64,000 bases of DNA from Acidobacteriota bacterium (lineage in GTDB: Bacteria; Acidobacteriota; Terriglobia; Acidiferrales; UBA7541). The position numbers were made by a program, and so were the translations under genes. Position 1 is the first letter of the stretch; every line of letters begins with the position of its first letter. The stretch is taken from assembly GCA_003223325.1 (NCBI GenBank), contig QHYS01000331.1, positions 1 to 64,000 on the forward strand, given 5' to 3'. Under the pieces are notes generated by a model, which saw only the letters and a list, made by a program, of their open reading frames with translations, was not told where the DNA came from and searched no databases. Positions 1-64,000 of this stretch are shown here, in pieces.

Positions 1-239
1 TCAGTCGGAATCAGGCGCGCAACAATGGCCTCGAGCGTATCGGATTCTGTCGCGCTCAAAGTCTCCAGCGGCTCTTTTGCTTGCAAGGCCGCTTGTGCCA
101 CCTCGTTGTCAGGCGGGCTCTTTGACGTGGTTGGTAAGGTTTCGGTAGAGCCCAGCGCCCCTGCAGGAGTCGCAGCTATCGCCGCACTTGCCAGACTCGC
201 CCGAAGCAAATCCCGACGCGAGAACAGACGCTTACTCAC
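1..239 (-). CDS. Gluconate 2-dehydrogenase subunit 3-like protein, N-terminal part
   Basis: The reading frame runs off the left edge, so only the first 79 codons are present. It starts with GTG at 239, preceded by a strong GGGAGGA ribosome site. The N-terminus has a twin-arginine type signal (SRRDLLRAS followed by an Ala-rich stretch), and the mature part reaches the segment LSATESDTLEAIVARLIPT, typical of the gluconate 2-dehydrogenase subunit 3 family. These small exported subunits accompany a GMC-type flavoprotein dehydrogenase, which would be expected further left. The family call rests on this short segment only. The gene is divergent from the TetR gene, with a palindrome between them. 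Confidence 0.7.
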   Translation of the reverse strand, partial: MSKRLFSRRDLLRASLASAAIAATPAGALGSTETLPTTSKSPPDNEVAQAALQAKEPLETLSATESDTLEAIVARLIPT

Positions 240-614
240 GAGTTCCTCCCTACAAATTGAATTCGGATTGTAACGCAGCCCAGATACAGGGCAAGAAAGA
301 GCCGTCAGGCGCGAGAGTCAAATCCATGAACCAAACTATCGAATGACAGGCGCCTGGGCCAACCTCGGTCTGCCACAGGGCTATGGCTACAACCCTGGAT
401 TCAGCCGAGGTATCCGGATCGGAAGTGTGAAAACGGGTGTGGTGTCTGCCTTTATTCCCGACCCTGACGCTAACGTGCCACCTGCTCCTGCTGGCGCGGC
501 TGACTATGGCGCCGAAGTCGACGCTGGCAACTAGAGACCGTACGGTCTCATCTAACATCTGGTATGCTGCGGTAAGCGATCATCCGGTCGCAACCTAGTC
601 TGGCGGGGTAGGCG
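240..614. other. Divergent intergenic region
   Basis: This gap separates the leftward dehydrogenase subunit gene from the rightward tetR gene. Open frames inside it have no recognisable protein features. The only clear element is the 16-bp palindrome at 534-549. It probably holds both divergent promoters. Confidence 0.5.
534..549. promoter_or_regulatory. Candidate TetR-family operator (perfect palindrome)
   Basis: GAGACCGTACGGTCTC is a perfect 16-bp palindrome lying 65 bp before the tetR start. AGACCGN-type inverted repeats are typical targets of TetR/AcrR regulators, which usually bind their own upstream region. The function is inferred from position and symmetry. Confidence 0.65.
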
Positions 615-1211
615 ATGCGCAAAGGAGAACAGACCCGGCAGGAGATCATTCGCAAGGCGGCGCCGATCTTCAACCAGAAAGGCTATGACGGGGCGGCGCT
701 CTCCGACTTGATGCGGGCGACGGGGCTCGAAAAAGGCGGCATCTACCGGCACTTCGCGAGCAAGGAAGAGCTGGCGGCGGAAGCCTTCGATTACGCCTGG
801 CGAGAGACGCTCGAGGCGCGGATCCACGATCTCGATTCGATCGCGAACAGCGTGGACAGGCTCAAACAGTTGGTGGTGAATTTTGTCGAGCGGCGCGGAA
901 TCATTCCGGGCGGCTGCCCATTGCTCAACACCGCCATTGATACCGATGACGGAAACTCTGTTCTGCGCGAGCGTGCCCGCTCGGCGTTAGGTGGCTGGCG
1001 CGACTACGTTGTTTCGATCATCCGTACTGGAATCAGGGCGCGCGAAATCCGCCCGAGGACCGATGCCAAGAAGCTGGCGACGCTGATCATTTCTTCGCTC
1101 GAGGGCGCAATCATGGTATACCGCCTGGAAAGGGATGAGGAACCGCTGCGCGCCGTCCGAGCACATCTGGACAACTACCTCGAAACAGAAGTGCGAGCTC
1201 GGTCTAAGTAA
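615..1211 (+). CDS. TetR/AcrR family transcriptional regulator
   Basis: A 198-residue one-component repressor. Residues 1-50 form the TetR helix-turn-helix ([20 protein letters not shown], then [17 protein letters not shown]). The C-terminal ligand domain contains the [14 protein letters not shown] segment seen in a common TetR subgroup. The start is ATG at 615. The palindrome at 534-549 is the likely operator. The target could be the divergent dehydrogenase genes on the left; the downstream fabF fragment is not functional. The ligand is unknown. Confidence 0.9.
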
Positions 1212-1239
1212 GCAACCGCATGCAGTTCTAACATCCCAG

Positions 1240-1958
1240 GGCGGTTCGCCGGTCAGCGCCATGCATGTCGAGGACGCACGTTTCGTCGTCGGTGGGGCGA
1301 CCTGGTCTCTCAGCGCCAGAATGGTGAGACCAGCTTCAAGACTCCCAGCCGCTCCGAGCAGATGACCAATCATAGACTTCGTTGAGCTAACCAGCAGATG
1401 TTCTGTATGCTCGCCAAAAACTTCGCAGATTGCCTTCGCCTCAGCCCGATCACCGAGTTGCGTGGATGTTGCGTGGGCGTTCAAGTATTGGACTGCCGAG
1501 GGAGCGAGCCCGGCATCCTCCAATGGGCGTTCCATTACGCGGCGAACACCTCTACCATCCTCTGGTGGAGCATTTGTGTGAAAGGCGTCGGAATTCGCGG
1601 CGTAACCAACAATCTCCGCCAGCACCTTGGCTCCTCGAGATAAAGCGTGCTCGCGCTCTTCAAGAATCAGCACACCCGCTCCTTCGCCTAGCACAAATCC
1701 ATCCCGGTCGCGGTCCCAAGGGCGAGACGCGGTCTCTGGATTATCGTTGCGAGTTAAGAGCGCTCTCATGGCACAAAAGCCAGCAACCGACAAGGGTGTC
1801 ACAGCGGCCTCACTACCTCCACAGATCATCACATCCGCATCTCCGCGCTGTATGATGCGGTAGGCTTCCCCGATCGAACGCTGACCGCCCTTACCGCCAA
1901 AATGCTCGGTCCGAAAATCGGGGACAATAGGTGCTATCGCGAACGAGATTTCTTCCAG
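1240..1958 (-). pseudogene. fabF: Remnant of 3-oxoacyl-ACP synthase II (FabF)
   Basis: The minus-strand frame encodes a clear FabF core: [19 protein letters not shown], a GEGAG motif, and the catalytic histidine regions NAHATST and [13 protein letters not shown]. The N-terminal ~150 residues are missing. At the nucleophile the text goes from FGGKG straight to SIGEAYR, so the block carrying the active-site cysteine is deleted. Similarity ends after QVAPPT, where the frame runs into unrelated sequence antisense to tetR. With both ends and the cysteine gone it cannot condense acyl chains. It is the relic of a second fabF copy. Confidence 0.85.
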
Positions 1959-2188
1959 TCCAGCGGGGGCAATTCTAAATTGGCAACACGTTTCAGGTAA
2001 GCCCTCGCGTGTTCTGCCGCTCGATCCTTGCCTTGTTCGATATCATCTACTGACTCTGAGGGAGCAATCCACGCCTTAGAATTGACGTTGTAAACCGACG
2101 CCTGAACTCCTTGGGCATTATGCTCTGAGAATAGCCTCAGGTGCTCGCCATCCACCTTAACTTCGGCCCAGACGCCGTCAGTTAGCAT
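1934..2188 (-). CDS. Hypothetical protein (84 aa)
   Basis: A small soluble protein with an ATG start and no signal peptide or membrane segment. It has a beta-rich N-terminal half ([21 protein letters not shown]) and a charged helical C-terminus. No domain is recognised. Its last codons overlap the eroded edge of the fabF remnant, so its C-terminus may have been rewritten. It is co-oriented with the small zinc-ribbon-like gene upstream. Confidence 0.45.
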
Positions 2189-2251
2189 AGGAACACATCC
2201 ACATCGGCTCAGTAATTCTCACGCAATGCGTATGATCGCACCGGACAGTGT

Positions 2252-2479
2252 TCAAGTCGTCGGCGAGAATACCCAATAAAAGGGTAGGATTCGCAGGAGT
2301 TTTGTTTTGGATGCCTTTCCGTGCCAGCCACAATTTGGATCGGTGCAGGAGATTTGCTCATCTCCAAACATTTCCATGGCCTCAATTTCCGAAAGTGAGG
2401 CCACCGAGCACTTCCGCTGAAAGTTGATGTCGTGGCCCCCTTTGGGGCATTCGAACACGATTCTGTATGCTTTGCTCAT
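2252..2479 (-). CDS. Small protein with possible zinc ribbon (75 aa)
   Basis: A 75-residue protein with several cysteines (FECPKGGHDINFQRKC and SCTDPNCGWHGKASKTK). The CX4C knuckle followed by GWHGK and the upstream Cys residues suggest a small metal-binding or ribbon-like fold. No family name can be given. It starts at ATG 2479 and probably shares a transcript with the 84-residue gene downstream. Confidence 0.5.
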   Translation of the reverse strand: MSKAYRIVFECPKGGHDINFQRKCSVASLSEIEAMEMFGDEQISCTDPNCGWHGKASKTKLLRILPFYWVFSPTT

Positions 2480-2684
2480 AGTTCATCATACCAGGTTCAG
2501 TAATTGCGCCCGCTCATTGAATCGCGGCGATTTGCTCCCGGTGCTAACTCCCAAAGGATCGTTCACCAGTAAGAGGCCGCCCTCCGAATTCCAAGTTTCA
2601 CGGGACTTGACTCGGCAGCTCGGCAGCATCTGTGCTCGCTTTATCCTTCTGGTGGGTGTACTGTCCATTAGCGAGGTAAACGGT

Positions 2685-2912
2685 ATGGAACGGGACTACG
2701 ACATTTGTGAGAGATTCCCTGATGCTTCAGTGCGCTGTCTTGTCCGCGTCCACGGGACTCTACATGTGCCCAAGGTTCTCGAAGAACGGGGGAAGCAAAC
2801 CAGCAACGAGTGCTTCGCGATCGACATCCGCTCTAGGGAAATCATCGCTCGGGTCAACCACAAGGTAGCGCGCCGGGCGCAATTGACAGAACACCTGACA
2901 CAGAACCGGTAA
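2685..2912 (+). CDS. Small conserved-type hypothetical protein (75 aa)
   Basis: Starts at ATG 2685 after a GAGGT ribosome site. The composition (ERDYDICERFPDASVRC, LEERGKQTSNECFAIDI, REIIARVN) looks like a compact folded protein of a type I associate with acidobacterial genomes. It has no signal, membrane segment or known domain. A longer upstream open frame exists, but the ribosome site supports this start. Confidence 0.55.
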   Translation: MERDYDICERFPDASVRCLVRVHGTLHVPKVLEERGKQTSNECFAIDIRSREIIARVNHKVARRAQLTEHLTQNR

Positions 2913-3504
2913 GACCCGTTCGATAACACCGTTTTACGGCACGGACCTGCGAGGCTACTCAACTTCTATCAATCGGCCACAGCAGTAAGAAGAAACACGA
3001 CGGCACACAATTTCGGGTCGCTCGTGTTTACGCCAGCCGTCAAGGCATGGCAGGCATCCACGGCACGGCCGACGGGAACAAGAAGTCCAGCGGCAGTCAG
3101 CATTTTTACACCATGGCTAGTTTCACCGACAAAACGCTAAAGCTTTACCTAAGGTTATTTTCACGATGCTCCCAACGACATTGGCAGGGAAGTAGTCGGC
3201 CGACATCAAGAACTGGATCAATGCGCGAATTCCTGCTTCTGCGGGCAGTCAGGCCCCTCAAGCCGCACTATTCTAAGAACCTCGACGATTTAACGGTGAA
3301 ATAGAACCCACCAGGCTCACGCCGCAGTTGCCTCGTCATTGCACCTCGGCGCAGTGGCTAGGATGGCGGAAAGGGTGGGGTTCGACCCACACATCACGCA
3401 GCCTCCTTCTTGGGCGTACCCAAGTCGGTCAGGTCCGCGAAGGGACCGTCTGTGCGGTTCTCGCCAGCCTCATTTCCGATCCTTTGGGAAACGGGTATTC
3501 GGTT
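2913..3504. other. Gene-free stretch of eroded sequence
   Basis: I see no convincing coding region, RNA or repeat here. Several short open frames have no protein-like composition. It precedes the surviving tail of an RND pump gene, so part of it may be degraded flanking or pump sequence. Confidence 0.4.
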
Positions 3505-3647
3505 CTGATGTGATGAAGCCAATCGCCGCACCGATTTTCGGAGGCATGATTACTTCAACCATTCATGTACTGATCTTGGTGCCTGTCTTTTTCGCGCTTA
3601 CGAAAGAGCGTGCGTTGCGCCGTGGAATGCTACGTCCTATCAATTAG
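3505..3647 (+). pseudogene. C-terminal remnant of CusA/CzcA-type RND metal efflux pump
   Basis: The last ~47 codons of a heavy-metal RND transporter survive: GSDVMKPIAAPIFGGMITST, then a hydrophobic final transmembrane helix (VLILVPVFFALTKERALRRG). In intact ~1,030-residue pumps this is the terminal helix TM12. Everything upstream is lost. The end overlaps the 3' end of the convergent copper ATPase by 18 bp. The pairing suggests a former copper or silver resistance island that has been cut down. Confidence 0.8.
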
Positions 3648-5696
3648 GATCGCACGCTGCAGCCTCACTCGGCGTAGCAGCTGCGCGTTTGCAACCACAA
3701 TAATCGTGGAGAGGCTCATTGCGACTGCACCGACACTCATGTGCAGATCAAGGCCCCAGTGAACCAAAAGACCTCCGGCGACCGGGATGGCGACTAGGTT
3801 GTATGCGGTCGCCCAGACGAGATTTTGGACCATTTTTCTGTAGGTAGCGCGGGATAGCTCGATTGCTGCCACAACGTCACGCGGATCACTACGCACGAGC
3901 ACGATTCCGGCCGACTCAATTGCCACATCGGTTCCCGCACCTATTGCGATTCCTACATCTGCGGTCGCCAGCGCTGGTGCGTCGTTCACGCCGTCGCCAA
4001 CCATTGCTACCCGCTTGCCGCCTGTTTGGAATCTTTTCACTGCCGCTGCCTTGTCAGCGGGGAGAACCTCGGCTGCGACTTCATCAATTCCGATACGCCG
4101 GGCAACCGAATCGGCAACCGTCTTCGAGTCTCCGGTTATCATCGCAACCCGAATACCAAGCCGATGAAGTTCGGTAACGGCTTGACTAGATTCGGGCCGA
4201 ATTTCATCTTCAACGGCGAAAGCTCCAAGCAGTCGGCCTTGAGCGACGACATAGAGAGCCGTCTTCCCCTCTGATGCCCATGTGGCTGTCAGTCTTTCAA
4301 CTTCTGGAGGCACCATCGCCTTGCTCTCGGTCAACAGGCGCGGTCCCCCGGTTTCGATACTCGTGCCCGCCACGAGCGCCTTCGCCCCTCGACCAGGCAG
4401 CGCCTCGAAATTCGTGGCTGACAATTGGGTCACGCCCCGGCGCTTGGCTTCGGCGACGATTGCTTTAGCGAGCGGGTGCTCGGAGTTGGATTCGACAGCG
4501 GCAGCACGTGCAATCAAATCGTCTTCGGTAGTGCCAGGTGCAGCTGCGACTTGCGACGCTCCGGGGGAACCGCGTGTGAGGGTTCCGGTCTTATCGAAAA
4601 TCACTATGTCCAAATTGCGGGCACCTTCGAGTGCGAGTCTGTCCTTAACCAGGAGCCCGTTTTGAGCCCCCAGTGATGTTGAAATTGCGATCACGAGCGG
4701 AATCGCCAGCCCAAGAGCGTGCGGGCAAGCAATGATGAGGACCGTGACCGTTCTAATCAGGGCGTGTTCTTTGTCGCCCGAAAACCACCAGTAGATGAAA
4801 GTAATGGCTCCCGCCACAACTGCTACGTAAAAAAGGATCGCGGCTGCACGGTCGGCAAGAGCCTGCGTGCGAGAGCCGGAAGCCTGGGCAGTGGCAACAA
4901 GCCGCATAATTCCAGAAAGGGCCGTCTGGTCGCCGACTGCCGTAATGCGGACGCGAAGGCTTCCGCCACTAACAACCGTTCCCGCAATCACAGTCGCGCC
5001 TGGTCGCTTCGATACCGTTTTAGACTCGCCTGTGATCATGGACTCGTCAACATGGGCAGCGCCCTCGACGACAGTGCCATCTGCGGGAACACGGGCTCCA
5101 GGCCGGACAAGAACGACGTCACCAACGCGCAACTCAGAGAGTGGAACAGATTCCGTGGTTGAGCCCTTCACGCGTTCGGCGGTGTCCGGAAGCAGGGCAG
5201 CGAGTGTATTCAGTGCGCCACGAGCCTGGGAAATGGCCCGCATTTCCAGCCAGTGGCCTAGCACCATGATCGTTATCAGCGACGCAAGTTCCCACCAAAC
5301 ATCAATCTCGAAAAGGCCAAATGTCGCAGCGAGCGAAGTTCCAAAAGCAACTATGATCGCCAGGCTGATGAGTGTCATCATGCCGGGCTTGTGATCAGCT
5401 AGTTCGTGCCATGCCCCCCGGATGAAGACTACGCCGCCATAAACGAAGACGACCGTTCCGAGAATTGGCGGAATAAATTCTGAGCTTGGGAAGGAAGGCG
5501 CTGTGTAACCGAGCCAGTGTTGAACGTCGGTTGACCAAAATACGACGGGAATTGTGAGAGCGAAACTCAACCAGAATTTGTCACGAAACCTAGCGACCGA
5601 GTGCCCGGCGTGACGGTCGTGGCTCCCGCGAGTGTTCGACACCTTGTGACTGACGTGTGGGTCAGGCCCGTGATCATTGTGTGTCGGGTGCTCCAT
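3630..5696 (-). CDS. copB: Copper-translocating P-type ATPase, CopB type
   Basis: A P1B-type ATPase of 688 residues in the inner membrane that exports copper ions. Seen in order: a His-rich N-terminus (MEHPTHNDHGPDPHVSH) with no CxxC heavy-metal domain, membrane helices, the actuator motif MITGES, the transport-site motif CPH (IIACPHALGLAIP), the phosphorylation motif DKTGTLT, and the hinge motif GDGVNDAPAL. CPH instead of CPC, plus the His-rich tail, places it in the CopB subgroup. A TTG start 18 codons further upstream is open, but ATG at 5696 begins the His-rich tail and is preferred. It is convergent with the RND pump remnant. Confidence 0.92.
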   Translation of the reverse strand: MEHPTHNDHGPDPHVSHKVSNTRGSHDRHAGHSVARFRDKFWLSFALTIPVVFWSTDVQHWLGYTAPSFPSSEFIPPILGTVVFVYGGVVFIRGAWHELADHKPGMMTLISLAIIVAFGTSLAATFGLFEIDVWWELASLITIMVLGHWLEMRAISQARGALNTLAALLPDTAERVKGSTTESVPLSELRVGDVVLVRPGARVPADGTVVEGAAHVDESMITGESKTVSKRPGATVIAGTVVSGGSLRVRITAVGDQTALSGIMRLVATAQASGSRTQALADRAAAILFYVAVVAGAITFIYWWFSGDKEHALIRTVTVLIIACPHALGLAIPLVIAISTSLGAQNGLLVKDRLALEGARNLDIVIFDKTGTLTRGSPGASQVAAAPGTTEDDLIARAAAVESNSEHPLAKAIVAEAKRRGVTQLSATNFEALPGRGAKALVAGTSIETGGPRLLTESKAMVPPEVERLTATWASEGKTALYVVAQGRLLGAFAVEDEIRPESSQAVTELHRLGIRVAMITGDSKTVADSVARRIGIDEVAAEVLPADKAAAVKRFQTGGKRVAMVGDGVNDAPALATADVGIAIGAGTDVAIESAGIVLVRSDPRDVVAAIELSRATYRKMVQNLVWATAYNLVAIPVAGGLLVHWGLDLHMSVGAVAMSLSTIIVVANAQLLRRVRLQRAILIDRT

Positions 5697-5891
5697 TTTG
5701 AGACGGATCGGCTTTTGGCAGATCAGGATTCTGTCAGATGACAGAATCAACCGGCCTAGTGGCCAAGCGGAGCAACTTTCGATGCGTTCTTGATGCTACA
5801 CTGCTATTAACAGTTTCGAGCGCGGCGATGCCCTTTCATGGGGGCCGAAGCCATACCTTCAATCTAGAATTTCGAAGACTACCACGATTAG

Positions 5892-6269
5892 ATGGGAATG
5901 CTGACGATGCCGGAAACTCAAATCCAAGGTAACCGTCGCGCACCTCGATACTATTTGGGTGGAGTCGTCGAACTCACTGATCTTGACTCTGGACGGATGA
6001 AAGTAGCGTTGGTTCGGGCAGTGAGCTTATACGGGTGTTTTGTCAAGACAGAGCTGCCTCAAGGAGACCGCCAGAGTCGCGCTCAAGATGGCACATTCTG
6101 GAACTCATTTTTCCGCAATGGGTCGTGTTGTGCATTGTGTTCGAAACCAAACCAATAGCGCCGTCGGGTATCGGTTACTGAGATTGACGGAAACGATCAG
6201 AGACGCCTTGAAGCCTGCCTTACGGAGTTGGCGGCAGCCCAGAAATTACCGCCTGTTCCTAGTCCGTGA
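5892..6269 (+). pseudogene. PilZ-domain protein broken by several frameshifts
   Basis: A PilZ domain can be read only by changing frame three times. Frame one gives NRRAPRYYLGGVVELTD and AVSLYGCFVKTELP; near 6065 it moves to RVALKMAHSGTHFSAMGRVV; near 6137 to VFETKPIAPSGIG; and near 6174 to VTEIDGNDQRRLEACLTEL, ending with TGA at 6267-6269. The RRxxR c-di-GMP motif is present, but the second motif (NxSxxG) is altered to VSLYGC. Three shifts in the same direction within ~110 bp point to real decay more than random sequencing error. Confidence 0.75.
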
Positions 6270-6398
6270 ATCCTCCCGAGTCTGACCCACATCACTGCGA
6301 TATCTAGGTTTCTGGTTCCATTTACCAGAAGCTTATATTAATCTTCGCATACTAATTGGCCACGGACAAAGCGCGGCGCAAGGGCACCTGGAAGTCCT

Positions 6399-6740
6399 GT
6401 GACCGAACTCCGACAAGATACGAAACAGCACGAAGCGCGACTACATACCCTTCATGACGCGATTGTCGCTCGCCTTAGAAGCTCCATATTGAAGGATCGG
6501 TTCAGTGTGGGTTTCAATCCAGAGACGTTCCGTTGGGTAATTAGCTTCCAGAGTCTTTCTGATGGGGAATTTGATGTGATTTCGGGTATGCCCTTTCGCC
6601 TTGGCTGCAATTCGGTCCAATGGGATGTCGCTGAGAGTTCAGAGGGTGGTCACAAAACAATTCGCGTCGGAGGTCTCACGGATACACAGGCGAGAGAATT
6701 CGTCAGTGCTGTGGCAGCGCGATTCCAAGATCAGGGCTGA
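6399..6740 (+). CDS. Hypothetical protein (113 aa)
   Basis: Starts with GTG at 6399. A mixed alpha/beta soluble protein without signal or membrane segments. The N-terminal part is helical and charged (TKQHEARLHTLHDAIVARLR), and the C-terminus reads like a globular domain (GGLTDTQAREFVSAVAARFQ). I do not recognise a family. It stands alone between the broken PilZ gene and the arsR promoter. Confidence 0.45.
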   Translation: MTELRQDTKQHEARLHTLHDAIVARLRSSILKDRFSVGFNPETFRWVISFQSLSDGEFDVISGMPFRLGCNSVQWDVAESSEGGHKTIRVGGLTDTQAREFVSAVAARFQDQG

Positions 6741-6903
6741 CCTTTCTTTGAAGTGACTCCCTCATCTGATGTATGCTCTCGCACCCGGCTGATCCCGCAC
6801 GTTCCACAGTGGGGCCACAGCGTTTCCAGGCGGGCAACTGGATTACCCAGGATTCTGAAAATAATGGAGTGACCCTTCCGGGGACTCGCGCCAAAAACTC
6901 CTC

Positions 6904-6933
6904 TTGACATATGCCCATATGGGAATGCATTAT
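6904..6933 (+). promoter_or_regulatory. arsR promoter with overlapping palindrome
   Basis: A consensus -35 box TTGACA (6904-6909) is followed after 18 bp by CATTAT (6928-6933). The perfect palindrome CCCATATGGG (6914-6923) sits in the spacer. ArsR-family repressors typically bind such symmetric sites over their own promoter. The arsR start lies 13 bp downstream. Confidence 0.6.
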
Positions 6934-6945
6934 CTATCCTTATAT

Positions 6946-7335
6946 ATGCCACGTGCCTCCACTACCTCCGACGCTTTCAACGCCGTTGCCGAGCCTCGGC
7001 GGCGCGAGATTTTGGCCCTTCTGGCTCTTCGGGAGCGTCCAGTCGGTGACATCGTGGACGCGCTCGGGCTTGAACAGCCCTCCGTCTCCAAGCATCTCCG
7101 CGTCCTCCGCGAGGTCGGCTTGGTCCACGTGCGCCGCGACGGCCGCCGCATGCTCTATCGCACCAACGCCGATGCCGTTCGTCCTCTACACGAATGGACG
7201 GGCACGTTCGAGCGTTTCTGGCAGCATCAGTTGAGCCGCATCCAGGAACGAGCCGAAGCACACATGAACCGCGGCCCGGGATCCAATCAAACCTCGCAAA
7301 GGAGAAGTCATGACGTTGACCCTTCCAGAAATTGA
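6946..7335 (+). CDS. ArsR-family winged-helix regulator
   Basis: A 129-residue regulator when started at ATG 6946 (MPRASTTSDAFNAVAEPRRR). The winged helix is clear: EPRRREILALLALRERPVGD, LEQPSVSKHLRVLREVGLV and the wing VRRDGRRMLYR. No metal-binding ELCVC motif is present, so it belongs to the group that accompanies SRPBCC (AHSA1-like) proteins and not the arsenic sensors. The start codon of the SRPBCC gene lies inside its 3' end, so the two are co-transcribed and translationally coupled. It is probably autoregulated through the palindrome over its promoter. Confidence 0.88.
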   Translation: MPRASTTSDAFNAVAEPRRREILALLALRERPVGDIVDALGLEQPSVSKHLRVLREVGLVHVRRDGRRMLYRTNADAVRPLHEWTGTFERFWQHQLSRIQERAEAHMNRGPGSNQTSQRRSHDVDPSRN

Positions 7336-7783
7336 AAGCCTCTCTCTACATGTGAATCAGGAAATCCGCGTCCGCGCATCCCTTGATGTCACGTTCGCGG
7401 CACTTCTGGAACAGCTGGGCGCCTCTAATGAAATGCCTGATGGAACACCGCTGCCGATGAAACTCGAACCCTGGCCCGGAGGTCGCTGGTTTCGTGATCT
7501 CGGCGAAGGCAACGGACACTTCTGGGGCAGTGTGCAAGCCATCAAGCGCCCTACGCTCGTTGAAATCACCGGACCTCTCTTTATGTCTTATCCTGTCGCC
7601 AACAATGTGCAATACCGCCTCAACGAAGAAGCTGGTCAAACGCTCATCAAGTTTCGCCACTCAGCCTTCGGTCTGGTTCAGGAAGAGCACAGGAGGGGCG
7701 TAGTCACAGGTTGGAACTACATTCACGAAAAAGTTCGCCAGCGCGCGGAGCGATCACTCTCCAAGTCCGCTTTCAGCCAATAG
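7310..7783 (+). CDS. SRPBCC-domain protein (AHSA1-like)
   Basis: A 157-residue protein of the START/Bet v 1 superfamily: the opening strand QEIRVRASLDVTFAALLEQL, a central LEPWPGGRWFRDLGEGNGHF, and IKRPTLVEITGPLF. Such proteins bind hydrophobic ligands in a helix-grip cavity. It begins within arsR (26-bp overlap) behind a good GGAG site. ArsR-SRPBCC pairs are common and form small stress or xenobiotic response units. The ligand is unknown. Confidence 0.82.
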   Translation: MTLTLPEIESLSLHVNQEIRVRASLDVTFAALLEQLGASNEMPDGTPLPMKLEPWPGGRWFRDLGEGNGHFWGSVQAIKRPTLVEITGPLFMSYPVANNVQYRLNEEAGQTLIKFRHSAFGLVQEEHRRGVVTGWNYIHEKVRQRAERSLSKSAFSQ

Positions 7784-7813
7784 GTTTACATCTTCGAAAA
7801 AGGGAGAATCGCC

Positions 7814-8334
7814 ATGTCCATCGCACGATCATTGCTCGCAGAATTTGAAGAACAAGCGCCCATCACACGGAAATTTCTGGAGCGGCTGCCGGAAGATAAA
7901 TTGACCTGGAAGCCACACGGGAAATCCATGTCGGCCGGGCAGCTCGCCTACCACCTCGCCTTTATTCCTGGCGGAGTCGTTCGCTTCGTGCAAAACAATC
8001 CGGCGCAAGCGCCAGACTTTGCCAAGTTTCCACAACCAGCAAACCGTCAAGAGATCCTGAAAACGTTTGAGGAAAGCATCGCTACAGTGCAGACTCTATT
8101 CCAAATTTTACTGACGCGGCAATGAGGGTAACCTGGCGCCTAGTTGCCGGTGGACGGGAAGTCTTGGCTCAACCTCGTGCGGAGTTCTTGCGTGACGTCA
8201 TGCTCAGCCACTGGTACCAGCATCGCGGCCAGTTCAGCGTGTACCTGCGGCTGCTCAACGTTGCGGTGCCTGCCAGTTGGGGGCCCAGCGCCGATGAACC
8301 GCCAGTTTTCATGCAAAAGGCTCAATCGGCTTAG
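7814..8334 (+). pseudogene. DinB-family protein, single frameshift
   Basis: The first frame (7814-8125) gives a DinB/YfiT-like four-helix bundle start (MSIARSLLAEFEEQAPITRK, KLTWKPHGKSMSAGQLAYHL). The second (from about 8108 to 8334) continues as FTDAAMRVTWRL and MLSHWYQHRGQFSVYLRLLN, the C-terminal helix with the conserved metal-site His. Joining needs a -1 change near 8105-8120, equal to one lost base beside a run of four T. The first metal His (AYHL) and the last (HWYQHRGQ) are both kept. It is either a recent pseudogene or a base-call error. It follows the SRPBCC gene by 30 bp with a good GGGAG site. Confidence 0.8.
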
Positions 8335-8358
8335 TTGCTCTTCCTGGCATGGTTCCGC

Positions 8359-9186
8359 TCACTCGTGCTTAGTCTGGGTGCTCTGGGTCGTCGCCTCACC
8401 AATAATTGTGCGCGTCGGCTTCGGGTCATCGATTCTTAACTGCTGGCCGCTGGTCCGTGCGAGGATCATCAATTCAGCAAGACGCAAGATGCGATCCGCC
8501 GCATTTTCAGGGCTCAGGCCTCGTGAATGGATATTCGAGACTAGATTTCGATTAGCATCGGTATGAGTAGAGTCGGGGCAGTAGGCCATGTATGCGGAAA
8601 GGCTATCCGCCGCAGCGAGTCCCGGGCGCTCGCCAATCAGGAGCACCGCAACTCTAGGCGTAAGCAACTCGCCGATTTCGTTCAAGATTCCGACGCGGCA
8701 GTACCGAACCATAAGCGTTTGTCCGACGGTCCATCCCCGCTTAAACGCGGATGGATAAAGAAGGGGCAGTAATCGAGGAACTTGCGCCGCCACTGCCGCA
8801 ACCGAGAGACCATCTCCGATGGCAATCTCAATGTCGTTGCCCTTCGAGCACCGATTCAATATTTCAACGCGCGCCGAATCTGCGAAATGGCGCCCCAGGT
8901 CCGGCCGCAACAGGTATTCTTGTTTGTCGGCGGCTTGGGTCGAAACCTCGAACAACTTCCATTGCTCCAGAAAGCTCCCACTAAAAATCGCGCGAGTATC
9001 CATCTCGGCATAGACCGCATCCCGGGCCGCAGCATGCGCCTCGCGCAGTTCGAGCTGTGTAGCGGTGGGATAAGCTGCTCCCCTGCGCCCGACCAGAAGC
9101 CGCGCGGGTGTCCGCGCCTGAATCCGCCGCACGATTTCAGGCCAGCTTGCCGCACCAACCGCTTCGTCCTTTTCCCGAGCCGTCAC
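8359..9186 (-). CDS. eutC: Ethanolamine ammonia-lyase, small subunit
   Basis: A 275-residue small subunit of the adenosylcobalamin-dependent lyase that converts ethanolamine to acetaldehyde and ammonia. Family features seen: TPARLLVGRRGAAYPTATQL near the N-terminus, the segment VEILNRCSKGNDIEIAIGDG, and RPGLAAADSLSAYMAYCP with THTDANRNLVSNIHSRGL near the end. The GTG start overlaps the eutB stop by four bases, so the two are translationally coupled. Length is close to the usual ~295. Confidence 0.93.
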   Translation of the reverse strand: MTAREKDEAVGAASWPEIVRRIQARTPARLLVGRRGAAYPTATQLELREAHAAARDAVYAEMDTRAIFSGSFLEQWKLFEVSTQAADKQEYLLRPDLGRHFADSARVEILNRCSKGNDIEIAIGDGLSVAAVAAQVPRLLPLLYPSAFKRGWTVGQTLMVRYCRVGILNEIGELLTPRVAVLLIGERPGLAAADSLSAYMAYCPDSTHTDANRNLVSNIHSRGLSPENAADRILRLAELMILARTSGQQLRIDDPKPTRTIIGEATTQSTQTKHE

Positions 9187-10574
9187 GCAATTCCTTGCAA
9201 TGAAGATTCAAATCCGTGCAAAAGTTTTAGCCGGGCCGTGGAGTCCAACTGTACGGGTTGGCCATCCCGATAGATTCCCGTTTCGCGTAGCCACACCAGG
9301 AACTCAGGTGCCGGCTGCAAATTGAATATTCTGCGAACGGCCAACGCGTCGTGATAACTGGTCGATTGATAATTCAGCATCACGTCATCCGAGCAGGGAA
9401 CTCCCATGAAGTAGTTACATCCGGCGGCCGTAAGCAGCATCACAAGATTGTCCGCGGAATTTTGGTCTGCGGCCGCATGGTTGGTGTAGCAAACATCACA
9501 ACCCATCGGCAATCCCAGCAACTTGCCCATGAAATGATCTTCGAGACCCGCTCGAATGATCTGCCGCTCGTCATAGAGGTATTCGGGTCCGATGAAGCCG
9601 ACCACACTATTTACCAGGAAGGGATCGAACGCCCGCGCCACGCCGTAGGCCCGCGCTTCCAATGTTAATTGATCCACGCCATGGTGCGCGTCGGCGGAAA
9701 GCGCACTGCCCTGGCCGGTTTCGAAGTACATCACGTTTTCGCCCTTCCACGGCACATCGCGCCGGCGGTGATGTTCAAGAACACGTTCCCGGCCTTCCGC
9801 CAACATTGAAAGCGTGATGCCAAAGCTTCGATTTGCACCTTCAGTCCCAGCGACTGATTGGAATAACAAATCAACCGGCGCGCCGCTCTCGAGCGCCGTT
9901 AGTTGTGTCGTCACATGCGCTAGGCAGCAGCTTTGGGTTGGAACGTGATAAGCATCCACTAGACGTTCGAGAGCGCGCAGAATTGAGGAAACCGCTGCGA
10001 TGGAATCCGATGCTGGATTTACTCCTATCACAGCATCACCGCAGCCATAGAGTAATCCCTCGAATGTCGCCAGCAGGATGCCTGCAATATCATCGATGGG
10101 ATGATTCGGCTGTATCCGAATGCCTAGAACGCCCCGCTGGCCCATCGTATTCCGGCAACGCGTGATGTTTCGAACCTTCGCCGCGGCCAAGATCAAATCT
10201 TTATTGCTCATTATCTTAGCTACAGCCGCGGCGATTTCAGGAACGATCGCGCGCTGAATCTGCTTCAGTTCCGCTTCACCGGTTGCGTCGTCAAGGATAT
10301 ATTCCCGGAACGCTCCTACAGTCATGCTCTTGATCGTCTTAAAGCTATCCGCCTCGTGCGTATCAAGGATCAAGCGGCTTACGTCATCGTCATCTGGAGC
10401 AATCAGGGGTTGCCGAAGAATTTCATCGAGCGACAGATCGGCGAGCCGGCGCTTCGCTGCCACCCGCTCTCGCTCCGAGCGAGCCGCAATGCCAGCCAGT
10501 TGATCGCCAGACTTCTCTTCATTCGCTTTCGCGAACAGTTCCCGAAGATCCGCAAATACAAAGCTCTCGTGCAT
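9183..10574 (-). CDS. eutB: Ethanolamine ammonia-lyase, large subunit
   Basis: The 463-residue catalytic (beta/alpha)8-barrel subunit that works with EutC. Diagnostic segments are NTMGQRGVLGIRIQPNHP, GCGDAVIGVNPASDS, FQSVAGTEGANRSFGI and GCDVCYTNHAAADQNSADN. ATG 10574 is preferred because GGTGA lies five bases before it; a GTG three codons upstream has no ribosome site. No eutA reactivase, permease or microcompartment shell genes are nearby, so acetaldehyde would be released in the cytosol. I found no cobalamin riboswitch upstream. Confidence 0.94.
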   Translation of the reverse strand: MHESFVFADLRELFAKANEEKSGDQLAGIAARSERERVAAKRRLADLSLDEILRQPLIAPDDDDVSRLILDTHEADSFKTIKSMTVGAFREYILDDATGEAELKQIQRAIVPEIAAAVAKIMSNKDLILAAAKVRNITRCRNTMGQRGVLGIRIQPNHPIDDIAGILLATFEGLLYGCGDAVIGVNPASDSIAAVSSILRALERLVDAYHVPTQSCCLAHVTTQLTALESGAPVDLLFQSVAGTEGANRSFGITLSMLAEGRERVLEHHRRRDVPWKGENVMYFETGQGSALSADAHHGVDQLTLEARAYGVARAFDPFLVNSVVGFIGPEYLYDERQIIRAGLEDHFMGKLLGLPMGCDVCYTNHAAADQNSADNLVMLLTAAGCNYFMGVPCSDDVMLNYQSTSYHDALAVRRIFNLQPAPEFLVWLRETGIYRDGQPVQLDSTARLKLLHGFESSLQGIA

Positions 10575-10833
10575 AGGTGTCACCGCAGGACGAAGCCTGC
10601 CCTCCGCTGGAACCTACCATTACTCTCAAACTGAAGGAAGGGAGACACCCTGCGGCGTCCCGAGCGCTGCGCCAAGTACGCACGCTTTGAGGTCTATTCG
10701 ATCACGGCTTATCTAAGATTTCTTGATATCGAACCGGGAATGGAGCCCTGAAGATGGGTTCGAAAATAACTGCGTATATTATGTTCCTGAAGTAGCGCTG
10801 GCGTCCGCCGAAGGCTTTTGCGAGAATCCAACC

Positions 10834-11409
10834 ATGCCTTCTAACACGGACCTGCAAATCCGCTCTGTCCAAGAATCCGACGTGCCGCTGGTTCTCGAGT
10901 TCATAAGAAAATTGGCGGAGTACGGGGATATCTCGAGCGAAGCTACGGTCACGGAAGCGGACTTGCGCGCGGCGCTTTTTGGCGCGCGTCCGGTCGCCGA
11001 AGCGATCCTCGCATATGTCCGCGATGAGCCCGCCGGCTTCGCTGTCTATTCCTTCACGTTTTCGAGCTTTAGGGGCCAACCTGGCATTTACGTCGAGGAT
11101 CTCTTCGTCGAGCATCAATTTCGCGGCCGCGGCGTCGGCAAAGCGCTTCTCCTCACTCTCGCGCGTCTCGGCCGGGAACGCGGCTGCGGACGCCTGGAAT
11201 GGTCCGTGCTGAACTGGAACGAACAAGCTATGGAATTTTATCAGGATCTGGGAGCCGTTCCCATGGATGAATGGACCACGTTTCGACTAAGCGGCGACGC
11301 GCTCGACCGTCTGGCATCGTCTGGCGAAAGTCACGCACACGATGAGCTTTCGCCGGTTAAGAAAGTTGCGCAGCGCGTTGCGCCCCTCCGGGAGCGGCGC
11401 CATGCCTAA
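10834..11409 (+). CDS. GNAT-family N-acetyltransferase
   Basis: A 191-residue acetyl-CoA-dependent acetyltransferase. The acetyl-CoA loop is visible as HQFRGRGVGKALL, preceded by GIYVEDLFVE and followed by RLEWSVLNWNEQAMEFYQDL, a pattern found in the diamine/thialysine acetyltransferase subgroup. The ~30-residue tail (ESHAHDELSPVKKVAQRVAP) is longer than usual. ATG 10834 is chosen because the domain begins directly after it. Its end overlaps the peptidase start by eight bases. The substrate is inferred as a small amine but not proven. Confidence 0.85.
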   Translation: MPSNTDLQIRSVQESDVPLVLEFIRKLAEYGDISSEATVTEADLRAALFGARPVAEAILAYVRDEPAGFAVYSFTFSSFRGQPGIYVEDLFVEHQFRGRGVGKALLLTLARLGRERGCGRLEWSVLNWNEQAMEFYQDLGAVPMDEWTTFRLSGDALDRLASSGESHAHDELSPVKKVAQRVAPLRERRHA

Positions 11410-12799
11410 GGCCCTGAGACCTCGGCGAGCAATTCGCCCCATCGCTGTTTTTGCCCTGGTGCTTACGACGCTGTCGGCGCCGCTGGCCCTCCTTCTGGAT
11501 GCACGAGAACGCGAACCGAATGGCGTCTACGCCGAACGCCGCGCACATCTCGTCGCGCAGCTCAGTGCGCCCGTGCTGCTATTCGGCTACACCGGCCGCG
11601 AGAACTCCTCGCCTTCTTACGTCTTCCTGCAGGAACCGAATTTCTACTATCTGACCGGCCACAACGAAGAAGGCGCCGCGCTTTTGCTCGTCCCCTCCGG
11701 GACTGCGGAGAAAAGCTGGAAGGGAGCGAACGAAATCTTATTTCTGCCGCCTCGCAAATCTGAAGAGGAAAAATGGAACGGTCCCCGGATGGGACCCACC
11801 GATGCGGATGTTCAAAAAAAGACTGGATTTGCCGCCATCGAAGCTTTCTCGAATCTAAAGTCGCACCTCACCGATTTGGCGCAAAGCTACCACGAGATAT
11901 GGACGCTCGCGCCTCATGCGGAGGACACCGGCTATCCGCATGCGCGAGAATGGTCCGCATGGATCACACAGGCGGCGCCGGGAATTGCCGTGCGGGATGC
12001 AGCGGCCGCCATCGGCGCGATGCGTCAGATCAAAACGCCCGGCGAAATCGCGCTACTCACGAAAGCCATCGAGCTTTCCATGGACGCACAGCTTGCGGCC
12101 ACGCGTATGGTTCGGCCAGGCCTTTACGAATATCAGGTCGCCGCTCGCATGGTGGAGATCCACGCCTATGGCGGGTGCGAGACGGAGGCTTACGCGCCCA
12201 TCGTCGGGACCGGCCTGCACTCCACGATTTTGCATTTCAACCAACTGGACGCCCTGATTCAGGATGGCGATGTTGTCCTGATAGATGTGGGCGGCCAGTA
12301 TTCCGGCTACACCGCTGACATCACCCGCACACTGCCCGCAAACGGCCATTTCACAGGGCGCCAGCGAGAAATCTATGACATCGTGCTCGGCGCGCAGAAT
12401 GCCGTGCTGGCCGCAATGAAGCCGGGGGCGACGCTGGGTCGGCAGGGTTCCAATAGCCTCTTCAAAGTTGCTTACGACTACATCAATACGCATGGCGCAG
12501 ATCGGGATGGACGCAGCCTGGGCCGTTACTTCACTCATGGGTTGGGGCACCACATTGGCCTCGAAGTGCACGATGCCGGCGATCCCAGCCGCCCGCTCGA
12601 ACCAGGCATGGTGGTCACTGCGGAGCCCGGCGTTTATATCCCAGAAGAAAGAATCGGCGTGCGCATCGAAGACGATGTGCTGATTACCCCCACCGGCTAT
12701 AAACTTCTCACGGCGCGCCTGCCCCGAAGCGTGGACGAGATCGAAAAAATCATGGCCGAAGCCAAAGTCGCCCGCGATGAAAGATCGAGCGAGCGCTAA
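11402..12799 (+). CDS. Secreted Xaa-Pro aminopeptidase (M24B)
   Basis: A 465-residue metallopeptidase that removes N-terminal residues preceding proline. An N-terminal hydrophobic signal (IRPIAVFALVLTTLSAPLAL) suggests export. An AMP_N domain follows (FYYLTGHNEEGAALLLVP), then the pita-bread domain with all five dimetal ligands: two Asp in VVLIDVGGQYSGYTADITRT, His in THGLGHHIGLEVHD, Glu in VVTAEPGVYIP and Glu in GVRIEDDVLIT. ATG 11402 follows a GGGAG site and overlaps the acetyltransferase gene. Confidence 0.9.
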   Translation: MPKALRPRRAIRPIAVFALVLTTLSAPLALLLDAREREPNGVYAERRAHLVAQLSAPVLLFGYTGRENSSPSYVFLQEPNFYYLTGHNEEGAALLLVPSGTAEKSWKGANEILFLPPRKSEEEKWNGPRMGPTDADVQKKTGFAAIEAFSNLKSHLTDLAQSYHEIWTLAPHAEDTGYPHAREWSAWITQAAPGIAVRDAAAAIGAMRQIKTPGEIALLTKAIELSMDAQLAATRMVRPGLYEYQVAARMVEIHAYGGCETEAYAPIVGTGLHSTILHFNQLDALIQDGDVVLIDVGGQYSGYTADITRTLPANGHFTGRQREIYDIVLGAQNAVLAAMKPGATLGRQGSNSLFKVAYDYINTHGADRDGRSLGRYFTHGLGHHIGLEVHDAGDPSRPLEPGMVVTAEPGVYIPEERIGVRIEDDVLITPTGYKLLTARLPRSVDEIEKIMAEAKVARDERSSER

Positions 12800-12822
12800 T
12801 TTTCTTGGGCGTAAGAGGCAGC

Positions 12823-14259
12823 TTAGTTCAAAGCGGCGGTGAGCGCCCGGATAAGGGCTGTTTCCTGTGAAGCGAAAACCGTGCGCAGGTCCAGCACCAG
12901 CCGATCCTCGGAGACGCGCGCGAGCACGGGTGTGTGCTCCGCGCCCGCAATCTTGGTGCCGGTGCGCAACCTTGCCTCCAGTTGAGTGGCCGAATATTTC
13001 GCGCTGCTGATGTGCAGTAGGCGCGTCGGCAAATACTCGGCCGGGGTCGAGCCTCCGCCGATCACCGATTGCCCGTCCGCGATCTCCACTTGGGCCTGCG
13101 CCGAGGCCGCAACCGGCTTCAGTTCTTGAGCAATTTTGCGAGCGCGCCCCCCGATTTCAGCGGCGCTCGCCCGTATCATTTGCAGCGCGGGCAGGAAATC
13201 GAAATCGCAGCGCAGGTAAGCGAGTAAAGTCGCTTCGAGCGCAGCGATCACGAGTTTATCGACGCGCAGAGCGCGAAACAGCGGGTGTTTGCGCAGACGC
13301 GCGATGAGTTCGCGCCGGCCGGCCAGAATGCCGGCTTGCGGCCCGCCCATCAATTTGTCACCGCTAAACGACACCAGGTCCACCTCCGCCTTAATGCTTG
13401 CGTCTACCACCGGTTCGGCGAAGCCTTGCGGGCCGAGATCGGCCAGGCATCCGGAGCCCAGGTCTTCGTAGAGCGCTATGCCCGTGTGCTGGCTGAGTTC
13501 GACAAGTTCGGCAAGCGCGGGTCGCGCGGTAAAGCCCAGGATGGCAAAATTCGAGCGGTGCACGCGCAGCAGGAGCCGCGTGCGCTCGTTGATGGCGTGT
13601 TCGTAATCGCCGATACAAGTGCGGTTCGTTGTGCCGACTTCGTGCAGAACGGCGCCGCTCTCCGCCATAATATCGGGGATGCGAAACGATTCGCCGATCT
13701 CGATGAGTTCGCCGCGCGAAACGATGACTTCGCCTCCGCGAGCGAGAGAGGCGAGCGCGAGAAACACCGCGGCGGCGTTATTGTTCACCACGCAGGCGGC
13801 CTCCGCGCCAGTCACGCGGGCCAGCAGCGAGCCGGTGTGCACATCCCTTCGGCCTCGGGTGCCCGCGGCAATGTCGTATTCGAGATTGGTGTACTGTCCC
13901 GCCGTCTGGCGGATGTGCTCGATGGCTGCTTCGGCGAGCGGCGCGCGGCCCAAGTTCGTGTGCAGAATCACGCCTGTGGCGTTAATCACGCCTCGCAACG
14001 AGGGCTTCAGCAGCCCAGCCACGTTGCTGACGATCTGTGCGGCAATGGCCTGTGGTTCTGGCGAGCCGCTCGCGAGACCCCGGGAAATGTCGTCGCGAAT
14101 CCGTTCGAGGGCGGTTCGCGCCGCGTCGACGACGAGGTCGCGACCGACGCGAGCCGCAAGTTCCGCAAGCGCAGGCAAGCCCAGCAGTTCGTCTACCGGC
14201 GGAATCTTGCGGAGCAGTACCATGCGCTGATCGCGAGCGGCATCGGCTGCAGAACTCAT
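12823..14259 (-). CDS. selA: L-seryl-tRNA(Sec) selenium transferase
   Basis: A 478-residue PLP enzyme that turns Ser-tRNA(Sec) into Sec-tRNA(Sec) using selenophosphate. Key segments are GVINATGVILHTNLGRAPL, CVVNNNAAAVFLALASL and the PLP lysine in SFSGDKLMGGPQAG. The C-terminus is complete. ATG 14259 is chosen; an in-frame ATG six codons upstream is possible. selB, selC and selD are not in the window, so the selenium genes are split. Its presence predicts UGA-selenocysteine decoding in this organism. It is convergent with the peptidase gene. Confidence 0.94.
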   Translation of the reverse strand: MSSAADAARDQRMVLLRKIPPVDELLGLPALAELAARVGRDLVVDAARTALERIRDDISRGLASGSPEPQAIAAQIVSNVAGLLKPSLRGVINATGVILHTNLGRAPLAEAAIEHIRQTAGQYTNLEYDIAAGTRGRRDVHTGSLLARVTGAEAACVVNNNAAAVFLALASLARGGEVIVSRGELIEIGESFRIPDIMAESGAVLHEVGTTNRTCIGDYEHAINERTRLLLRVHRSNFAILGFTARPALAELVELSQHTGIALYEDLGSGCLADLGPQGFAEPVVDASIKAEVDLVSFSGDKLMGGPQAGILAGRRELIARLRKHPLFRALRVDKLVIAALEATLLAYLRCDFDFLPALQMIRASAAEIGGRARKIAQELKPVAASAQAQVEIADGQSVIGGGSTPAEYLPTRLLHISSAKYSATQLEARLRTGTKIAGAEHTPVLARVSEDRLVLDLRTVFASQETALIRALTAALN

Positions 14260-14399
14260 AGCATGGCATTTCAGCATAGGCTTCGCCCGCAGAGCAACCT
14301 AGTAGACCGACCGCCGCCGTGCCTGATAGGGAGCAAGGAACCAAGGGGCAATTGACGCAGTCGCGCGCGTCTTCTAGCATAAAAACTCCTCCTGCACCA

Positions 14400-14990
14400 A
14401 TGCCCACAAACCAGACTGACGAAGACTTGATTCGCCTCGAGCGGGACATTCGCCAGCTCAAGATCGAATTTGAGCAATATTTCGGCGGTGGCAAAAAACG
14501 CCCGCCCGCCGATATCGAATGGCGGATCGAGCAAGTCATCAAACGCTACGGCGACCGTGCCGCGCAAATGAACTACGGACAACGATTTCGATATGGGAAT
14601 TTGGCCCAGACTTACGCCAAGTACCGCGAGATTTTCCACAAGAGGATGCGGAAACGCGAGGACGGGACAGTGGAGCGGCATTTCGGCGCGGCGGCGCGAG
14701 CGATTGAAGTCCAGCGCGCCCGCTCTCGCCCGGCCGCCTCCCCGCCCTTAATAGCCATCACTTGCTCCGATCTGGAACGGGAATCCGATAAGGTGGATGA
14801 GCTCTACCGTGCGTTTCGTGAGGCTCTGCATAGCTCCGGCGAGTCCGTCGACCGGCTCTCCCGAGAGAAGTTCGAGAAATTCCTGCTGCAGAAATCCGAA
14901 CAAATCCGCAAACAGCGGGACCAGAAAATCGAATTCCTGGTCAGCGTGGAAAACGGCAAAGCGCGGCTGAAGGCTCGTGTGAAGAGCTGA
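14400..14990 (+). CDS. MXAN_5187-type C-terminal domain protein
   Basis: A 196-residue soluble, highly charged, mostly helical protein (IRLERDIRQLKIEFEQYFGG, RPPADIEWRIEQVIKRYGDR, LSREKFEKFLLQKSEQIRKQ). The N-terminal half matches what I remember of the MXAN_5187 C-terminal family found in myxobacteria and acidobacteria, of unknown function. A GTG at 14319 would add 27 residues; ATG 14400 is preferred because the conserved-looking part begins there. It is divergent from selA. Confidence 0.6.
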   Translation: MPTNQTDEDLIRLERDIRQLKIEFEQYFGGGKKRPPADIEWRIEQVIKRYGDRAAQMNYGQRFRYGNLAQTYAKYREIFHKRMRKREDGTVERHFGAAARAIEVQRARSRPAASPPLIAITCSDLERESDKVDELYRAFREALHSSGESVDRLSREKFEKFLLQKSEQIRKQRDQKIEFLVSVENGKARLKARVKS

Positions 14991-15123
14991 TCGCCTGGTC
15001 CGCGACCCGAAATTCGCCTCCTCAAACTTTGGCAGCGTCTTCTTTGTTAACCTGCGAAAGCTCGGCTCGAGTTTGTTTCCGGCGCGAAGCCACTCCTGTT
15101 AGGACGCGTTCCTGCTGAAAGAA

Positions 15124-15151
15124 GTGACTTTTGCCGGGAGCGCGCTACAAT
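15124..15151 (+). promoter_or_regulatory. Candidate purH promoter
   Basis: GTGACT (15124-15129) and TACAAT (15146-15151) are separated by 16 bp and would start transcription about 33 bp before the purH start. The -10 box matches the sigma-70 consensus at five of six positions, the -35 at four. Confidence 0.45.
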
Positions 15152-15191
15152 TCGTCTTCGTCAATTTCCATCTCCAAGTGGAGTGTAGTCT

Positions 15192-16763
15192 GTGCCAATA
15201 GAGCGGGCTCTGGTCAGCGTTCACGAAAAATCAGGAATCGTGGAGTTCACGCGTGCTCTCGAGCGAGCCAGCGTAGAGGTGGTCTCGACTGGGGGTACGG
15301 CCAAGCTGCTGCGCGAATCCGGCATAACGGTTCGAGAAGTCGCGGAGATGACCGGCTGGCCGGAGATGCTGGGTGGGCGCGTCAAGACCTTGCACCCGAA
15401 AGTGCATGGCGGGATTTTGTTCCGCCGAAATCGTCCCGAAGACGGCGAGGAGACGCGCAGACACGGAATTGCTCCCGTGGATCTGGTGGTGGTTAACCTA
15501 TACCCGTTTGAAGCCACCGCCTCTAGGCCGGGCGTTTCGACCCAAGACCTCGTCGAAAACATCGATGTCGGCGGGCCAGCCATGGTGCGTTCAGCAGCGA
15601 AGAACTTCGAGAGTGTGGCGGTGGTCACCGATCCGGGCGACTATAGCGGACTCCTGGACGAATTTTCGGAACGCCACGATTGGTCATTGGAGACACGATT
15701 GGCCTTGGCGCGCAAAGCCTTCGCCATGACGGCGCGGTACGACAGCTTGATTGCCAGCGAACTCGAGCGGCTCGGCGTGTCCGATAACGCGGTGATTTTG
15801 GGTGAACGGCCGGACTTGCCCGCGCAACTGCATTTGGAATTATCGCGGCACGCCGCGTTGCGCTATGGCGAGAATCCGCATCAGAAATCCGCCCTCTATA
15901 TTCCGACCGGGCTCCCCGCATCAGGTTTGGCAGCGGCAGAGCAACTTCAAGGCAAGGAGCTCTCTTACAACAATTTCGTTGATCTGGATGCGGCCTGGTC
16001 TCTGGTGCAGGAATTTGTCGATCCGGCATGCGTGATTGTGAAGCACAACAATCCCTCCGGCACGGCGGAACAGAAGACCCTGGCAGAGGCCTATCGACAG
16101 GCGTTCGGTTGCGACCCCGTTTCGGCGTTTGGTGGTGTGCTGGCTCTCAACCGCATTGTGGATGCCGAGACCGCTGCGGAGGTGGCCAAGCTTTTTGTCG
16201 AATGCATTGTCGCGCCCGGGTACGATTACGCGGCGCGTGAGACGCTGGCCGGGAAAAAGAATCTTCGTCTGATGCAGGTGAGCGCCGCTCCCAGAAAAAT
16301 GAAGCCCGTGTGGGATCTGAAACGCATATCGGGTGGCATTTTAGTGCAGGAGCCCGATACACTCACCATCGCGGAATCGGATCTGAAGGTGGTTACCAAA
16401 CGCCAACCGAGCCGCGAGGAGCTGCGGGATCTGTTATTCGGCTGGAAGGTCGCGAAGCACGTTAAATCGAACGCCATTGTCTTCGCGCGAGCCAGCCGCA
16501 CTCTGGGTATCGGTGCGGGTCAGATGAGCCGCGTGGATTCGGTGAAGATCGCGGTTCTGAAGGCGCAGGAATCGCTGGCCGGCAGTGCTGTTGCCTCGGA
16601 TGCCTTTTTTCCGTTTCCCGACGGAGTGGAGGAGGCCGCACGCGCAGGGGCTACGGCGTTCATACAACCGGGCGGCTCCGTGCGCGACCGAGAGATCATC
16701 GCCGCTACTGACCAGTTAGGGCTGGCCATGGTATTTACGGGCGCTCGGCATTTTCGTCATTAA
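15192..16763 (+). CDS. purH: Bifunctional AICAR formyltransferase / IMP cyclohydrolase
   Basis: The 523-residue enzyme of the last two steps of IMP synthesis. The N-terminal MGS-like cyclohydrolase domain shows [23 protein letters not shown] and [16 protein letters not shown]. The C-terminal transformylase domain has [13 protein letters not shown] near residue 225 and the catalytic KHNNPSG near residue 282. The tail [20 protein letters not shown] is intact. The GTG start follows a GGAG-containing leader and a candidate promoter. Confidence 0.97.
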
Positions 16764-16992
16764 ACTCGGCACAGCTAACGAGCCATTCAGAATCGCTATT
16801 TCCCGTGCAAAGATAAATCCCGGTGAAAATTGGCATCCTGGGGCGGCCAAAAGCTAGGGCCCGGCAACAAGCGAAGACACCTTCGGCTGCTCAGAAGCAT
16901 CCGACAGGAAGTGGCAGAGGTGGAACGGCCGAATGTCGGGGTGCTTTGAGCATGAGCGAACTCGTGTGATAATCGACAGTTCTGAGGCTTCC

Positions 16993-19056
16993 ATGAAACC
17001 GCGATTTCTGACGTTGGTGGTCCTAATTTGTGGCGCCCTGGGTAGTGTGGTGCTGGCTCAGGACCAACCGCGAGCTGCCCAAGGCGCCGTCTCACCAGAT
17101 CAGCGCGCCCAGGCCTACTACAACGTAACCATGGGGCATCTCTACGAGCAGGAGTTTGCCTCCTCCGGGCACGCCGAAGATGCCGCAAGAGCCATCGATT
17201 TTTATAAGAAAGCGTACGCCATTGATCCGTCCAGCCCGGAAATCGGTGAGGACCTCGCCGAGGTTTATTTTCTTGCGCACCGCTCCCGAGAAGCGGTAAA
17301 CGAAGCGGAAGAGCTTATTCGCCGCGATCCCAATGATATTTCCGCGCGCCGTCTGCTGGCACGCATCTATATCCGTTTCCTCGGTGATCTGAACAATTCG
17401 TCCGAGCAGCAGCAGACCATCACGGCCGCGATCGGTCAGTTGCGCGAAATCCTGCGCCTGGATTCGACCGACGGCGAGTCGACATTGTGGCTGGCGCGGC
17501 TGTTGCGTCTGGACAATCAAGACGACCAGGCCGAGCAGGTGCTTCGGGGAGTGCTGGTAAGAGATCCTCAAAATAAGGGAGCGGTCGAGCAGCTCTCGCA
17601 GCTCTTCCTGGACCACAGTAACCCGCAGCAAGCAATTTCGTTGCTGGAATCATTTGTACAACGTGCTCCCAACGCGGAGCTCTACGACCGGCTCGGCGAC
17701 GCCTACCAGCAGATACAACAACGCGGCAAATCGGAGCAAGCGTATCGGCAGGCGGTGGCCCTGGAGCCGGACCAGGCGGAACATCGGCGGCACCTGGCCC
17801 AATCTCTGTATGAGCAAGCGAGGTACACCGATGCGCTCACGGAGTATCAGAGGCTAGTAGATCTGGAACCCGACAGCGCCAATAACCACCTGCGAATTTC
17901 CGAAATTTACCGCCGGCTGCGCCAGTTCGATAAAGCGGAGGAGGAGATTCTGCTGGCCAAGAGGCTGGCTCCGGGAAATCTGGAAGTGGTCTATAACGAA
18001 GCTGCGGTCTACGAAGCCGAAGAGCACTACGATGAAGCCGTGCGCGTCCTTTCCACTGCGGTCGCGGCAGTGAAGGCGGAATCTGAGTTCGCGCCAGCGC
18101 GCCGCCGCTCTCTGGGAATTCTCTATCAGTTGCTCGGGCAACTGTATCGCGACGAACAAAACTATTCGGCGGCCATCAATACGTTTGAGGAAATGGTACG
18201 CCTGGGACCGGAAGAAGATCTTCGCGCCCGTATGCTCATCATTGACACCTATCGCGCCAACCGCGATCTTCCGCGCGCTTTCGACGAAACCAGCAAAGCG
18301 CTGAGCGAACATCCGCGCGACCGTCGACTCTTGATCAGTCAAGCGATCCTCTTCGGCGAAAATAAACAGCCCGATCTGGCTGCACAGACTTTGCAGCCCC
18401 TGCTCCAGAACGCACCCAGTGATGTGGAGATTTATTCCAATCTCGCACAGGTCTATACCGAGAGCCGGCGTTTTGGCGATGCGGAAAAGGCCGTACGCTC
18501 AGCGGAAAAGCTTGCGCAGAATCCCACCGATAAAGAGACGGTAGGCTTCCTGCTCGGCGGCATGTACGAACGGCAGAAGAAGTACGAACAGGCCGAACAG
18601 GCTTTCAAGGGCGTTCTGGCGATCAATCCTCAAAACGCGTCGGCGCTCAACTATTTCGGCTATATGCTCGCCGATCGCGGCGTGCGGCTGGACGAAGCTG
18701 CCGATATGCTGCGACGCGCTCTGGATGTCGATCCTTCTAATGCCGCCTACCTCGACAGTATGGGCTGGATTTTCTACAAGCAAAACAAATTGCCCCAGGC
18801 AGAAAGTTACATCCGCAAAGCGATTGATCGCGATTCGCACGATCCGACCATGCTCAGCCACCTGGGCGACGTGCTCGCCAAGAGCGGGCGCACCGAACAG
18901 GCTGCCGTGGAATGGGAAAAGTCAGTGGCGGAATGGCATCGTGTCGTGCCAGCCGAATTCGAGGAAGACAAAGTAGCGGAACTGGAACAGAAGATTTCCA
19001 GTGTGAGGCGCCACCTGGCGCAGCAGAAGTCTCCCGCCGTAGAAAACCCGCACTGA
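16993..19056 (+). CDS. Exported TPR-repeat protein
   Basis: A 687-residue protein with a signal peptide (LTLVVLICGALGSVVLAQ) and then tetratricopeptide repeats through almost the whole length, for example AIDFYKKAYAIDPSSPEIGE, AVALEPDQAEHRRHLAQSLY and ADMLRRALDVDPSNAAYLDS. TPR arrays are protein-binding scaffolds; a periplasmic or outer-membrane role is likely. ATG 16993 is chosen since the signal peptide follows; the frame is open 20 codons further up. The gene ends eight bases before ispE, so it probably leads the ispE-prs-rplY operon. Confidence 0.88.
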   Translation: MKPRFLTLVVLICGALGSVVLAQDQPRAAQGAVSPDQRAQAYYNVTMGHLYEQEFASSGHAEDAARAIDFYKKAYAIDPSSPEIGEDLAEVYFLAHRSREAVNEAEELIRRDPNDISARRLLARIYIRFLGDLNNSSEQQQTITAAIGQLREILRLDSTDGESTLWLARLLRLDNQDDQAEQVLRGVLVRDPQNKGAVEQLSQLFLDHSNPQQAISLLESFVQRAPNAELYDRLGDAYQQIQQRGKSEQAYRQAVALEPDQAEHRRHLAQSLYEQARYTDALTEYQRLVDLEPDSANNHLRISEIYRRLRQFDKAEEEILLAKRLAPGNLEVVYNEAAVYEAEEHYDEAVRVLSTAVAAVKAESEFAPARRRSLGILYQLLGQLYRDEQNYSAAINTFEEMVRLGPEEDLRARMLIIDTYRANRDLPRAFDETSKALSEHPRDRRLLISQAILFGENKQPDLAAQTLQPLLQNAPSDVEIYSNLAQVYTESRRFGDAEKAVRSAEKLAQNPTDKETVGFLLGGMYERQKKYEQAEQAFKGVLAINPQNASALNYFGYMLADRGVRLDEAADMLRRALDVDPSNAAYLDSMGWIFYKQNKLPQAESYIRKAIDRDSHDPTMLSHLGDVLAKSGRTEQAAVEWEKSVAEWHRVVPAEFEEDKVAELEQKISSVRRHLAQQKSPAVENPH

Positions 19057-19064
19057 CCCGCGGC

Positions 19065-19979
19065 ATGCCATCGATCCGAGTGCCAGCTTTTGCGAAGGTG
19101 AATCTGCGCTTGGACGTGCTGGCACGGCGCGCCGACGGCTACCATGAGCTGCGCACCATCTTTCAGTCCATTAGCCTTCACGATACTTTGCAGCTGGAGC
19201 GCAGCCGGAATCGTGGCATTGAACTGGATATCCTCAGCGACTCCGTCTTGGCTGCGGGCTCGCAACGGGACAATTTAGTCTGGCGCGCCGCAGAAGCCTT
19301 CCGTCGCCATGTGCGATTCCCTGGTGGAGTCCGCATCACTCTGAACAAACGCGTCCCGGTCGCTCGCGGTTTGGGAGGCGGTTCGAGCGATGCCGCCGCA
19401 ACCTTGGCGGGCTTGTCGCGGCTTACCAAACGGCGCATCGCTCCCGAGCAATTGCTGGAGATTGCAGCCGGGCTGGGTGCGGACGTACCTTTCTTCCTCT
19501 TCGGTGGCCGGGCCTTGGGAACCAGCCGCGGTGACGAAGTCTATCCTCTGCCCGATGGCCAGCGGCAAACTCTGTTGGTGGTCGCGCCGCGAGACATTGC
19601 GGTCAGAACTAGCGATGCCTACGGCTGGCTGGATCGCAGATTGACAAAGAATCCTGACAACCCTAGACTATGGAGTTTCTGCGCTCTGTGCTGGAGCCCA
19701 CAGGAAGATCATCTCTCGAACGAGTTCGAGACGGTTGTCTTCCGGCGGTATCCTCGGCTAGCTCGGATTCGCCGAGTATTGCTCCGGGGAGGAGCTGCGG
19801 AAGCCGCGCTGGCGGGTAGCGGTTCGGCGGTGTTTGGAATATTCCCAAACCCAGCGCAGGCGCGCCGATCCGCTCGTTTGTTTCCGGAAGACCAGGTCTT
19901 CCTTTGCAGCACACTCTCGCGCAAGGCCTACACCCGTGCCTTGTGGGGCCCTGGCGCAGGCGGGCCGAGCAGGCTCTAA
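19065..19979 (+). CDS. ispE: 4-diphosphocytidyl-2-C-methyl-D-erythritol kinase
   Basis: A 304-residue GHMP kinase, the ATP-dependent fourth step of the MEP isoprenoid pathway. It shows PAFAKVNLRLDVLARRADGY at the start, the ATP loop PVARGLGGGSSDAAATL near residue 97, and ADVPFFLFGGRALG. The later GSGSAVFG is the third GHMP motif. The ATG at 19065 follows the TPR stop directly. The frame is open upstream but has no family similarity there. Confidence 0.95.
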   Translation: MPSIRVPAFAKVNLRLDVLARRADGYHELRTIFQSISLHDTLQLERSRNRGIELDILSDSVLAAGSQRDNLVWRAAEAFRRHVRFPGGVRITLNKRVPVARGLGGGSSDAAATLAGLSRLTKRRIAPEQLLEIAAGLGADVPFFLFGGRALGTSRGDEVYPLPDGQRQTLLVVAPRDIAVRTSDAYGWLDRRLTKNPDNPRLWSFCALCWSPQEDHLSNEFETVVFRRYPRLARIRRVLLRGGAAEAALAGSGSAVFGIFPNPAQARRSARLFPEDQVFLCSTLSRKAYTRALWGPGAGGPSRL

Positions 19980-19985
19980 GGCGTT

Positions 19986-20948
19986 GTGGCTCGGTGGACG
20001 GATTTGATCGACGAAAAGTTCAAGATCTTTGCCGGAAGCGCGTACCCGGAACTCGCCCAGCGCATCTGCAGCTATTTGCGCGTGGATGTCGGGGGCGCGA
20101 AGCTGGGCCGGTTCAGCGATGGCGAGATCTATTTTCAGATTCTGGAGAATGTTCGCGGCGCGGATGTGTTTGTGGTACAGACATGCGCCGATCCGGTCGA
20201 TCATCATCTGTTCGAGCTGCTGCTTATGATCGATGCATTCAAACGCGCTTCGGCCTGGCGCGTGACGGCCGTGGTGCCTTATTACGCCTATGCGCGGCAA
20301 GATCGCAAAGATAAGCCACGGGTTCCGATTTCCGCCAAGCTGGTGGCGGATTTGCTGGAAACGGCGGGCGCCAGCCGCGCGCTGACGCTGGATCTGCATG
20401 CGCCGCAGATTCAGGGCTATTTCAACGTACCGGTGGATCATCTTAATGCCTCGCCGGTACTGGTGGAGTATTACAAGCAACGCAAGCTGCAGGAGGTCAC
20501 GGTGGTTTCGCCCGATGCGGGCGGCGTGGAAAGGGCGCGCTCATTTGCCAAGAGACTCGATGCGCCGCTGGCCATCGTGGATAAGCGCCGCGTGGACGTG
20601 GACGTCAGTGAGGTGATGCACCTGATCGGCGATGTGCGTGGCCGGCCGGCGCTGATCATTGATGACATCATCGATACGGCGGGAACGCTGGTGAAGACTG
20701 CCGAAGCTTTGTTGAATGAAGGGGCCACCGAAGTTTTCGCGGCATGCACACATCCGGTGCTTTCGGGTCCCGCGGTGGAGCGCCTGTGCCGTTCGCCGAT
20801 CTCTGAAATTGTGGTCACTGATTCGCTGCCGCTTTGTGAAGCCGCGCGCAAGCTGCGCAAGATCAAGGTCCTGAGCGTGGCGGAGTTGCTGGCGCGCGGG
20901 ATTCGCTCCATTCACGAGGAGACATCCATCAGCGAGCTTTTTATCTAG
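19986..20948 (+). CDS. prs: Ribose-phosphate pyrophosphokinase
   Basis: A 320-residue PRPP synthase that supplies purine, pyrimidine, His and Trp synthesis. Seen: FSDGEIYFQILENVRGADVF, the pocket YYAYARQDRKDKPR, the metal-site His in LTLDLHAPQIQGYF, and the PRPP loop ALIIDDIIDTAGTL near residue 226. It starts with GTG six bases after ispE, so the genes are co-transcribed. It sits in the common order ispE-prs-rplY-pth. Confidence 0.96.
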   Translation: MARWTDLIDEKFKIFAGSAYPELAQRICSYLRVDVGGAKLGRFSDGEIYFQILENVRGADVFVVQTCADPVDHHLFELLLMIDAFKRASAWRVTAVVPYYAYARQDRKDKPRVPISAKLVADLLETAGASRALTLDLHAPQIQGYFNVPVDHLNASPVLVEYYKQRKLQEVTVVSPDAGGVERARSFAKRLDAPLAIVDKRRVDVDVSEVMHLIGDVRGRPALIIDDIIDTAGTLVKTAEALLNEGATEVFAACTHPVLSGPAVERLCRSPISEIVVTDSLPLCEAARKLRKIKVLSVAELLARGIRSIHEETSISELFI

Positions 20949-20972
20949 AGTTACCAGTTTGAGAGGAAGAAC

Positions 20973-21683
20973 ATGGACCAAATTACTGTCGAAGCCAGGC
21001 CGCGCGATGATCGCGGCAAAAATGCGGCGCGGCGTCTGCGCCGCCAGGGCCAGGTGCCGGGTGTACTCTACGGTGGTGACGGCAAGTCGGTCACACTAGC
21101 CGTGAATACGAAACAGCTCGCCGCTATTCTGCGCTCGGAATCCGGCCACAACACCATCTTCAAGGTGAAGCTGCCCACGGGGGATGAACCGGCCATGCTG
21201 AAAGACTGGCAGGTCGATCCCCTGCTCGGTTCCCTTCTGCACGTGGATTTGTTGCGCGTGGCCATGGACGTCCGCATCCACGTCATGGTTCCGGTGCATA
21301 CCTTCGGCGAGCCGCAAGGCGTGAAGCTGCAGGGCGGCATCTTCGAGATGGTTACGCGCGAAGTGGAGGTCGAATGCCTGCCCTCGGATATCCCGGGGGA
21401 AATCCGTGTGGACGTGAGCGAATTGATGATTGGCAAACAATTGCGCGTGGGCGATCTGCCGATTGACGCTGCGAAAATCAAGTTGCTGAGCGATCCGCAA
21501 CGCGTGGTGGCGCACGTCGTGGCGTTGCGCGCCGAGGAAGAGAAGCCGGCCGAAGCCGCAGCAGCCGAAGCCGCCGCGCCGGCCGAGCCCGAAGTCATCA
21601 AGAAGGGCAAGAAGGAAGCCGAAGAAGGGGAAGAGGTCGCCGCTGCGCCCGCAGCCGAGGAGAAGGAAAAGGCCAAGAAGTAG
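20973..21683 (+). CDS. rplY: 50S ribosomal protein L25 (general stress CTC type)
   Basis: A 236-residue long-form L25 that binds 5S rRNA in the large subunit. The N-terminal L25 domain shows ARPRDDRGKNAARRLRRQG and VPGVLYGG; the beta domain follows (HVDLLRVAMDVRIHVMVPVH). The last ~50 residues are a low-complexity Ala/Glu/Lys tail typical of CTC proteins. A strong GAGAGGAAG site precedes the ATG. Confidence 0.94.
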   Translation: MDQITVEARPRDDRGKNAARRLRRQGQVPGVLYGGDGKSVTLAVNTKQLAAILRSESGHNTIFKVKLPTGDEPAMLKDWQVDPLLGSLLHVDLLRVAMDVRIHVMVPVHTFGEPQGVKLQGGIFEMVTREVEVECLPSDIPGEIRVDVSELMIGKQLRVGDLPIDAAKIKLLSDPQRVVAHVVALRAEEEKPAEAAAAEAAAPAEPEVIKKGKKEAEEGEEVAAAPAAEEKEKAKK

Positions 21684-21743
21684 CCGGCCGAGACTCTCGA
21701 TGTTCGGCGGGGCGTGGCGAATTGCGGTGCTCCTTGCGCGCCA

Positions 21744-22346
21744 ATGTGGCTGATCGTGGGCCTGGGTAATCCCGGTCCGGAATATGCGCGGACGCCGCAC
21801 AATCTGGGCTTTCTCGGCGTGGACGCGATCGCCGAACGCGCGCGGATCCGAGTGGAAAGGCCGGAGGCCAAATCGCTGGTCGGCCGGGGCCAGTTCGCCG
21901 GCCAGGAGATCGCGCTGGCCAAGCCGCATACGATGATGAACCTGAGCGGGCTCGCGGTGCGGGACTTGCTCGGGCGGTTTGCGTGTAGCCCAGAAGAGAT
22001 GGTCGTGCTGTATGACGATGTGGCACTGCCCTGGGGCATGCTGCGGGTTCGCCAGCGGGGAAGCGCCGGAAGCCACAAGGGCTTGAAGTCCATCATCAGC
22101 ACGATTGGCAGCAGGGAGTTCCCGCGTGTGCGCATGGGCATCCGGCCGGACCGTCCGGTGGGCGATCTGGCTGCATATGTTCTCAGGCCGATGCGCAAGG
22201 CGGACTTGGAGATGGCGGCAGAGATGACCGAGCAGGCCACAGAGGCAGTGGAGCTCATCCTGACGCGTGGAATCGCACCGGCGATGAATCGGTTCAACCG
22301 GCGCATTGCTCCGCCAGACGAAACCGGAGACGAAAGCAATATTTAG
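21744..22346 (+). CDS. pth: Peptidyl-tRNA hydrolase
   Basis: A 200-residue enzyme that releases peptides from stalled peptidyl-tRNA. Conserved parts are LIVGLGNPGPEYARTPHNLG with the catalytic His, PHTMMNLSG, and VLYDDVALPWG with the catalytic Asp, then GSAGSHKGLKSI. ATG 21744 begins the family N-terminus exactly; the open frame extends ten codons further up without similarity. It lies 60 bp after rplY. Confidence 0.96.
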   Translation: MWLIVGLGNPGPEYARTPHNLGFLGVDAIAERARIRVERPEAKSLVGRGQFAGQEIALAKPHTMMNLSGLAVRDLLGRFACSPEEMVVLYDDVALPWGMLRVRQRGSAGSHKGLKSIISTIGSREFPRVRMGIRPDRPVGDLAAYVLRPMRKADLEMAAEMTEQATEAVELILTRGIAPAMNRFNRRIAPPDETGDESNI

Positions 22347-22388
22347 CGTGTTGCGGCCTGGTGGCGCCGCACACCGAAACGAGGAAAA

Positions 22389-22805
22389 ATGGCCGAACGT
22401 TTGTACGATCTGATTTTCATTTGTATGCCCACTACGCCCGAAGAAGAGATCACTAAGATCGTGAGCACGCTCGAGCAAACTGCTTCCGAGCATGGCGGCA
22501 AAGTGGAGAAGGTGGAGAAGTGGGGAACGCGGAAGATGGCTTATCGCGTGGCCAAACAGCGAGAAGGATTCTATGTTTACCTCGCACTGCATAGCACGCA
22601 AGGCAGCTTGATCAAGGAACTCGAGCGGCGCCTGAAGGTTTCTGACGCGGTCATCAAGTATATGACCGTGCGTTTGGACGAGGAGATCAAGCGGCAGCAG
22701 AAGCTGGTCGCGCATCGTGAACATCGCGCGCGGCGCCGGCCGCGCAAGCTGGCGGCAGCTCCTGCAGGGGGCTCGGCGGCAGAGCAACAAGCCGCAGCCG
22801 GCTAG
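22389..22805 (+). CDS. rpsF: 30S ribosomal protein S6
   Basis: A 138-residue S6 with the ferredoxin-like core ([59 protein letters not shown]). The Ala/Arg/Gln-rich tail is longer than in E. coli. A GAGG ribosome site precedes the ATG. S6 and S18 form a pair in the ribosomal platform, and the genes are adjacent here. No ssb gene lies between them, unlike many bacteria. Confidence 0.95.
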
Positions 22806-22846
22806 CGCGACGATATTCAATCTTAGAGAAAGTCGAGATCAAAACC

Positions 22847-23176
22847 ATGAGTGAGCAACAGCCCACAACCCGCGCTTCCGGTCCGTCGGGAGCGCCGCGC
22901 GAGGGACGACCAGCCGGGCCGGGAGGAGGCGGACCTCCAGGCCGCCGGGGCAAACGGCAGTACTTTCGCAAGAAGAAGGTCTGCCGCTTCTGCGTCGAGA
23001 GAGTGGATTTCATCGACTATAAGAAAGTCGAAATGCTCCAGCCCTTTGTGCAGGAGCGCGGCAAGATTTTGCCGCGGCGCATGACCGGCACTTGCTCGAA
23101 GCACCAGCGCTGGCTCGGCGTGGCTGTCAAACGGGCCCGAAACATCGCCCTGCTGCCGTTTGCGACGGAGCTCTAG
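22847..23176 (+). CDS. rpsR: 30S ribosomal protein S18, zinc-binding (C+) form
   Basis: A 109-residue S18 with a Gly/Pro-rich N-terminal extension of ~35 residues, then [20 protein letters not shown] and [20 protein letters not shown]. The CxxC plus later C and H residues form the zinc site of C+ type S18, which E. coli lacks. It binds S6 and 16S rRNA. It lies 41 bp after rpsF. Confidence 0.95.
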
Positions 23177-23202
23177 CGCGGAGGAAATACCAGGGAGATC
23201 CG

Positions 23203-23649
23203 ATGCAAGTTATTCTGCAGGAAGACATCGAAAAACTGGGCGCCCGCGGCGACGTGGTCAACGTCGCGGAAGGCTACGCCCGAAATTATTTGCTGCCGCG
23301 CAGACTTGCGCTGGAAGCTTCCACGGGAAACCTGAAACGGTTGGAGAAAATTCGCACGGCTCTGGCCAAGCGCACGGCCACAGAACGCTCCGGCGCGGAG
23401 AAGCAAGCGGAGTTGCTGAAGGACGTTACCCTTACCTTCTCCCGCAAGGCCGGGGAGAACGATCAGCTATTTGGGTCGGTTACGGCCGGCGATATTGCAG
23501 AGGCGCTCGCCGCGCAAGGCTTTGAAGTCGATAAGCGCCGCATCGACATCGCCGAGCCGATCAAAGTGGTGGGGCAATACGAAGTCACGGCAAAGCTGGT
23601 GCATGGCGTCACGACGACGTTCAAGGTCAACGTATCCCGCCAAGGATGA
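23203..23649 (+). CDS. rplI: 50S ribosomal protein L9
   Basis: A 148-residue L9 with the N-terminal rRNA-binding domain (MQVILQEDIEKLGARGDVVN, GYARNYLLPRRLA), a long connecting helix, and the C-terminal domain (LFGSVTAGDIAEALAAQGFE). ATG 23203 follows a GGGAG site; the frame is open further up but overlaps rpsR. It completes the rpsF-rpsR-rplI operon. Confidence 0.96.
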   Translation: MQVILQEDIEKLGARGDVVNVAEGYARNYLLPRRLALEASTGNLKRLEKIRTALAKRTATERSGAEKQAELLKDVTLTFSRKAGENDQLFGSVTAGDIAEALAAQGFEVDKRRIDIAEPIKVVGQYEVTAKLVHGVTTTFKVNVSRQG

Positions 23650-23750
23650 AGACCTAGCACCGCCGCCCACCTGTACCATCGCCGTTTGCGAGGGCGGATT
23701 CTGCTACCGTTAAGCGCGCAGATTTGGGGGACCCCGCTTTTTTCCGCGCG

Positions 23751-23845
23751 CATTCACAGATTTCCCACTTGAACTCCTCAAGATCGACAGCTATTTCAGG
23801 TTTTCAACCGTTTCCACAACCTGCAGGATCTTCCACACAGATTTC
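23751..23845. promoter_or_regulatory. Cluster of DnaA-box-like sequences and a direct repeat
   Basis: Two words match the DnaA box consensus TTWTNCACA at eight of nine positions: GTTTCCACA (ending near 23818) and TCTTCCACA (near 23829-23837). A weaker GCATTCACA lies near 23750-23758. The 10-mer CACAGATTTC occurs twice, at 23755-23764 and 23836-23845. Position in front of the replicative helicase gene suggests DnaA control of dnaB or an origin-linked element. This is inference. Confidence 0.35.
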
Positions 23846-23857
23846 GTGGTCATTTTC

Positions 23858-23886
23858 TTGACGGCTCTGAAACACAAACGCAGAAT
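23858..23886 (+). promoter_or_regulatory. Candidate dnaB promoter
   Basis: TTGACG (23858-23863) and CAGAAT (23881-23886) are spaced by exactly 17 bp, giving a leader of about 100 bp to the dnaB start. The -35 box differs from consensus at one position and the -10 box at two. Confidence 0.4.
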
Positions 23887-23996
23887 CAGTGCCCCCACCC
23901 CAGTTCGGGCGAGCTGATCTTTTTATTCGTCGCTGGCGCGAGACCAGAAGTCCTTGCGCGCCGAGCAGCTTCCGGCGAATATAAGGCGAACGATAA

Positions 23997-25358
23997 ATGG
24001 CTGAAGCGACCCTGGAACGTCCGCTGCCGCAGAACCTCGATGCCGAGCGCAGCGTGCTCGGCGCCATCCTGCTCGATAATCACGCACTAAATACCGCCAT
24101 TGAGAAGCTCAAGCCGGAGGATTTTTTCGACGACCGGCATCGCCGCACTTTCAACCAAATGATTGAACTCGGCGAGGCACAGCAAGCCATCGACCTCGTC
24201 ACGCTTACCGATCAACTGCGGCGCAAAGGCGAACTCGATGCGGCAGGCGGTGCGGCGTATCTCTCGCAATTAGCCGACGGAATGCCGCGAGTTTCGAATC
24301 TGGAACACTATGCGCGGATCATTAAAGAAAAATCGCTGCTGCGTAGCCTGATCTACGCTACCGAATCCATAAAGCAGACCGCTCTGGACGCGGAAGAGGA
24401 TGCCGATGCCCTGCTCGACCGCGCCGAATCGTCCATTTTCCAGATTGCCGAAGACCGCATTCGAACCGGGCTCGTCTCCATGAAGGATGTGGTTCACGAC
24501 AATATGGAGCGCCTGGAGCGCGTCATTGCCGAGGGCAAGCGCGTCACCGGGCTGGCTACCGACTACGGGCAGCTCGATAGCCTCACTTCGGGGCTGCAGC
24601 CTTCAGAATTGATCATTCTCGCGGCTCGGCCATCGGTGGGAAAAACCGCCTTGGCCCTCAATATCGCAGAAAACGTTGCTCTTCGTCAGCAGGCGCCGGT
24701 AGCCATCTTCAGCCTGGAGATGTCCAAGGAATCGCTGCTCATGCGTTTGTTGGCCTCTCTGGCGCGCGTCGATGCCCACCGGTTTCGAACCGGCCATTTG
24801 CGACGCGAAGACTGGCGGGAGATGACCCACGCCCTGGCGCAATTATCGGTTTCGCCGCTATGGATTGATGATTCGGGATCGGCCACTGTGACAGAAATCG
24901 GCGCCAAGGCGCGGCGGCTGAAGCGCGATCGGGGCCTTTCGCTGGTAATCGTAGACTATCTGCAACTGATTGCCGCCCGCGGCCGGTTTTCGAATCGTAA
25001 TGAAGAAGTCTCCAGCATCACTCGGGGACTAAAGGCACTGGCCAAGGAGCTCAAAGTTCCCGTGCTAGTCCTGAGCCAGCTAACGCGGGCCCCTGAACGC
25101 GAGGAACGCAGCCCCCAACTCGCCGACCTGCGGGAATCGGGCGCTATCGAGCAGGACGCCGACGTAGTGCTTTTCATTCACCGGCCCAATCTTTTCAAAA
25201 AGAAGGGCGAGGTCACCGACGAAGAACGTGCGCAGACCGAGCTGAAGATCGCCAAACAACGGAACGGGCCCGTGGACAGCATACCGTTTGTCTTCCTGGG
25301 CAAATTCACGCGTTTCGAAGAAGCCGCCAGGGGAGGTTGGATCGGCGGCGACGAGTAG
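23997..25358 (+). CDS. dnaB: Replicative DNA helicase DnaB
   Basis: A 453-residue hexameric helicase of the replication fork. The N-terminal primase-interacting domain shows LPQNLDAERSVLGAILLDNH and FFDDRHRRTFNQMIELGE; the RecA-like C-terminal domain has Walker A (ARPSVGKTALALN), Walker B (LSLVIVDYLQLI) and the arginine-finger end (KQRNGPVDSIPFVFLGKFTR). It is the usual length, with no intein. ATG 23997. Confidence 0.97.
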   Translation: MAEATLERPLPQNLDAERSVLGAILLDNHALNTAIEKLKPEDFFDDRHRRTFNQMIELGEAQQAIDLVTLTDQLRRKGELDAAGGAAYLSQLADGMPRVSNLEHYARIIKEKSLLRSLIYATESIKQTALDAEEDADALLDRAESSIFQIAEDRIRTGLVSMKDVVHDNMERLERVIAEGKRVTGLATDYGQLDSLTSGLQPSELIILAARPSVGKTALALNIAENVALRQQAPVAIFSLEMSKESLLMRLLASLARVDAHRFRTGHLRREDWREMTHALAQLSVSPLWIDDSGSATVTEIGAKARRLKRDRGLSLVIVDYLQLIAARGRFSNRNEEVSSITRGLKALAKELKVPVLVLSQLTRAPEREERSPQLADLRESGAIEQDADVVLFIHRPNLFKKKGEVTDEERAQTELKIAKQRNGPVDSIPFVFLGKFTRFEEAARGGWIGGDE

Positions 25359-25412
25359 CAGAGCGCTTTCTGCCGAGAGTGGTTCCCTGCTGCTTTCCGG
25401 TGCACCCGTGGC

Positions 25413-25670
25413 GTGCTAGGGTGCCGGTCACTTTGGCCCACGTGGTTGCGGGAACGACAATCTGTTTGCTGGCTGCTTGCGTTCTCACTTTGGCAGGCCC
25501 CAGTGCTCGCGCAGGATCTCGAACAGAGGCAGCCTCTGGAGTTGGTTTCGGCGGACTCGATCGTGCCGCAGGACCGCCACGAAATGATGCTGACCAGCGG
25601 CGGATGGTATACAGTCGAGCCAAATTACACGAAAAGGGAACTCCAGAGCCTCTTCACAAGAGCTAAGTGA
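25413..25670 (+). CDS. Possible small exported protein
   Basis: A GTG-started frame of 85 residues with a plausible signal peptide (CWLLAFSLWQAPVLAQ) and a short polar mature part (DLEQRQPLELVSADSIVPQD, MLTSGGWYTVEPNYTKRE). No family is recognised, and there is no clear ribosome site. It could equally be the surviving 5' end of a larger exported protein. It lies between dnaB and alr on the same strand. Confidence 0.35.
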   Translation: MLGCRSLWPTWLRERQSVCWLLAFSLWQAPVLAQDLEQRQPLELVSADSIVPQDRHEMMLTSGGWYTVEPNYTKRELQSLFTRAK

Positions 25671-25986
25671 GACAGACTGTGCTGCGCCGCATCATAAGAT
25701 TGTGGAGAGAGACCCCACCACCTACGATTCGAGAGAAGGCCCGAGCTGAAGCTACCCGGCAGGGATTGGTTTCGTTTCGACCGTCTTAGCGTTGCGGCTC
25801 TGCTGTTTCTGCTTTGTGCCCATGGCGCAGGGCGACGGGCAAGCGGGAGCTCGAACTTTTCCCGTTTGTCGAGCCTACCCTGAAAGCCATTTCTCGTTGC
25901 GAAGGTCGACTGTTGACTAAAGGGACCATATTGCTCGCTACAATTTTGCCCGTCGCGCATTTTTGGTTTAGGCTGAATATTCCGTT
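25671..25986. other. Intergenic region before alr
   Basis: No convincing gene, RNA or repeat is visible. Short frames on both strands lack protein-like features. It presumably contains the alr promoter, but I could not pick a clear one. Confidence 0.4.
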
Positions 25987-27168
25987 ATGCAACGAGGCAT
26001 TCGATTCGATGGCCGTCCCGTCTGGGCCGAGATTCGGCTGAGCGCACTCGCACACAACATGAAGGCCCTTCGGCGGCACGTCAATCCTCAAGGGCGTTCA
26101 GCCTCGCGGTCGCTGCGAAAAATACTCGCGGTGGTGAAGGCCAACGCGTATGGGCACGGCGCCGTTCCCGTGGCTCGTGCTCTGGCCCGCGCCGGCGCGG
26201 ATTGGTTTGGCGTGACCTGCACAGCAGAGGGAATCGAGCTGCGCGAAGGGAAAATACGCAAACCGATACTCGTGCTCACAGGCTTTTGGCCAGGCGAAGA
26301 AAAACGCCTAATCAAATATGAGTTGACGCCGGCCATCACACGCTGCGAGCAGTTGCGCTTGCTCGAGGGCGCCGCGTCGCGCGCGCGCCGCCGGATCAAG
26401 TTCCACGTGAAATTCCAAACGGGCATGAACCGCCTGGGACTTTCTCCAAGCGACGTGCCGTGCTTCGCGCGAACGTTGGCGTCTTGCCCGCACATCGAAT
26501 GTGAGGGTGTTTTCACGCATTTTGCTTCCTCGGAAGTCTTCACCGATGATCGTGTCGAGCAACAGCAAAGAGAGTTCGAATGCATCCTGGAACATTTGCG
26601 TCGGTTGGGCGTGTCGGCTTCGCTGGTGCATTTGGCCAATAGCGCAGCGGTTGCATCTCGCCCGGAAACCTGGGCGAACATGGTTCGGCCCGGCCTGGTG
26701 CTTTATGGCTACCACCAGTCCTACGAGCCGCCTGAACTCACAGCGCAAACGAACGCGAAACTTCCCCTGCAGCCCGCGCTGGCTCTGCGAGCGCGATTGA
26801 TTTCGGTGCGCGATACGGCGCCGGGCCAGGCCGTGGGCTATAACGGCCGATGGGTAGCGCAGCGGCCCTCGCGGGTAGCAGTAATTTCAGCCGGCTATGC
26901 CGATGGCTTGCCGCGCTCGCTTACGAACAAAGGCCGGGTGATCATTCGAGGCCGATTTGCTCCCCTAGTTGGCACGGTATCCATGGACCTTACCACCGCC
27001 GATGTCACTGATATTCCGGATGTAAAGGTGGGCGACGTGGCTACGTTCTACGGCGCCGATGGGGATGCCGTCCAATACGTTTCGGAAGTAGCGGGACAAC
27101 TGGGGACGGTAACTTCCGAACTGTGTTGCGCACTAGGCACACGGGTGCCTCGCTTTTACCTGCCCTGA
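25987..27168 (+). CDS. alr: Alanine racemase
   Basis: A 393-residue PLP enzyme converting L-Ala to D-Ala for peptidoglycan. The PLP lysine lies in VVKANAYGHGAVPVARAL near residue 52. Later motifs are KFQTGMNRLGL, HLANSAAV, MVRPGLVLYGY, the catalytic Tyr region ISAGYADGLPRSLTNKG, and LVGTVSMDLTTADVTDI. Start ATG 25987; the N-terminus RPVWAEIRLSALAHNM fits the family. It stands alone as a monocistronic gene. Confidence 0.96.
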   Translation: MQRGIRFDGRPVWAEIRLSALAHNMKALRRHVNPQGRSASRSLRKILAVVKANAYGHGAVPVARALARAGADWFGVTCTAEGIELREGKIRKPILVLTGFWPGEEKRLIKYELTPAITRCEQLRLLEGAASRARRRIKFHVKFQTGMNRLGLSPSDVPCFARTLASCPHIECEGVFTHFASSEVFTDDRVEQQQREFECILEHLRRLGVSASLVHLANSAAVASRPETWANMVRPGLVLYGYHQSYEPPELTAQTNAKLPLQPALALRARLISVRDTAPGQAVGYNGRWVAQRPSRVAVISAGYADGLPRSLTNKGRVIIRGRFAPLVGTVSMDLTTADVTDIPDVKVGDVATFYGADGDAVQYVSEVAGQLGTVTSELCCALGTRVPRFYLP

Positions 27169-27331
27169 AGGCTTCTCAGCCCCGGCCGTGGTGTAAGCCC
27201 TTGCGCTACAGCAACCTAAGTCTTGACCCGCGTGTTACAATGCTTTCGCTGCGGCCTAAGGGAAGCCGCTCCTGCTTGGTTCCGGGGCTCGTTCTTCGTT
27301 TCATTTGCGCGCACCGTCTTCCCGGAAGGCG

Positions 27332-27355
27332 TTTATATAGATCGTTTTATATAAA
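27332..27355. repeat. AT-rich inverted repeat upstream of the PIN-TRAM gene
   Basis: TTTATATA and TATATAAA form a perfect 8-bp inverted repeat around an 8-base loop, about 58 bp before the next gene. It stands out strongly against the GC-rich surroundings. It could be a regulator site or part of a promoter. Confidence 0.5.
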
Positions 27356-27412
27356 TCATGATCACTTTACTTCTAACTCTTATCAGTCAAAACCAATTTA
27401 TGAGGTCTTCTT

Positions 27413-28630
27413 ATGTCTCGTCCTTATACTCGAATTGCACAGGCCCCCGAAGTACCGACCTCCGAATTCAGCCGCGCGAAAACTAGCGCTGAATTCAATG
27501 GCTATCGCAAAGACGTGCGTTTCGGCAGTTGGTGGGACCAGTTGGTCGTGCGGCTGGTATTTGCCGCCGCATGCATTGCGGTCGGTTACCATTTTCACCC
27601 CTTCGGACTCAGCCGCCCCGCGGCCGCGATAGTAGGCCTCATTTTTTCCATATCTGTTTTCTTATTCGAGATCCGCTTGCAACGGGCGAGTTTGCGGCGG
27701 CTGATCGGCGCTGCGGTGGGCTCCGTTTTGGGAATTGTGGGCGCCTACTTAATGGGCCTAGTGGTGAGCCAGACCACCATCCCGGAAGACTCGCGGTCGT
27801 TTTTGGATATTGGCGTTCTGCTGGTGATGACCTACATCGGCCTGGTCCTTGGCGCACGCAAAGGCGACATGCTCAATTTACAGGCCCTTGGCGGTCTTTT
27901 TGGCAATGAAAGAGGAAATCGACGCCAGCCGAAAATCCTGGATACCAGTGTAATCATTGACGGGCGCGTCGCGGATATTTGCGAAGCTTACTTTCTCGAG
28001 GGTGTTTTGGTTGTGCCTCAGTTTGTGCTTCGGGAATTACAGCTGGTAGCGGATTCGCCCGATGGCTTGAAACGGCAGCGCGGCCGGCGGGGTCTGGAAG
28101 TCTTGCAAAGAATGCAGAAGATGGCGCACCTAGAGGTGGAGATCTCTGAAGACGATTTTCCCCAAATCGCTGAAGTGGACATGAAATTGATCGAACTGGC
28201 CAAGCGCTACGACGCAAAGATCGTAACCAATGACTACAACTTGAATAAAGTCGCCACGCTCCAGGGCTTGGATGTGCTGAACGTCAACCAGCTGGCGAAT
28301 GCGTTGAAGCCGGTCGTACTGCCGGGCGAAGCGATGCGGGTCTTTATTCTTCGCGAGGGAAAGGAATACAACCAGGGCGTAGCCTACCTGGATGACGGGA
28401 CCATGGTCGTGGTCGATGGCGGGAGGCGGGCCATCAACAAGACCGTGGACATCATCGTCACCTCCGTCCATCAAACCACGGCTGGGAAGATGATATTCGG
28501 CCGTTATGACGACCGCGAGCAAGCGAGAAATCATGGGACGCAGCCTGTAGAAACCGCGAGATCGGTCGAAGCCCCTCCAGCGGCGGAGCGACTCCCGCGC
28601 GCCGCCATACCAGATCCCAGCCAATCTTGA
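27413..28630 (+). CDS. Membrane-anchored PIN/TRAM-domain protein (YacL-like)
   Basis: A 405-residue protein. Four hydrophobic segments occupy about residues 45-145, followed by a PIN nuclease domain (KILDTSVIIDGRVADICEAY, acidic residues including D in IVTNDYNLNKVA) and a TRAM RNA-binding domain (GKEYNQGVAYLDDGTMVVVD, then IIVTSVHQTTAGKMIFGRYD). The tail is low-complexity. The family is predicted to cut RNA at the membrane; the target is unknown. It precedes ispD, as in many bacteria. Confidence 0.9.
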   Translation: MSRPYTRIAQAPEVPTSEFSRAKTSAEFNGYRKDVRFGSWWDQLVVRLVFAAACIAVGYHFHPFGLSRPAAAIVGLIFSISVFLFEIRLQRASLRRLIGAAVGSVLGIVGAYLMGLVVSQTTIPEDSRSFLDIGVLLVMTYIGLVLGARKGDMLNLQALGGLFGNERGNRRQPKILDTSVIIDGRVADICEAYFLEGVLVVPQFVLRELQLVADSPDGLKRQRGRRGLEVLQRMQKMAHLEVEISEDDFPQIAEVDMKLIELAKRYDAKIVTNDYNLNKVATLQGLDVLNVNQLANALKPVVLPGEAMRVFILREGKEYNQGVAYLDDGTMVVVDGGRRAINKTVDIIVTSVHQTTAGKMIFGRYDDREQARNHGTQPVETARSVEAPPAAERLPRAAIPDPSQS

Positions 28631-28731
28631 GGAATCAGTGGAACTTGATGTGGAATATGGCTCCAGGGACCTGAGAGGTGTAAACGCTTGACCTTTTCGG
28701 CGTCCGGCCTTTAGTTGCGGGCCTCCACTAT

Positions 28732-29460
28732 ATGTCTTCGATTGTCGCTATATTGCCGGCAGCAGGTCTGGGCACCCGCATGGGTGCCGATGCGCCCAAG
28801 CAGTTCCGCTTGTTGGATGGCGTGCCCGTGGTGGTCTTCACGTTGCGAAGACTGGCCGCCTCCCCGTTAATCAACAGTTTCTTGATCGCGACGCACGCCG
28901 ACGAAATCAGACCCTTGAACCAGCGCATTGCCGCCGAGGGTCTCGCGCGCCCGTTTCGCGTCTTACCGGGAGGCGACACGCGCCAGGAATCGGTGGCCCA
29001 AGCGCTCGCGGAAGTTCCGCACCAAACGGAATTCGTTCTGGTGCACGATGCGGTTCGGCCCTTGGTAACCCGCGATCAGGTGGAACGTGTGATCCTAGAG
29101 GCCGAGCGGTGTCGTGCCGCGATTCTGGGCATTCCGGCAATGGATACGGTGAAAGAGGTGAAGCGCGCCAGCCTGCCGGAGGATGTCGCGCTGATCACGG
29201 CGACCATACCCCGGGAACGCATCGTTTTGGCGCAAACACCGCAGGTCTTTGAAGCCGCCATCCTTCGCGAGGCGTTCGCGCGAGCCGCCGCGGACGGATT
29301 TACGGCTTCAGACGAAGCGGCCCTGGTCGAGCGCCTCGGGCACAACGTTCATGTTGTGCTGGGTTCGGAACGCAATCTGAAGATCACGCGGCCCGGCGAT
29401 TTGGAGATTGCCGAGTTTTATTTAAGCCGTGAACGCATGGCAGCCGAGGTTGGGCGGTGA
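28732..29460 (+). CDS. ispD: 2-C-methyl-D-erythritol 4-phosphate cytidylyltransferase
   Basis: A 242-residue enzyme, the third step of the MEP pathway. The CTP loop AILPAAGLGTRMGADAPKQF is intact, as are VLVHDAVRPLVT, IPAMDTVKEV and ATIPRERIVLAQTPQVF. ATG 28732. It overlaps ispF by four bases (GTGA), so the two are coupled. Confidence 0.96.
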   Translation: MSSIVAILPAAGLGTRMGADAPKQFRLLDGVPVVVFTLRRLAASPLINSFLIATHADEIRPLNQRIAAEGLARPFRVLPGGDTRQESVAQALAEVPHQTEFVLVHDAVRPLVTRDQVERVILEAERCRAAILGIPAMDTVKEVKRASLPEDVALITATIPRERIVLAQTPQVFEAAILREAFARAAADGFTASDEAALVERLGHNVHVVLGSERNLKITRPGDLEIAEFYLSRERMAAEVGR

Positions 29461-29930
29461 GCCGATCGGGCATCGGCTATGACTTGCACCGGCTCGCCGC
29501 AGGCCGCAAGTTGGTGCTTGGCGGCATCGAAGTCCCTTTCGAGAAAGGCCCCGTCGGCCATTCCGATGGAGATGCGCTGGCACACGCCATCTGCGACGCC
29601 CTCTTGGGCGCGGCGGGTCTCGGTGACATTGGAACGCATTTTCCGGACACGGATCCAAAATGGAAAGATGCGCACAGCCTGCGTTTTTTGGAGCACGTGC
29701 GGAGCCTTCTGGAGGAACGGCGCTTGCACATTATGCACCTGGACGCCATCGTAATCACAGAACAGCCTAAGCTGGGCCCGCATTTTTCCGCCATGCGCGA
29801 GGCATTGGCACAAGCGCTGGGCATCGAGACTTCGCGCATCAACCTCAAGGCAAAAACGAACGAAGGCATAGGCGCAGTAGGCCGCGGTGAAGCGATTGCC
29901 GCCCAGGCAATTGCCACGCTCGACAGCTAG
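29457..29930 (+). CDS. ispF: 2-C-methyl-D-erythritol 2,4-cyclodiphosphate synthase
   Basis: A 157-residue trimeric enzyme of the MEP pathway. The zinc ligands are visible in GIGYDLHRL (Asp, His) and VGHSDGDALAHAICDAL (His); IGTHFPDTDP and KTNEGIGAVGRGEAIAAQAI complete the family pattern. The GTG start is inside the ispD stop. ispE lies ~9.5 kb upstream. Confidence 0.97.
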   Translation: MSRSGIGYDLHRLAAGRKLVLGGIEVPFEKGPVGHSDGDALAHAICDALLGAAGLGDIGTHFPDTDPKWKDAHSLRFLEHVRSLLEERRLHIMHLDAIVITEQPKLGPHFSAMREALAQALGIETSRINLKAKTNEGIGAVGRGEAIAAQAIATLDS

Positions 29931-29988
29931 CTTCGGTCACTGCTGCGGCTAGCTTTGCGGTACAAAGTTTCGGCTCGTTTCCTCGACA

Positions 29989-30735
29989 ATGGAAAAATTG
30001 ACGAGCATCCATGCCGTGAGAGAAGCCCTCGCCGCGCGCCGTCCGGTGCAATCCGTGCTCATTGCGCGAGGACGACACGGCGACCGGCTGGAAGAAATCG
30101 TTCGCCTGGCCAGGCGCAATGGTGTGTCCCTACGATTTGAAGCACGCCCGCAGATCGATCGCGCCGCGGGAACGCGCGACCATCAGGGTGTCGTCGCTTT
30201 GATCGCTCGAGAAGCCAGCGTCTCGCTCGAGGAGCTTCTGGCCGGAGACGGCTCTGCTGCATCTGGCTTGCTTGTGTTGCTTGACGGCGTGGAAGATCCG
30301 CAGAATCTCGGGGCCATTATTCGGACTGCATTGGCGGCAGGCGCCGCCGGCGTCGTGCTACCGGAACGCCGCGCCGCTGGGCTGACTGATGCGGCGGTTC
30401 GCGCATCGGCCGGAGCAGCGGCGCATCTCCGTGTCGCACGGGTCATAAATCTGGCGCGCGCCATGGAAGAGATCAAGCGGGCTGGCTACTGGGTGGTTGG
30501 GTTAGACGAGCGCGCCGAAAGGCGCTACACGGATATCGATCTGAGCGAACCAGTTGCGCTTGTGCTGGGTGGCGAAGGCAACGGTCTTCACCAACTCGTG
30601 AAAGAGCGCTGCGATTTTGTGGTCTCGATTCCCGCGACCGGCCCGGTGCGCTCGTTAAATGTCTCTGTAGCCGCAGGGGTGGTTTTGTTTGAGGTCGTGC
30701 GCCAACGCGCCGCCAAGCGCATCGAGTACTCCTGA
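29989..30735 (+). CDS. rlmB: 23S rRNA 2'-O-methyltransferase RlmB-like (SpoU family)
   Basis: A 248-residue SPOUT methyltransferase. The N-terminal substrate-binding domain (IHAVREALAARRPVQSVLIA) is followed by the three SPOUT motifs: DPQNLGAIIRTALAAGAAGV, LVLGGEGNGLHQLV and IPATGPVRSLNVSVAAGVVL. RlmB methylates G2251; exact specificity within the family is inferred. It lies 58 bp after ispF and converges on apt with only 19 bp between stops. Confidence 0.9.
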   Translation: MEKLTSIHAVREALAARRPVQSVLIARGRHGDRLEEIVRLARRNGVSLRFEARPQIDRAAGTRDHQGVVALIAREASVSLEELLAGDGSAASGLLVLLDGVEDPQNLGAIIRTALAAGAAGVVLPERRAAGLTDAAVRASAGAAAHLRVARVINLARAMEEIKRAGYWVVGLDERAERRYTDIDLSEPVALVLGGEGNGLHQLVKERCDFVVSIPATGPVRSLNVSVAAGVVLFEVVRQRAAKRIEYS

Positions 30736-30754
30736 TTCGAATCTTGAGCTCATG

Positions 30755-31276
30755 TCAGGAATCGTACTGGATCAAGGAGAAGACGTCCATACCGGGCAAT
30801 TTCGCGCGGCCCTTCAGGAAGGTAAGTTCAACAGCGAAAGCCACCCCGTTCACGGTGCCACCGAGGGTCCTCACGAGTTTCACTGTGGCTGCCGCTGTGC
30901 CTCCGGTAGCCAAGAGATCGTCACTGATCAGGACGCTTTGGCCTGGCCGAATGGCATCTTCGTGGATCTCCAGCGTATCGGTGCCGTACTCGAGTTGGTA
31001 GGAAACTTTTGCGGTCTTGGCCGGCAATTTCTTGGGCTTTCGGACCGGGACGAATCCAGCCCCCAAGCGATATGCTAGCGCAGGAGCGAAAATGAACCCG
31101 CGCGCCTCCACGCCCACCACTACGTCAACTTTACGATCCGCATAATGATCGCAAAGCTCATCCACTAGCTTTTGAAAGCCGTGCTTATCTTTGAGCAGCG
31201 TAGTCAGGTCGTAGAAGAGAATGCCTGGTTTCGGGTAATCCGGGATTTCACGAATCAGCTTCTTCAGATCATCCAT
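30755..31276 (-). CDS. apt: Adenine phosphoribosyltransferase
   Basis: A 173-residue purine salvage enzyme making AMP from adenine and PRPP. Seen: [40 protein letters not shown], and the PRPP loop [20 protein letters not shown]. Complete and of usual length. It lies 22 bp after acyP on the same strand. Confidence 0.96.
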
Positions 31277-31298
31277 TATGAGCCTCGCGCCGAGATTG

Positions 31299-31592
31299 TT
31301 AACGATCGAACGTCACGGAGAATCCGGAGCTAAAAGCCAACAAGACTTCCGCTTCAACTTCGGCGACATCAGCCACGGCGGCGAGCGCCGGGCCACGTCG
31401 CAATTCCCGAGCGAAGTCGCGAAGCTGATCGCTGGTTCCGATAGCATAGACCTCCACGCGCCCGTCAGCGAGGTTCTTGGCATAACCTGTCAGGCGAAGT
31501 TGCTCAGCCGTATCCACGGCAAAATAACGGTACCCCACGCCTTGCACCCTGCCCGAAACAAAGAATCGCTTGGCCTGCTTTTCCGCCCGCAT
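31299..31592 (-). CDS. acyP: Acylphosphatase
   Basis: A 97-residue enzyme hydrolysing acyl phosphates. The catalytic Arg is in [16 protein letters not shown] and the Asn in [19 protein letters not shown] 31592 is chosen; the frame is open 16 codons further up, but the added basic stretch lies outside the fold. It is probably transcribed with apt. Confidence 0.93.
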
Positions 31593-31768
31593 TGCCCGCC
31601 TGCCACTGTTTCGCTGCGCCGCAGAGCGGGATTTTACCAAAGCGGGCGAAAGGAAGTGCAGAAAGGCCTAGAAAGCGCAGCGCGCGACCTTGGCGGATAT
31701 AATGGTGGAAGCGGTCTCGGGATGATTGGAGTAAACGGTACGGCTTGTTCAGCGCATCTGAAGAAACT

Positions 31769-32635
31769 GTGAGTATCAAGCGCATCATTCCCGCTCTTGC
31801 GTCTCTGATAATGGCGGCTTCTGGCGTGGGCTTTTTCGTCACCTCACTTGCCGCGCAGGAGCCCGCTGGGCCGCAAACACCACCGAAGGCTCCTGAGATT
31901 GTGCGAATTCCTAGTCGTCCTGAAACGCCCGCGGAACAGCCGCCCATCGCACCCGACGAGATCATCAGGCGATTTTCAGCGCAGGAGGACCAGCTGGCGC
32001 GCCTCTTTGTAACTTATGGCTATCGCAAAACGGTACGCCTGGAGGAAATCGGGCCGGATGGCAAGGCTTCCGGACAAGCGGAAATCAGCTCCTCATCGCT
32101 TCCGGTTTCCGACGAAGCCCGGCGGAAGGCTGCCGGTGAGCCGCAGTCAACCCTCAAATTTTTGAATCTGGAGCGCGACGATATCGAAGCGCTCTCGAAG
32201 ATTCCGGCATTTCCTCTGGTCAGTTCGAATCTGCCCAAATACGAGATCCGCTACGAGGGCAAGCAGCCGATCGATGAGCTGAACACGTACGTCTTTCAGG
32301 TAAAGCCACTCCAGCTCGAACGCGCACGCGCATATTTCGACGGACTCGTTTGGGTAGACGACCATGACTTGGCCATCGTGAAAACATACGGTAAATGGGT
32401 AACCGAAACCGGCGACGCCAAGGCTTCGCAACTGCCCTTCACCATCTTTGAGACCTATCGGCAGCCTGTAGCCAACAAGTATTGGCTGCCGGCATATTCG
32501 CGTTCTGATGCCTCGTTTGACAATCGAGCCACGAGCGTTCCCGTTCGTTTGATCATTCGCTGGGACCAGTACGCGCCGCTGCCGCCGGATAAGCAATCCG
32601 CGCAAACCCCGCCCGCTGCGAACCACGAACGTTAG
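31769..32635 (+). CDS. Exported LolA-fold-like protein
   Basis: A 288-residue protein with a signal peptide (IIPALASLIMAASGVGFFVT) and a Pro-rich linker. The globular part (IIRRFSAQEDQLARLFVTYG, YEIRYEGKQPIDELNTYVFQ, LVWVDDHDLAIVKTYGKWVT) reads like the beta-sheet proteins of the outer-membrane lipoprotein-sorting (LolA-like) group. GTG 31769 starts directly at the signal peptide. It is probably periplasmic; function unknown. Its stop overlaps the convergent HAD gene by four bases. Confidence 0.6.
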   Translation: MSIKRIIPALASLIMAASGVGFFVTSLAAQEPAGPQTPPKAPEIVRIPSRPETPAEQPPIAPDEIIRRFSAQEDQLARLFVTYGYRKTVRLEEIGPDGKASGQAEISSSSLPVSDEARRKAAGEPQSTLKFLNLERDDIEALSKIPAFPLVSSNLPKYEIRYEGKQPIDELNTYVFQVKPLQLERARAYFDGLVWVDDHDLAIVKTYGKWVTETGDAKASQLPFTIFETYRQPVANKYWLPAYSRSDASFDNRATSVPVRLIIRWDQYAPLPPDKQSAQTPPAANHER

Positions 32636-33276
32636 CTGTGCCAGAAGAGCCCAGGAAGCACGCTGATAGTCCTAATCAGTGCGTTGGGTCGCGATTCGCG
32701 CAGCCGCTCGGGAACGGGAGAGTGCTCGAGAACGCCGACAACAGCTACGCCGGCGTGCCGAGCCATCTGCACATCCTCTGGCGCGTCTCCAATATAGACG
32801 CAGGAAGCAGGTTCAAAGCCAAGCTGGCGAATGGCAAGCCGAAGCTGCAGCGGATGCGGCTTGCGATGAGGCACCCCGTCACCAAAGATACTCACGGCAA
32901 AAAACCGCTCCAGCCCAAATGCACGAATCTGCGAGCGGACTCGCAAGCTACTGCCGCTGCTGACTAAACCCAACCGAAATCGTTCCGCGAGTCTCTGCAC
33001 TACGCAGCGAGCGCCACTCTGCAGCATAGGACGTTCCGAGCGGTAGAAGCGACGCCAAAGCCGGTCCGCTTCGGCCCAGCGCTCCGGTGGCAGTTCTGCG
33101 GCGCGATAGACGTTATGCCAGTCCGGCGAGTAATGTTGCGCGAGCCTGGTGGGCTCCCAGGAAACGCCGAGTGCTCGGAACATTTGCAAGTAAGCATTCG
33201 TGTCTGCCCGAAACGAATCGAGCAGTGTGCCGTCCCAGTCAAACAGCACCGACCGAAGCGGCTTGTAGGTCAGCAT
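32632..33276 (-). CDS. HAD-family phosphatase
   Basis: A 214-residue hydrolase with all four HAD motifs: DWDGTLLDS (nucleophile Asp), LVSSGSS, HRKPHPLQL (Lys), and YIGDAPEDVQMARHAG. The helical cap (NAYLQMFRALGVSWEPTRLA) fits the phosphoglycolate-phosphatase-like group; the true substrate is not known. ATG 33276 is chosen over an upstream Cys-rich extension. Confidence 0.87.
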   Translation of the reverse strand: MLTYKPLRSVLFDWDGTLLDSFRADTNAYLQMFRALGVSWEPTRLAQHYSPDWHNVYRAAELPPERWAEADRLWRRFYRSERPMLQSGARCVVQRLAERFRLGLVSSGSSLRVRSQIRAFGLERFFAVSIFGDGVPHRKPHPLQLRLAIRQLGFEPASCVYIGDAPEDVQMARHAGVAVVGVLEHSPVPERLRESRPNALIRTISVLPGLFWHS

Positions 33277-33365
33277 TAGACCATCGTAGCAGACGCATTG
33301 GCACAATGGCCGTCGGGACCTGAACGCGTGGCCATGACCTTATGTAACGAGGTGCCGGGCGCGGA

Positions 33366-33875
33366 TCAGGGCGACGAACTTCGTTCGAGCAGACTCTCGT
33401 CCCGCCGGTAGCTGATATCATCGAAAGCAGCCGCCACGCCGAACCAGCCGACCTTCTCTGCCGGTTCGGCACGCACTACATGAGCAGCGGCGCTCAGGTG
33501 TACGGTGGCTCGCGCAATGGGTTGGGTGATCAGTTCTACCTCAAGCTCGATGGGGGTGCCGGCCTCAATCCGAAGGGGCACAAGGAAGAAGAGACCGCTG
33601 GAACTGATGTTTGCCGTTTGCAGGAAGTATCGCTGCGTGTGGCGTAGTCCGGCTACCCGCTCTAAGCGCAGCGGAAACGAAAGCCGGGCGCGGGCGTAGA
33701 CCCGCCGTTCGCTGGCGCGACCCACGGTATGCGTGGGCACGCGGTTGATTCCTCGCGGCTGACTGCGGTTGGGCCAATCGGTATCAACGGCACTTGCAGG
33801 AGCAGATGGAGCTTGTGAATCTTGGGTTGCCGATTCGACCGGGCCTGCGGCGGAGGCAGGCCGAGAGACACGCAT
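33366..33875 (-). CDS. PilZ-domain protein
   Basis: A 169-residue protein. The first ~50 residues are Pro/Ser/Ala-rich and probably disordered. The PilZ domain follows: ERRVYARARLSFPLRLERV, then TANISSSGLFFLVP, matching the RxxxR and N/DxSxxG c-di-GMP motifs, and FGVAAAFDDI at the end. A strong GGGGGGA ribosome site precedes the ATG. This is an intact PilZ gene, unlike the broken one near 6 kb. Confidence 0.85.
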   Translation of the reverse strand: MRVSRPASAAGPVESATQDSQAPSAPASAVDTDWPNRSQPRGINRVPTHTVGRASERRVYARARLSFPLRLERVAGLRHTQRYFLQTANISSSGLFFLVPLRIEAGTPIELEVELITQPIARATVHLSAAAHVVRAEPAEKVGWFGVAAAFDDISYRRDESLLERSSSP

Positions 33876-34271
33876 AGTTCCCCCCTTTAGGGATGCGTTT
33901 CCGGCCGCTGTAGGCGTGACTATGCCGCTGGGTCTCTTTCAGGTCAACGAATTACGGCAGGCGTATGTTCCAATGGGTAAACCGCAAAAACTATGGAGCC
34001 GATTCCGGGACTGGGCGAGCACAAGAAGTTGTCCGAGGACAAAGTGGGAGGCTCCACCGTCTCTGGAGCCGTGGGGGCCGAAGTGGAGGTTTGCGGTTGT
34101 GTCCAGGGCGGCAGAAGCGTACGATTCGCGAGTTAGCTGTCCAAATATCCCTCGGAGCCTGGCGCTTTTAAGAATCTGCTCAAGCTCAATCTCTTTTGGA
34201 TCGGATTGTGATGGTTAACGCTAATCCAAACTCAAAGCGTAGCCGGATCTAAACCAGGAAGTACGATAACC
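33876..34271. other. Divergent intergenic region
   Basis: A 396-bp gap between the leftward PilZ gene and the rightward Tat-exported hydrolase. I see no coding region or clear hairpin; promoters for both genes should lie here. Confidence 0.4.
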
Positions 34272-35273
34272 TTGAATCGAAGAACTTTCCTCAAGAAGGG
34301 CGGATTAGCCACTACAGCTTTTGTTGGCACGTTCATTGGAACTGGCCGCTCATGGGCTCAGGCTGAAGGGACTCCGGTCCCACGGCTGATCGAGACACCA
34401 CCGCTCGCCATCGCGTACGAAGAGCATGGTGACAGCGCGGGATTCCCCATTATCCTCCTTCACGGCTTTCCCGATGACGCCCGGGCCTGGGACGACGTAA
34501 CGCCTCCACTAGTCCAAGCGGGCTACCGCGTCCTTGTCCCATACCTGCGTGGCTATGGCCGCACGCGCTTCCGGGATGTAGCGGCTCCGCGGATGGCGGA
34601 GCAGGCGGCCATCGGCCAAGACCTCATCGACTTCGCTGATGGGCTACGCATCACTCAGTTTGCTGTCGCGGGTTACGATTGGGGTGGGCGCGCGGCCTGC
34701 ATTGCCGCAGCGCTGCATCCAGATCGAGTGCGGGCGGCCGTCCTCATCGGCGGCTACACCATACAAAACACGATTGCCCCTTCCGCACCGGCGGATCCGG
34801 AAACGGAACGCGCTCTCTGGTATCAATGGTATTTCAATACTGAACGCGGGCGGGCGGGGCTCGCCGCGAATCGGCGCAGCATCTGCCGTTTGTTGTGGGA
34901 AACATGGTCGCCCGGCTGGCACTTTAGCGACGAAACGTTCAACCGGACCGCCATTTCATTCGCCAACCCCGATTTCGTGGATGTCGTGATCCACTCGTAC
35001 CGCCATCGACATGGAAATGCCCCAGGCGAACCGCGCTTTCTGGCAGTGGAACAGCAATTGGCGCAGCATCCCAAGATTCAGGTTCCGTCAATCGTCCTGT
35101 ATGGCGCGAACGACGGTGTCGCACTTAAACCACCAGACTCGGCCGTCGATCGAGCATTGTTCACCTCTCTGGTGGCGCGGGAGGTGTATCCGGGCGCGGG
35201 ACACTTCCTGCCACGTGAAAAGCCAGACGTCGTGTCATCTGCAGTGCTAAAACTCCTCGAAAATGGTCGCTAG
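34272..35273 (+). CDS. Tat-exported alpha/beta hydrolase (epoxide hydrolase-like)
   Basis: A 333-residue protein with a twin-arginine signal (NRRTFLKKGGLATTAFVGTF). The alpha/beta hydrolase fold shows the oxyanion segment ILLHGFPDDARAWDD, the nucleophile elbow AVAGYDWGGRAACI with Asp as nucleophile, a later acid in LYGANDGVALKP and the His in YPGAGHFLPREKPD. An Asp nucleophile points to epoxide hydrolase or haloalkane dehalogenase chemistry. The TTG start at 34272 has an AGGAAG site ten bases upstream and begins the Tat signal. Confidence 0.85.
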   Translation: MNRRTFLKKGGLATTAFVGTFIGTGRSWAQAEGTPVPRLIETPPLAIAYEEHGDSAGFPIILLHGFPDDARAWDDVTPPLVQAGYRVLVPYLRGYGRTRFRDVAAPRMAEQAAIGQDLIDFADGLRITQFAVAGYDWGGRAACIAAALHPDRVRAAVLIGGYTIQNTIAPSAPADPETERALWYQWYFNTERGRAGLAANRRSICRLLWETWSPGWHFSDETFNRTAISFANPDFVDVVIHSYRHRHGNAPGEPRFLAVEQQLAQHPKIQVPSIVLYGANDGVALKPPDSAVDRALFTSLVAREVYPGAGHFLPREKPDVVSSAVLKLLENGR

Positions 35274-35489
35274 TGTAGCGCCGAGTTGGTGACACGAGCC
35301 GATGCTACAGCCGTCCTTTTGCCCTGGCACCTTTCCTACTAGGAGAATATGACGAAGGGTTCAGGCCAAGATTTGAAGTTGCTAACACTTCCCGGCTACG
35401 GAAAGGCAAAGAGGGTGGAATCAAAGGTCGCATATTGGGATACCGTGCTCACGGCGGATTGCAGCCGAGCAGAAGCGTTCGCGGCGGCT

Positions 35490-35534
35490 TTGAGCGCAAG
35501 AATCGGATAGCCGCAGTTACATCCAGGATATATT
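35490..35534 (+). promoter_or_regulatory. Candidate Ada box and -10 element
   Basis: GAGCGCAAGA at 35492-35501 resembles the E. coli ada operator word AAGCGCAAGA, and TATATT (35529-35534) could be the -10 box. With this spacing the transcript would begin at or just before ATG 35543. Methylated Ada would activate its own gene here. Inferred from similarity and position. Confidence 0.35.
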
Positions 35535-35542
35535 TTAGGTTC

Positions 35543-36688
35543 ATGAAACAGAGCACTCAGATGCGCATTGAAAATCCGCCGGCAAACCGCGACAAGGCAC
35601 GAAGGGTGCCAGAGAGCCGGTTGTGGCAGGCTGTCGCCTCGCGAGATGCGCGATACGACGGCGCTTTCGTCTACGCCGTACGTTCGACCGGCGTTTATTG
35701 TCGTCCATCATGCCCATCGCGCCGCCCGCGACGCGAGCGGGTCATATTTTTCAGAGCACCCGAAACGGCGGAGCGTGAGGGATTTCGCCCGTGTCGTCGG
35801 TGCGACCCGCGAGGCGTTCCAGGGACAGCCGAGTCGCGCTTAATCAAGCAGGCCTGCCGGCTTATGGAACAAGGTTCCGACGATCCACTCAGGATTACGA
35901 GCGTAGCGAGACAGCTCGGCGTAAGCCCTTTTCGGCTGCAACGATTGTTTCGCCGTGGGGTCGGGATCAGTCCAGGTGCTTACGCTCAATCCATGCGTCT
36001 GCGCCGTTTCAAAACACAATTACGGGAGGGCAGCGACGTGACTAGCGCACTATACGAAGCAGGTTACGGATCATCAAGCCGCATATACGAACAATCCAAC
36101 GGACACTTGGGTATGACTCCCGCTACTTATGGACGCGGAGGGCAAGGCATGGAAATTGGCTATACCACTGCGCCTACCCATCTGGGTCGGCTGCTCGTGG
36201 CCGGAACTGCTAAAGGCGTCTCGGCTATCTACGTGGGCGATTCCCAGCACCAACTGGAGGCAGAGCTTCGCCGCGAATATCCGGCGGCCATGATATCGAA
36301 AAACCCCGCTCAGGTATCGCGATGGCTTCGGCAGCTCGTCCGACACCTCTCCGGCGAGCAGCCGAATCTGGATTTGCCCATCGACGTCAAAGCCACCGCA
36401 TTTCAGCGGCGGGTTTGGGAAGCGCTGCAACAAATTCCCCGAGGCAGTACGCGAAGTTACAGCGATCTCGCCCGAGCGATCGGACTGCCTAAGGGCCAGC
36501 GGGCGGTCGCCCGTGCCTGTGCCACTAACCCGGCGGCGATTTTGATTCCGTGCCATCGCGTCGTGCGAAAGGACGGAGGCTTAGGGGGATATCGCTGGGG
36601 AATAAAACGCAAGCAGGCTCTGCTTGCGGTTGAAACGAAAGCGCGCTCGCGCAAACCTGGCGGAAGCGAAGTTAGGGTTCCGCGCTAA
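35543..36688 (+). CDS. ada: Bifunctional Ada: DNA alkyl-damage sensor and methyltransferase
   Basis: A 381-residue fusion. Residues ~25-95 form the Ada zinc domain with the four cysteines (GVYCRPSCPSRRP and GFRPCRRCDPRG), then an AraC-type helix-turn-helix (ITSVARQLGVSPFRLQRLFR), then the O6-alkylguanine transferase domain with the active cysteine in ILIPCHRVVRKDGGLGGY. Ada repairs phosphotriesters and O6-alkylguanine and activates the adaptive response. ATG 35543 is chosen; 35561 is an alternative. Its end overlaps the convergent LolA-like gene. Confidence 0.94.
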   Translation: MKQSTQMRIENPPANRDKARRVPESRLWQAVASRDARYDGAFVYAVRSTGVYCRPSCPSRRPRRERVIFFRAPETAEREGFRPCRRCDPRGVPGTAESRLIKQACRLMEQGSDDPLRITSVARQLGVSPFRLQRLFRRGVGISPGAYAQSMRLRRFKTQLREGSDVTSALYEAGYGSSSRIYEQSNGHLGMTPATYGRGGQGMEIGYTTAPTHLGRLLVAGTAKGVSAIYVGDSQHQLEAELRREYPAAMISKNPAQVSRWLRQLVRHLSGEQPNLDLPIDVKATAFQRRVWEALQQIPRGSTRSYSDLARAIGLPKGQRAVARACATNPAAILIPCHRVVRKDGGLGGYRWGIKRKQALLAVETKARSRKPGGSEVRVPR

Positions 36689-37386
36689 TCTTGCGGCTTC
36701 ACGCGAGTAGCGCCTTTTGGCCATGCCGGGCGGAAGCGGGCATCGGAGACGGGAATATTCCGTGCCATATTCAGATACCGAATTATGGAGTAATCTCCCG
36801 ATCCAGTCTCGTAAAACTGCTGCTGAACGGGGAGCCAATTCGCTTCATTCAGCCACAGATCGATCTTCGAGATTTGCCTGCGCACTTCATCGGAACGCGG
36901 CGTGAGTTCCAGACGCACCACTCTCTGCGCGTTCAAAGTTTCTTCCCCTTGTAGAGTGATCAGGTAGCTCTTCTTGAGGCTTTCGCCAGACGTGCCAAAG
37001 CCCAACAGGAGCAGCTGATCTACCAGAACGCGGTGCTTGCCGAAATCATACTCTTCGACGCGCCGAATCTTCGGAGTATACACGTAGATATGATCGCCAT
37101 CTCGCAAGATTGTTTTCTGGTCCGGCGAGCTCAGGTCGATGCGCATCTTACCGTCCCGGCGGACTTCGATCTGACCCGCCTCTGTAGACCGGTCATTCAC
37201 GACGACGGTCACCTTGGTGCGTTCAATGCTGGCGGTAAGGCTTTGAAATTGACTCTGCTCTCGATCCATTTGCTTGAAGACTTCGTCCAGCGTCAAAGGG
37301 CTGGCGGTCAGCATAGAAGGGGAAATGTCGGACCCGGCAAGAGCCCACAGCACAAGCCAGCAAAATCCCAGCCGAGCCATTCTCAT
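36685..37386 (-). CDS. LolA-like periplasmic lipoprotein carrier
   Basis: A 233-residue protein with a signal peptide (MARLGFCWLVLWALAGSDIS) and a LolA-type domain: LDEVFKQMDREQSQFQSLTA at the start, GQIEVRRDGKMRIDLSSPDQ, KTILRDGDHIYVYTPKIRRV, and KIDLWLNEANWLPVQQQFYE. LolA carries lipoproteins across the periplasm. It sits 142 bp beyond an operon that encodes a LolB-like lipoprotein and an ABC transporter. It may also be read from its own promoter near the tandem repeat upstream. Confidence 0.82.
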   Translation of the reverse strand: MRMARLGFCWLVLWALAGSDISPSMLTASPLTLDEVFKQMDREQSQFQSLTASIERTKVTVVVNDRSTEAGQIEVRRDGKMRIDLSSPDQKTILRDGDHIYVYTPKIRRVEEYDFGKHRVLVDQLLLLGFGTSGESLKKSYLITLQGEETLNAQRVVRLELTPRSDEVRRQISKIDLWLNEANWLPVQQQFYETGSGDYSIIRYLNMARNIPVSDARFRPAWPKGATRVKPQD

Positions 37387-37414
37387 TTTTGGAATTGCAC
37401 TGATCCTTTCGCGC

Positions 37415-37458
37415 GCATGCTAGCGCAACCTATAGTGCATGCTAGCACAGCCTATAAG
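37415..37458. repeat. Two tandem copies of a 22-bp repeat
   Basis: Two head-to-tail 22-bp units (37415-37436 and 37437-37458) match at 18 of 22 positions and both begin GCATGCTAGC. On the minus strand each carries a TATAGG word that could serve as a -10 box, 28-70 bp before the lolA-like start. A regulator site or duplicated promoter is likely. Confidence 0.6.
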
Positions 37459-37527
37459 ATGAGCTGCGCGGACGCGCAGTTTCTGCCTTCTTGGGGATAT
37501 TCTTAATCTTTTTGTCGGGGACACGTC

Positions 37528-37929
37528 TCAAGGTTTGATCGAGACATCGTAATACGCGATGGAACCGTCGTCTGCTCGGATCGGCTCGATTCTGACGATT
37601 TCGAAGCGGCTCTTCTGCAACGTCTCCACGTTCTGCCGAACGGCTTCATGTAGTTTGTGTTCCAATTCGGATTCGGGGACCTTCGCCGAGGAAAGCAGCA
37701 GTTTGGCGCTGACGCGGTAAGTTCTGGTGCCATCGCTCGGGTCAGCGTCCCGCAGTTCCACCATGGCGGCATGGGGTGCGGGCCCAAGAGGCGGCTGGTC
37801 GTGAAACCAGGAACGGGGCGATAAGAGAACAAAAATGACAATTAGGGCGACCGCCAGATCGTAAGGCCAGGTGCCCCGCTCGAATGACCAAAAAACCGTC
37901 CGCACGAAGATGTGCCAAATCGTACGCAT
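37528..37929 (-). CDS. Small single-pass membrane protein of the ABC operon
   Basis: A 133-residue protein with one membrane helix (LAVALIVIFVLLSPRSWF) after a short cytosolic N-terminus and a soluble C-terminal domain (TRTYRVSAKLLLSSAKVPES, RFEIVRIEPIRADDGSIAYY). No known family. It starts five bases after the ATPase stop, so it is part of the ABC transporter operon and may be an accessory subunit. Confidence 0.7.
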   Translation of the reverse strand: MRTIWHIFVRTVFWSFERGTWPYDLAVALIVIFVLLSPRSWFHDQPPLGPAPHAAMVELRDADPSDGTRTYRVSAKLLLSSAKVPESELEHKLHEAVRQNVETLQKSRFEIVRIEPIRADDGSIAYYDVSIKP

Positions 37930-37933
37930 GAAC

Positions 37934-38617
37934 TCAGTCGGCCGGTACGCCGTCGACGATAATGCCGTCCCGCATGTGCACCACGCGATCAGAATAAGCT
38001 GCGGCTTCCGGATTGTGTGTAATCATCACGATGGTTTGGCCCAGCTTTTGATTGAGCCGCCGCAGCATCCCCAACACATTTTCCGAATTCTGGGTGTCCA
38101 GATTACCCGTGGGCTCGTCTGCCAGCAAGATTTTGGGCTCGTTGACGATGGCTCGGGCGATGGCCACACGTTGCTGCTCGCCTCCAGAGAGTTCCGCAGG
38201 GCGGTGGCGCAGCCTTCCGGTAAGCCCGAGCAAGCCGGAGACGACCTCGAACCGGTGCGGGTCGAATCCATCGCCGTGAATATGCTGGGCGATGGCGATA
38301 TTACCGAAAGCGTCCAGCGTAGGCAGCAGGTTAAATCGCTGGAACACAAAGCCAACTTTGTGCCGCCGCAGCCGGGTACGCTCGGCATCGCTCATCGCGG
38401 TGAGGTCGTTTCCATCGACGAGGACCCGTCCTTTGGTGGCTTGAGCTAACCCCCCAATCACATAGAGAAGAGTAGACTTACCACACCCTGAAGGGCCCAT
38501 GACGGCAACGAATTCGCCCGGCAGAACATCAAAATTGACTCCGCGGAGCGCCGGAACCTGGACTTTACCTGAGCGATAAGTTTTCCAGAGATTTTCTGTT
38601 CTGAGTATCGGCTCCAC
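37934..38617 (-). CDS. ABC transporter ATPase, LolD/MacB type
   Basis: A 227-residue ATPase with Walker A (GPSGCGKST), the signature [14 protein letters not shown], and Walker B ([12 protein letters not shown]), the pattern of the LolD/MacB/FtsE group that drives mechanotransmission and not channel transport. It pairs with the FtsX-type permease 96 bp upstream. Known relatives power lipoprotein release (LolCDE) or efflux (MacB). Confidence 0.92.
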
Positions 38618-38712
38618 TGCGCTCCCTAAGGGAATCCTGGCACGGAAATGAAAATATTCTAGCTGGAGTGCGCGTCGCCGCCTAGTGATTTAGGCTCTTT
38701 TGCTCGAGGGCA

Positions 38713-39813
38713 TCATTCATAGGCGAGGGCTTCGACGATGTCCTTGCGGCTGGCGAGCCAGGCAGGATACAGCGCGCCGAGCATACCCCCGCCCACGGCG
38801 ATCAGCGCGGCGCGGAAGATCCAATCAGCTGTAATGAGGATGGAGAGTGTGGGGAAAACGGAGAGGAAAAAGGCCCGGGTCAGATAGCTCACGCCGATTC
38901 CGAAAAGGATACCTGCGCCGCAGACTAGCGCAATTTCGCTGAGCAGCGCCTGAACAATATAAGCTTTGGAAGCGCCCAGCGACTTCAATACTCCTATATC
39001 ACGGGTACGCTCCACAACGGAGCTATACATGGAAAGAAAAATCACCAAAAATCCGATGGCCATGGCAAGCGCAATCATGCTTCGCACGAAGGTATCTAAG
39101 CCGGGAAGGCTGGTCGGGGTCATCAGCGACAGAAAGTCCTTGAGCGGCCTGACTTCATAGCCGGGCACGATTATCTTCAGCTGTTCCATGACAGTCGCCG
39201 TGTGGTCTGTGCGGGTGCACTTCAGAAAAAAGATGGAAGCTTTGTCGCGGGCGCCCGTGAGTTCCTGCATAGTGGTGAGCGGCACGAAGATGCGCGCACC
39301 CTTGCCGTGTTCCACGATGCCGACGACGTGAAAATCGTGCTCGAGCATGCGAAAAGTCTCGCCCACTTTGATGTTCTTGGATCGCGCGGCCCAATCGTCG
39401 AGCAGCACATCATCCGGGCCGCTCATATCTTGCCCCTGGAGAAAGACGAATCCGCCGGAGACTGCTCGAAAGCTGTCCGGGTCAATACCGTAGACAATGT
39501 CGATACCGCCAATGGAATTGACCTGCAGCAGAACAGGCGCGACCGATTGCACATATCTCAATTGCCGCAAGCGGTCGCCGATGCGAACGGGCATCGGCGC
39601 ACCGTTGAAAGCGAGGAATATCGATGCCGAAGGCGGCTGCAACATGATATCTGCGCCCACACCCTCGATGCGTTTCGCAGTCTCCTGCAACATCCCGTTA
39701 GTCAGTCCCACGATAATGATGACCACCGCCACCTCGACGCTGACGGCCAAGATGCTGACCAGGGTCCTCAGTGGTCGGTTGAAGATATTCCCCAGAATGA
39801 TGCGGCCGATCAA
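38713..39813 (-). CDS. FtsX-type ABC permease (LolC/MacB-like)
   Basis: A 366-residue permease with one N-terminal helix (TLVSILAVSVEVAVVIIIVG), a ~220-residue periplasmic domain (MacB_PCD type, MLQPPSASIFLAFNGAPMPV), and three C-terminal helices carrying the FtsX signature VVERTRDIGVLKSLGASKAY. This is the fold of type VII ABC transporters. Its start overlaps the lipoprotein gene stop by four bases. Confidence 0.9.
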   Translation of the reverse strand: MIGRIILGNIFNRPLRTLVSILAVSVEVAVVIIIVGLTNGMLQETAKRIEGVGADIMLQPPSASIFLAFNGAPMPVRIGDRLRQLRYVQSVAPVLLQVNSIGGIDIVYGIDPDSFRAVSGGFVFLQGQDMSGPDDVLLDDWAARSKNIKVGETFRMLEHDFHVVGIVEHGKGARIFVPLTTMQELTGARDKASIFFLKCTRTDHTATVMEQLKIIVPGYEVRPLKDFLSLMTPTSLPGLDTFVRSMIALAMAIGFLVIFLSMYSSVVERTRDIGVLKSLGASKAYIVQALLSEIALVCGAGILFGIGVSYLTRAFFLSVFPTLSILITADWIFRAALIAVGGGMLGALYPAWLASRKDIVEALAYE

Positions 39814-40808
39814 GGTCGCGGCTCCTGCTGTCCCGCCCCCAAGTCTACAAGTTCGGTGCCAGCCGGCTGCATGAGGCTGAACCGATCGGCGGGGATATCG
39901 CTATTGAACGCAAGCTTAGTGATACCTACAGCAAGCTGATAATCCTGCTGCGGGCGAGCGATTCGAAATGTGCGTGGGAAGATGAGCGGAGTCGCTGCCA
40001 GCTTGCCGATTGCGGTTGCTGGCGCGTCGTTACCTTGGGCATTTGGGGACAGCACGCCTTGCCAATCCGCATAGCTGATATCGGAGTCGAGCCTTCCTCC
40101 TGGACCATAAATTTGGAGCCTGGAGACCTGCAAATCCGATCGATCGAACCAAATCTTGCGCGCGATTTCGAGCTTCGAGCCGCTTCCTCGCAAGACGCTG
40201 AGCGCATAATAACGCGACGGTGGCGACTCAACCTGTTCCAGTATAACGGGCTCGCTGGCGCTGATTTGTGTCCAAAAAAAGGCCTCCAACAGATGCTGGG
40301 GCCTGAGGTTTTCGATGGGATTTTTTGTGGCTCGTTCGAGTTGGGTCGGCCCTACGAGGAATTCATTTTTCGAAGGGATAAAGATGCGGAAGGTCTGACC
40401 GTCACTGACCATGTCAAATATGTTGGTGCCGACGACGGGCGCCTGTCCTATGACCCGAATCATAGCCGGCCGCTCGGCTAATATGAAGCCGCTCACCTGG
40501 TGGTACTGCTGGATCACTCCGCTGTACGCCGAACCCGCGGTGGGAGTCATCTGCACGGAGGCATTCAGAGTACGCACCGCGTCCGCCTGACGGTTATAGG
40601 AATCGACAAGCTGCGTTTGGTCAGCATCCAATGCCGGCCGGATTGCGGTTTGCGGAACGCTGTGTTTGTGGCTGACTGCGCATCCCGTTAGCGCTAGCCA
40701 AAGCATCAGAGTCCCAGTGAATCGGAACTTGATGGGACGACGTGTCAGTCGCTTCTCCCTCGCCTGGGGCAAAACAGAAAAGCTATCAGGCCATCGAATT
40801 GAGGTCAA
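39810..40808 (-). CDS. LolB-like outer-membrane lipoprotein (DUF4292-like)
   Basis: About 330 residues, with a lipobox LMLWLALTGC followed by a mature domain of LolA/LolB fold: NRQADAVRTLNASVQMTPTA, GFILAERPAMIRVIGQAPVV, FDMVSDGQTFRIFIPSKNEF. The start is uncertain: TTG 40808 gives a long N-region, while a CTG just after GAGGGAGAAG would start at LTRRPIKF and fit a normal signal peptide. It overlaps the permease gene by four bases. A role in receiving or handling lipoproteins is inferred. Confidence 0.75.
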   Translation of the reverse strand: MTSIRWPDSFSVLPQAREKRLTRRPIKFRFTGTLMLWLALTGCAVSHKHSVPQTAIRPALDADQTQLVDSYNRQADAVRTLNASVQMTPTAGSAYSGVIQQYHQVSGFILAERPAMIRVIGQAPVVGTNIFDMVSDGQTFRIFIPSKNEFLVGPTQLERATKNPIENLRPQHLLEAFFWTQISASEPVILEQVESPPSRYYALSVLRGSGSKLEIARKIWFDRSDLQVSRLQIYGPGGRLDSDISYADWQGVLSPNAQGNDAPATAIGKLAATPLIFPRTFRIARPQQDYQLAVGITKLAFNSDIPADRFSLMQPAGTELVDLGAGQQEPRP

Positions 40809-40829
40809 CTTGAAGCCGAATGCAACTTG

Positions 40830-41390
40830 CTAAGCCGGGCGGGTAACCTCCACCCGCAGGTTCTCAAGTGCCCTTCGCGCGCGACGGATGACTTCCGAGG
40901 CCCACAGTTGGTTACTCAAGATGGTCAGAAATCCGCCCTCAAAATCGCACACGGAACAAAACACGTACTGAGGGAAGGCGGCATGGTACGCATCCACCCC
41001 GCGTTCAGCCAACGCGCCTTCCACCGACGCGTCACCACCAAGTAGTGGGGCTCCGGCGCGGACGCCAAAGGTCTCTCCCGCAAAGCGCGCAAATAACGGC
41101 TGTAGCTGAGCGGGTTCCGGTTGAGGAATCACAATCACATGGGCGTTCGGCTCGCGAAACGCGATGGCCGCTCGGCGGCAGAAATCTCGTACGCGCTCCA
41201 GGCGAGCGAAAAAGTCGATGGCCCACTGCTCTGCGCCAGCAAGCACAGGCAGGAGCGCGGCCCAGATACTGGCGCCCTCACTTCCTGTCACCAGCTCGCG
41301 GGTTTCCGGCTCGAGGAGCTCCAGTCCGACGGCGCGCACATCCCCGCCCAAATCAAGTGACTCGATCTCCAGGCGGTAGAGGTTCTCCAT
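40830..41390 (-). CDS. Hypothetical protein (186 aa)
   Basis: A soluble alpha/beta protein (MENLYRLEIESLDLGGDVRA, AHVIVIPQPEPAQLQPLFAR, HAAFPQYVFCSVCDFEGGFL). No signal peptide, membrane helix or recognised domain. ATG 41390 lies ten bases after the upstream gene's stop, so it belongs to the same minus-strand transcript running from ruvX into the ABC genes. Confidence 0.6.
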   Translation of the reverse strand: MENLYRLEIESLDLGGDVRAVGLELLEPETRELVTGSEGASIWAALLPVLAGAEQWAIDFFARLERVRDFCRRAAIAFREPNAHVIVIPQPEPAQLQPLFARFAGETFGVRAGAPLLGGDASVEGALAERGVDAYHAAFPQYVFCSVCDFEGGFLTILSNQLWASEVIRRARRALENLRVEVTRPA

Positions 41391-41400
41391 CCTACTTCGG

Positions 41401-41967
41401 CTACTCTGCGGCGGGCGAAAGATCTCCCCCAAACCGTCGCTGGTATTCGGGCGATTGTTTGCGCAGGTCCAGCCAATCAAAGAAAGCGTCGGGCGTCTCT
41501 AGCCAGATGCGGAACCACTCCAGAATTTCCTGCTTCTGGTCGCGTTTGTGCGCCTCAACGCGCGGGTTTCGGGCGATCATTTCGGCGCGCCGACGGCCTA
41601 GCCGCGCCACTTCCAGCACGCGCTCCGCCGCCTCGCGTTGCCCCTCGGAACGGAACTTCCGCCAAAGCTCATCGAGACGCATCAGGCATATTTCCGCTTC
41701 TTCTAAAGTCGCAAAGTGGAGCAAGTCCCGGAACTCGTCTTCATACTTATCATGGGTATCCGCGTGCGTGGAGATTACGACGCGCAGTCCGGCACCCGCG
41801 AGTACCTCGGCAATGTAGTCGGGCGAAGTTTTTCCCGACGCTCCCAATTTCACCACAAGCTGCCGGCGTATCTGCTCGACTTCCGCAGGCGTAATCTTGG
41901 CTAGCCCCAGACCTGCGGCAATATTCAGAATGGCCTGCTTCTTGGTCTGTGCACCATGCCCGCTCAT
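41401..41967 (-). CDS. Hypothetical protein (188 aa)
   Basis: A charged, helical, cytosolic protein (QAILNIAAGLGLAKITPAEV, FATLEEAEICLMRLDELWRK, KQEILEWFRIWLETPDAFFD). No known domain. Its start overlaps the end of mltG by four bases, showing tight translational coupling to a cell-wall gene. Confidence 0.6.
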   Translation of the reverse strand: MSGHGAQTKKQAILNIAAGLGLAKITPAEVEQIRRQLVVKLGASGKTSPDYIAEVLAGAGLRVVISTHADTHDKYEDEFRDLLHFATLEEAEICLMRLDELWRKFRSEGQREAAERVLEVARLGRRRAEMIARNPRVEAHKRDQKQEILEWFRIWLETPDAFFDWLDLRKQSPEYQRRFGGDLSPAAE

Positions 41968-43039
41968 CGAAGTCTCTGGGGCGGCGGAGAAGGCGAAGAG
42001 ATAGAATCTGGCCGCAGCGGCTTGGCCGAGGTGCTTCCGGGAGCGGTATTACGCAGGGCGGCGAGCCTTTGGCGGTAGAGAGCTACATTGCGGTTGTGCT
42101 CGGCGAGCGTTTTGCTGAAGAAATGGCCACCTTCGGTATTGGCGACGAAATAGAGGTAGTCTGTTTCTGGAGGATCAAGCGCGGCCTTCAGCGACGCATC
42201 ACCAGGATTAGCGATGGGACCTGGAGGAAGCCCGATATGGCGATAGGTGTTGTAGGCCGAATCAAAGGGCAGGCTAGCCGCGTCCAGACGGCCATTGTAG
42301 TTTCCAGCCAATTCTAACGCGTAAACCACAGTCGGATCGCACTGCAAGGGCACGCGGTGGTGCAGGCGATTGACAAAGACGCCCGCAACCACGGGCCGTT
42401 CTTCCGCTTTGGGCGTTTCGCGCTCGACCAGAGATGCGAGGGTCACAACTTTCTCAAGCGGCAAGCCAGAAAGATTGGGTTGCTCCGCCCTGATCCCAAC
42501 CCACTCCTGGCCATCGCGGCCACCATCTGTTCACCCGTCGGATGGCGCGGGAATTCGTAGGTTGCCGGGAAGAGAAAACCCTCCAGGCTGGGCGCCCCGG
42601 GTACCAAATCTCGTATTAGAACAGGATTGCGAGCGGCGGCCAGGAAGTCGTCCCGGCTGGTGAAGTCCTCACGTTGCACCAGGTCGGCAATGTCAAACAT
42701 GGAAAAGCCTTCCGGTATCGTCAATTCTCGGACGTAAACACGCCCGTTGGCGATGGTGTCAAACACCTCGAAGGTCGTGACAGGATGATGGAAGAAATAT
42801 TCGCCGGCTTGCAAAGTGCTCCGCGAGCGCCAGCGGGACAGCGCTTCAAAAACCCACCGGCTGCGTACCACTCCCTGGTTCGCCAGCAGGCGCGCAACAG
42901 AGCGTCGCGAAGCACCGTGAGGGACATCCACGAAGACGCCGTGTGACGGGAATTTCTGATAGGGAAGATACAGGGATGCGGCGACCCAGCCGACTGCGAG
43001 CGCAGCTGCGAGCACCAGAATGGTAACGACTTTGCGCAT
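41964..43039 (-). pseudogene. mltG: Endolytic transglycosylase MltG, frameshifted
   Basis: Two overlapping frames together make one MltG. The first (from ATG 43039) has an N-terminal membrane helix (VVTILVLAAALAVGWVAASL), the LysM-like part and FLFPATYEFPRHPTGEQMVA. The second continues with GLPLEKVVTLASLVERETPK (catalytic Glu), CDPTVVYAL and YNTYRHIGLPPGPIANPGDA. The join lies near 42,510-42,530 and equals one lost base, possibly with a few more deleted. MltG cuts nascent glycan strands. Every catalytic part is present, so a base-call error is as likely as a broken gene. Confidence 0.85.
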
Positions 43040-43047
43040 ATATGACC

Positions 43048-43527
43048 CTACGCCGTCCCGCCCGTGCGTCGCAGGTAATCGCGCAGGATCACCGCCGCGG
43101 CTACTTCATCCAGCCGGCCTTGTTTTCGGCTGCGAGATCGAGGCTTTCGGGCGGCGGTTTCGGCAAGAGCCCACTGCGCTTCCCAGCTACTGAGCCGTTC
43201 ATCCACCAATTCCACGGGGATGCCCAGCTCGCCGCGAACGCGTTCGGCAAATCGGGCCGCCTCGCTAGCCATTTCGCCCCGAGTGCCGTCGAGCCTCAAA
43301 GGCCACCCGACCACGATAAGTCTAATTCCCTGTTCGCGGCATAAGCTAGTCAGCCGCGCAAGATCGCGCCGCCGGTTTGAGCGGCTCCAGGTCGCTAGAG
43401 GACGGGCGGTCAGGCGTAACGCGTCGGATACCGCCAGCCCAAAGCGCTTTCGGCCATAATCGATGGCGAGAACAGGGCCGGCGCTCGGATCAGCTCCATT
43501 TTGGGACACTAGCACGGACAAACCCAT
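43048..43527 (-). CDS. ruvX: RuvX/YqgF-family ribonuclease H-fold nuclease
   Basis: A 159-residue protein of the putative Holliday-junction resolvase family, also linked to pre-16S rRNA 5' processing. Seen: VLAIDYGRKRFGLAVSDALR (catalytic Asp), LIVVGWPLRLDG, VELVDERLSSWEA and LDEVAAAVILRDYL. ATG 43527 is chosen since the family N-terminus follows. It precedes mltG by nine bases, the usual yqgF-mltG neighbourhood. Confidence 0.92.
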   Translation of the reverse strand: MGLSVLVSQNGADPSAGPVLAIDYGRKRFGLAVSDALRLTARPLATWSRSNRRRDLARLTSLCREQGIRLIVVGWPLRLDGTRGEMASEAARFAERVRGELGIPVELVDERLSSWEAQWALAETAARKPRSRSRKQGRLDEVAAAVILRDYLRRTGGTA

Positions 43528-43582
43528 ACCTTGATTATAATCCTTGGGAGAGAGGCCGGAGTTTCGCGAACAGAGTTGTTTT

Positions 43583-45166
43583 CTATGGGTTACGCCCGCG
43601 CCGCCCGCTTTCCCAATAAGGCCAGACCTCAATGGTTTTTAGTTGCGAGTCGAGTCCCGTCTTCTTCAGAAGGGCATCGATCTCACCCCGGGAGAGCCTT
43701 GCCCCGAGCGGCGTAGCAAATTCGGCCAGGCTGAAGGCGAGCACGCCTGCCACAGCGGCATTCAGTTTCAGGTCGAGCAGATCAACCTTGTCGTAGGTAT
43801 CCGAGGACGCATGGTAATTGGCGACGTAATTAGCCTCTTCCTGGTTTGCCATCAGGTTGGGGACACCCTCGAGCAGGAAGTCCAGGTTATCGGTGCCGAG
43901 AATGACATCCTCAGTGAAACGATTGACGCCCCACGAATTCACCGGAGCCAATGCCTGTTGGAGGACTTCGGATTGAAGGTCATGGCGCCCGCCCAGAGAG
44001 AACCCAGTAACACGGCCGCTTCCTTCATCGAAAATGATGGCCGCGTCGGTGCGGTCGAGTTCGTCGCGGTGCATTCGCACATAAGCCCAAGATCCCAGCA
44101 TGCCTTCCTCTTCGCCGCTGAACAGCACAAAGCGTATGGACCGCTTTGGCCGCAGACCGGTGAGATGAATATCACGAGCCGCCTCGATGACCAGGGCCGC
44201 ATTGCAGCCGTTGTCGAGGGCTCCGGTGCCTAGTTCAAAAGAGTCGAGGTGCGCCCCCAACACGATGAGTTCATTGGGCCGTTCCCTCCCTCGAATTTCC
44301 GCGACGACGTTTCGTTCTTCTGCCGGCCCGCCAATCCGATTCGGCAGTTCCAGTCGGACCCGAATTCGCTGTCCCGCAGCCAGCTCCCGCGCCAGCCGCT
44401 GGGCGTCTTCGCGAGCCACGATGGCCTGCGGCAGCTTCTCGACTGAGCCGTCCTGGCCCAAGCCGGTGAGGTGGCGGTAGAGAAGCATCCCTTCGCGGGT
44501 TCCCATCCAAAGGATGGCGCTTGCGCCCGCGGAAGTGGCGCGCTCGATGATTCCCGGATTGCGCGAGTATTCGGCGACGAGATCATTAAACACGCGGAGT
44601 ACATCAGTATGCACCAGCAGAATCGCTCCGCGAGCGGCAGTGCCCATGCGCACGAAATCTTCCTGAGTACCGCCGCCCGCATCGACGAGATCTCCTTCGA
44701 TTCCGCCTGGCGGCGTCGCCGGCGACCAGGCCACGGACACGGCGTGCACCGGAAAACCAGGCGGCGGGAGTATCTCGACGCGTGTCGCCCCTTCACTCCA
44801 GGTATGAGGAATCGTGAATTTCTCCGTATGTGCATCGTCAATGCCGGCGCCGCGGAAGCCGGCTAGGGCCCATTCCACCGCCTTCCCCATGGCAGGCGAA
44901 CCCGTAACGCGTCCGCCGATCTCGTCGGTTAGCCGCCGAAGATTTTCGACCAGTGGCGATGCGCCCAGGGCGTTGGCGATGATTTTCGGCGCCGCTTGCG
45001 CACAGGCAGATATCTCGCTTGCTGAACAGGCTTGCACGTTTGCCGCTGCCGCCTGGCGCATGCGTGCAAGCGGGTCTGGCTGCGGCGCAGAAATCTGCGC
45101 AGACGAGGATAGGGCGCCGACGAAGAAAGCTGCAAGAAAACCCAATAGGTCATTGCGTCCAAACAT
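43583..45166 (-). CDS. Exported M28 zinc peptidase (carboxypeptidase Q-like)
   Basis: A 527-residue protein with a signal peptide (LLGFLAAFFVGALSSSAQIS), a PA-domain insert (ARGAILLVHTDVLRVFNDLV) and the M28 core. The metal ligands are visible: His in LIVLGAHLDSFELG, Asp in GALDNGCNAALVIE, paired Glu in LFSGEEEGMLGS, Asp in IIFDEGSGR, and His in VANYHASSDTYDKVD. Aminopeptidase or dipeptidase activity in the periplasm is expected. Confidence 0.9.
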   Translation of the reverse strand: MFGRNDLLGFLAAFFVGALSSSAQISAPQPDPLARMRQAAAANVQACSASEISACAQAAPKIIANALGASPLVENLRRLTDEIGGRVTGSPAMGKAVEWALAGFRGAGIDDAHTEKFTIPHTWSEGATRVEILPPPGFPVHAVSVAWSPATPPGGIEGDLVDAGGGTQEDFVRMGTAARGAILLVHTDVLRVFNDLVAEYSRNPGIIERATSAGASAILWMGTREGMLLYRHLTGLGQDGSVEKLPQAIVAREDAQRLARELAAGQRIRVRLELPNRIGGPAEERNVVAEIRGRERPNELIVLGAHLDSFELGTGALDNGCNAALVIEAARDIHLTGLRPKRSIRFVLFSGEEEGMLGSWAYVRMHRDELDRTDAAIIFDEGSGRVTGFSLGGRHDLQSEVLQQALAPVNSWGVNRFTEDVILGTDNLDFLLEGVPNLMANQEEANYVANYHASSDTYDKVDLLDLKLNAAVAGVLAFSLAEFATPLGARLSRGEIDALLKKTGLDSQLKTIEVWPYWESGRRGRNP

Positions 45167-45239
45167 GTGTCACTCAGCACATCGCGAGCCGGTCCATCAC
45201 TAGTTGCCCATTATAGCCCAGTGCGGATCGCGGCCTTGA

Positions 45240-46118
45240 TCATGCGCGGCCGGGAGCCGAAAGCACTGAATCCGCGATCCGGGCGACTTGCGACATCTCG
45301 TTCACGTCGTGAACGCGCACAACATGCGCGCCGTTCAGGATCGCCGTGGTTACCGCTGCCGCGGTTCCCCATTCCCGCTTTTCCGCACCCCAGATTTGCC
45401 GCTTTCCACCGAGCGCCCAGCCGATGAACATCTTTCTCGAAGCGCCTACCACTAGGGGATAGCCCAGGCGAGCTAAGTCAGGCAGACGGGCGAGGACCTC
45501 GAAATTCTGCTCGTAGTTCTTGCCGAAGCCAATACCAGGATCCAGAAGAAGTTTCGATTCTGGAATGCCTGCTCGGCGCGCGCAAGCAATGGATGCACGC
45601 AAGCCTTGGACAATATCACGCAGGACGTCGCGCGCGAACGGCCCCTTGTGCATCGACCTGGGAGAGCCGCGCATGTGCATCAGAATTAAAGCGGCGCCTC
45701 GGCTCCTTACGAGGCCGGCGAGTTGCGGATCGGTTCGAAGGCCACTCACGTCATTGATGATTTCTACCCCGTTTCGCAGACCCACTTCGGCGACCGCGGC
45801 TTTCTGCGTATCGAGCGAAATGGGAATTCGCAATTTGCCCTGCAGACTCTCGAGTACCGGCAAAACACGCGCGCGCTCTTCTTCTGCGCTTATGGGATCA
45901 GCTCCGGGGCGCGTCGATTCTCCTCCTATATCGAGAATGTCTGCGCCCGCTTGCTCTAGTTCGAACGCTCGCTTTACCGCCAACTGCGCATCGGGATAAC
46001 GTCCACCGGCATAGAAGCTGTCTGGCGTAACATTGAGGATTCCCATGATCAGGGTGCGCTCGCCGAGCCGCAGCGTACGCGAAGGCAAACGCAAGCGGTA
46101 CCGCGAGCGCTTGAACAT
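45240..46118 (-). CDS. folP: Dihydropteroate synthase
   Basis: A 292-residue TIM-barrel enzyme joining p-aminobenzoate to the pterin pyrophosphate in folate synthesis, the sulfonamide target. Seen: MGILNVTPDSFYAGGRYPD, ILDIGGESTRPGADPI, ISLDTQKAAVAEVGLRNG, INDVSGLRTD, LDPGIGFGKNYEQN and VVGASRKMFIGWAL. Complete. It lies 35 bp after the VWA gene on the same strand. Confidence 0.96.
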   Translation of the reverse strand: MFKRSRYRLRLPSRTLRLGERTLIMGILNVTPDSFYAGGRYPDAQLAVKRAFELEQAGADILDIGGESTRPGADPISAEEERARVLPVLESLQGKLRIPISLDTQKAAVAEVGLRNGVEIINDVSGLRTDPQLAGLVRSRGAALILMHMRGSPRSMHKGPFARDVLRDIVQGLRASIACARRAGIPESKLLLDPGIGFGKNYEQNFEVLARLPDLARLGYPLVVGASRKMFIGWALGGKRQIWGAEKREWGTAAAVTTAILNGAHVVRVHDVNEMSQVARIADSVLSAPGRA

Positions 46119-46152
46119 AGGCGTCCATCCTAGATGGCTATCGATCGAGTTT

Positions 46153-47340
46153 CTACCGAGAGGAGGCAGAGACGTAGTATGTAGTCCGATACGTCATCTG
46201 GGAGTTCGGCGGGACCTGAGCATCCTGGCGCAACTCCACTCTCAGTTTACGCCAGCCGGGTTTCGCAACTCCCGCCGCAGGGTAATACCCCAGTGTGTAT
46301 TCCGCTTCCAGTTTCAAAGCGATGCTGCGATAGATCTTCGCGAGGCTGCCGACTTCGCGCAGAAAATACAATTCCCCACCGACCTGCCGCATGAGCTCGG
46401 CTAGATAGAGGGTGTAGAGCGGAACTCCCGAGCTTCGTGCGACAGCAGTCACGAGCGTCTGTTCCTTATGCGCAGACAGCCAATCATCGCTCATGGCCTT
46501 CGGCCGCAGCTCGGTGGAAATAACGTACAGCTCGATACCGCTCGCGGCGATTCCGCGCGCCACATCCTGAAATGCAAGCGGGCTGTTGGCGCCCGCTGAC
46601 GGCAGCATACTTACCGGATTCCAGGTTAGTCCGAGCTCGCTATCCTGACCATCGGTAAGAAGAACCATAGCTTTGCGGCCCGCGCGCCCGCTAAAAAGCC
46701 CAACAGCGGAAAGATAAACAGCCTGGTAGATGAAGGATTGGGAAGAATTCGCTACCTGTGCGAGTTCCGGCGAGGTGAGCGCAGCCTGGAGCAAGTTGCG
46801 ATCGCGAGAAAAGGGCAACAGCAGGTGTGTTTCGCCCGCAAAGGCCACAACGCCCACCTGGTCTTCGGACTCGAGCGACTTTGCCAGAGATTGAGCGACG
46901 CTGCGCATCGAGCCGAGTTCGCGATAAATGCTGGGGCTGGCGTCGATCACCAAAGCAATGCTCGCGGGCGTCGTTGCCGCGTCGAAAGAAGCCACTCTCT
47001 GCTCGGCGCCATCTTCCCACACACGGAAATCGTCTTGTGCGAGGCCCCGTACGCGTGTGCCGTCCGGCGCGGTGACGGTGCACTGTATTTCGACCAGCGC
47101 CACCCGCGAGCGAATCACGGGCGCGACGATGAGGGACGCAGCTTCGGATTCTCTAGATGGATATGCCTGCAACTCGCCCGTTGAGGAATCGCGTGAGAAC
47201 GGGATCTCCTGTTCTAGTATGCGCGGTCGGGGCAGCTTCGGCTTCTGCGCTGGGGCCACAAGGGGTCCAACGAACACGAAAACAAAAACTGGCGCCCGAA
47301 AAAGTCCCACTCGACAAGAGGATTTAGCAAGCTGTTTCAT
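46153..47340 (-). CDS. Exported VWA-domain protein
   Basis: A 395-residue protein with a signal peptide (LFRAPVFVFVFVGPLVAPAQ), a beta-rich front domain (RVRGLAQDDFRVWEDGAEQR), and a von Willebrand A domain whose metal site reads ALVIDASPSIYRELGSM (DxSxS) with a later LLTDGQDSELG. The end, TLGYYPAAGVAKPGWRKLRV, is typical of acidobacterial VWFA-related secreted proteins. ATG 47340 starts at the signal peptide. Probably an adhesion or scaffold role. Confidence 0.82.
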   Translation of the reverse strand: MKQLAKSSCRVGLFRAPVFVFVFVGPLVAPAQKPKLPRPRILEQEIPFSRDSSTGELQAYPSRESEAASLIVAPVIRSRVALVEIQCTVTAPDGTRVRGLAQDDFRVWEDGAEQRVASFDAATTPASIALVIDASPSIYRELGSMRSVAQSLAKSLESEDQVGVVAFAGETHLLLPFSRDRNLLQAALTSPELAQVANSSQSFIYQAVYLSAVGLFSGRAGRKAMVLLTDGQDSELGLTWNPVSMLPSAGANSPLAFQDVARGIAASGIELYVISTELRPKAMSDDWLSAHKEQTLVTAVARSSGVPLYTLYLAELMRQVGGELYFLREVGSLAKIYRSIALKLEAEYTLGYYPAAGVAKPGWRKLRVELRQDAQVPPNSQMTYRTTYYVSASSR

Positions 47341-47390
47341 CGAAGATAGTGCAACGAAGATTTCAACCCGGGACAATTTAGAAGGAAGGA

Positions 47391-47696
47391 TTACTCGAGA
47401 TCAAAGTCCCGGACGGGCTTTTCTGCCGGCCCCTCGCGGGCCTTCTTAAGTCCTTCCTCGAACTTGCGCGCGAGAACGTCTTCTTTCTTGTTTTCAGCCT
47501 CCCACGATTCGCGAAACTTATCCTCGCGGCGCCGCGCTTGCTCCGCCAGAATTCTGGCCGCGTCAGAAATATCCACATCGGGCGCGGTCTTGGGTGGTGG
47601 GGTATGAGAAAGCACTGCGGCGAGCTCAGAATCAATCACCAGCTTCGACTGACAGCATGGGCAGACGACTTCAATCGGTGTCGACTTCTTCGCCAT
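47391..47696 (-). CDS. Small zinc-ribbon-like protein (101 aa)
   Basis: It begins with MAKKSTPIEVVCPCCQSKLV, half a zinc ribbon, followed by a long charged helix (ARILAEQARRREDKFRESWE) and a tail ending RDFDLE. No known function; such Cys-pair plus helix proteins are often nucleic-acid or ribosome associated, which is only a guess. It leads the VWA-folP transcript. Confidence 0.6.
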   Translation of the reverse strand: MAKKSTPIEVVCPCCQSKLVIDSELAAVLSHTPPPKTAPDVDISDAARILAEQARRREDKFRESWEAENKKEDVLARKFEEGLKKAREGPAEKPVRDFDLE

Positions 47697-47757
47697 GCGC
47701 CCATTGTACGCCTTCTGCGCCCGTTTGCATGAGGGCCCCGCAGGATGCCAAGCGGCA

Positions 47758-48063
47758 TTAGGGAAGTGGTCTCCCTTTAAGGGAGTTATCCGGGGATACC
47801 GTCACGTCAGACTTCTTCCGCCAGTGAAAATAAAAAGGAACTCCAAGCAGGATGATGCCAAGGCCAATGGAAAACCGCACTGGGCGGTAGAGCCAAAGGT
47901 TAACGGTCATGGCCAGCGCACAGCAAAGAAAAGAATCGGTATCCAAGGGTATCCCCAAATAGGATACGGGCGAGGAAGTGTCGGCTCGATTCTTCGCAGT
48001 CGGATAAGCGCGACCAGGGAAGAAAATCCATAGCGCGAAGAAAAAATCGTTGCGACCGGTCAT
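47758..48063 (-). pseudogene. C-terminal remnant of an APC-family amino acid permease
   Basis: Read with one frame change near 47,905-47,915, this stretch gives the last ~90 residues of an APC-superfamily transporter: SSLVALIRLRRIEPTLPRPY, PIWGYPWIPILFF, then LAMTVNLWLYRPVRFSIGLG and IILLGVPFYFHWRKKS with the final helix. The rest of the gene, some 350 codons, is absent. It is a relic with no function. Confidence 0.75.
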
Positions 48064-48187
48064 CCGGTCCCAGCTGACGAGCAGGACACGCCCGCTGGCA
48101 AGTTACGCCAGGACCGCCTGCTTCACCGAGCCGCTACTGGAAAATCAGTACCGAGTTACAACAGGCAGAGGAGCTTGGCGCCCGACC

Positions 48188-49635
48188 CTACTCCGACTCG
48201 GATAGAAACATCAACTGCCCAGCGCGTTGAATTTGCAGAATCACTGGCGCCCCGGCGGGAACCACCTTCAAGGCGGTTCGCAAGCGGTCGAGCGTCGTCA
48301 TGGGCTGGCCGTTCAGCGTGCGGAGCACATCTCCTGTGACTAAGGAGGTTTCGATGGTTGCCTGGGCCGATCGGGCAGCGACAATGATCCCGAAGGGATC
48401 CCTGAGGCCACTCATCATCAAGGCAACTCTGTTGTCAATCTCAAGCCCCACAATACCCAACTCCGGCACGAGATTCTTCTCCGGGTCGAGCAGTGCGGAT
48501 AAGTCATCCATCTGATGTTTCGGCCACACGACGGGAATATCCAACTCTACTTGAGTTTTCCCTCGCAGCACAGAAAGATGTACGGCTCGGCCTTCCTCCA
48601 ACGTCAAAAAAATAAACGACACGCGGGGCAAATTTTCCGCGGATTCCCGTTCACAGATAAGAGAATATCCCCCACCCTCAGTCCCGCTGCGAGAGCAGGT
48701 CCCCCAGGCAGGACATCGGAATCGATTACGCAGCAATCTCGCGCCAGTCCCAATCCCGTGGCCATCTGCGGTGTGAGAGTCTGAATAAAGATGCCCATCT
48801 CCGATTTATGAAGGTGGCCGTATTTCCGCAGTTGCTGGTAAGCCAAATCCACGATTACGCTGGGGATCGCAAAGCCCAGACCCTCATTGCCTCCCGACTG
48901 GCTCAGGATGAAGGTACTCAATCCCACTACTTCGCCCTTTGCGTTCACTAGGGGTCCACCTGAGTTCCCGGGGTTGATCGGTGCGTCGGTCTGGATATAA
49001 AGCATGAACGCGTCAGGATCTGTTTGGCGCGCCACAGCGGACACGATGCCATGCGTCACAGAGTTCCGCAGCCCTTGCGGGCTACCAAACGCAAACACGG
49101 TTTCGCCCTGCCGAAGGTCTCTATATTTCGCCAGGGTTAACGGTAGTTTGAGGCCGTCTATCTTCAAAAGCGCAAGATCGGCTTCTGGGGCGACTCCGAT
49201 GATTCTCGCCGGCACCATGTTGGTTTTTACCGAGATCGCCGCGGCAATGGAGTCATCGGTTTCCATAGGGGGGACTACCACTTGGACCCGCCGCGCGGAT
49301 TTTACTACGTGCGCATTTGTCATGATGTAACCGTTCGAATCAATGACAAACCCCGACCCGATCACACTCTGACGCCCGATCACAATGCCCGCAGCGCCCT
49401 GATCGCCACCCTCCGCGGGACCGTAGGCTGTCACCTGAAGTTGCACCACGCTTGGTGAGACCTTCTTGATCAGAGCCTCCATCGCTTCGTCGATCTCGTT
49501 CATCCTTCTCAAGGCGTCGCTCGGAGCCTGTTGGGCGACAGCTGGAACTCCGAAAAAGAAATAAGCGGAACAGCGCAAAAGAGTCCTTAGGAGTCTGCGG
49601 CTAATGCTTCTGCGAACCGAGTGAGAAGCGGCCAT
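48188..49635 (-). pseudogene. HtrA/DegP-type serine protease, frameshifted
   Basis: The first frame (49635 down to ~48,650) has a signal-like N-terminus and a complete trypsin-like domain with the triad: His in IMTNAHVVKSARR, Asp in PEADLALLKIDGL, Ser in PINPGNSGGPLVNAKG. A PDZ domain begins (AAGLRVGDILLSVNGNP). The second frame continues ENLPRVSFIFLTLEEGRAVH and holds a second PDZ-like domain (VTGDVLRTLNGQPMTTLDRL), ending at 48188. The break near 48,650 equals one lost base beside a run of four A. Protease activity could survive without the C-terminal PDZ. Confidence 0.85.
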
Positions 49636-50021
49636 GACGATTACCCCCCTGAAGCTGCGGCATAACAGATTGGTCTGACGTATTGATAGTAAGATGGTTT
49701 CCTTGTTGATACTCCGTGTTTGTTAGATGCTGCTTTGGTGGGTAAGTCGTTCCTCCTTATCGCGCGCGTTAAGTTTAACTTTCCTCGCTGACTCGACCAT
49801 TGGCCTCCAATGATGTTTCGGCAGTCCTAATTTAATTTGGGTAACTACGATCCGGGGTCCGGCCACGCATTCCAAGAAGCAACTGAAACTTTCATCTTCA
49901 CGGCTGATTAACGCTGCGGTGCTGTAGCTATCGGAGTCCTTCGGCGTGAGGCTTGACAACTTGCCAGAGAACTTAGTAGGAAGAGGGGCCAGTAACAGTT
50001 CGTCCTAATGAGGAGTATCCC
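49636..50021. other. Intergenic region
   Basis: A 386-bp gap between the htrA gene and the DUF6152-like pair. A short minus-strand frame (49723-49959) has no recognised features and no good ribosome site. No clear hairpin or repeat other than the leader repeat at the right end. Confidence 0.4.
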
Positions 50022-50453
50022 ATGAAAATTAGGCCAGTAGCGTGTTTTGGCTTGGTTGTGGCCGTTCTCGCAGCAGGCGTCCCGCTGCTGTTCGCACATC
50101 ACGGGAGTGCAGCGTACGACATGACCAAGGAAGTCGTTTTGAAGCAAGCAATGGTGACTAAAGTCTTGTGGGCTAATCCTCACACTCTTCTCATGTTGGA
50201 CGTGAAGGATGACCAAGGGAACGCCCAACATTGGGCTGGAGAAACTGGCAGTCTCAATTCGCTTTACCTTGCGGGCTGGACCAGGAATTCAGTGGCGCCT
50301 GGGGACATGATCACGGTTTACATATATAGAGCCAAAGCTAGCGCGAAGGTCGGGATTGTGACTAAGGTCGTCCTCGCCGATGGCTCGGCGCTCTACGGTC
50401 CCTTCGGCCGACAACAGGTTGACGGCCAATTTGTGGCCCCATCCAAAAAATAA
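50022..50453 (+). CDS. DUF6152-like exported protein
   Basis: A 143-residue protein with a signal peptide (CFGLVVAVLAAGVPLLFAHH) followed immediately by HHGSAAYDMTKEVVLKQAMV and VLWANPHTLLMLDVKDDQGN, then WAGETGSLNSLYLAGWTRNS. This matches my memory of the DUF6152 family, abundant in acidobacteria, of unknown function. The conserved HHG at the mature N-terminus could bind metal. An AGGAG site precedes the ATG. It lies 11 bp before the next gene, with which it shares leader sequence. Confidence 0.75.
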   Translation: MKIRPVACFGLVVAVLAAGVPLLFAHHGSAAYDMTKEVVLKQAMVTKVLWANPHTLLMLDVKDDQGNAQHWAGETGSLNSLYLAGWTRNSVAPGDMITVYIYRAKASAKVGIVTKVVLADGSALYGPFGRQQVDGQFVAPSKK

Positions 50454-50464
50454 GGAGTGTCCCA

Positions 50465-51313
50465 ATGAAAATCAGGCCTGTAGCGTACTTTGCCTTGATT
50501 GTGGGCGTCTTGGTTCTTTCTTCGGTGGCAGTGGCCCAAGACGAACAGCGGCGGCAAAACGATCCGAGCCAGAGTATCCCCGCCAGCAGGTTTGCAATAT
50601 TAAGCAAAAGTCTTGGCACGGGCGGACCTGCTCCTAAGCACGATGTTATCGGCGTCTGGGCTGGGCCTCTGGAGGCCGAAAGAGGCGAAGTGCCGGCGAT
50701 GACTCCGCTCGGGCAAAAGCTCTTCAGCATGAATAAGACTGAGAAGAAAGACGGCTGGGCGAACTCTAACGATCCATGGAAAACCTGTGATCCTTTTGGT
50801 GTTCCGCGCATCGCGGTCAATGAAATCAGAGGCGTCTCGTTCGCTCAGATGCCCAATAAGATCGTCGTATTGCACCAGTACAATAGGGTATGGCGCGAAG
50901 TGTGGACGGACGGCCGAGCGCTTCCCAAGAACGTGGGCATGAAGGGCGGACCCGATGCCAAGTGGTACGGATATTCGGTGGGGCACTGGGATGGAGACAA
51001 CACGCTCGTGATCGATACAACCGGCAGCGACGATTCGGAATGGCTCGATTCTCGCGGGTATCCGCACAGCGTGCAAGGCATTTTCGAAGAACGCTATACG
51101 CGCGCGGACCATAACCATTTAGAGATGACCGTGACGGTGGATGATCCGAAGATCTATACGAAGCCTTTTGTGCTAGGGACGAGCAAATTCGTTTGGGTTC
51201 CCAACCAGGAATCGGAAGAACAGATCTGCGTCCCGTCGGAGGCCATCTCGTACGTGAACATTATCAGCATCCCCGTCGCGGGTGAAAAAGAAAAGAAGAC
51301 TAATAAACAGTAG
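50465..51313 (+). CDS. Exported protein paired with DUF6152
   Basis: A 282-residue protein with a signal peptide (YFALIVGVLVLSSVAVAQDE) and a globular domain (DPWKTCDPFGVPRIAVNEIR, IVVLHQYNRVWREVWTDGRA, GYSVGHWDGDNTLVIDTTGS, HLEMTVTVDDPKIYTKPFVL). This type is commonly multiplied in acidobacterial genomes; function unknown. Its first seven codons and ribosome site copy those of the preceding gene, so the leader was duplicated. The Trp/Asp-rich strands suggest a lipocalin-like or beta-sandwich binding fold. Confidence 0.7.
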   Translation: MKIRPVAYFALIVGVLVLSSVAVAQDEQRRQNDPSQSIPASRFAILSKSLGTGGPAPKHDVIGVWAGPLEAERGEVPAMTPLGQKLFSMNKTEKKDGWANSNDPWKTCDPFGVPRIAVNEIRGVSFAQMPNKIVVLHQYNRVWREVWTDGRALPKNVGMKGGPDAKWYGYSVGHWDGDNTLVIDTTGSDDSEWLDSRGYPHSVQGIFEERYTRADHNHLEMTVTVDDPKIYTKPFVLGTSKFVWVPNQESEEQICVPSEAISYVNIISIPVAGEKEKKTNKQ

Positions 51314-51390
51314 TACAACTGCCTGGCGTCGTGCGCATTTGACGCCGGAGGCGCCCACAGAAGATTGATTGGATGGATTACTGGCTCTGT

Positions 51391-53325
51391 CTAGCCCTTG
51401 CTGAAACCGGGAGCAGGACGAAGCTCGGGCCGAGGAGCCGGTTTAGGTTCGACGCCCGGATGCGGTTGTGTAGGCGGCACCGACGCAGCCGGCTTGATTT
51501 TCTCCGGCAGTGGTTTGCCGTCGATCAGCAGTCTCAACTCGGCCGCGTCCAGGACTTCGCGGTCGAGCAGTGCTTGGGCGATGCGTTCGAGCACCTCTTT
51601 GTTGCCATCGAGGATATGCCGCGCGGTATCGTAGGCCTGCGTCACGATCTTACGAACCTCGGCATCGATGTGAATCGCTGTGTCTTCGGAATAATCGCGG
51701 TGCTGTGCAATCTCGCGGCCGAGGAAGATAGCTTCCTCTTTCTTCCCGAAGGCCAGCGGTCCGAGTTCGCTCATGCCCCAATCGCACACCATCTTCCGGG
51801 CGATATCCGTCGCTCGCTCGATGTCATTCCCCGCACCCGTCGTGATATGGCCAAGGAAAATCTCTTCAGCCGAGCGGCCGCCCATCAACACAGTGAGAGT
51901 ACCGATCAGGTAGTCCTTCGTGTACGTGTGCTTGTCGTCGATGGGAAGCTGCATGGTCAAGCCCAGCGCCATGCCGCGCGGAATGATCGTGACTTTGTGC
52001 AGCGGATCGGCCCCCGGGGTCATGGCCGCCACGAGCGCATGTCCAGCTTCGTGATAAGCGGTATTCCGCTTCTCTTCTTCCGAGAGAATCATGGACTTGC
52101 GTTCCACGCCCATCAAAACTTTGTCCTTGGACATTTCGAAATCGGCCATGGTGACGACTTTACGATTTTGCCGCGCCGCCCAAAGCGCCGCTTCGTTCAC
52201 CAGGTTGGCAAGATCAGCCCCGGAAAATCCTGGCGTGCCGCGCGAGATCACCGAGAGATCTACATCGTCGGCGATGGGAACCTTGCGCGTATGCACGCGA
52301 AGGATTTCCTCGCGTCCTTTGATGTCCGGCCGAGGCACCACCACGCGACGGTCGAACCGGCCGGGGCGCAAGAGCGCCGGGTCCAGCACATCCGGGCGGT
52401 TGGTGGCAGCGATTAGAATCACTCCCTCATTAGACTCGAAGCCATCCATCTCCACCAGCAAGGCATTCAATGTCTGCTCGCGCTCATCGTGACCGCCGCC
52501 CAAGCCCGCGCCGCGGTGGCGGCCAACCGCATCTATTTCATCGGTGAAAATGATGCAAGGCGCGTTCTTCTTGCCCTGCTCAAAGAGATCGCGCACGCGG
52601 CTCGCCCCCACGCCCACGAACATCTCCACGAAATCGGATCCGGAAATGGAGAAAAAGGGAACGTTGGCCTCGCCGGCAATCGCACGTGCCAGCAGGGTTT
52701 TGCCCGTTCCGGGAGGTCCCACCAGCAGAACGCCTTTGGGAATGCGCCCGCCCAGCTTTTGGAACTTTTGCGGATCCTTCAGGAATTCTATGATTTCCTG
52801 CAGCTCTTCCTTGGCCTCGTCGATCCCGGCCACGTCCTTGAATGTGGCCTTCTTCTGCTGCGCAGTCAGCAAACGAGCGCGCGACTTGCCGAAGCTCAGC
52901 GCTTTATTACCGCCCGCTTGCATCTGCCGCATCATCACGATCCAGAAGCCCACCAGCAGGAACAAAGGCGCCGCAGTAAGCAGGAAGTTGATCCAGTCGG
53001 CGCGGGTAACCTCTTTTACGTTAATGAGAACACCCTTATCGCGCAGCTCTTTGGTGAGATCGGGCGCCGCTTCCTTGAAAAGAGTTACGCGGAATTTCTT
53101 GGCTGGCTCGCGCCACTCGCCTTCGATTTCATAGCTGTTCGGGGAAAGATAGAGCGTGACTTCCTTAACATTCCCGCGGTCCGCCTGGCTCATGAACTCG
53201 CTGTAGCTGGGCTCCTCCTGGCGGGCGGACTGGCCGCTGGCCGACACCATGCGCCAAAGGACGACGCACAGCAAGATGATGAACATCCAGAAGAGTATGG
53301 TCTTTGCGGTCGAACTCGAATTCAC
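51391..53325 (-). CDS. ftsH: ATP-dependent zinc metalloprotease FtsH
   Basis: A 644-residue inner-membrane AAA protease for quality control. Two helices ([18 protein letters not shown] and [19 protein letters not shown]) flank a periplasmic domain. The AAA part has Walker A GPPGTGKT (203-210) and Walker B IIFTDEID; the usual Ile before DEID is Thr. The SRH is [20 protein letters not shown], and the zinc site [13 protein letters not shown]. The tail is Pro-rich. It follows hpt by 51 bp, keeping the common tilS-hpt-ftsH order. Confidence 0.96.
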
Positions 53326-53376
53326 GCTTTACCTCTTTCTTTTCCCGGGTCGCTGGCTACCCGGCCAACCCAGTTC

Positions 53377-53907
53377 TCACGCCCGGCGGGGTTGCACACC
53401 CACATATGGCACGTTACGATACCATCCCCGGCTTCCCGCAAGTCCGTATCCTGCTAAATACTTAGATGCCGCAGCGAAGCAAAAGTAATCAGGCTTCAAG
53501 TCTACCCTACGTTCCGACGGCTTATCGAAAAGCGCCACTAACTTCAAGGAACGCGGGCGGGTTTCCTGCAGCCGCTTCAGTAAAAAATCCTGTGTCAGAC
53601 CTGACTGAACTACCGCATCGACCACCAGCACATCCCTCTTCGCCAGGCGTGGCGGCCGGCTGAAATAGATCTCCCGTTGATCGTGGCCGCTCAACTGGAC
53701 GTCCCGAATCTCCGCCCAGACGAAATGGCAAACCACCGGGCAGGAAATGCACCTTATTAAATCCGCTGCAAAAACGAAAGCGCTGTCGAGCATTACCACG
53801 ACGTCCAGCGTCCGGTCTCCATAATCTCGCGATATCATTCGCCCCACTGCCATTACCCGCCGATCGAGTTGCTGAGAGGTGTAAACACGCTGCAGGGCTG
53901 GTTTCAA
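53377..53907 (-). CDS. hpt: Hypoxanthine phosphoribosyltransferase-like protein
   Basis: A 176-residue type I phosphoribosyltransferase in the place normally held by hpt. The fold is recognisable (RRVMAVGRMISRDYGDRTLD, VVVMLDSAFVFAADLIRCIS, LKLVALFDKPSERRVDLKPD). The PRPP loop reads VLVVDAVVQSGLT, where active enzymes have VLxVEDIxDTGxT, so two of three acidic residues are replaced (D to A, D to Q). Activity may be reduced, altered or lost. The start overlaps the tilS stop by four bases. Confidence 0.75.
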   Translation of the reverse strand: MKPALQRVYTSQQLDRRVMAVGRMISRDYGDRTLDVVVMLDSAFVFAADLIRCISCPVVCHFVWAEIRDVQLSGHDQREIYFSRPPRLAKRDVLVVDAVVQSGLTQDFLLKRLQETRPRSLKLVALFDKPSERRVDLKPDYFCFAAASKYLAGYGLAGSRGWYRNVPYVGVQPRRA

Positions 53908-55406
53908 AGCCTTTCCTCCGAGATAATCACTCCTGCGCTAGTTGCCGGTCGGGGGGCAAACTCGTCCGCGACGGGCAGGCCCCGGGTCCAAACCAGCATA
54001 TTGCCGCTCGTTAGAACTGGCCACGCCTCCCGGTCCGACACAGCTACCCGCTTCATCCTCAAGAACTGCTTAAGCTTGCGGGAGCTGCGCCGCCCCTTTG
54101 GTCGGAAGGAGTCGCCGGGACGCCAGTTGCGCAGAACCAAAGGTAGGTCAAGCAGGTCCCTGTCTAAGGCAACTTTGTCTAAACCAGTGTCGCTCCGCCA
54201 GACGTGCCAGTCAACCACTTTCAAGTGGAAGCGCCGCCCGATTTCCGGTACCGCAACCACCGTGGATTCACCGGGATTTCCGAGTTCCACCAGGCGTGAG
54301 AAGGCCAGCGAAGCAGAAGAATTCGCATCCGAACAACCGGCCGCATATCCCTTCGTTTCCCCACCTGTTCGTGAAAACCACAGCCAATCGAAGCTCCTCT
54401 CCACCATCACTCCGGGCAATTCGATCCGGGAGCCGCTCGAGCCGGACACGGCCAAGCCGACCACGCGTCCCACGTGATCGGCAGTCCATTGCCGGCAGTG
54501 GCCGCGCAGCTCCTCGATAATCCCGCGAACCAGACGCTGCGTGATTGCCAAACGCGCCTCCTCAGGAAAACCGACGCCTGAGAGCGGATCCTCATTCAAG
54601 AGCGGGTTCAAGAGATCGGTACAACGGATGCGAAGTCGGCCGCCTTCTCGCTCCAGGAGCGCATCCAGGCGAGCGCGCGTCAGCACTCTCCAGAAGACTT
54701 CATCCTCGCGTGACATTGCCGCCAGCCGGCCCAAATGGTCGACTATGGCGGGCTGAATCTCGCGTTCCAGAATTGGCAACACTTCGTGGCGGAGCCGCGA
54801 GCGCAGCCGCGAACGATCCTGGTTGCTTGCGTCTTCCCTCCATGGCTGGCCCAGATTATTCAAATATTCGCGCAACTCAGCCCGGCGAACCCCGAGCAGC
54901 GGGCGGACTACTTGGCCGTTGACGGGATAAATTGCCGCGAGGCCTGCGGGTCCCGTACCGCGCAAGACTCGTGCCAAGACTGTCTCCGCCTGATCGTCAG
55001 CTGTGTGCGCCACGGCAACGCGATTGATTCGCCGATCTTTCACCACAGCGCCGAAAAATCCATAACGCAAACGCCGCGCGGCGTCTTCCAGGTTCCAGTG
55101 CCGGACACGCGCGACGCCCGCAACATCTTCTCGCGCGGAAAAGAATGGAAGCCCGGAGTGCGCAGCCAATTCAGCGACGAATTGTTCGTCGTCTTCCGAA
55201 TCAGCTCCTCGCAGACCATGATTGAAGTGCAGCACCGCCAGTTGAATTCCCTGCTGCCCGCTCAGTCCCTGCAGAATCCGAAGCAGAGCTACCGAATCCG
55301 AGCCGCCGGAGACGCCAATTCCGACCCGATCGCCCGCCTGCAGCATCCGGTGGCGCGAAATCGTAACGAGGATTCGCTGAATGAGGTTGATCGACACAGC
55401 AGACAC
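53904..55406 (-). CDS. tilS: tRNA(Ile)-lysidine synthetase
   Basis: A 500-residue enzyme that modifies C34 of the AUA-decoding tRNA(Ile) with lysine. The P-loop GIGVSGGSDSVALLRILQGL lies near residue 33, followed by LAVLHFNHGLRGADSEDDEQ, VAVAHTADDQAETVLARVLR and RPLLGVRRAELREYLNNLGQ. The C-terminal domain (LVLRNWRPGDSFRPKGRRSS, KLKQFLRMKRVAVSDREAWP) is complete. GTG start at 55406. Confidence 0.95.
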   Translation of the reverse strand: MSAVSINLIQRILVTISRHRMLQAGDRVGIGVSGGSDSVALLRILQGLSGQQGIQLAVLHFNHGLRGADSEDDEQFVAELAAHSGLPFFSAREDVAGVARVRHWNLEDAARRLRYGFFGAVVKDRRINRVAVAHTADDQAETVLARVLRGTGPAGLAAIYPVNGQVVRPLLGVRRAELREYLNNLGQPWREDASNQDRSRLRSRLRHEVLPILEREIQPAIVDHLGRLAAMSREDEVFWRVLTRARLDALLEREGGRLRIRCTDLLNPLLNEDPLSGVGFPEEARLAITQRLVRGIIEELRGHCRQWTADHVGRVVGLAVSGSSGSRIELPGVMVERSFDWLWFSRTGGETKGYAAGCSDANSSASLAFSRLVELGNPGESTVVAVPEIGRRFHLKVVDWHVWRSDTGLDKVALDRDLLDLPLVLRNWRPGDSFRPKGRRSSRKLKQFLRMKRVAVSDREAWPVLTSGNMLVWTRGLPVADEFAPRPATSAGVIISEERL

Positions 55407-56062
55407 TCGTTAGTATGACCCTTCGCTGAGATTAGGCCCAGAGCATTAGCAGCCGCATTCCGCTAGTACACACAGAATCATCGTCTCGGGAGGGTCTATA
55501 TCATAGACGCAGAAAATGCTGATTCAGTTCCCGCGGATTGGTCAGATGTCCTCTTTATGCGTCAATCGGGCAACCGAGAGCTTCCCTTGTCCCCGGGGCT
55601 TTAGTGTAGCAGGCCCTAAGTGACAATTTCCCTGGAACATAGTGCATCACCTCCGTGTTATACATGCTTACTGGGCTCATTCCGGGTGATTGACCTAGCT
55701 GGGTCAAAGACGACTCCGCATTGCGAGCATGGCGTTTCCATGTCAGCTCGTCAGAGAACAAGAGACCGGCAAAATCTCGACTCCCGATAAAGGGCTATAC
55801 GGAAGCTATCTATGTTTCCTAAATTAAATTGCTTCCGGATGGCTGACACTCGGACAGAACCACGGTGATGGCTGGCATTCATCAGCATCCCCCGGGGCGC
55901 GGGAAGAGTTCGGCGAGATGTGCTGTGCCATCGACTCGTTGACCGAACGTTTCTCATTGCAGTACTCTTGATCTCCGCTGCCCGGAAGTTTCTTCGAGCG
56001 GTGCATCATGAAAAAATTCCACCAAAATTCAGCTCAAATACTTGCCTCCCGAAAGGAGTGTT
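55407..56062. other. Divergent intergenic region
   Basis: A 656-bp gap between tilS (leftward) and the VOC gene (rightward). Short frames on both strands lack coding character. I found no tRNA, hairpin or repeat of note. It is the longest unexplained gap in the right half of the window. Confidence 0.4.
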
Positions 56063-56563
56063 ATGCCTAGAAAAATCGACCCACTCAACAAAAAGCTCTA
56101 CGGCTCGGTAACGGCAATGCTAACGGTGACCGACGTGAAAGCGGCAGCCGCCTTTTATCAAAAGGCATTCGGCTTTGCGAAACGGGGGATCATGAATGGC
56201 CCAGACGGCAAGGCGATCCATGCCGAGCTGACGCTCCGCGGCACGACATTAATGTTGGGGCCGGAAATGTCGCAGATGGGTTCCCGCGGCGCGAAAGCAA
56301 TCGGCGCCTCGCCGACGAGTTTGTATCTGCTGACGGAGAACGCAGACAAGGCGGTTGCCAAGGCCGTAAAGCTCGGCGCCATGCTCAAGGGACCCGTTAT
56401 GGATATGTTTTGGGGCGACCGCTGTGGAACGATTGTCGATCCCGAGGGTTACACTTGGATGGTCGCTACCCACATTGCACAACCCACACCCAAGGAAATG
56501 CAACAGAAGATGAAGGAACAAATGGCTAGCCAGCAGGCAGCCCGCGCTGCGAGTGGCTCCTGA
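56063..56563 (+). CDS. VOC/glyoxalase-fold protein (PhnB-like)
   Basis: A 166-residue protein of the vicinal oxygen chelate superfamily: SVTAMLTVTDVKAAAAFYQK, FGFAKRGIMNGPDGKAIHAE, LYLLTENADKAVAKAVKLGA and DRCGTIVDPEGYTWMVATHI. The C-terminal Met/Gln/Ala helix is unusual but common in acidobacterial copies. ATG 56063 follows a strong AAAGGAG site. A metal-dependent enzyme or a resistance protein; substrate unknown. Confidence 0.85.
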   Translation: MPRKIDPLNKKLYGSVTAMLTVTDVKAAAAFYQKAFGFAKRGIMNGPDGKAIHAELTLRGTTLMLGPEMSQMGSRGAKAIGASPTSLYLLTENADKAVAKAVKLGAMLKGPVMDMFWGDRCGTIVDPEGYTWMVATHIAQPTPKEMQQKMKEQMASQQAARAASGS

Positions 56564-56842
56564 GTAGCATTCCCTTCCGAATTGTCGACGATCCGCCCGT
56601 AATGTACCAGGCGCGAACGGTGTTTCTACATAGAGCGTGTATAGCCACCTTTGTTGTAAGCCGCCGTTCGCGAGCGGTACGAGAAGGTACTTGTGAGATG
56701 CGATGACTGCGGGCAGTGAAGAGGCGCTCTGTTTATTGCAGGCTGTTAAATAATCTATTCCGGACAGGCTGTGCCACCATCTGTCCAAACTTTTAGCTGC
56801 GCCATCGTTTCCGACCGGGAAAGAGGTGGCAATTAAGAGCCC

Positions 56843-57862
56843 ATGCAACCACACAATCCAATCGAGCATGTTGTGATCATCGTTAAGGAGAACCACAGCT
56901 TCGACAATTACTTTGGTTCCTTCCCCGGTGTAAACGGTGCAAAACTTCCGCCGGCGCAAGACCCGCCCGCCGGCGGCGACCCACCACACGATCACGTGGC
57001 ATGGCTGCAGCGGGCGACGCACGCAGTGAAGTCGCAATACAGCGAAAAGGACATTCCCGCATATTTCTCGTTCGCGAGACAATTTACGCTGTGTGACAAC
57101 TACTTCACGGAAGTGGCCAGCCAGTCCGAACCCAACCATCTGATGCTCATCGCAGCGGATTCCCCAATAATCGATAATGCGAACAAGAACCGGACATATC
57201 AGCCGCAGGAGCCTTTCAAAATTCAAACGCTGCCGAAGGCACTGGAGAAGGCGAAACTTACATGGGCTACTTACGGGGACCTTGGCTTCAGTTATTTCGA
57301 GAAGATCGAAGAGCTGAAAGGCAGCCCAAATATTCTGCCGTGGACTAGATTCGATACAGACGTGGCGGCGGGGAAATTGCCGAATGTGTCCTGGATGTAC
57401 GCACCGGGCGGTCCGGTGGAGCTTTCCGAGCATCCTCCCTACGGAAGAAACGCCGGTCAGCAGACGGTCAAGCTAGGGAGCCAATGGACCGCCAAGCGCG
57501 TCCACAAACTGGGTCACAGTAAACTTTGGGGGACCTCAGTGATCTTCATTACCTGGGACGATTGGGGTGGCTGGTACGACCATGTTGATCCGCCCTTGAA
57601 GGACAAGTGGACAGGAGGAGCTCCTGCGAAGGGACCCAGTTACACCAACACGCAATTCAGTTATGGAACCCGGGTCGGGTGCCTGGTGATCAGCCCTTAC
57701 TCGAAGCGAGGAATTGCCAAGGCATTTCATTCGCATGTGAGCCTAGTGAAGTTCTGCGAAGTAACGTTCGGGCTGACGCCACTGAACGCAAGAGATCAGG
57801 CTTCTGACGATATGTCTGATTCCTTCGACTTCAAGCAAAAACCGTTGGCACCGCCAACTTAA
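56843..57862 (+). CDS. Phosphoesterase, phospholipase C/AcpA family
   Basis: A 339-residue phosphoesterase. The metal-site start IEHVVIIVKENHSFDNYFGS is clear, with FARQFTLCDNYFTEVASQSE (second motif), SEPNHLMLIAAD and the late motif VIFITWDDWGGWYDHVDPP. No signal peptide is present, unlike most secreted members, so it would be cytosolic or need another route. ATG 56843. Phospholipid or phosphate-ester cleavage is expected. Confidence 0.88.
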   Translation: MQPHNPIEHVVIIVKENHSFDNYFGSFPGVNGAKLPPAQDPPAGGDPPHDHVAWLQRATHAVKSQYSEKDIPAYFSFARQFTLCDNYFTEVASQSEPNHLMLIAADSPIIDNANKNRTYQPQEPFKIQTLPKALEKAKLTWATYGDLGFSYFEKIEELKGSPNILPWTRFDTDVAAGKLPNVSWMYAPGGPVELSEHPPYGRNAGQQTVKLGSQWTAKRVHKLGHSKLWGTSVIFITWDDWGGWYDHVDPPLKDKWTGGAPAKGPSYTNTQFSYGTRVGCLVISPYSKRGIAKAFHSHVSLVKFCEVTFGLTPLNARDQASDDMSDSFDFKQKPLAPPT

Positions 57863-58011
57863 CAATCTGGCGCAAGATTGGTGGTCGACAACCGGACAAG
57901 TACCTTGGGCGACGACCGGGATTAGTTAGTCCGGATTCTGGTCCAGTCCGTTCTAAGCACAGATCATTAAAGCCGCCTCTGCTATATACTTGCGCAGATA
58001 AGGAGGTGGCT

Positions 58012-58542
58012 ATGCAAAAGACGATTCTCGGCGGTGTCTTGATTCTGTGCGCACTTTCGGCGCAGACGCAAACCAATAGGAACGCGGCGCCCGCAATTTA
58101 CATCGGCGCCGCCGATATCCAGGCGACGCTCAAGAAAGCCCCCGCCGACAGCGTAACCGACCAGGCTATCCGGACGGTGGCCGTTGGTAATCTGAACGTC
58201 GGCGTGGCCGTGGTACATCGCTCGGCGAAAGCCGCCCAAACTTCCGTGGCACACGACGAACTGACCGAGATCTATCACATCCTGGCGGGCTCCGGCACGC
58301 TTGTGACCGGCGGCACGCTGACCAAGCCCGAACGCTTCCCGGCCGATAGCCAAACGGTAAAGGAACTCGCCGGGCCCAGTATGCGCGGAACAGGACTCGA
58401 AAATGGCGTGAGCCGCAAAGTGGGCGCCGGCGATGTAGTGATCATCCCGGCCGGCACGGGGCACTGGTTCAGCTCGATTGATGGGGCCATCGATTACGAA
58501 GTGATGCGCGTAGATCCCGGAAAGCTGTTGTCGCTCAAATGA
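58012..58542 (+). CDS. Exported cupin-domain protein
   Basis: A 176-residue protein with a signal peptide (ILGGVLILCALSAQTQ) and a cupin barrel: VAHDELTEIYHILAGSGTLV with metal-type His and Glu, and AGDVVIIPAGTGHWFSSID with the second-motif His. ATG 58012 follows a perfect AAGGAGG site. Function unknown; members can be binding proteins or simple oxygenases. It lies 149 bp after the phosphoesterase gene. Confidence 0.82.
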   Translation: MQKTILGGVLILCALSAQTQTNRNAAPAIYIGAADIQATLKKAPADSVTDQAIRTVAVGNLNVGVAVVHRSAKAAQTSVAHDELTEIYHILAGSGTLVTGGTLTKPERFPADSQTVKELAGPSMRGTGLENGVSRKVGAGDVVIIPAGTGHWFSSIDGAIDYEVMRVDPGKLLSLK

Positions 58543-58546
58543 TTCC

Positions 58547-58566
58547 CGTCGCGGATCTGCGCGACG
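58547..58566 (+). terminator. Hairpin directly after the cupin gene
   Basis: CGTCGCG and CGCGACG form a perfect 7-bp stem around GATCTG, five bases after the stop codon. No T-run follows, so it would act as a Rho-independent terminator only weakly; it may protect the 3' end. Confidence 0.4.
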
Positions 58567-58900
58567 GCACGTGGTGTAGCTCCCGTGATCTGTTTGTAGT
58601 GGATGCTAATAATAAGTAAAAGTCTAAAAGAAGTGCCGCGTGCCTTGATGGCGGGCTACTCCTCCAGGAAACAAACGCGTAAGTCCTTTGTTTCCTGTCA
58701 CCAGTGACCGGCGCAAAACCCCGTTGTGACCGCCCATTCGGGAGTTGATTTATTTCGGGTCAACATTGTGGCGCTACTCAGAATCTGCCCTGCGACTCTC
58801 GGTATTGCTCGACGGCGCCAGTCTCCAAGCTGGGCAATACTCGCTACGGCGTACATGAGTTAAGCTGAAGGCCTGTGCGTGAGCCCCTGACATCGGCGTT
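58567..58900. other. Intergenic region with strong inverted repeat
   Basis: Apart from the inverted repeat at 58665-58697, listed separately, nothing is recognised. No coding frame is convincing. Confidence 0.4.
58665..58697. repeat. Perfect 11-bp inverted repeat
   Basis: CAGGAAACAAA and TTTGTTTCCTG pair perfectly around an 11-base loop. The AT-rich arms end in T on both strands, which fits a bidirectional terminator, a regulator site, or the end of a small mobile repeat. Confidence 0.6.
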
Positions 58901-60190
58901 GTGATTAGCCAGAACTACCCCAGCGCAGGCCTGGCCGTCAACAATCCCGGCCAGGTACTGTTTGCCAGTCTGATCGGTACGACGATCGAGTTCTTCGACT
59001 TCTACATCTATGCGACCGCAGCAGTACTTGTCTTCCCCCGGTTGTTCTTCCCTGTGTTTGACCCAGCCTCCGCCACACTCGCGTCGCTGGCGACCTTTGG
59101 GATTGCGTTCTTGGCACGACCGGTCGGCTCGGCACTTTTCGGTCACTTTGGTGATCGCGTCGGCCGTAAGACAACATTGGTTGCGGCGCTACTCACCATG
59201 GGAGTCTCCACAGTCGCGATTGGCGCCCTGCCAACCTACAGCACTATCGGCGTGGCCGCGCCACTGCTCCTCGCGCTCTGTCGCTTCGGTCAGGGTTTGG
59301 GTCTAGGTGGCGAATGGGGCGGCGCGGTGCTGCTCGCGGTCGAGAATGCGCCGCCCGGGAAGCGCGCTTGGTACGGCATGTTTCCACAGCTCGGCGCGCC
59401 GGCCGGATTCATCTTCTCCGGGAGTGTGTTCCTGGTGCTTTCCAAGTGGCTCACCGATGAACGATTCTTCGGCTTTGGTTGGCGCATTCCGTTTCTGGCG
59501 AGCGCCGCGCTTGTGCTTGTCGGCCTCTACGTGCGGCTGACGATTACCGAAACCCCCGTATTCCGCGACGCCCTCAGTCGGCGAGAGCGAGTGAGGGTAC
59601 CGATGCTGGTGGTCTTCCGTGAGCACCCCGGCGCGCTGCTGGTGGGCACCCTAGTGTCGCTTGCAACCTTCGTGCTCTTTTATCTGATGACGGTTTTCGC
59701 ACTGTCCTGGGGCACCACCGCGCTCGGGTATAGCCGCCAGAAGTTCCTGGTGATGCAGTTGTTGGGTATCGTGTTGTTCGCGTTGACCATTCCGATCAGC
59801 GCGATCCTGGCCGAACGAGGGCGTCGTCGCACACTCCTCTGTGTGACCTCGGCGATCGGTGTCTTCGGTCTGATGATGGCGCCGATGTTCCTCGCCGGGA
59901 CGTTCGGGGCGGTGATGACGATGGCAGTGGGCCTGTCTTTGATGGGCCTGACCTACGGCCCACTCGGCACGGTGCTATCCGAGCTTTTCCCTACGTCGGT
60001 GCGTTACACCGGCAGTTCGTTGACGTTCAACTTCGCTGGAATTTTCGGCGCTTCGCTGGCACCGTACATCGCCACGTGGCTCGCCAAGACCTACGGGCTG
60101 CAGTACGTCGGTTACTATCTCTCTGCGGCAGCGGTCTTGACCCTAATTGCGCTGCTCGCGACGCGCGAAACGAAGGACGATGCCCTCTGA
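58901..60190 (+). CDS. MFS metabolite:proton symporter
   Basis: A 429-residue, 12-helix transporter of the metabolite:H+ symporter family (ShiA/ProP/KgtP relatives). The family signature ASLIGTTIEFFDFYIYATAA opens helix 1; GHFGDRVGRKTTLVAALLTM is the loop 2-3 motif, and RFGQGLGLGGEWGGAVLLAV is helix 4. The substrate (an organic acid or an osmolyte such as betaine or shikimate) cannot be told. GTG 58901. Monocistronic. Confidence 0.92.
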   Translation: MISQNYPSAGLAVNNPGQVLFASLIGTTIEFFDFYIYATAAVLVFPRLFFPVFDPASATLASLATFGIAFLARPVGSALFGHFGDRVGRKTTLVAALLTMGVSTVAIGALPTYSTIGVAAPLLLALCRFGQGLGLGGEWGGAVLLAVENAPPGKRAWYGMFPQLGAPAGFIFSGSVFLVLSKWLTDERFFGFGWRIPFLASAALVLVGLYVRLTITETPVFRDALSRRERVRVPMLVVFREHPGALLVGTLVSLATFVLFYLMTVFALSWGTTALGYSRQKFLVMQLLGIVLFALTIPISAILAERGRRRTLLCVTSAIGVFGLMMAPMFLAGTFGAVMTMAVGLSLMGLTYGPLGTVLSELFPTSVRYTGSSLTFNFAGIFGASLAPYIATWLAKTYGLQYVGYYLSAAAVLTLIALLATRETKDDAL

Positions 60191-60205
60191 TCAAGTGGGT
60201 TTGAT

Positions 60206-60245
60206 CTCCTTTGGAAGGGTGTTGAACGACCCCTTCGCTAAGGAG
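60206..60245 (+). terminator. Hairpin after the MFS gene
   Basis: Two nested arms pair: CTCCTT with AAGGAG, and GAAGGGT with ACCCCTTC (one unpaired base), around GTTGAACG, starting 16 bases after the stop. There is no T-run downstream. A terminator-like structure of moderate quality. Confidence 0.4.
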
Positions 60246-60809
60246 CCGTGGACCCAAATTACCTTCGTGCGCTCTGTTGGCACACTCTTCTTTCGTGCAT
60301 CCTGAGCCATGGGCCTTGATCGACCATTCGCCCCAGCCAATGGATTGCATTACATGCATGCCCTCTATGTGCGATACTCCACCAAATCAAGCTCTGTGCT
60401 GTCTAAATGATGCATATTGATAATAATTCCCGTTCTTCCGTCGCCGAGATCAACGACGTTGAGCAGATCGGGAAGGCTGCTCGCGAGCCGTCGTATGGGG
60501 AGGTGCGTTTCTGCACAGCCGAAATGTGGAGCGTTAGCAGCGGCGTCATCAAGCAGCTAGGACGTAAACAGGCGTGTCGTTTTCTGAAACCGGGCAATGT
60601 CGCTCGCCGGAAGCTCGACCCCATTCTGGGGACGATTTCAATACAAACATACAAACCGTGGTTGCCCTCACACAACTCCAAAGGATATTAGTCGTGGACT
60701 TCCTGTGCCACCTAGAAACGCGAGTACAATTATTGGTCATCGAGCCGCTAAATCGGAACATACAATTAGAGAGTTGGCTCGAGTGGAGGACAGCAAGGGC
60801 CTTCTTGAA
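60246..60809. other. Gene-free stretch
   Basis: A 94-codon frame at 60407-60691 and an upstream extension of the DUF420-like frame are open, but neither has recognisable features or a good ribosome site. I see no RNA gene or repeat. Confidence 0.35.
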
Positions 60810-61172
60810 ATGCTACATGTAATATCAACTCTGGTGCTCGTGGTTGTCGCGGTGGGACTCTGGCTACGAAGAAGGCGGAACGCAATTCACATTCGGCTGA
60901 TGATTTCGGCTTTCCTCATCGACCTGTCTCTGCTCCTCTATATCGAGTATTCGCGACATGCTGTCCAGAAAGTAGTAGCAAGCACACGCCCTCTTGTCTG
61001 GTTCCACGCAACGGTTTCCGTCGTGGTCCTGCTGTGTTATGTGGTGATGATTCAGTTGGGGCGCGGCGTGCTGGCCGGAAATCCTAGGGCACGGAAGCGG
61101 CATCACATGCTGGGAATTGTGTTTGTCGTCCTCCGCGGCCTGAACTACATTACCAGCTATCTGGTGACGTAG
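60810..61172 (+). CDS. Small membrane protein, DUF420-like
   Basis: A 120-residue protein with four hydrophobic helices (VISTLVLVVVAVGLWL, LMISAFLIDLSLLLYIEY, HATVSVVVLLCYVVMIQLG, GIVFVVLRGLNYITSYL) and conserved-looking His residues before helices two, three and four (IHIRLM, WFHATV, RKRHHMLG). The layout resembles DUF420 proteins, related to cytochrome oxidase assembly factors. ATG 60810 is chosen at the first helix; the upstream open frame is not protein-like. Confidence 0.55.
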   Translation: MLHVISTLVLVVVAVGLWLRRRRNAIHIRLMISAFLIDLSLLLYIEYSRHAVQKVVASTRPLVWFHATVSVVVLLCYVVMIQLGRGVLAGNPRARKRHHMLGIVFVVLRGLNYITSYLVT

Positions 61173-61206
61173 AGAGTGTGGGTGCTAAGCCACTTACCGA
61201 AAATCC

Positions 61207-61755
61207 GTGTGTGCTCAATGGGTCGGCGCGGCACTAGCTCTAAGTCTACTTGCAGGAGTCTCAAAACCTAAAGTCTTTCGGGGCGTTGATTTGAACGCAG
61301 TGCTAACTTGTCGAGCTCTGTTGAGCCGTTGGAATCATAGCCATTCGGGCCCGCACTTCGGCGGCTTTGGCGTCGTATTGGAGTTTGAGGAGAAGATCTG
61401 CGTATGGTCCAAGCAGGCCGTCGGGTCCACAGCATTTTTGGCGTCGCAACTCAAGCGCTTTTACGTCGCCGCTCCGCGCGACAAAGACAAAGCGGCGGGA
61501 GTCAAAATTTACGAAGTTCTTAGCCTCAACGGGCTATGCTGCAACACGAATACTATCCACTCAAATGCAGTCTTCACAGCCTCCGTAGCGGTGACCGGCG
61601 TTCATGGAAACGTAGAGATTGTATTCTTCGCCCGAAGTCTTACCAGAGCGGCGATTTGTTGTACCGCTATGAGCTGCCGTTCTCCGTATGCGGGTCAGAA
61701 TAAGCTCACTTCCCGCCGGGCGACACCACAACGAGGGCGCTTAGTTTTGCGATAG
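61207..61755 (+). CDS. Uncertain open frame (182 aa)
   Basis: An open frame with a hydrophobic start (WVGAALALSLLAGV), a middle section of ordinary composition (KICVWSKQAVGSTAFLASQL, KRFYVAAPRDKDKAAGVKIY) and a Cys/Arg-rich end. The last ~50 bases run antisense into the beta-propeller gene. No family is recognised, and the C-terminus looks out of frame. It may be a decayed exported protein. Confidence 0.25.
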   Translation: MCAQWVGAALALSLLAGVSKPKVFRGVDLNAVLTCRALLSRWNHSHSGPHFGGFGVVLEFEEKICVWSKQAVGSTAFLASQLKRFYVAAPRDKDKAAGVKIYEVLSLNGLCCNTNTIHSNAVFTASVAVTGVHGNVEIVFFARSLTRAAICCTAMSCRSPYAGQNKLTSRRATPQRGRLVLR

Positions 61756-62782
61756 CCGAGTGCGCCAGGTAGAGAGTTCCGTTTTTGTCGAGCACACCGT
61801 TGCGGGCGCCCTCCCGGGTGGGCACCTGCGCAACAATGGAAAGTTGACCCTTGTCGTCTGCGCGGGCGATGGTAAGTTTCGCTGCTTTAGCAGCACCAAC
61901 ATACAAGAGGTGCGTGGCAGGCGAATAATAAATGTCATCGACGCCATCGCCGGTATCAAGCATCGAGAGAATGGCGCCATCGTGCCCGGCGTCGAGCACC
62001 TCCGCGAGGGTGCTACAGGCCACAAATAATAGGCCGGCCTTCGGGTCCACCCCCAAGCCGTGAGGGCCTTCCTTGCCGCACGACGGATTCCAGTTCGCAA
62101 TCGTCTTTTGCGTCTTCAAATCAATCGCGAGGCTGCGATCCTTATCTTCCAAGTTGGTATAGAAGCGTCCGTGCACAGCGTCCACAGCAAATCCCTCGGG
62201 GTTACCCTCGAAGGTAAGCTTCGCCTTTTGGTCCATGGTCTTGGCGTCGAGCACGCGGATGGACTTATCACCAGGGGTGGTAACCCAGACTTCCTTGGTG
62301 GGTGCCACAAAGACAACGGCATCGGGCGTGGAGTCGAGGTGGGCGCAGGCACCGCGCGACAAAGAGCGGGAGTTGAAGCTACAGACGGTCGAGTCTCCTC
62401 GATTGCCGATGTAGACCTCCCCTTCACCGATACTGACGGCGGTAGGACCGAGGGTACGCTTGCCACCGCGGAAATCCACTTCCTTTGTAGGAAAGTTCGG
62501 GATCTGTCGCACTTTACCGCTGGCGGCATCCACGACATCGACGGCGCCGGTGTTTCCTCCCGGCACCCATACGGAGTTAGTGCCCGGATCATAACCGATG
62601 TAGTCCATGGAAACATCGCCTGCATTATTATCGGGGAGCGGCAAGGTGCGGACGCTGTAGTTTGCGCCATGATTGGAGGTAACGTGCGACCCGGCTGTGG
62701 TTGACTCAGCTTGGGCAAACACACTCGAAGCCGCTACGGCGCCCAGGAAAATCGATACGAGCATAGACGCACACCGTTTCAT
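61706..62782 (-). CDS. Exported YVTN-type beta-propeller protein
   Basis: A 358-residue protein with a signal peptide (MLVSIFLGAVAASSVFAQAE) and repeated blades such as IGYDPGTNSVWVPGGNTGAV, DVVDAASGKV, FVAPTKEVWVTTPGDKSIRV and YYSPATHLLYVGAAKAAKL. Each ends in the V-x-V-x-D pattern of YVTN/SMP-30-like propellers. Probably a periplasmic binding or lactonase-like scaffold. ATG 62782; no partner gene is adjacent. Confidence 0.85.
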   Translation of the reverse strand: MKRCASMLVSIFLGAVAASSVFAQAESTTAGSHVTSNHGANYSVRTLPLPDNNAGDVSMDYIGYDPGTNSVWVPGGNTGAVDVVDAASGKVRQIPNFPTKEVDFRGGKRTLGPTAVSIGEGEVYIGNRGDSTVCSFNSRSLSRGACAHLDSTPDAVVFVAPTKEVWVTTPGDKSIRVLDAKTMDQKAKLTFEGNPEGFAVDAVHGRFYTNLEDKDRSLAIDLKTQKTIANWNPSCGKEGPHGLGVDPKAGLLFVACSTLAEVLDAGHDGAILSMLDTGDGVDDIYYSPATHLLYVGAAKAAKLTIARADDKGQLSIVAQVPTREGARNGVLDKNGTLYLAHSAIAKLSALVVVSPGGK

Positions 62783-63203
62783 AAATGCCTCCTCTGTACC
62801 TCAGGACTTCGTTTTTGTACTGCGCAAACTTTGGGCATTATCGAGAACATCCGAATTGGAGCTCCAACTCGCGGCTAAGACTCTAAGAACGCGAAGATTA
62901 AGGTAGGATTAAACCTGGATTAAACCGACTCTCGCCCGTTAGACGTAAAACAGTCGCGCCAAACTGTCGGTTGCTTCTTGGCTGGTGCGCGCCAACTGCA
63001 GAATTTGCAGGACTTAGACTCATAGGTGCATTCAAGGGCGACCTTTTTGTCCAATGGTGTGAATTTGGTGGCGAATCGATTACCGGCTCAGCCATAAACG
63101 CTAGTGCCATGAGCGGCATGGCACCGCACTGGGACGTGGTATTACCAGTAGCAACGGAGGCAAAAACTTGCCAGGGCGGGATCTGATCAAGGTCTTGTAG
63201 AGT
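62783..63203. other. Intergenic region with unassigned open frames
   Basis: Both strands are open here: plus 62971-63186 (LLLGWCAPTAEFAGLRLIGA, FVQWCEFGGESITGSAINAS) and minus 62898-63284. Neither matches a family I know, and neither has a clear ribosome site. It may be imported or eroded sequence ahead of the transglycosylase gene. Confidence 0.35.
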
Positions 63204-64000
63204 GTGTGCGTGCGCAGCCACATCTTCCTTATCGTCGCGGCGCTGTTGTCTTTCCAAGCGTCCCCACAGAACGCGGTCGCTCAAGACGAACGGTCCTCGT
63301 TTTCAGAGTGGCTCGACGGTGTTCGCGCCGAGGCGCTCGCGCGCGGCATCCGGCAGGAGGTCGTCGAAGAAGCGCTCGGACGGATCGACGAGCCTCTCGT
63401 GGAATCCATCGAACGCGACCGAGAGCAGCCGGAAACGGTCCTGACGCTCGAAGCGTACATCACGAGCCGTGTGAGAGCGTCCACCGTCAGGACTGGTCGG
63501 CAAATGCTTCAGCGCCACCGGGCACTGCTCGAGCGCGTGTCAAAAACCTACGGCGTGCCGGCGCCCGTCATTGTGGCACTCTGGGGCATCGAATCGAATT
63601 TCGGTCGTCTTACCGGGACGGAGCCCACGGTCCCGGTCTTGACCACGCTAGCCTGGGACCCGCGCCGCGCGGATTTCTTCCGTCAGGAACTTTTCGGCGC
63701 TCTCGATATCCTCAATCGAGGGGACATCGAGCTCAAGCAGATGCGTGGCTCCTGGGCTGGTGCAATGGGGCAGCTGCAGTTCATGCCTTCGAGTTATCTC
63801 GAGTATGCCGTGGACTTCGACGGGGACGGCCGCCGTGACATCTGGGAGTCGCCTGCAGATATCTTTGCCTCGATCGCTAATTATCTTAATAAACATGGCT
63901 GGGTGAGGGGCCGGCGCTGGGGGCGCGAGGTAATCGTGCCGCGCGGCCGAGAAATAGGTGTGCCACTACGCGACGGGTCTTGCCAGGCTACACGTGACAT
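63204..64000 (+). CDS. mltB: Lytic murein transglycosylase MltB family, N-terminal part
   Basis: This gene runs off the right edge. From GTG 63204 (or 63210) it has a signal peptide (IFLIVAALLSFQASPQNAVA) and the SLT domain: FSEWLDGVRAEALARGIRQE, the catalytic Glu in PVIVALWGIESNFGRLTGT, RRADFFRQELFGALDILNRG, and WAGAMGQLQFMPSSYLEYAV. It cleaves peptidoglycan to 1,6-anhydro products. A C-terminal peptidoglycan-binding domain probably follows outside the window. Confidence 0.9.
   Translation, partial: MCVRSHIFLIVAALLSFQASPQNAVAQDERSSFSEWLDGVRAEALARGIRQEVVEEALGRIDEPLVESIERDREQPETVLTLEAYITSRVRASTVRTGRQMLQRHRALLERVSKTYGVPAPVIVALWGIESNFGRLTGTEPTVPVLTTLAWDPRRADFFRQELFGALDILNRGDIELKQMRGSWAGAMGQLQFMPSSYLEYAVDFDGDGRRDIWESPADIFASIANYLNKHGWVRGRRWGREVIVPRGREIGVPLRDGSCQATRD

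Follow-up and report, generated by a model that had tools for sequence, protein, structure and literature searches.

HptL, a probable non-catalytic relative of hypoxanthine phosphoribosyltransferase encoded between tilS and ftsH in Acidobacteriota

Introduction

The gene string tilS-hpt-ftsH, in which hpt encodes a hypoxanthine phosphoribosyltransferase (HPRT), is common to distant bacteria. In Bacillus subtilis the HprT protein encoded between tilS and ftsH is described as a salvage enzyme, and its complex with TilS as a DNA-binding activator of ftsH with two sites before that gene (PMC8152036); in Streptococcus mutans, hpt, tilS and ftsH are reported as one operon (PMC8112672). Where a single gene does both jobs, the second role of HprT is not easily studied apart from its housekeeping reaction. 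Phosphoribosyltransferase (PRT) domains are also found in regulators: that of Firmicute PurR is described as being without enzyme activity and as binding PRPP or (p)ppGpp (PMC8789054). HPRTs themselves are reported to assemble as dimers and tetramers, with interfaces that serve regulation (PMC6783271).

Here we analyse hptL, a gene at the moonlighting position in an acidobacterial contig (QHYS01000331.1; 'the window' is the whole stretch analysed, 64,000 nt). In the titles and abstract openings of the open PMC literature, we found no description of an HPRT pseudoenzyme at the tilS-ftsH position or in Acidobacteria. Because the linked copy lacks catalytic residues while another, intact one lies elsewhere, the two roles have apparently been separated by nature, and separate copies make the non-catalytic role directly testable with purine salvage undisturbed.

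Results

The hptL locus

The features of the locus are collected in Table 1. The hptL frame is open throughout, with no internal stops, and in the window its start shares four nt (TTGA) with the tilS stop. The order is that of B. subtilis, where the published description gives a tilS/hpt overlap of one nt rather than four; however, HprT is described there as a salvage enzyme, whereas HptL is without the catalytic residues, and the spacing between hptL and ftsH is often near zero. On a different contig, the genome of the window carries a separate Hpt with its motifs intact (G000:C197:15964-16455; 207 bits with TIGR01203). The 24 named relatives that were found are metagenome-assembled Acidobacteria, for example QHYQ01000244.1 (90% identity) and QHYR01000269.1 (89%).

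Table 1. Features of the hptL locus and of the HptL active site, in window positions
Feature	Position	Strand	Basis or remark
hptL, HPRT-like protein, 176 aa, TTG start	53377..53907	(-)	ORF list; PF00156; TIGR01203; AlphaFold2; PDB matches
tilS, tRNA(Ile) lysidine synthetase	53904..55406	(-)	upstream neighbour of hptL
ftsH	51391..53325	(-)	51 nt downstream of hptL stop
GGAGG, Shine-Dalgarno-like site of hptL, within the final tilS codons	53915..53919	(-)	read by eye
PPi loop (loop I), L40-D41-S42, replacing L-K-G	53782..53790	(-)	alignment
Flexible catalytic loop (loop II), F62-V-W-A-E-I-R-D69; Ser-Tyr gone, I67-R68 there	53701..53724	(-)	alignment
PRPP loop, D97-A-V-V-Q-S-G103, replacing E-D-I-I/L/V-D-T/S-G	53599..53619	(-)	alignment; codons located by hand
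K129, equivalent of Lys131 of B. anthracis Hpt-1, kept	53521..53523	(-)	alignment to 6d9q
Y150, equivalent of Phe152 of B. anthracis Hpt-1 (purine pocket); aromatic here, variable in class	53458..53460	(-)	alignment to 6d9q

Elsewhere in the window, at 48188-49635 (-), a trypsin-like serine protease with a PDZ domain is encoded in two frames that overlap, 48604-49635 and 48188-48736, each of which holds a part of the PDZ domain; a frameshift or an assembly error would give this picture.

Fold and active site

HptL matches PF00156 with 45 bits (cut-off 26.3), the domain starting at residue 17, and scores 101.2 bits with the HPRT equivalog model TIGR01203 (NCBIfam), under its 150-bit cut-off. 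Its Pfam matches are to the PRT family only, and within its 176 aa there is no N-terminal winged-helix domain. The closest PDB sequence matches are HPRTs, and the AlphaFold2 model (pLDDT 89.6, pTM 0.85, from 25 sequences) compares over its whole length with HPRT structures at Z 22.7-25.9 among the 50 matches listed, with 3o7m giving VIA Z 25.9 and an rmsd of 1.4 over 164 residues at 30% identity; a Foldseek comparison also matched the model to HPRTs. HptL is like HPRTs (TIGR01203; PDB 3o7m, 1r3u, 1g9s) in its whole-length fold, its purine-contact Lys and the arginine of the YRN motif, but unlike them in the PPi loop, the flexible loop, the PRPP loop and the GLD aspartate, with 101 bits against the required 150. 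Because HptL fails four of the sequence features tested despite the homology, we do not class it as an active HPRT.

Residue equivalences were derived from an alignment of HptL to 6d9q together with position offsets. A sequence-only reading of this DNA had pointed to a D-A-x-x-Q PRPP loop as a loss of acidic residues, which is correct but understates the change, as LKG has also become LDS and Ser-Tyr has become Ile-Arg. The PRPP loop runs V-V-D97-A98-V-V-Q101-S-G, compared with V-E-D-I-I/V-D-S/T-G in solved HPRTs, so that Asp97 and Ala98 stand for Glu99 and Asp100 of B. anthracis Hpt-1. R68 of the flexible loop is at least 90% conserved in alignment A3, and R164, the equivalent of Arg165 of the B. 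anthracis enzyme, is kept. The aspartate of the GLD motif binds metal, and where active copies have it HptL has Ala157. For B. anthracis Hpt-1, the side chains of Glu99 and Asp100 are described as holding the ligand, Lys131 as contacting the exocyclic oxygen of guanine and Phe152 as part of the guanine surround (PMC6783271).

Judged by these residues, HptL is very probably a pseudoenzyme that would make no IMP or GMP. Binding of a purine base or nucleotide may nevertheless persist, though not by way of the usual Mg-PRPP chemistry. The label 'hypoxanthine phosphoribosyltransferase' on linked genes of this kind may be wrong.

A linked class in 61 genomes

In a sample of 61 genomes (the window's own and 60 relatives), matches to the HPRT model comprised copies above 150 bits, a middle class of 73-137 bits, and weaker ones that on our reading look PyrR-like. 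The full-length middle-class genes, including that of the window, lie between tilS and ftsH on the same strand and in the same order in 32 of 32 cases, each with a single open frame spanning the domain, and a changed PRPP loop is common to them all; two partial middle-score matches with canonical loops at contig ends (G051:C559, G015:C139) were left out of this count. The sequence-only reading had taken the gene to be intact and in its conserved place, which is borne out by the absence of internal stops and by the tilS-gene-ftsH order in 32/32 relatives. It had also foreseen either a variant loop conserved among acidobacterial homologues or close relatives with the canonical loop: the 32 linked copies form a conserved subfamily, and EDxxD occurs in 0/37 linked copies of the window's class as delimited phylum-wide below. 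Local mutation or sequencing error as the source of the loop is ruled out by the 32 linked relatives and the low dN/dS.

A linked gene is lacking in 29 genomes: tilS is followed by ftsH with no Hpt match between them in 22 of these, the string is interrupted by a contig end in two, and five have no TilS match. Incomplete genomes included, 26 of the 61 carry both kinds of gene, six the linked gene only, 21 a copy above 150 bits only, and eight neither. Around canonical Hpt genes, no tilS or ftsH match was found in the flanks of 30 loci (L008-L037, up to 1.5 kb) or in the wider surroundings of ten (L069, L072, L073, L076 and L102-L107, L107 repeating the gene of L030).

The window's hptL gave dN/dS values (Nei-Gojobori) of 0.112, 0.072 and 0.081 against three congeners, at dS of 0.42, 0.93 and 1.97, the last being near saturation; among the three congeners themselves the ratio was 0.083-0.129. 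With two of the congeners, the corresponding values were 0.064-0.098 for canonical hpt, 0.19-0.27 for tilS and 0.013-0.023 for ftsH. With a ratio similar to that of canonical hpt, hptL is under strong purifying selection, about as tight as that on the working enzyme.

A phylum-wide clade with graded loss of motifs

We then searched 297 Acidobacteriota genomes and inspected the neighbourhoods of roughly the first 50 of the matches listed plus 19 further regions, a twentieth being a repeat of L149. At least 27 of 90 family codes include genomes with an hpt gene between tilS and ftsH; families such as f31 and f33 had unlinked canonical copies only, among the loci looked at. A quick tree placed 72 linked rows and two relocated f42 rows on one side of a branch (98 SH-aLRT), and in a careful tree 44 linked rows make up one branch side (100/97). 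The clade holds without the motif columns (98/90) and with six more linked loci (100/99), its bootstrap support being 98-100. On the TilS tree (55 rows) the presence of hptL needs 10 changes, which indicates repeated loss.

The residue counts cover 74 members of the clade and 46 copies that are unlinked; repeats (L005, L109, L001, L107) and two partial rows with canonical loops (L074, L075) had been removed beforehand. Unlinked copies have EDxxD in 46/46, LKG (as L-K/R-G) in 46/46 and S/T-Y/F in 45/46, with all three in 45/46. Within the clade, LKG, Ser-Tyr and EDxxD are all kept in 3/74; LKG and EDxxD persist without Ser-Tyr in 17, LKG alone in seven and EDxxD alone in two, and the remaining 45, to which the window's class belongs, have none. 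The 17 copies that lack Ser-Tyr alone suggest that this part of the flexible loop was lost earlier.

In the window's class each of the three motifs is found in 0/37. The replacements recur: the PPi-loop Lys has become Asp or Glu in 37/37, the second PRPP acid is Ala or Gly in 35/37, and the flexible-loop Tyr is replaced by Arg in 27/37. The GLD aspartate is present in 2/37, and various residues (H, Q, D, N, E, R) stand where the catalytic-base Asp would be. In the 'GF' motif the Phe (F144 in HptL) is invariant in all 74 clade members; the purine-contact position is Lys in 67/74 and Arg in 7/74 (30/37 and 7/37 in the window's class); and the Arg165 equivalent is Arg in 30/37 of that class. The Phe152 position is Phe or Tyr in 24/37, versus Phe in 46/46 unlinked copies.

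In two f42 genomes, G109 (L129) and G121 (L124), the decayed copy is not next to tilS or ftsH; ABC-transporter genes are its neighbours, together with a DUF374 gene in G109, and tilS is on a different contig in both. The tilS-ftsH linkage is therefore not indispensable, and in these genomes the protein may act in trans or have another role.

Division of labour with a second HPRT

A second HPRT above 150 bits accompanies 0 of 20 linked copies that have LKG and EDxxD, versus 43 of 54 decayed copies (Fisher 1.4e-10). Below 150 bits, two of the 20 genomes have a second match, which is partial in G168 (106 bits) and is the linked-type L201 in G078 (147 bits). The PRPP loop is also intact in linked loci of five more genomes (G091, G103, G117, G122, G149), where, in keeping with this pattern, they are the sole hits among the matches listed; three of them keep LKG and two (f36) have Asp for its Lys. 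However, the intact state changes only about three times on the tree, and an independent-pairs test of intact motif versus no second Hpt yielded three pairs when all branches were used and one on starred branches, so the association describes a history and not a count of independent events. Nor is a second enzyme always present, since in 11 of the 74 genomes no HPRT other than the decayed copy was found, above 150 bits or at all, and five of these genomes are at least 90% complete, namely G045 (98%), G047 (91%), G065 (100%), G075 (96%) and G081.

Junctions with tilS and ftsH

By a simple test, the hptL start overlaps the tilS stop at 23/37 HptL+ loci, and a chance match is seen at 8/22 HptL- loci; a search for Shine-Dalgarno sites in the tilS tails gave no separation between the two groups (26/37 vs 14/22). 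At 14 of 68 linked loci the end of hptL lies within 3 nt of the approximate ftsH start or overlaps it, too close for ftsH to have its own promoter and operators of the B. subtilis kind, which makes such a promoter unlikely at these 14 loci. Among five loci inspected, the hptL-ftsH gap of the window contains an inverted repeat, CCGGGT-N8-ACCCGG, at 53345-53364 (-); it is absent from the two nearest congeners (G001, G003), which leaves it doubtful as an ftsH operator.

Co-variation of TilS with HptL was sought by ranking the 103 TilS columns that are at least 85% conserved in HptL+ genomes. No interface signal was found among the top 12, at most about three of seven independent pairs agreeing, and we therefore claim no TilS interface. 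TilS E498 and I496 are more conserved when HptL is present, but they overlap the Shine-Dalgarno-like site of hptL in the tilS tail, which would be a simpler cause of their conservation than an interface, although the search for such sites in tilS tails did not set HptL+ and HptL- loci apart.

Discussion

We slightly favour the reading that HptL is an ancient HPRT paralogue within the phylum, catalytically dead and kept in the tilS-hptL-ftsH string as a non-catalytic regulator. The pseudoenzyme part of it, which the sequence-only reading had offered as a possibility, is strongly supported by a conserved subfamily, joint losses in the active site, purifying selection and an intact Hpt elsewhere. 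HptL resembles known PRT-derived regulators and sits at the place of a moonlighting HPRT. The likeness to Firmicute PurR, as far as that protein is described in the source (PMC8789054), is that a PRT active-site pocket is kept for regulation without catalysis; PurR, however, has an N-terminal winged-helix domain and binds PRPP, whereas HptL consists of the PRT domain alone and its PRPP loop is changed.

A rough proposal for how this came about can be made. Once a second Hpt took over the chemistry, the linked copy would have been free to lose its PPi- and PRPP-loop residues, and its fold and its place beside tilS would have been retained while the catalytic loops decayed. The two jobs reported for B. 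subtilis HprT, salvage and TilS-bound ftsH activation, would then each have a gene of their own. The most likely role of HptL would be that of a TilS partner which tunes lysidine synthesis or the expression or levels of tilS and ftsH, and the signal it couples would most likely be purine status, read as a purine nucleotide. We give the partnership with TilS an even chance of being right, and purine sensing by HptL a somewhat smaller one. That HptL is a sensor for TilS or FtsH, as the sequence-only reading put it, is plausible from its position, the tilS overlap, the B. subtilis precedent and the kept purine-contact Lys; the case for ligand sensing is weaker than that for retention of the fold, because an aromatic residue occupies the purine-pocket Phe position in only part of the class. 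The fullest version of the proposal, in which HptL is a purine-nucleotide- or alarmone-sensing subunit of TilS that ties lysidine-tRNA(Ile) and, via a shared transcript, FtsH to purine status, is tentative and in its entirety rather unlikely. If it were true, the staged loss of motifs would be evolutionary evidence that the TilS/FtsH-linked job of HPRT needs no catalysis.

Other readings of the same data differ chiefly in what the remaining pocket does. HptL could be a nucleotide-blind scaffold that stabilises TilS, or its membrane or FtsH context, with no ligand at all. The phosphate-binding chemistry is gone and the class does not conserve the Phe of the purine pocket, as this would have it, and the TilS-HprT complex described in B. 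subtilis offers a precedent (PMC8152036); but Lys or Arg makes up the purine-contact position in 74/74 and the Arg165 equivalent is Arg in 30/37, although both could be structural, and we regard a pure scaffold as improbable. Alternatively, the pocket may have been re-tooled for an altered reaction, such as another phosphoribosyl transfer or nucleotide hydrolysis or phosphorolysis. The conservation of the replacements within the class (Asp or Glu in the PPi loop, Arg for Tyr in 27/37) has the look of a re-tooled site. However, the PRPP-loop acids, the PPi-loop Lys-Gly, the GLD aspartate and the flexible-loop Ser-Tyr were lost jointly, and a catalytic-base position that varies among H, Q, D, N, E and R is odd for a catalytic residue. 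With several elements of the chemistry gone together, the enzyme of altered mechanism that the sequence-only reading had allowed for is unlikely for the class, and we give it only a slim chance.

It could also be that HptL acts on its active paralogue, as a non-catalytic subunit whose mixed oligomers with canonical Hpt tune that enzyme independently of TilS and FtsH. An HPRT above 150 bits is available in 26 of the 32 genomes with a linked copy, and the dimers and tetramers reported for HPRTs, with their regulatory interfaces, would suit such an arrangement (PMC6783271). Yet the decayed copy occurs with no second HPRT detected in the near-complete genomes G045, G047, G065 and G075, canonical Hpt occurs without HptL in 21 of 61 genomes, and the position of the gene points to TilS, which together make this a long shot. 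Finally, the repeated loss of hptL and the canonical copy elsewhere are what one would see if HptL were what is left of a formerly active linked Hpt that is decaying and heading for loss, but a remnant would hardly show a dN/dS of about 0.1, like the canonical gene, one open frame in 32/32 and the same replacements retained across families; we find this scarcely credible.

Further HPRT genes in the phylum

Some other HPRT genes seen in this analysis may be of separate interest. Three linked copies (L118-L120, in G106, G093 and G081) keep LKG and read ISDIIDTG, only the first PRPP acid being changed, and their genomes have no other HPRT above 50 bits, a halfway state. G078 has two linked-type hpt genes on different contigs (L144 and L201), with EDILDTG and NDIIDTG loops; the NDIIDTG copy lies directly before an ftsH and the second copy groups with family f49, and contamination, transfer or duplication are all possible. 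In G043 and G054 a second, free-standing HPRT (L103, L105) has TPF or SSF in the flexible loop and a Cys before the Phe of the GF motif; the two group together (100/99) and may represent an enzyme of different specificity.
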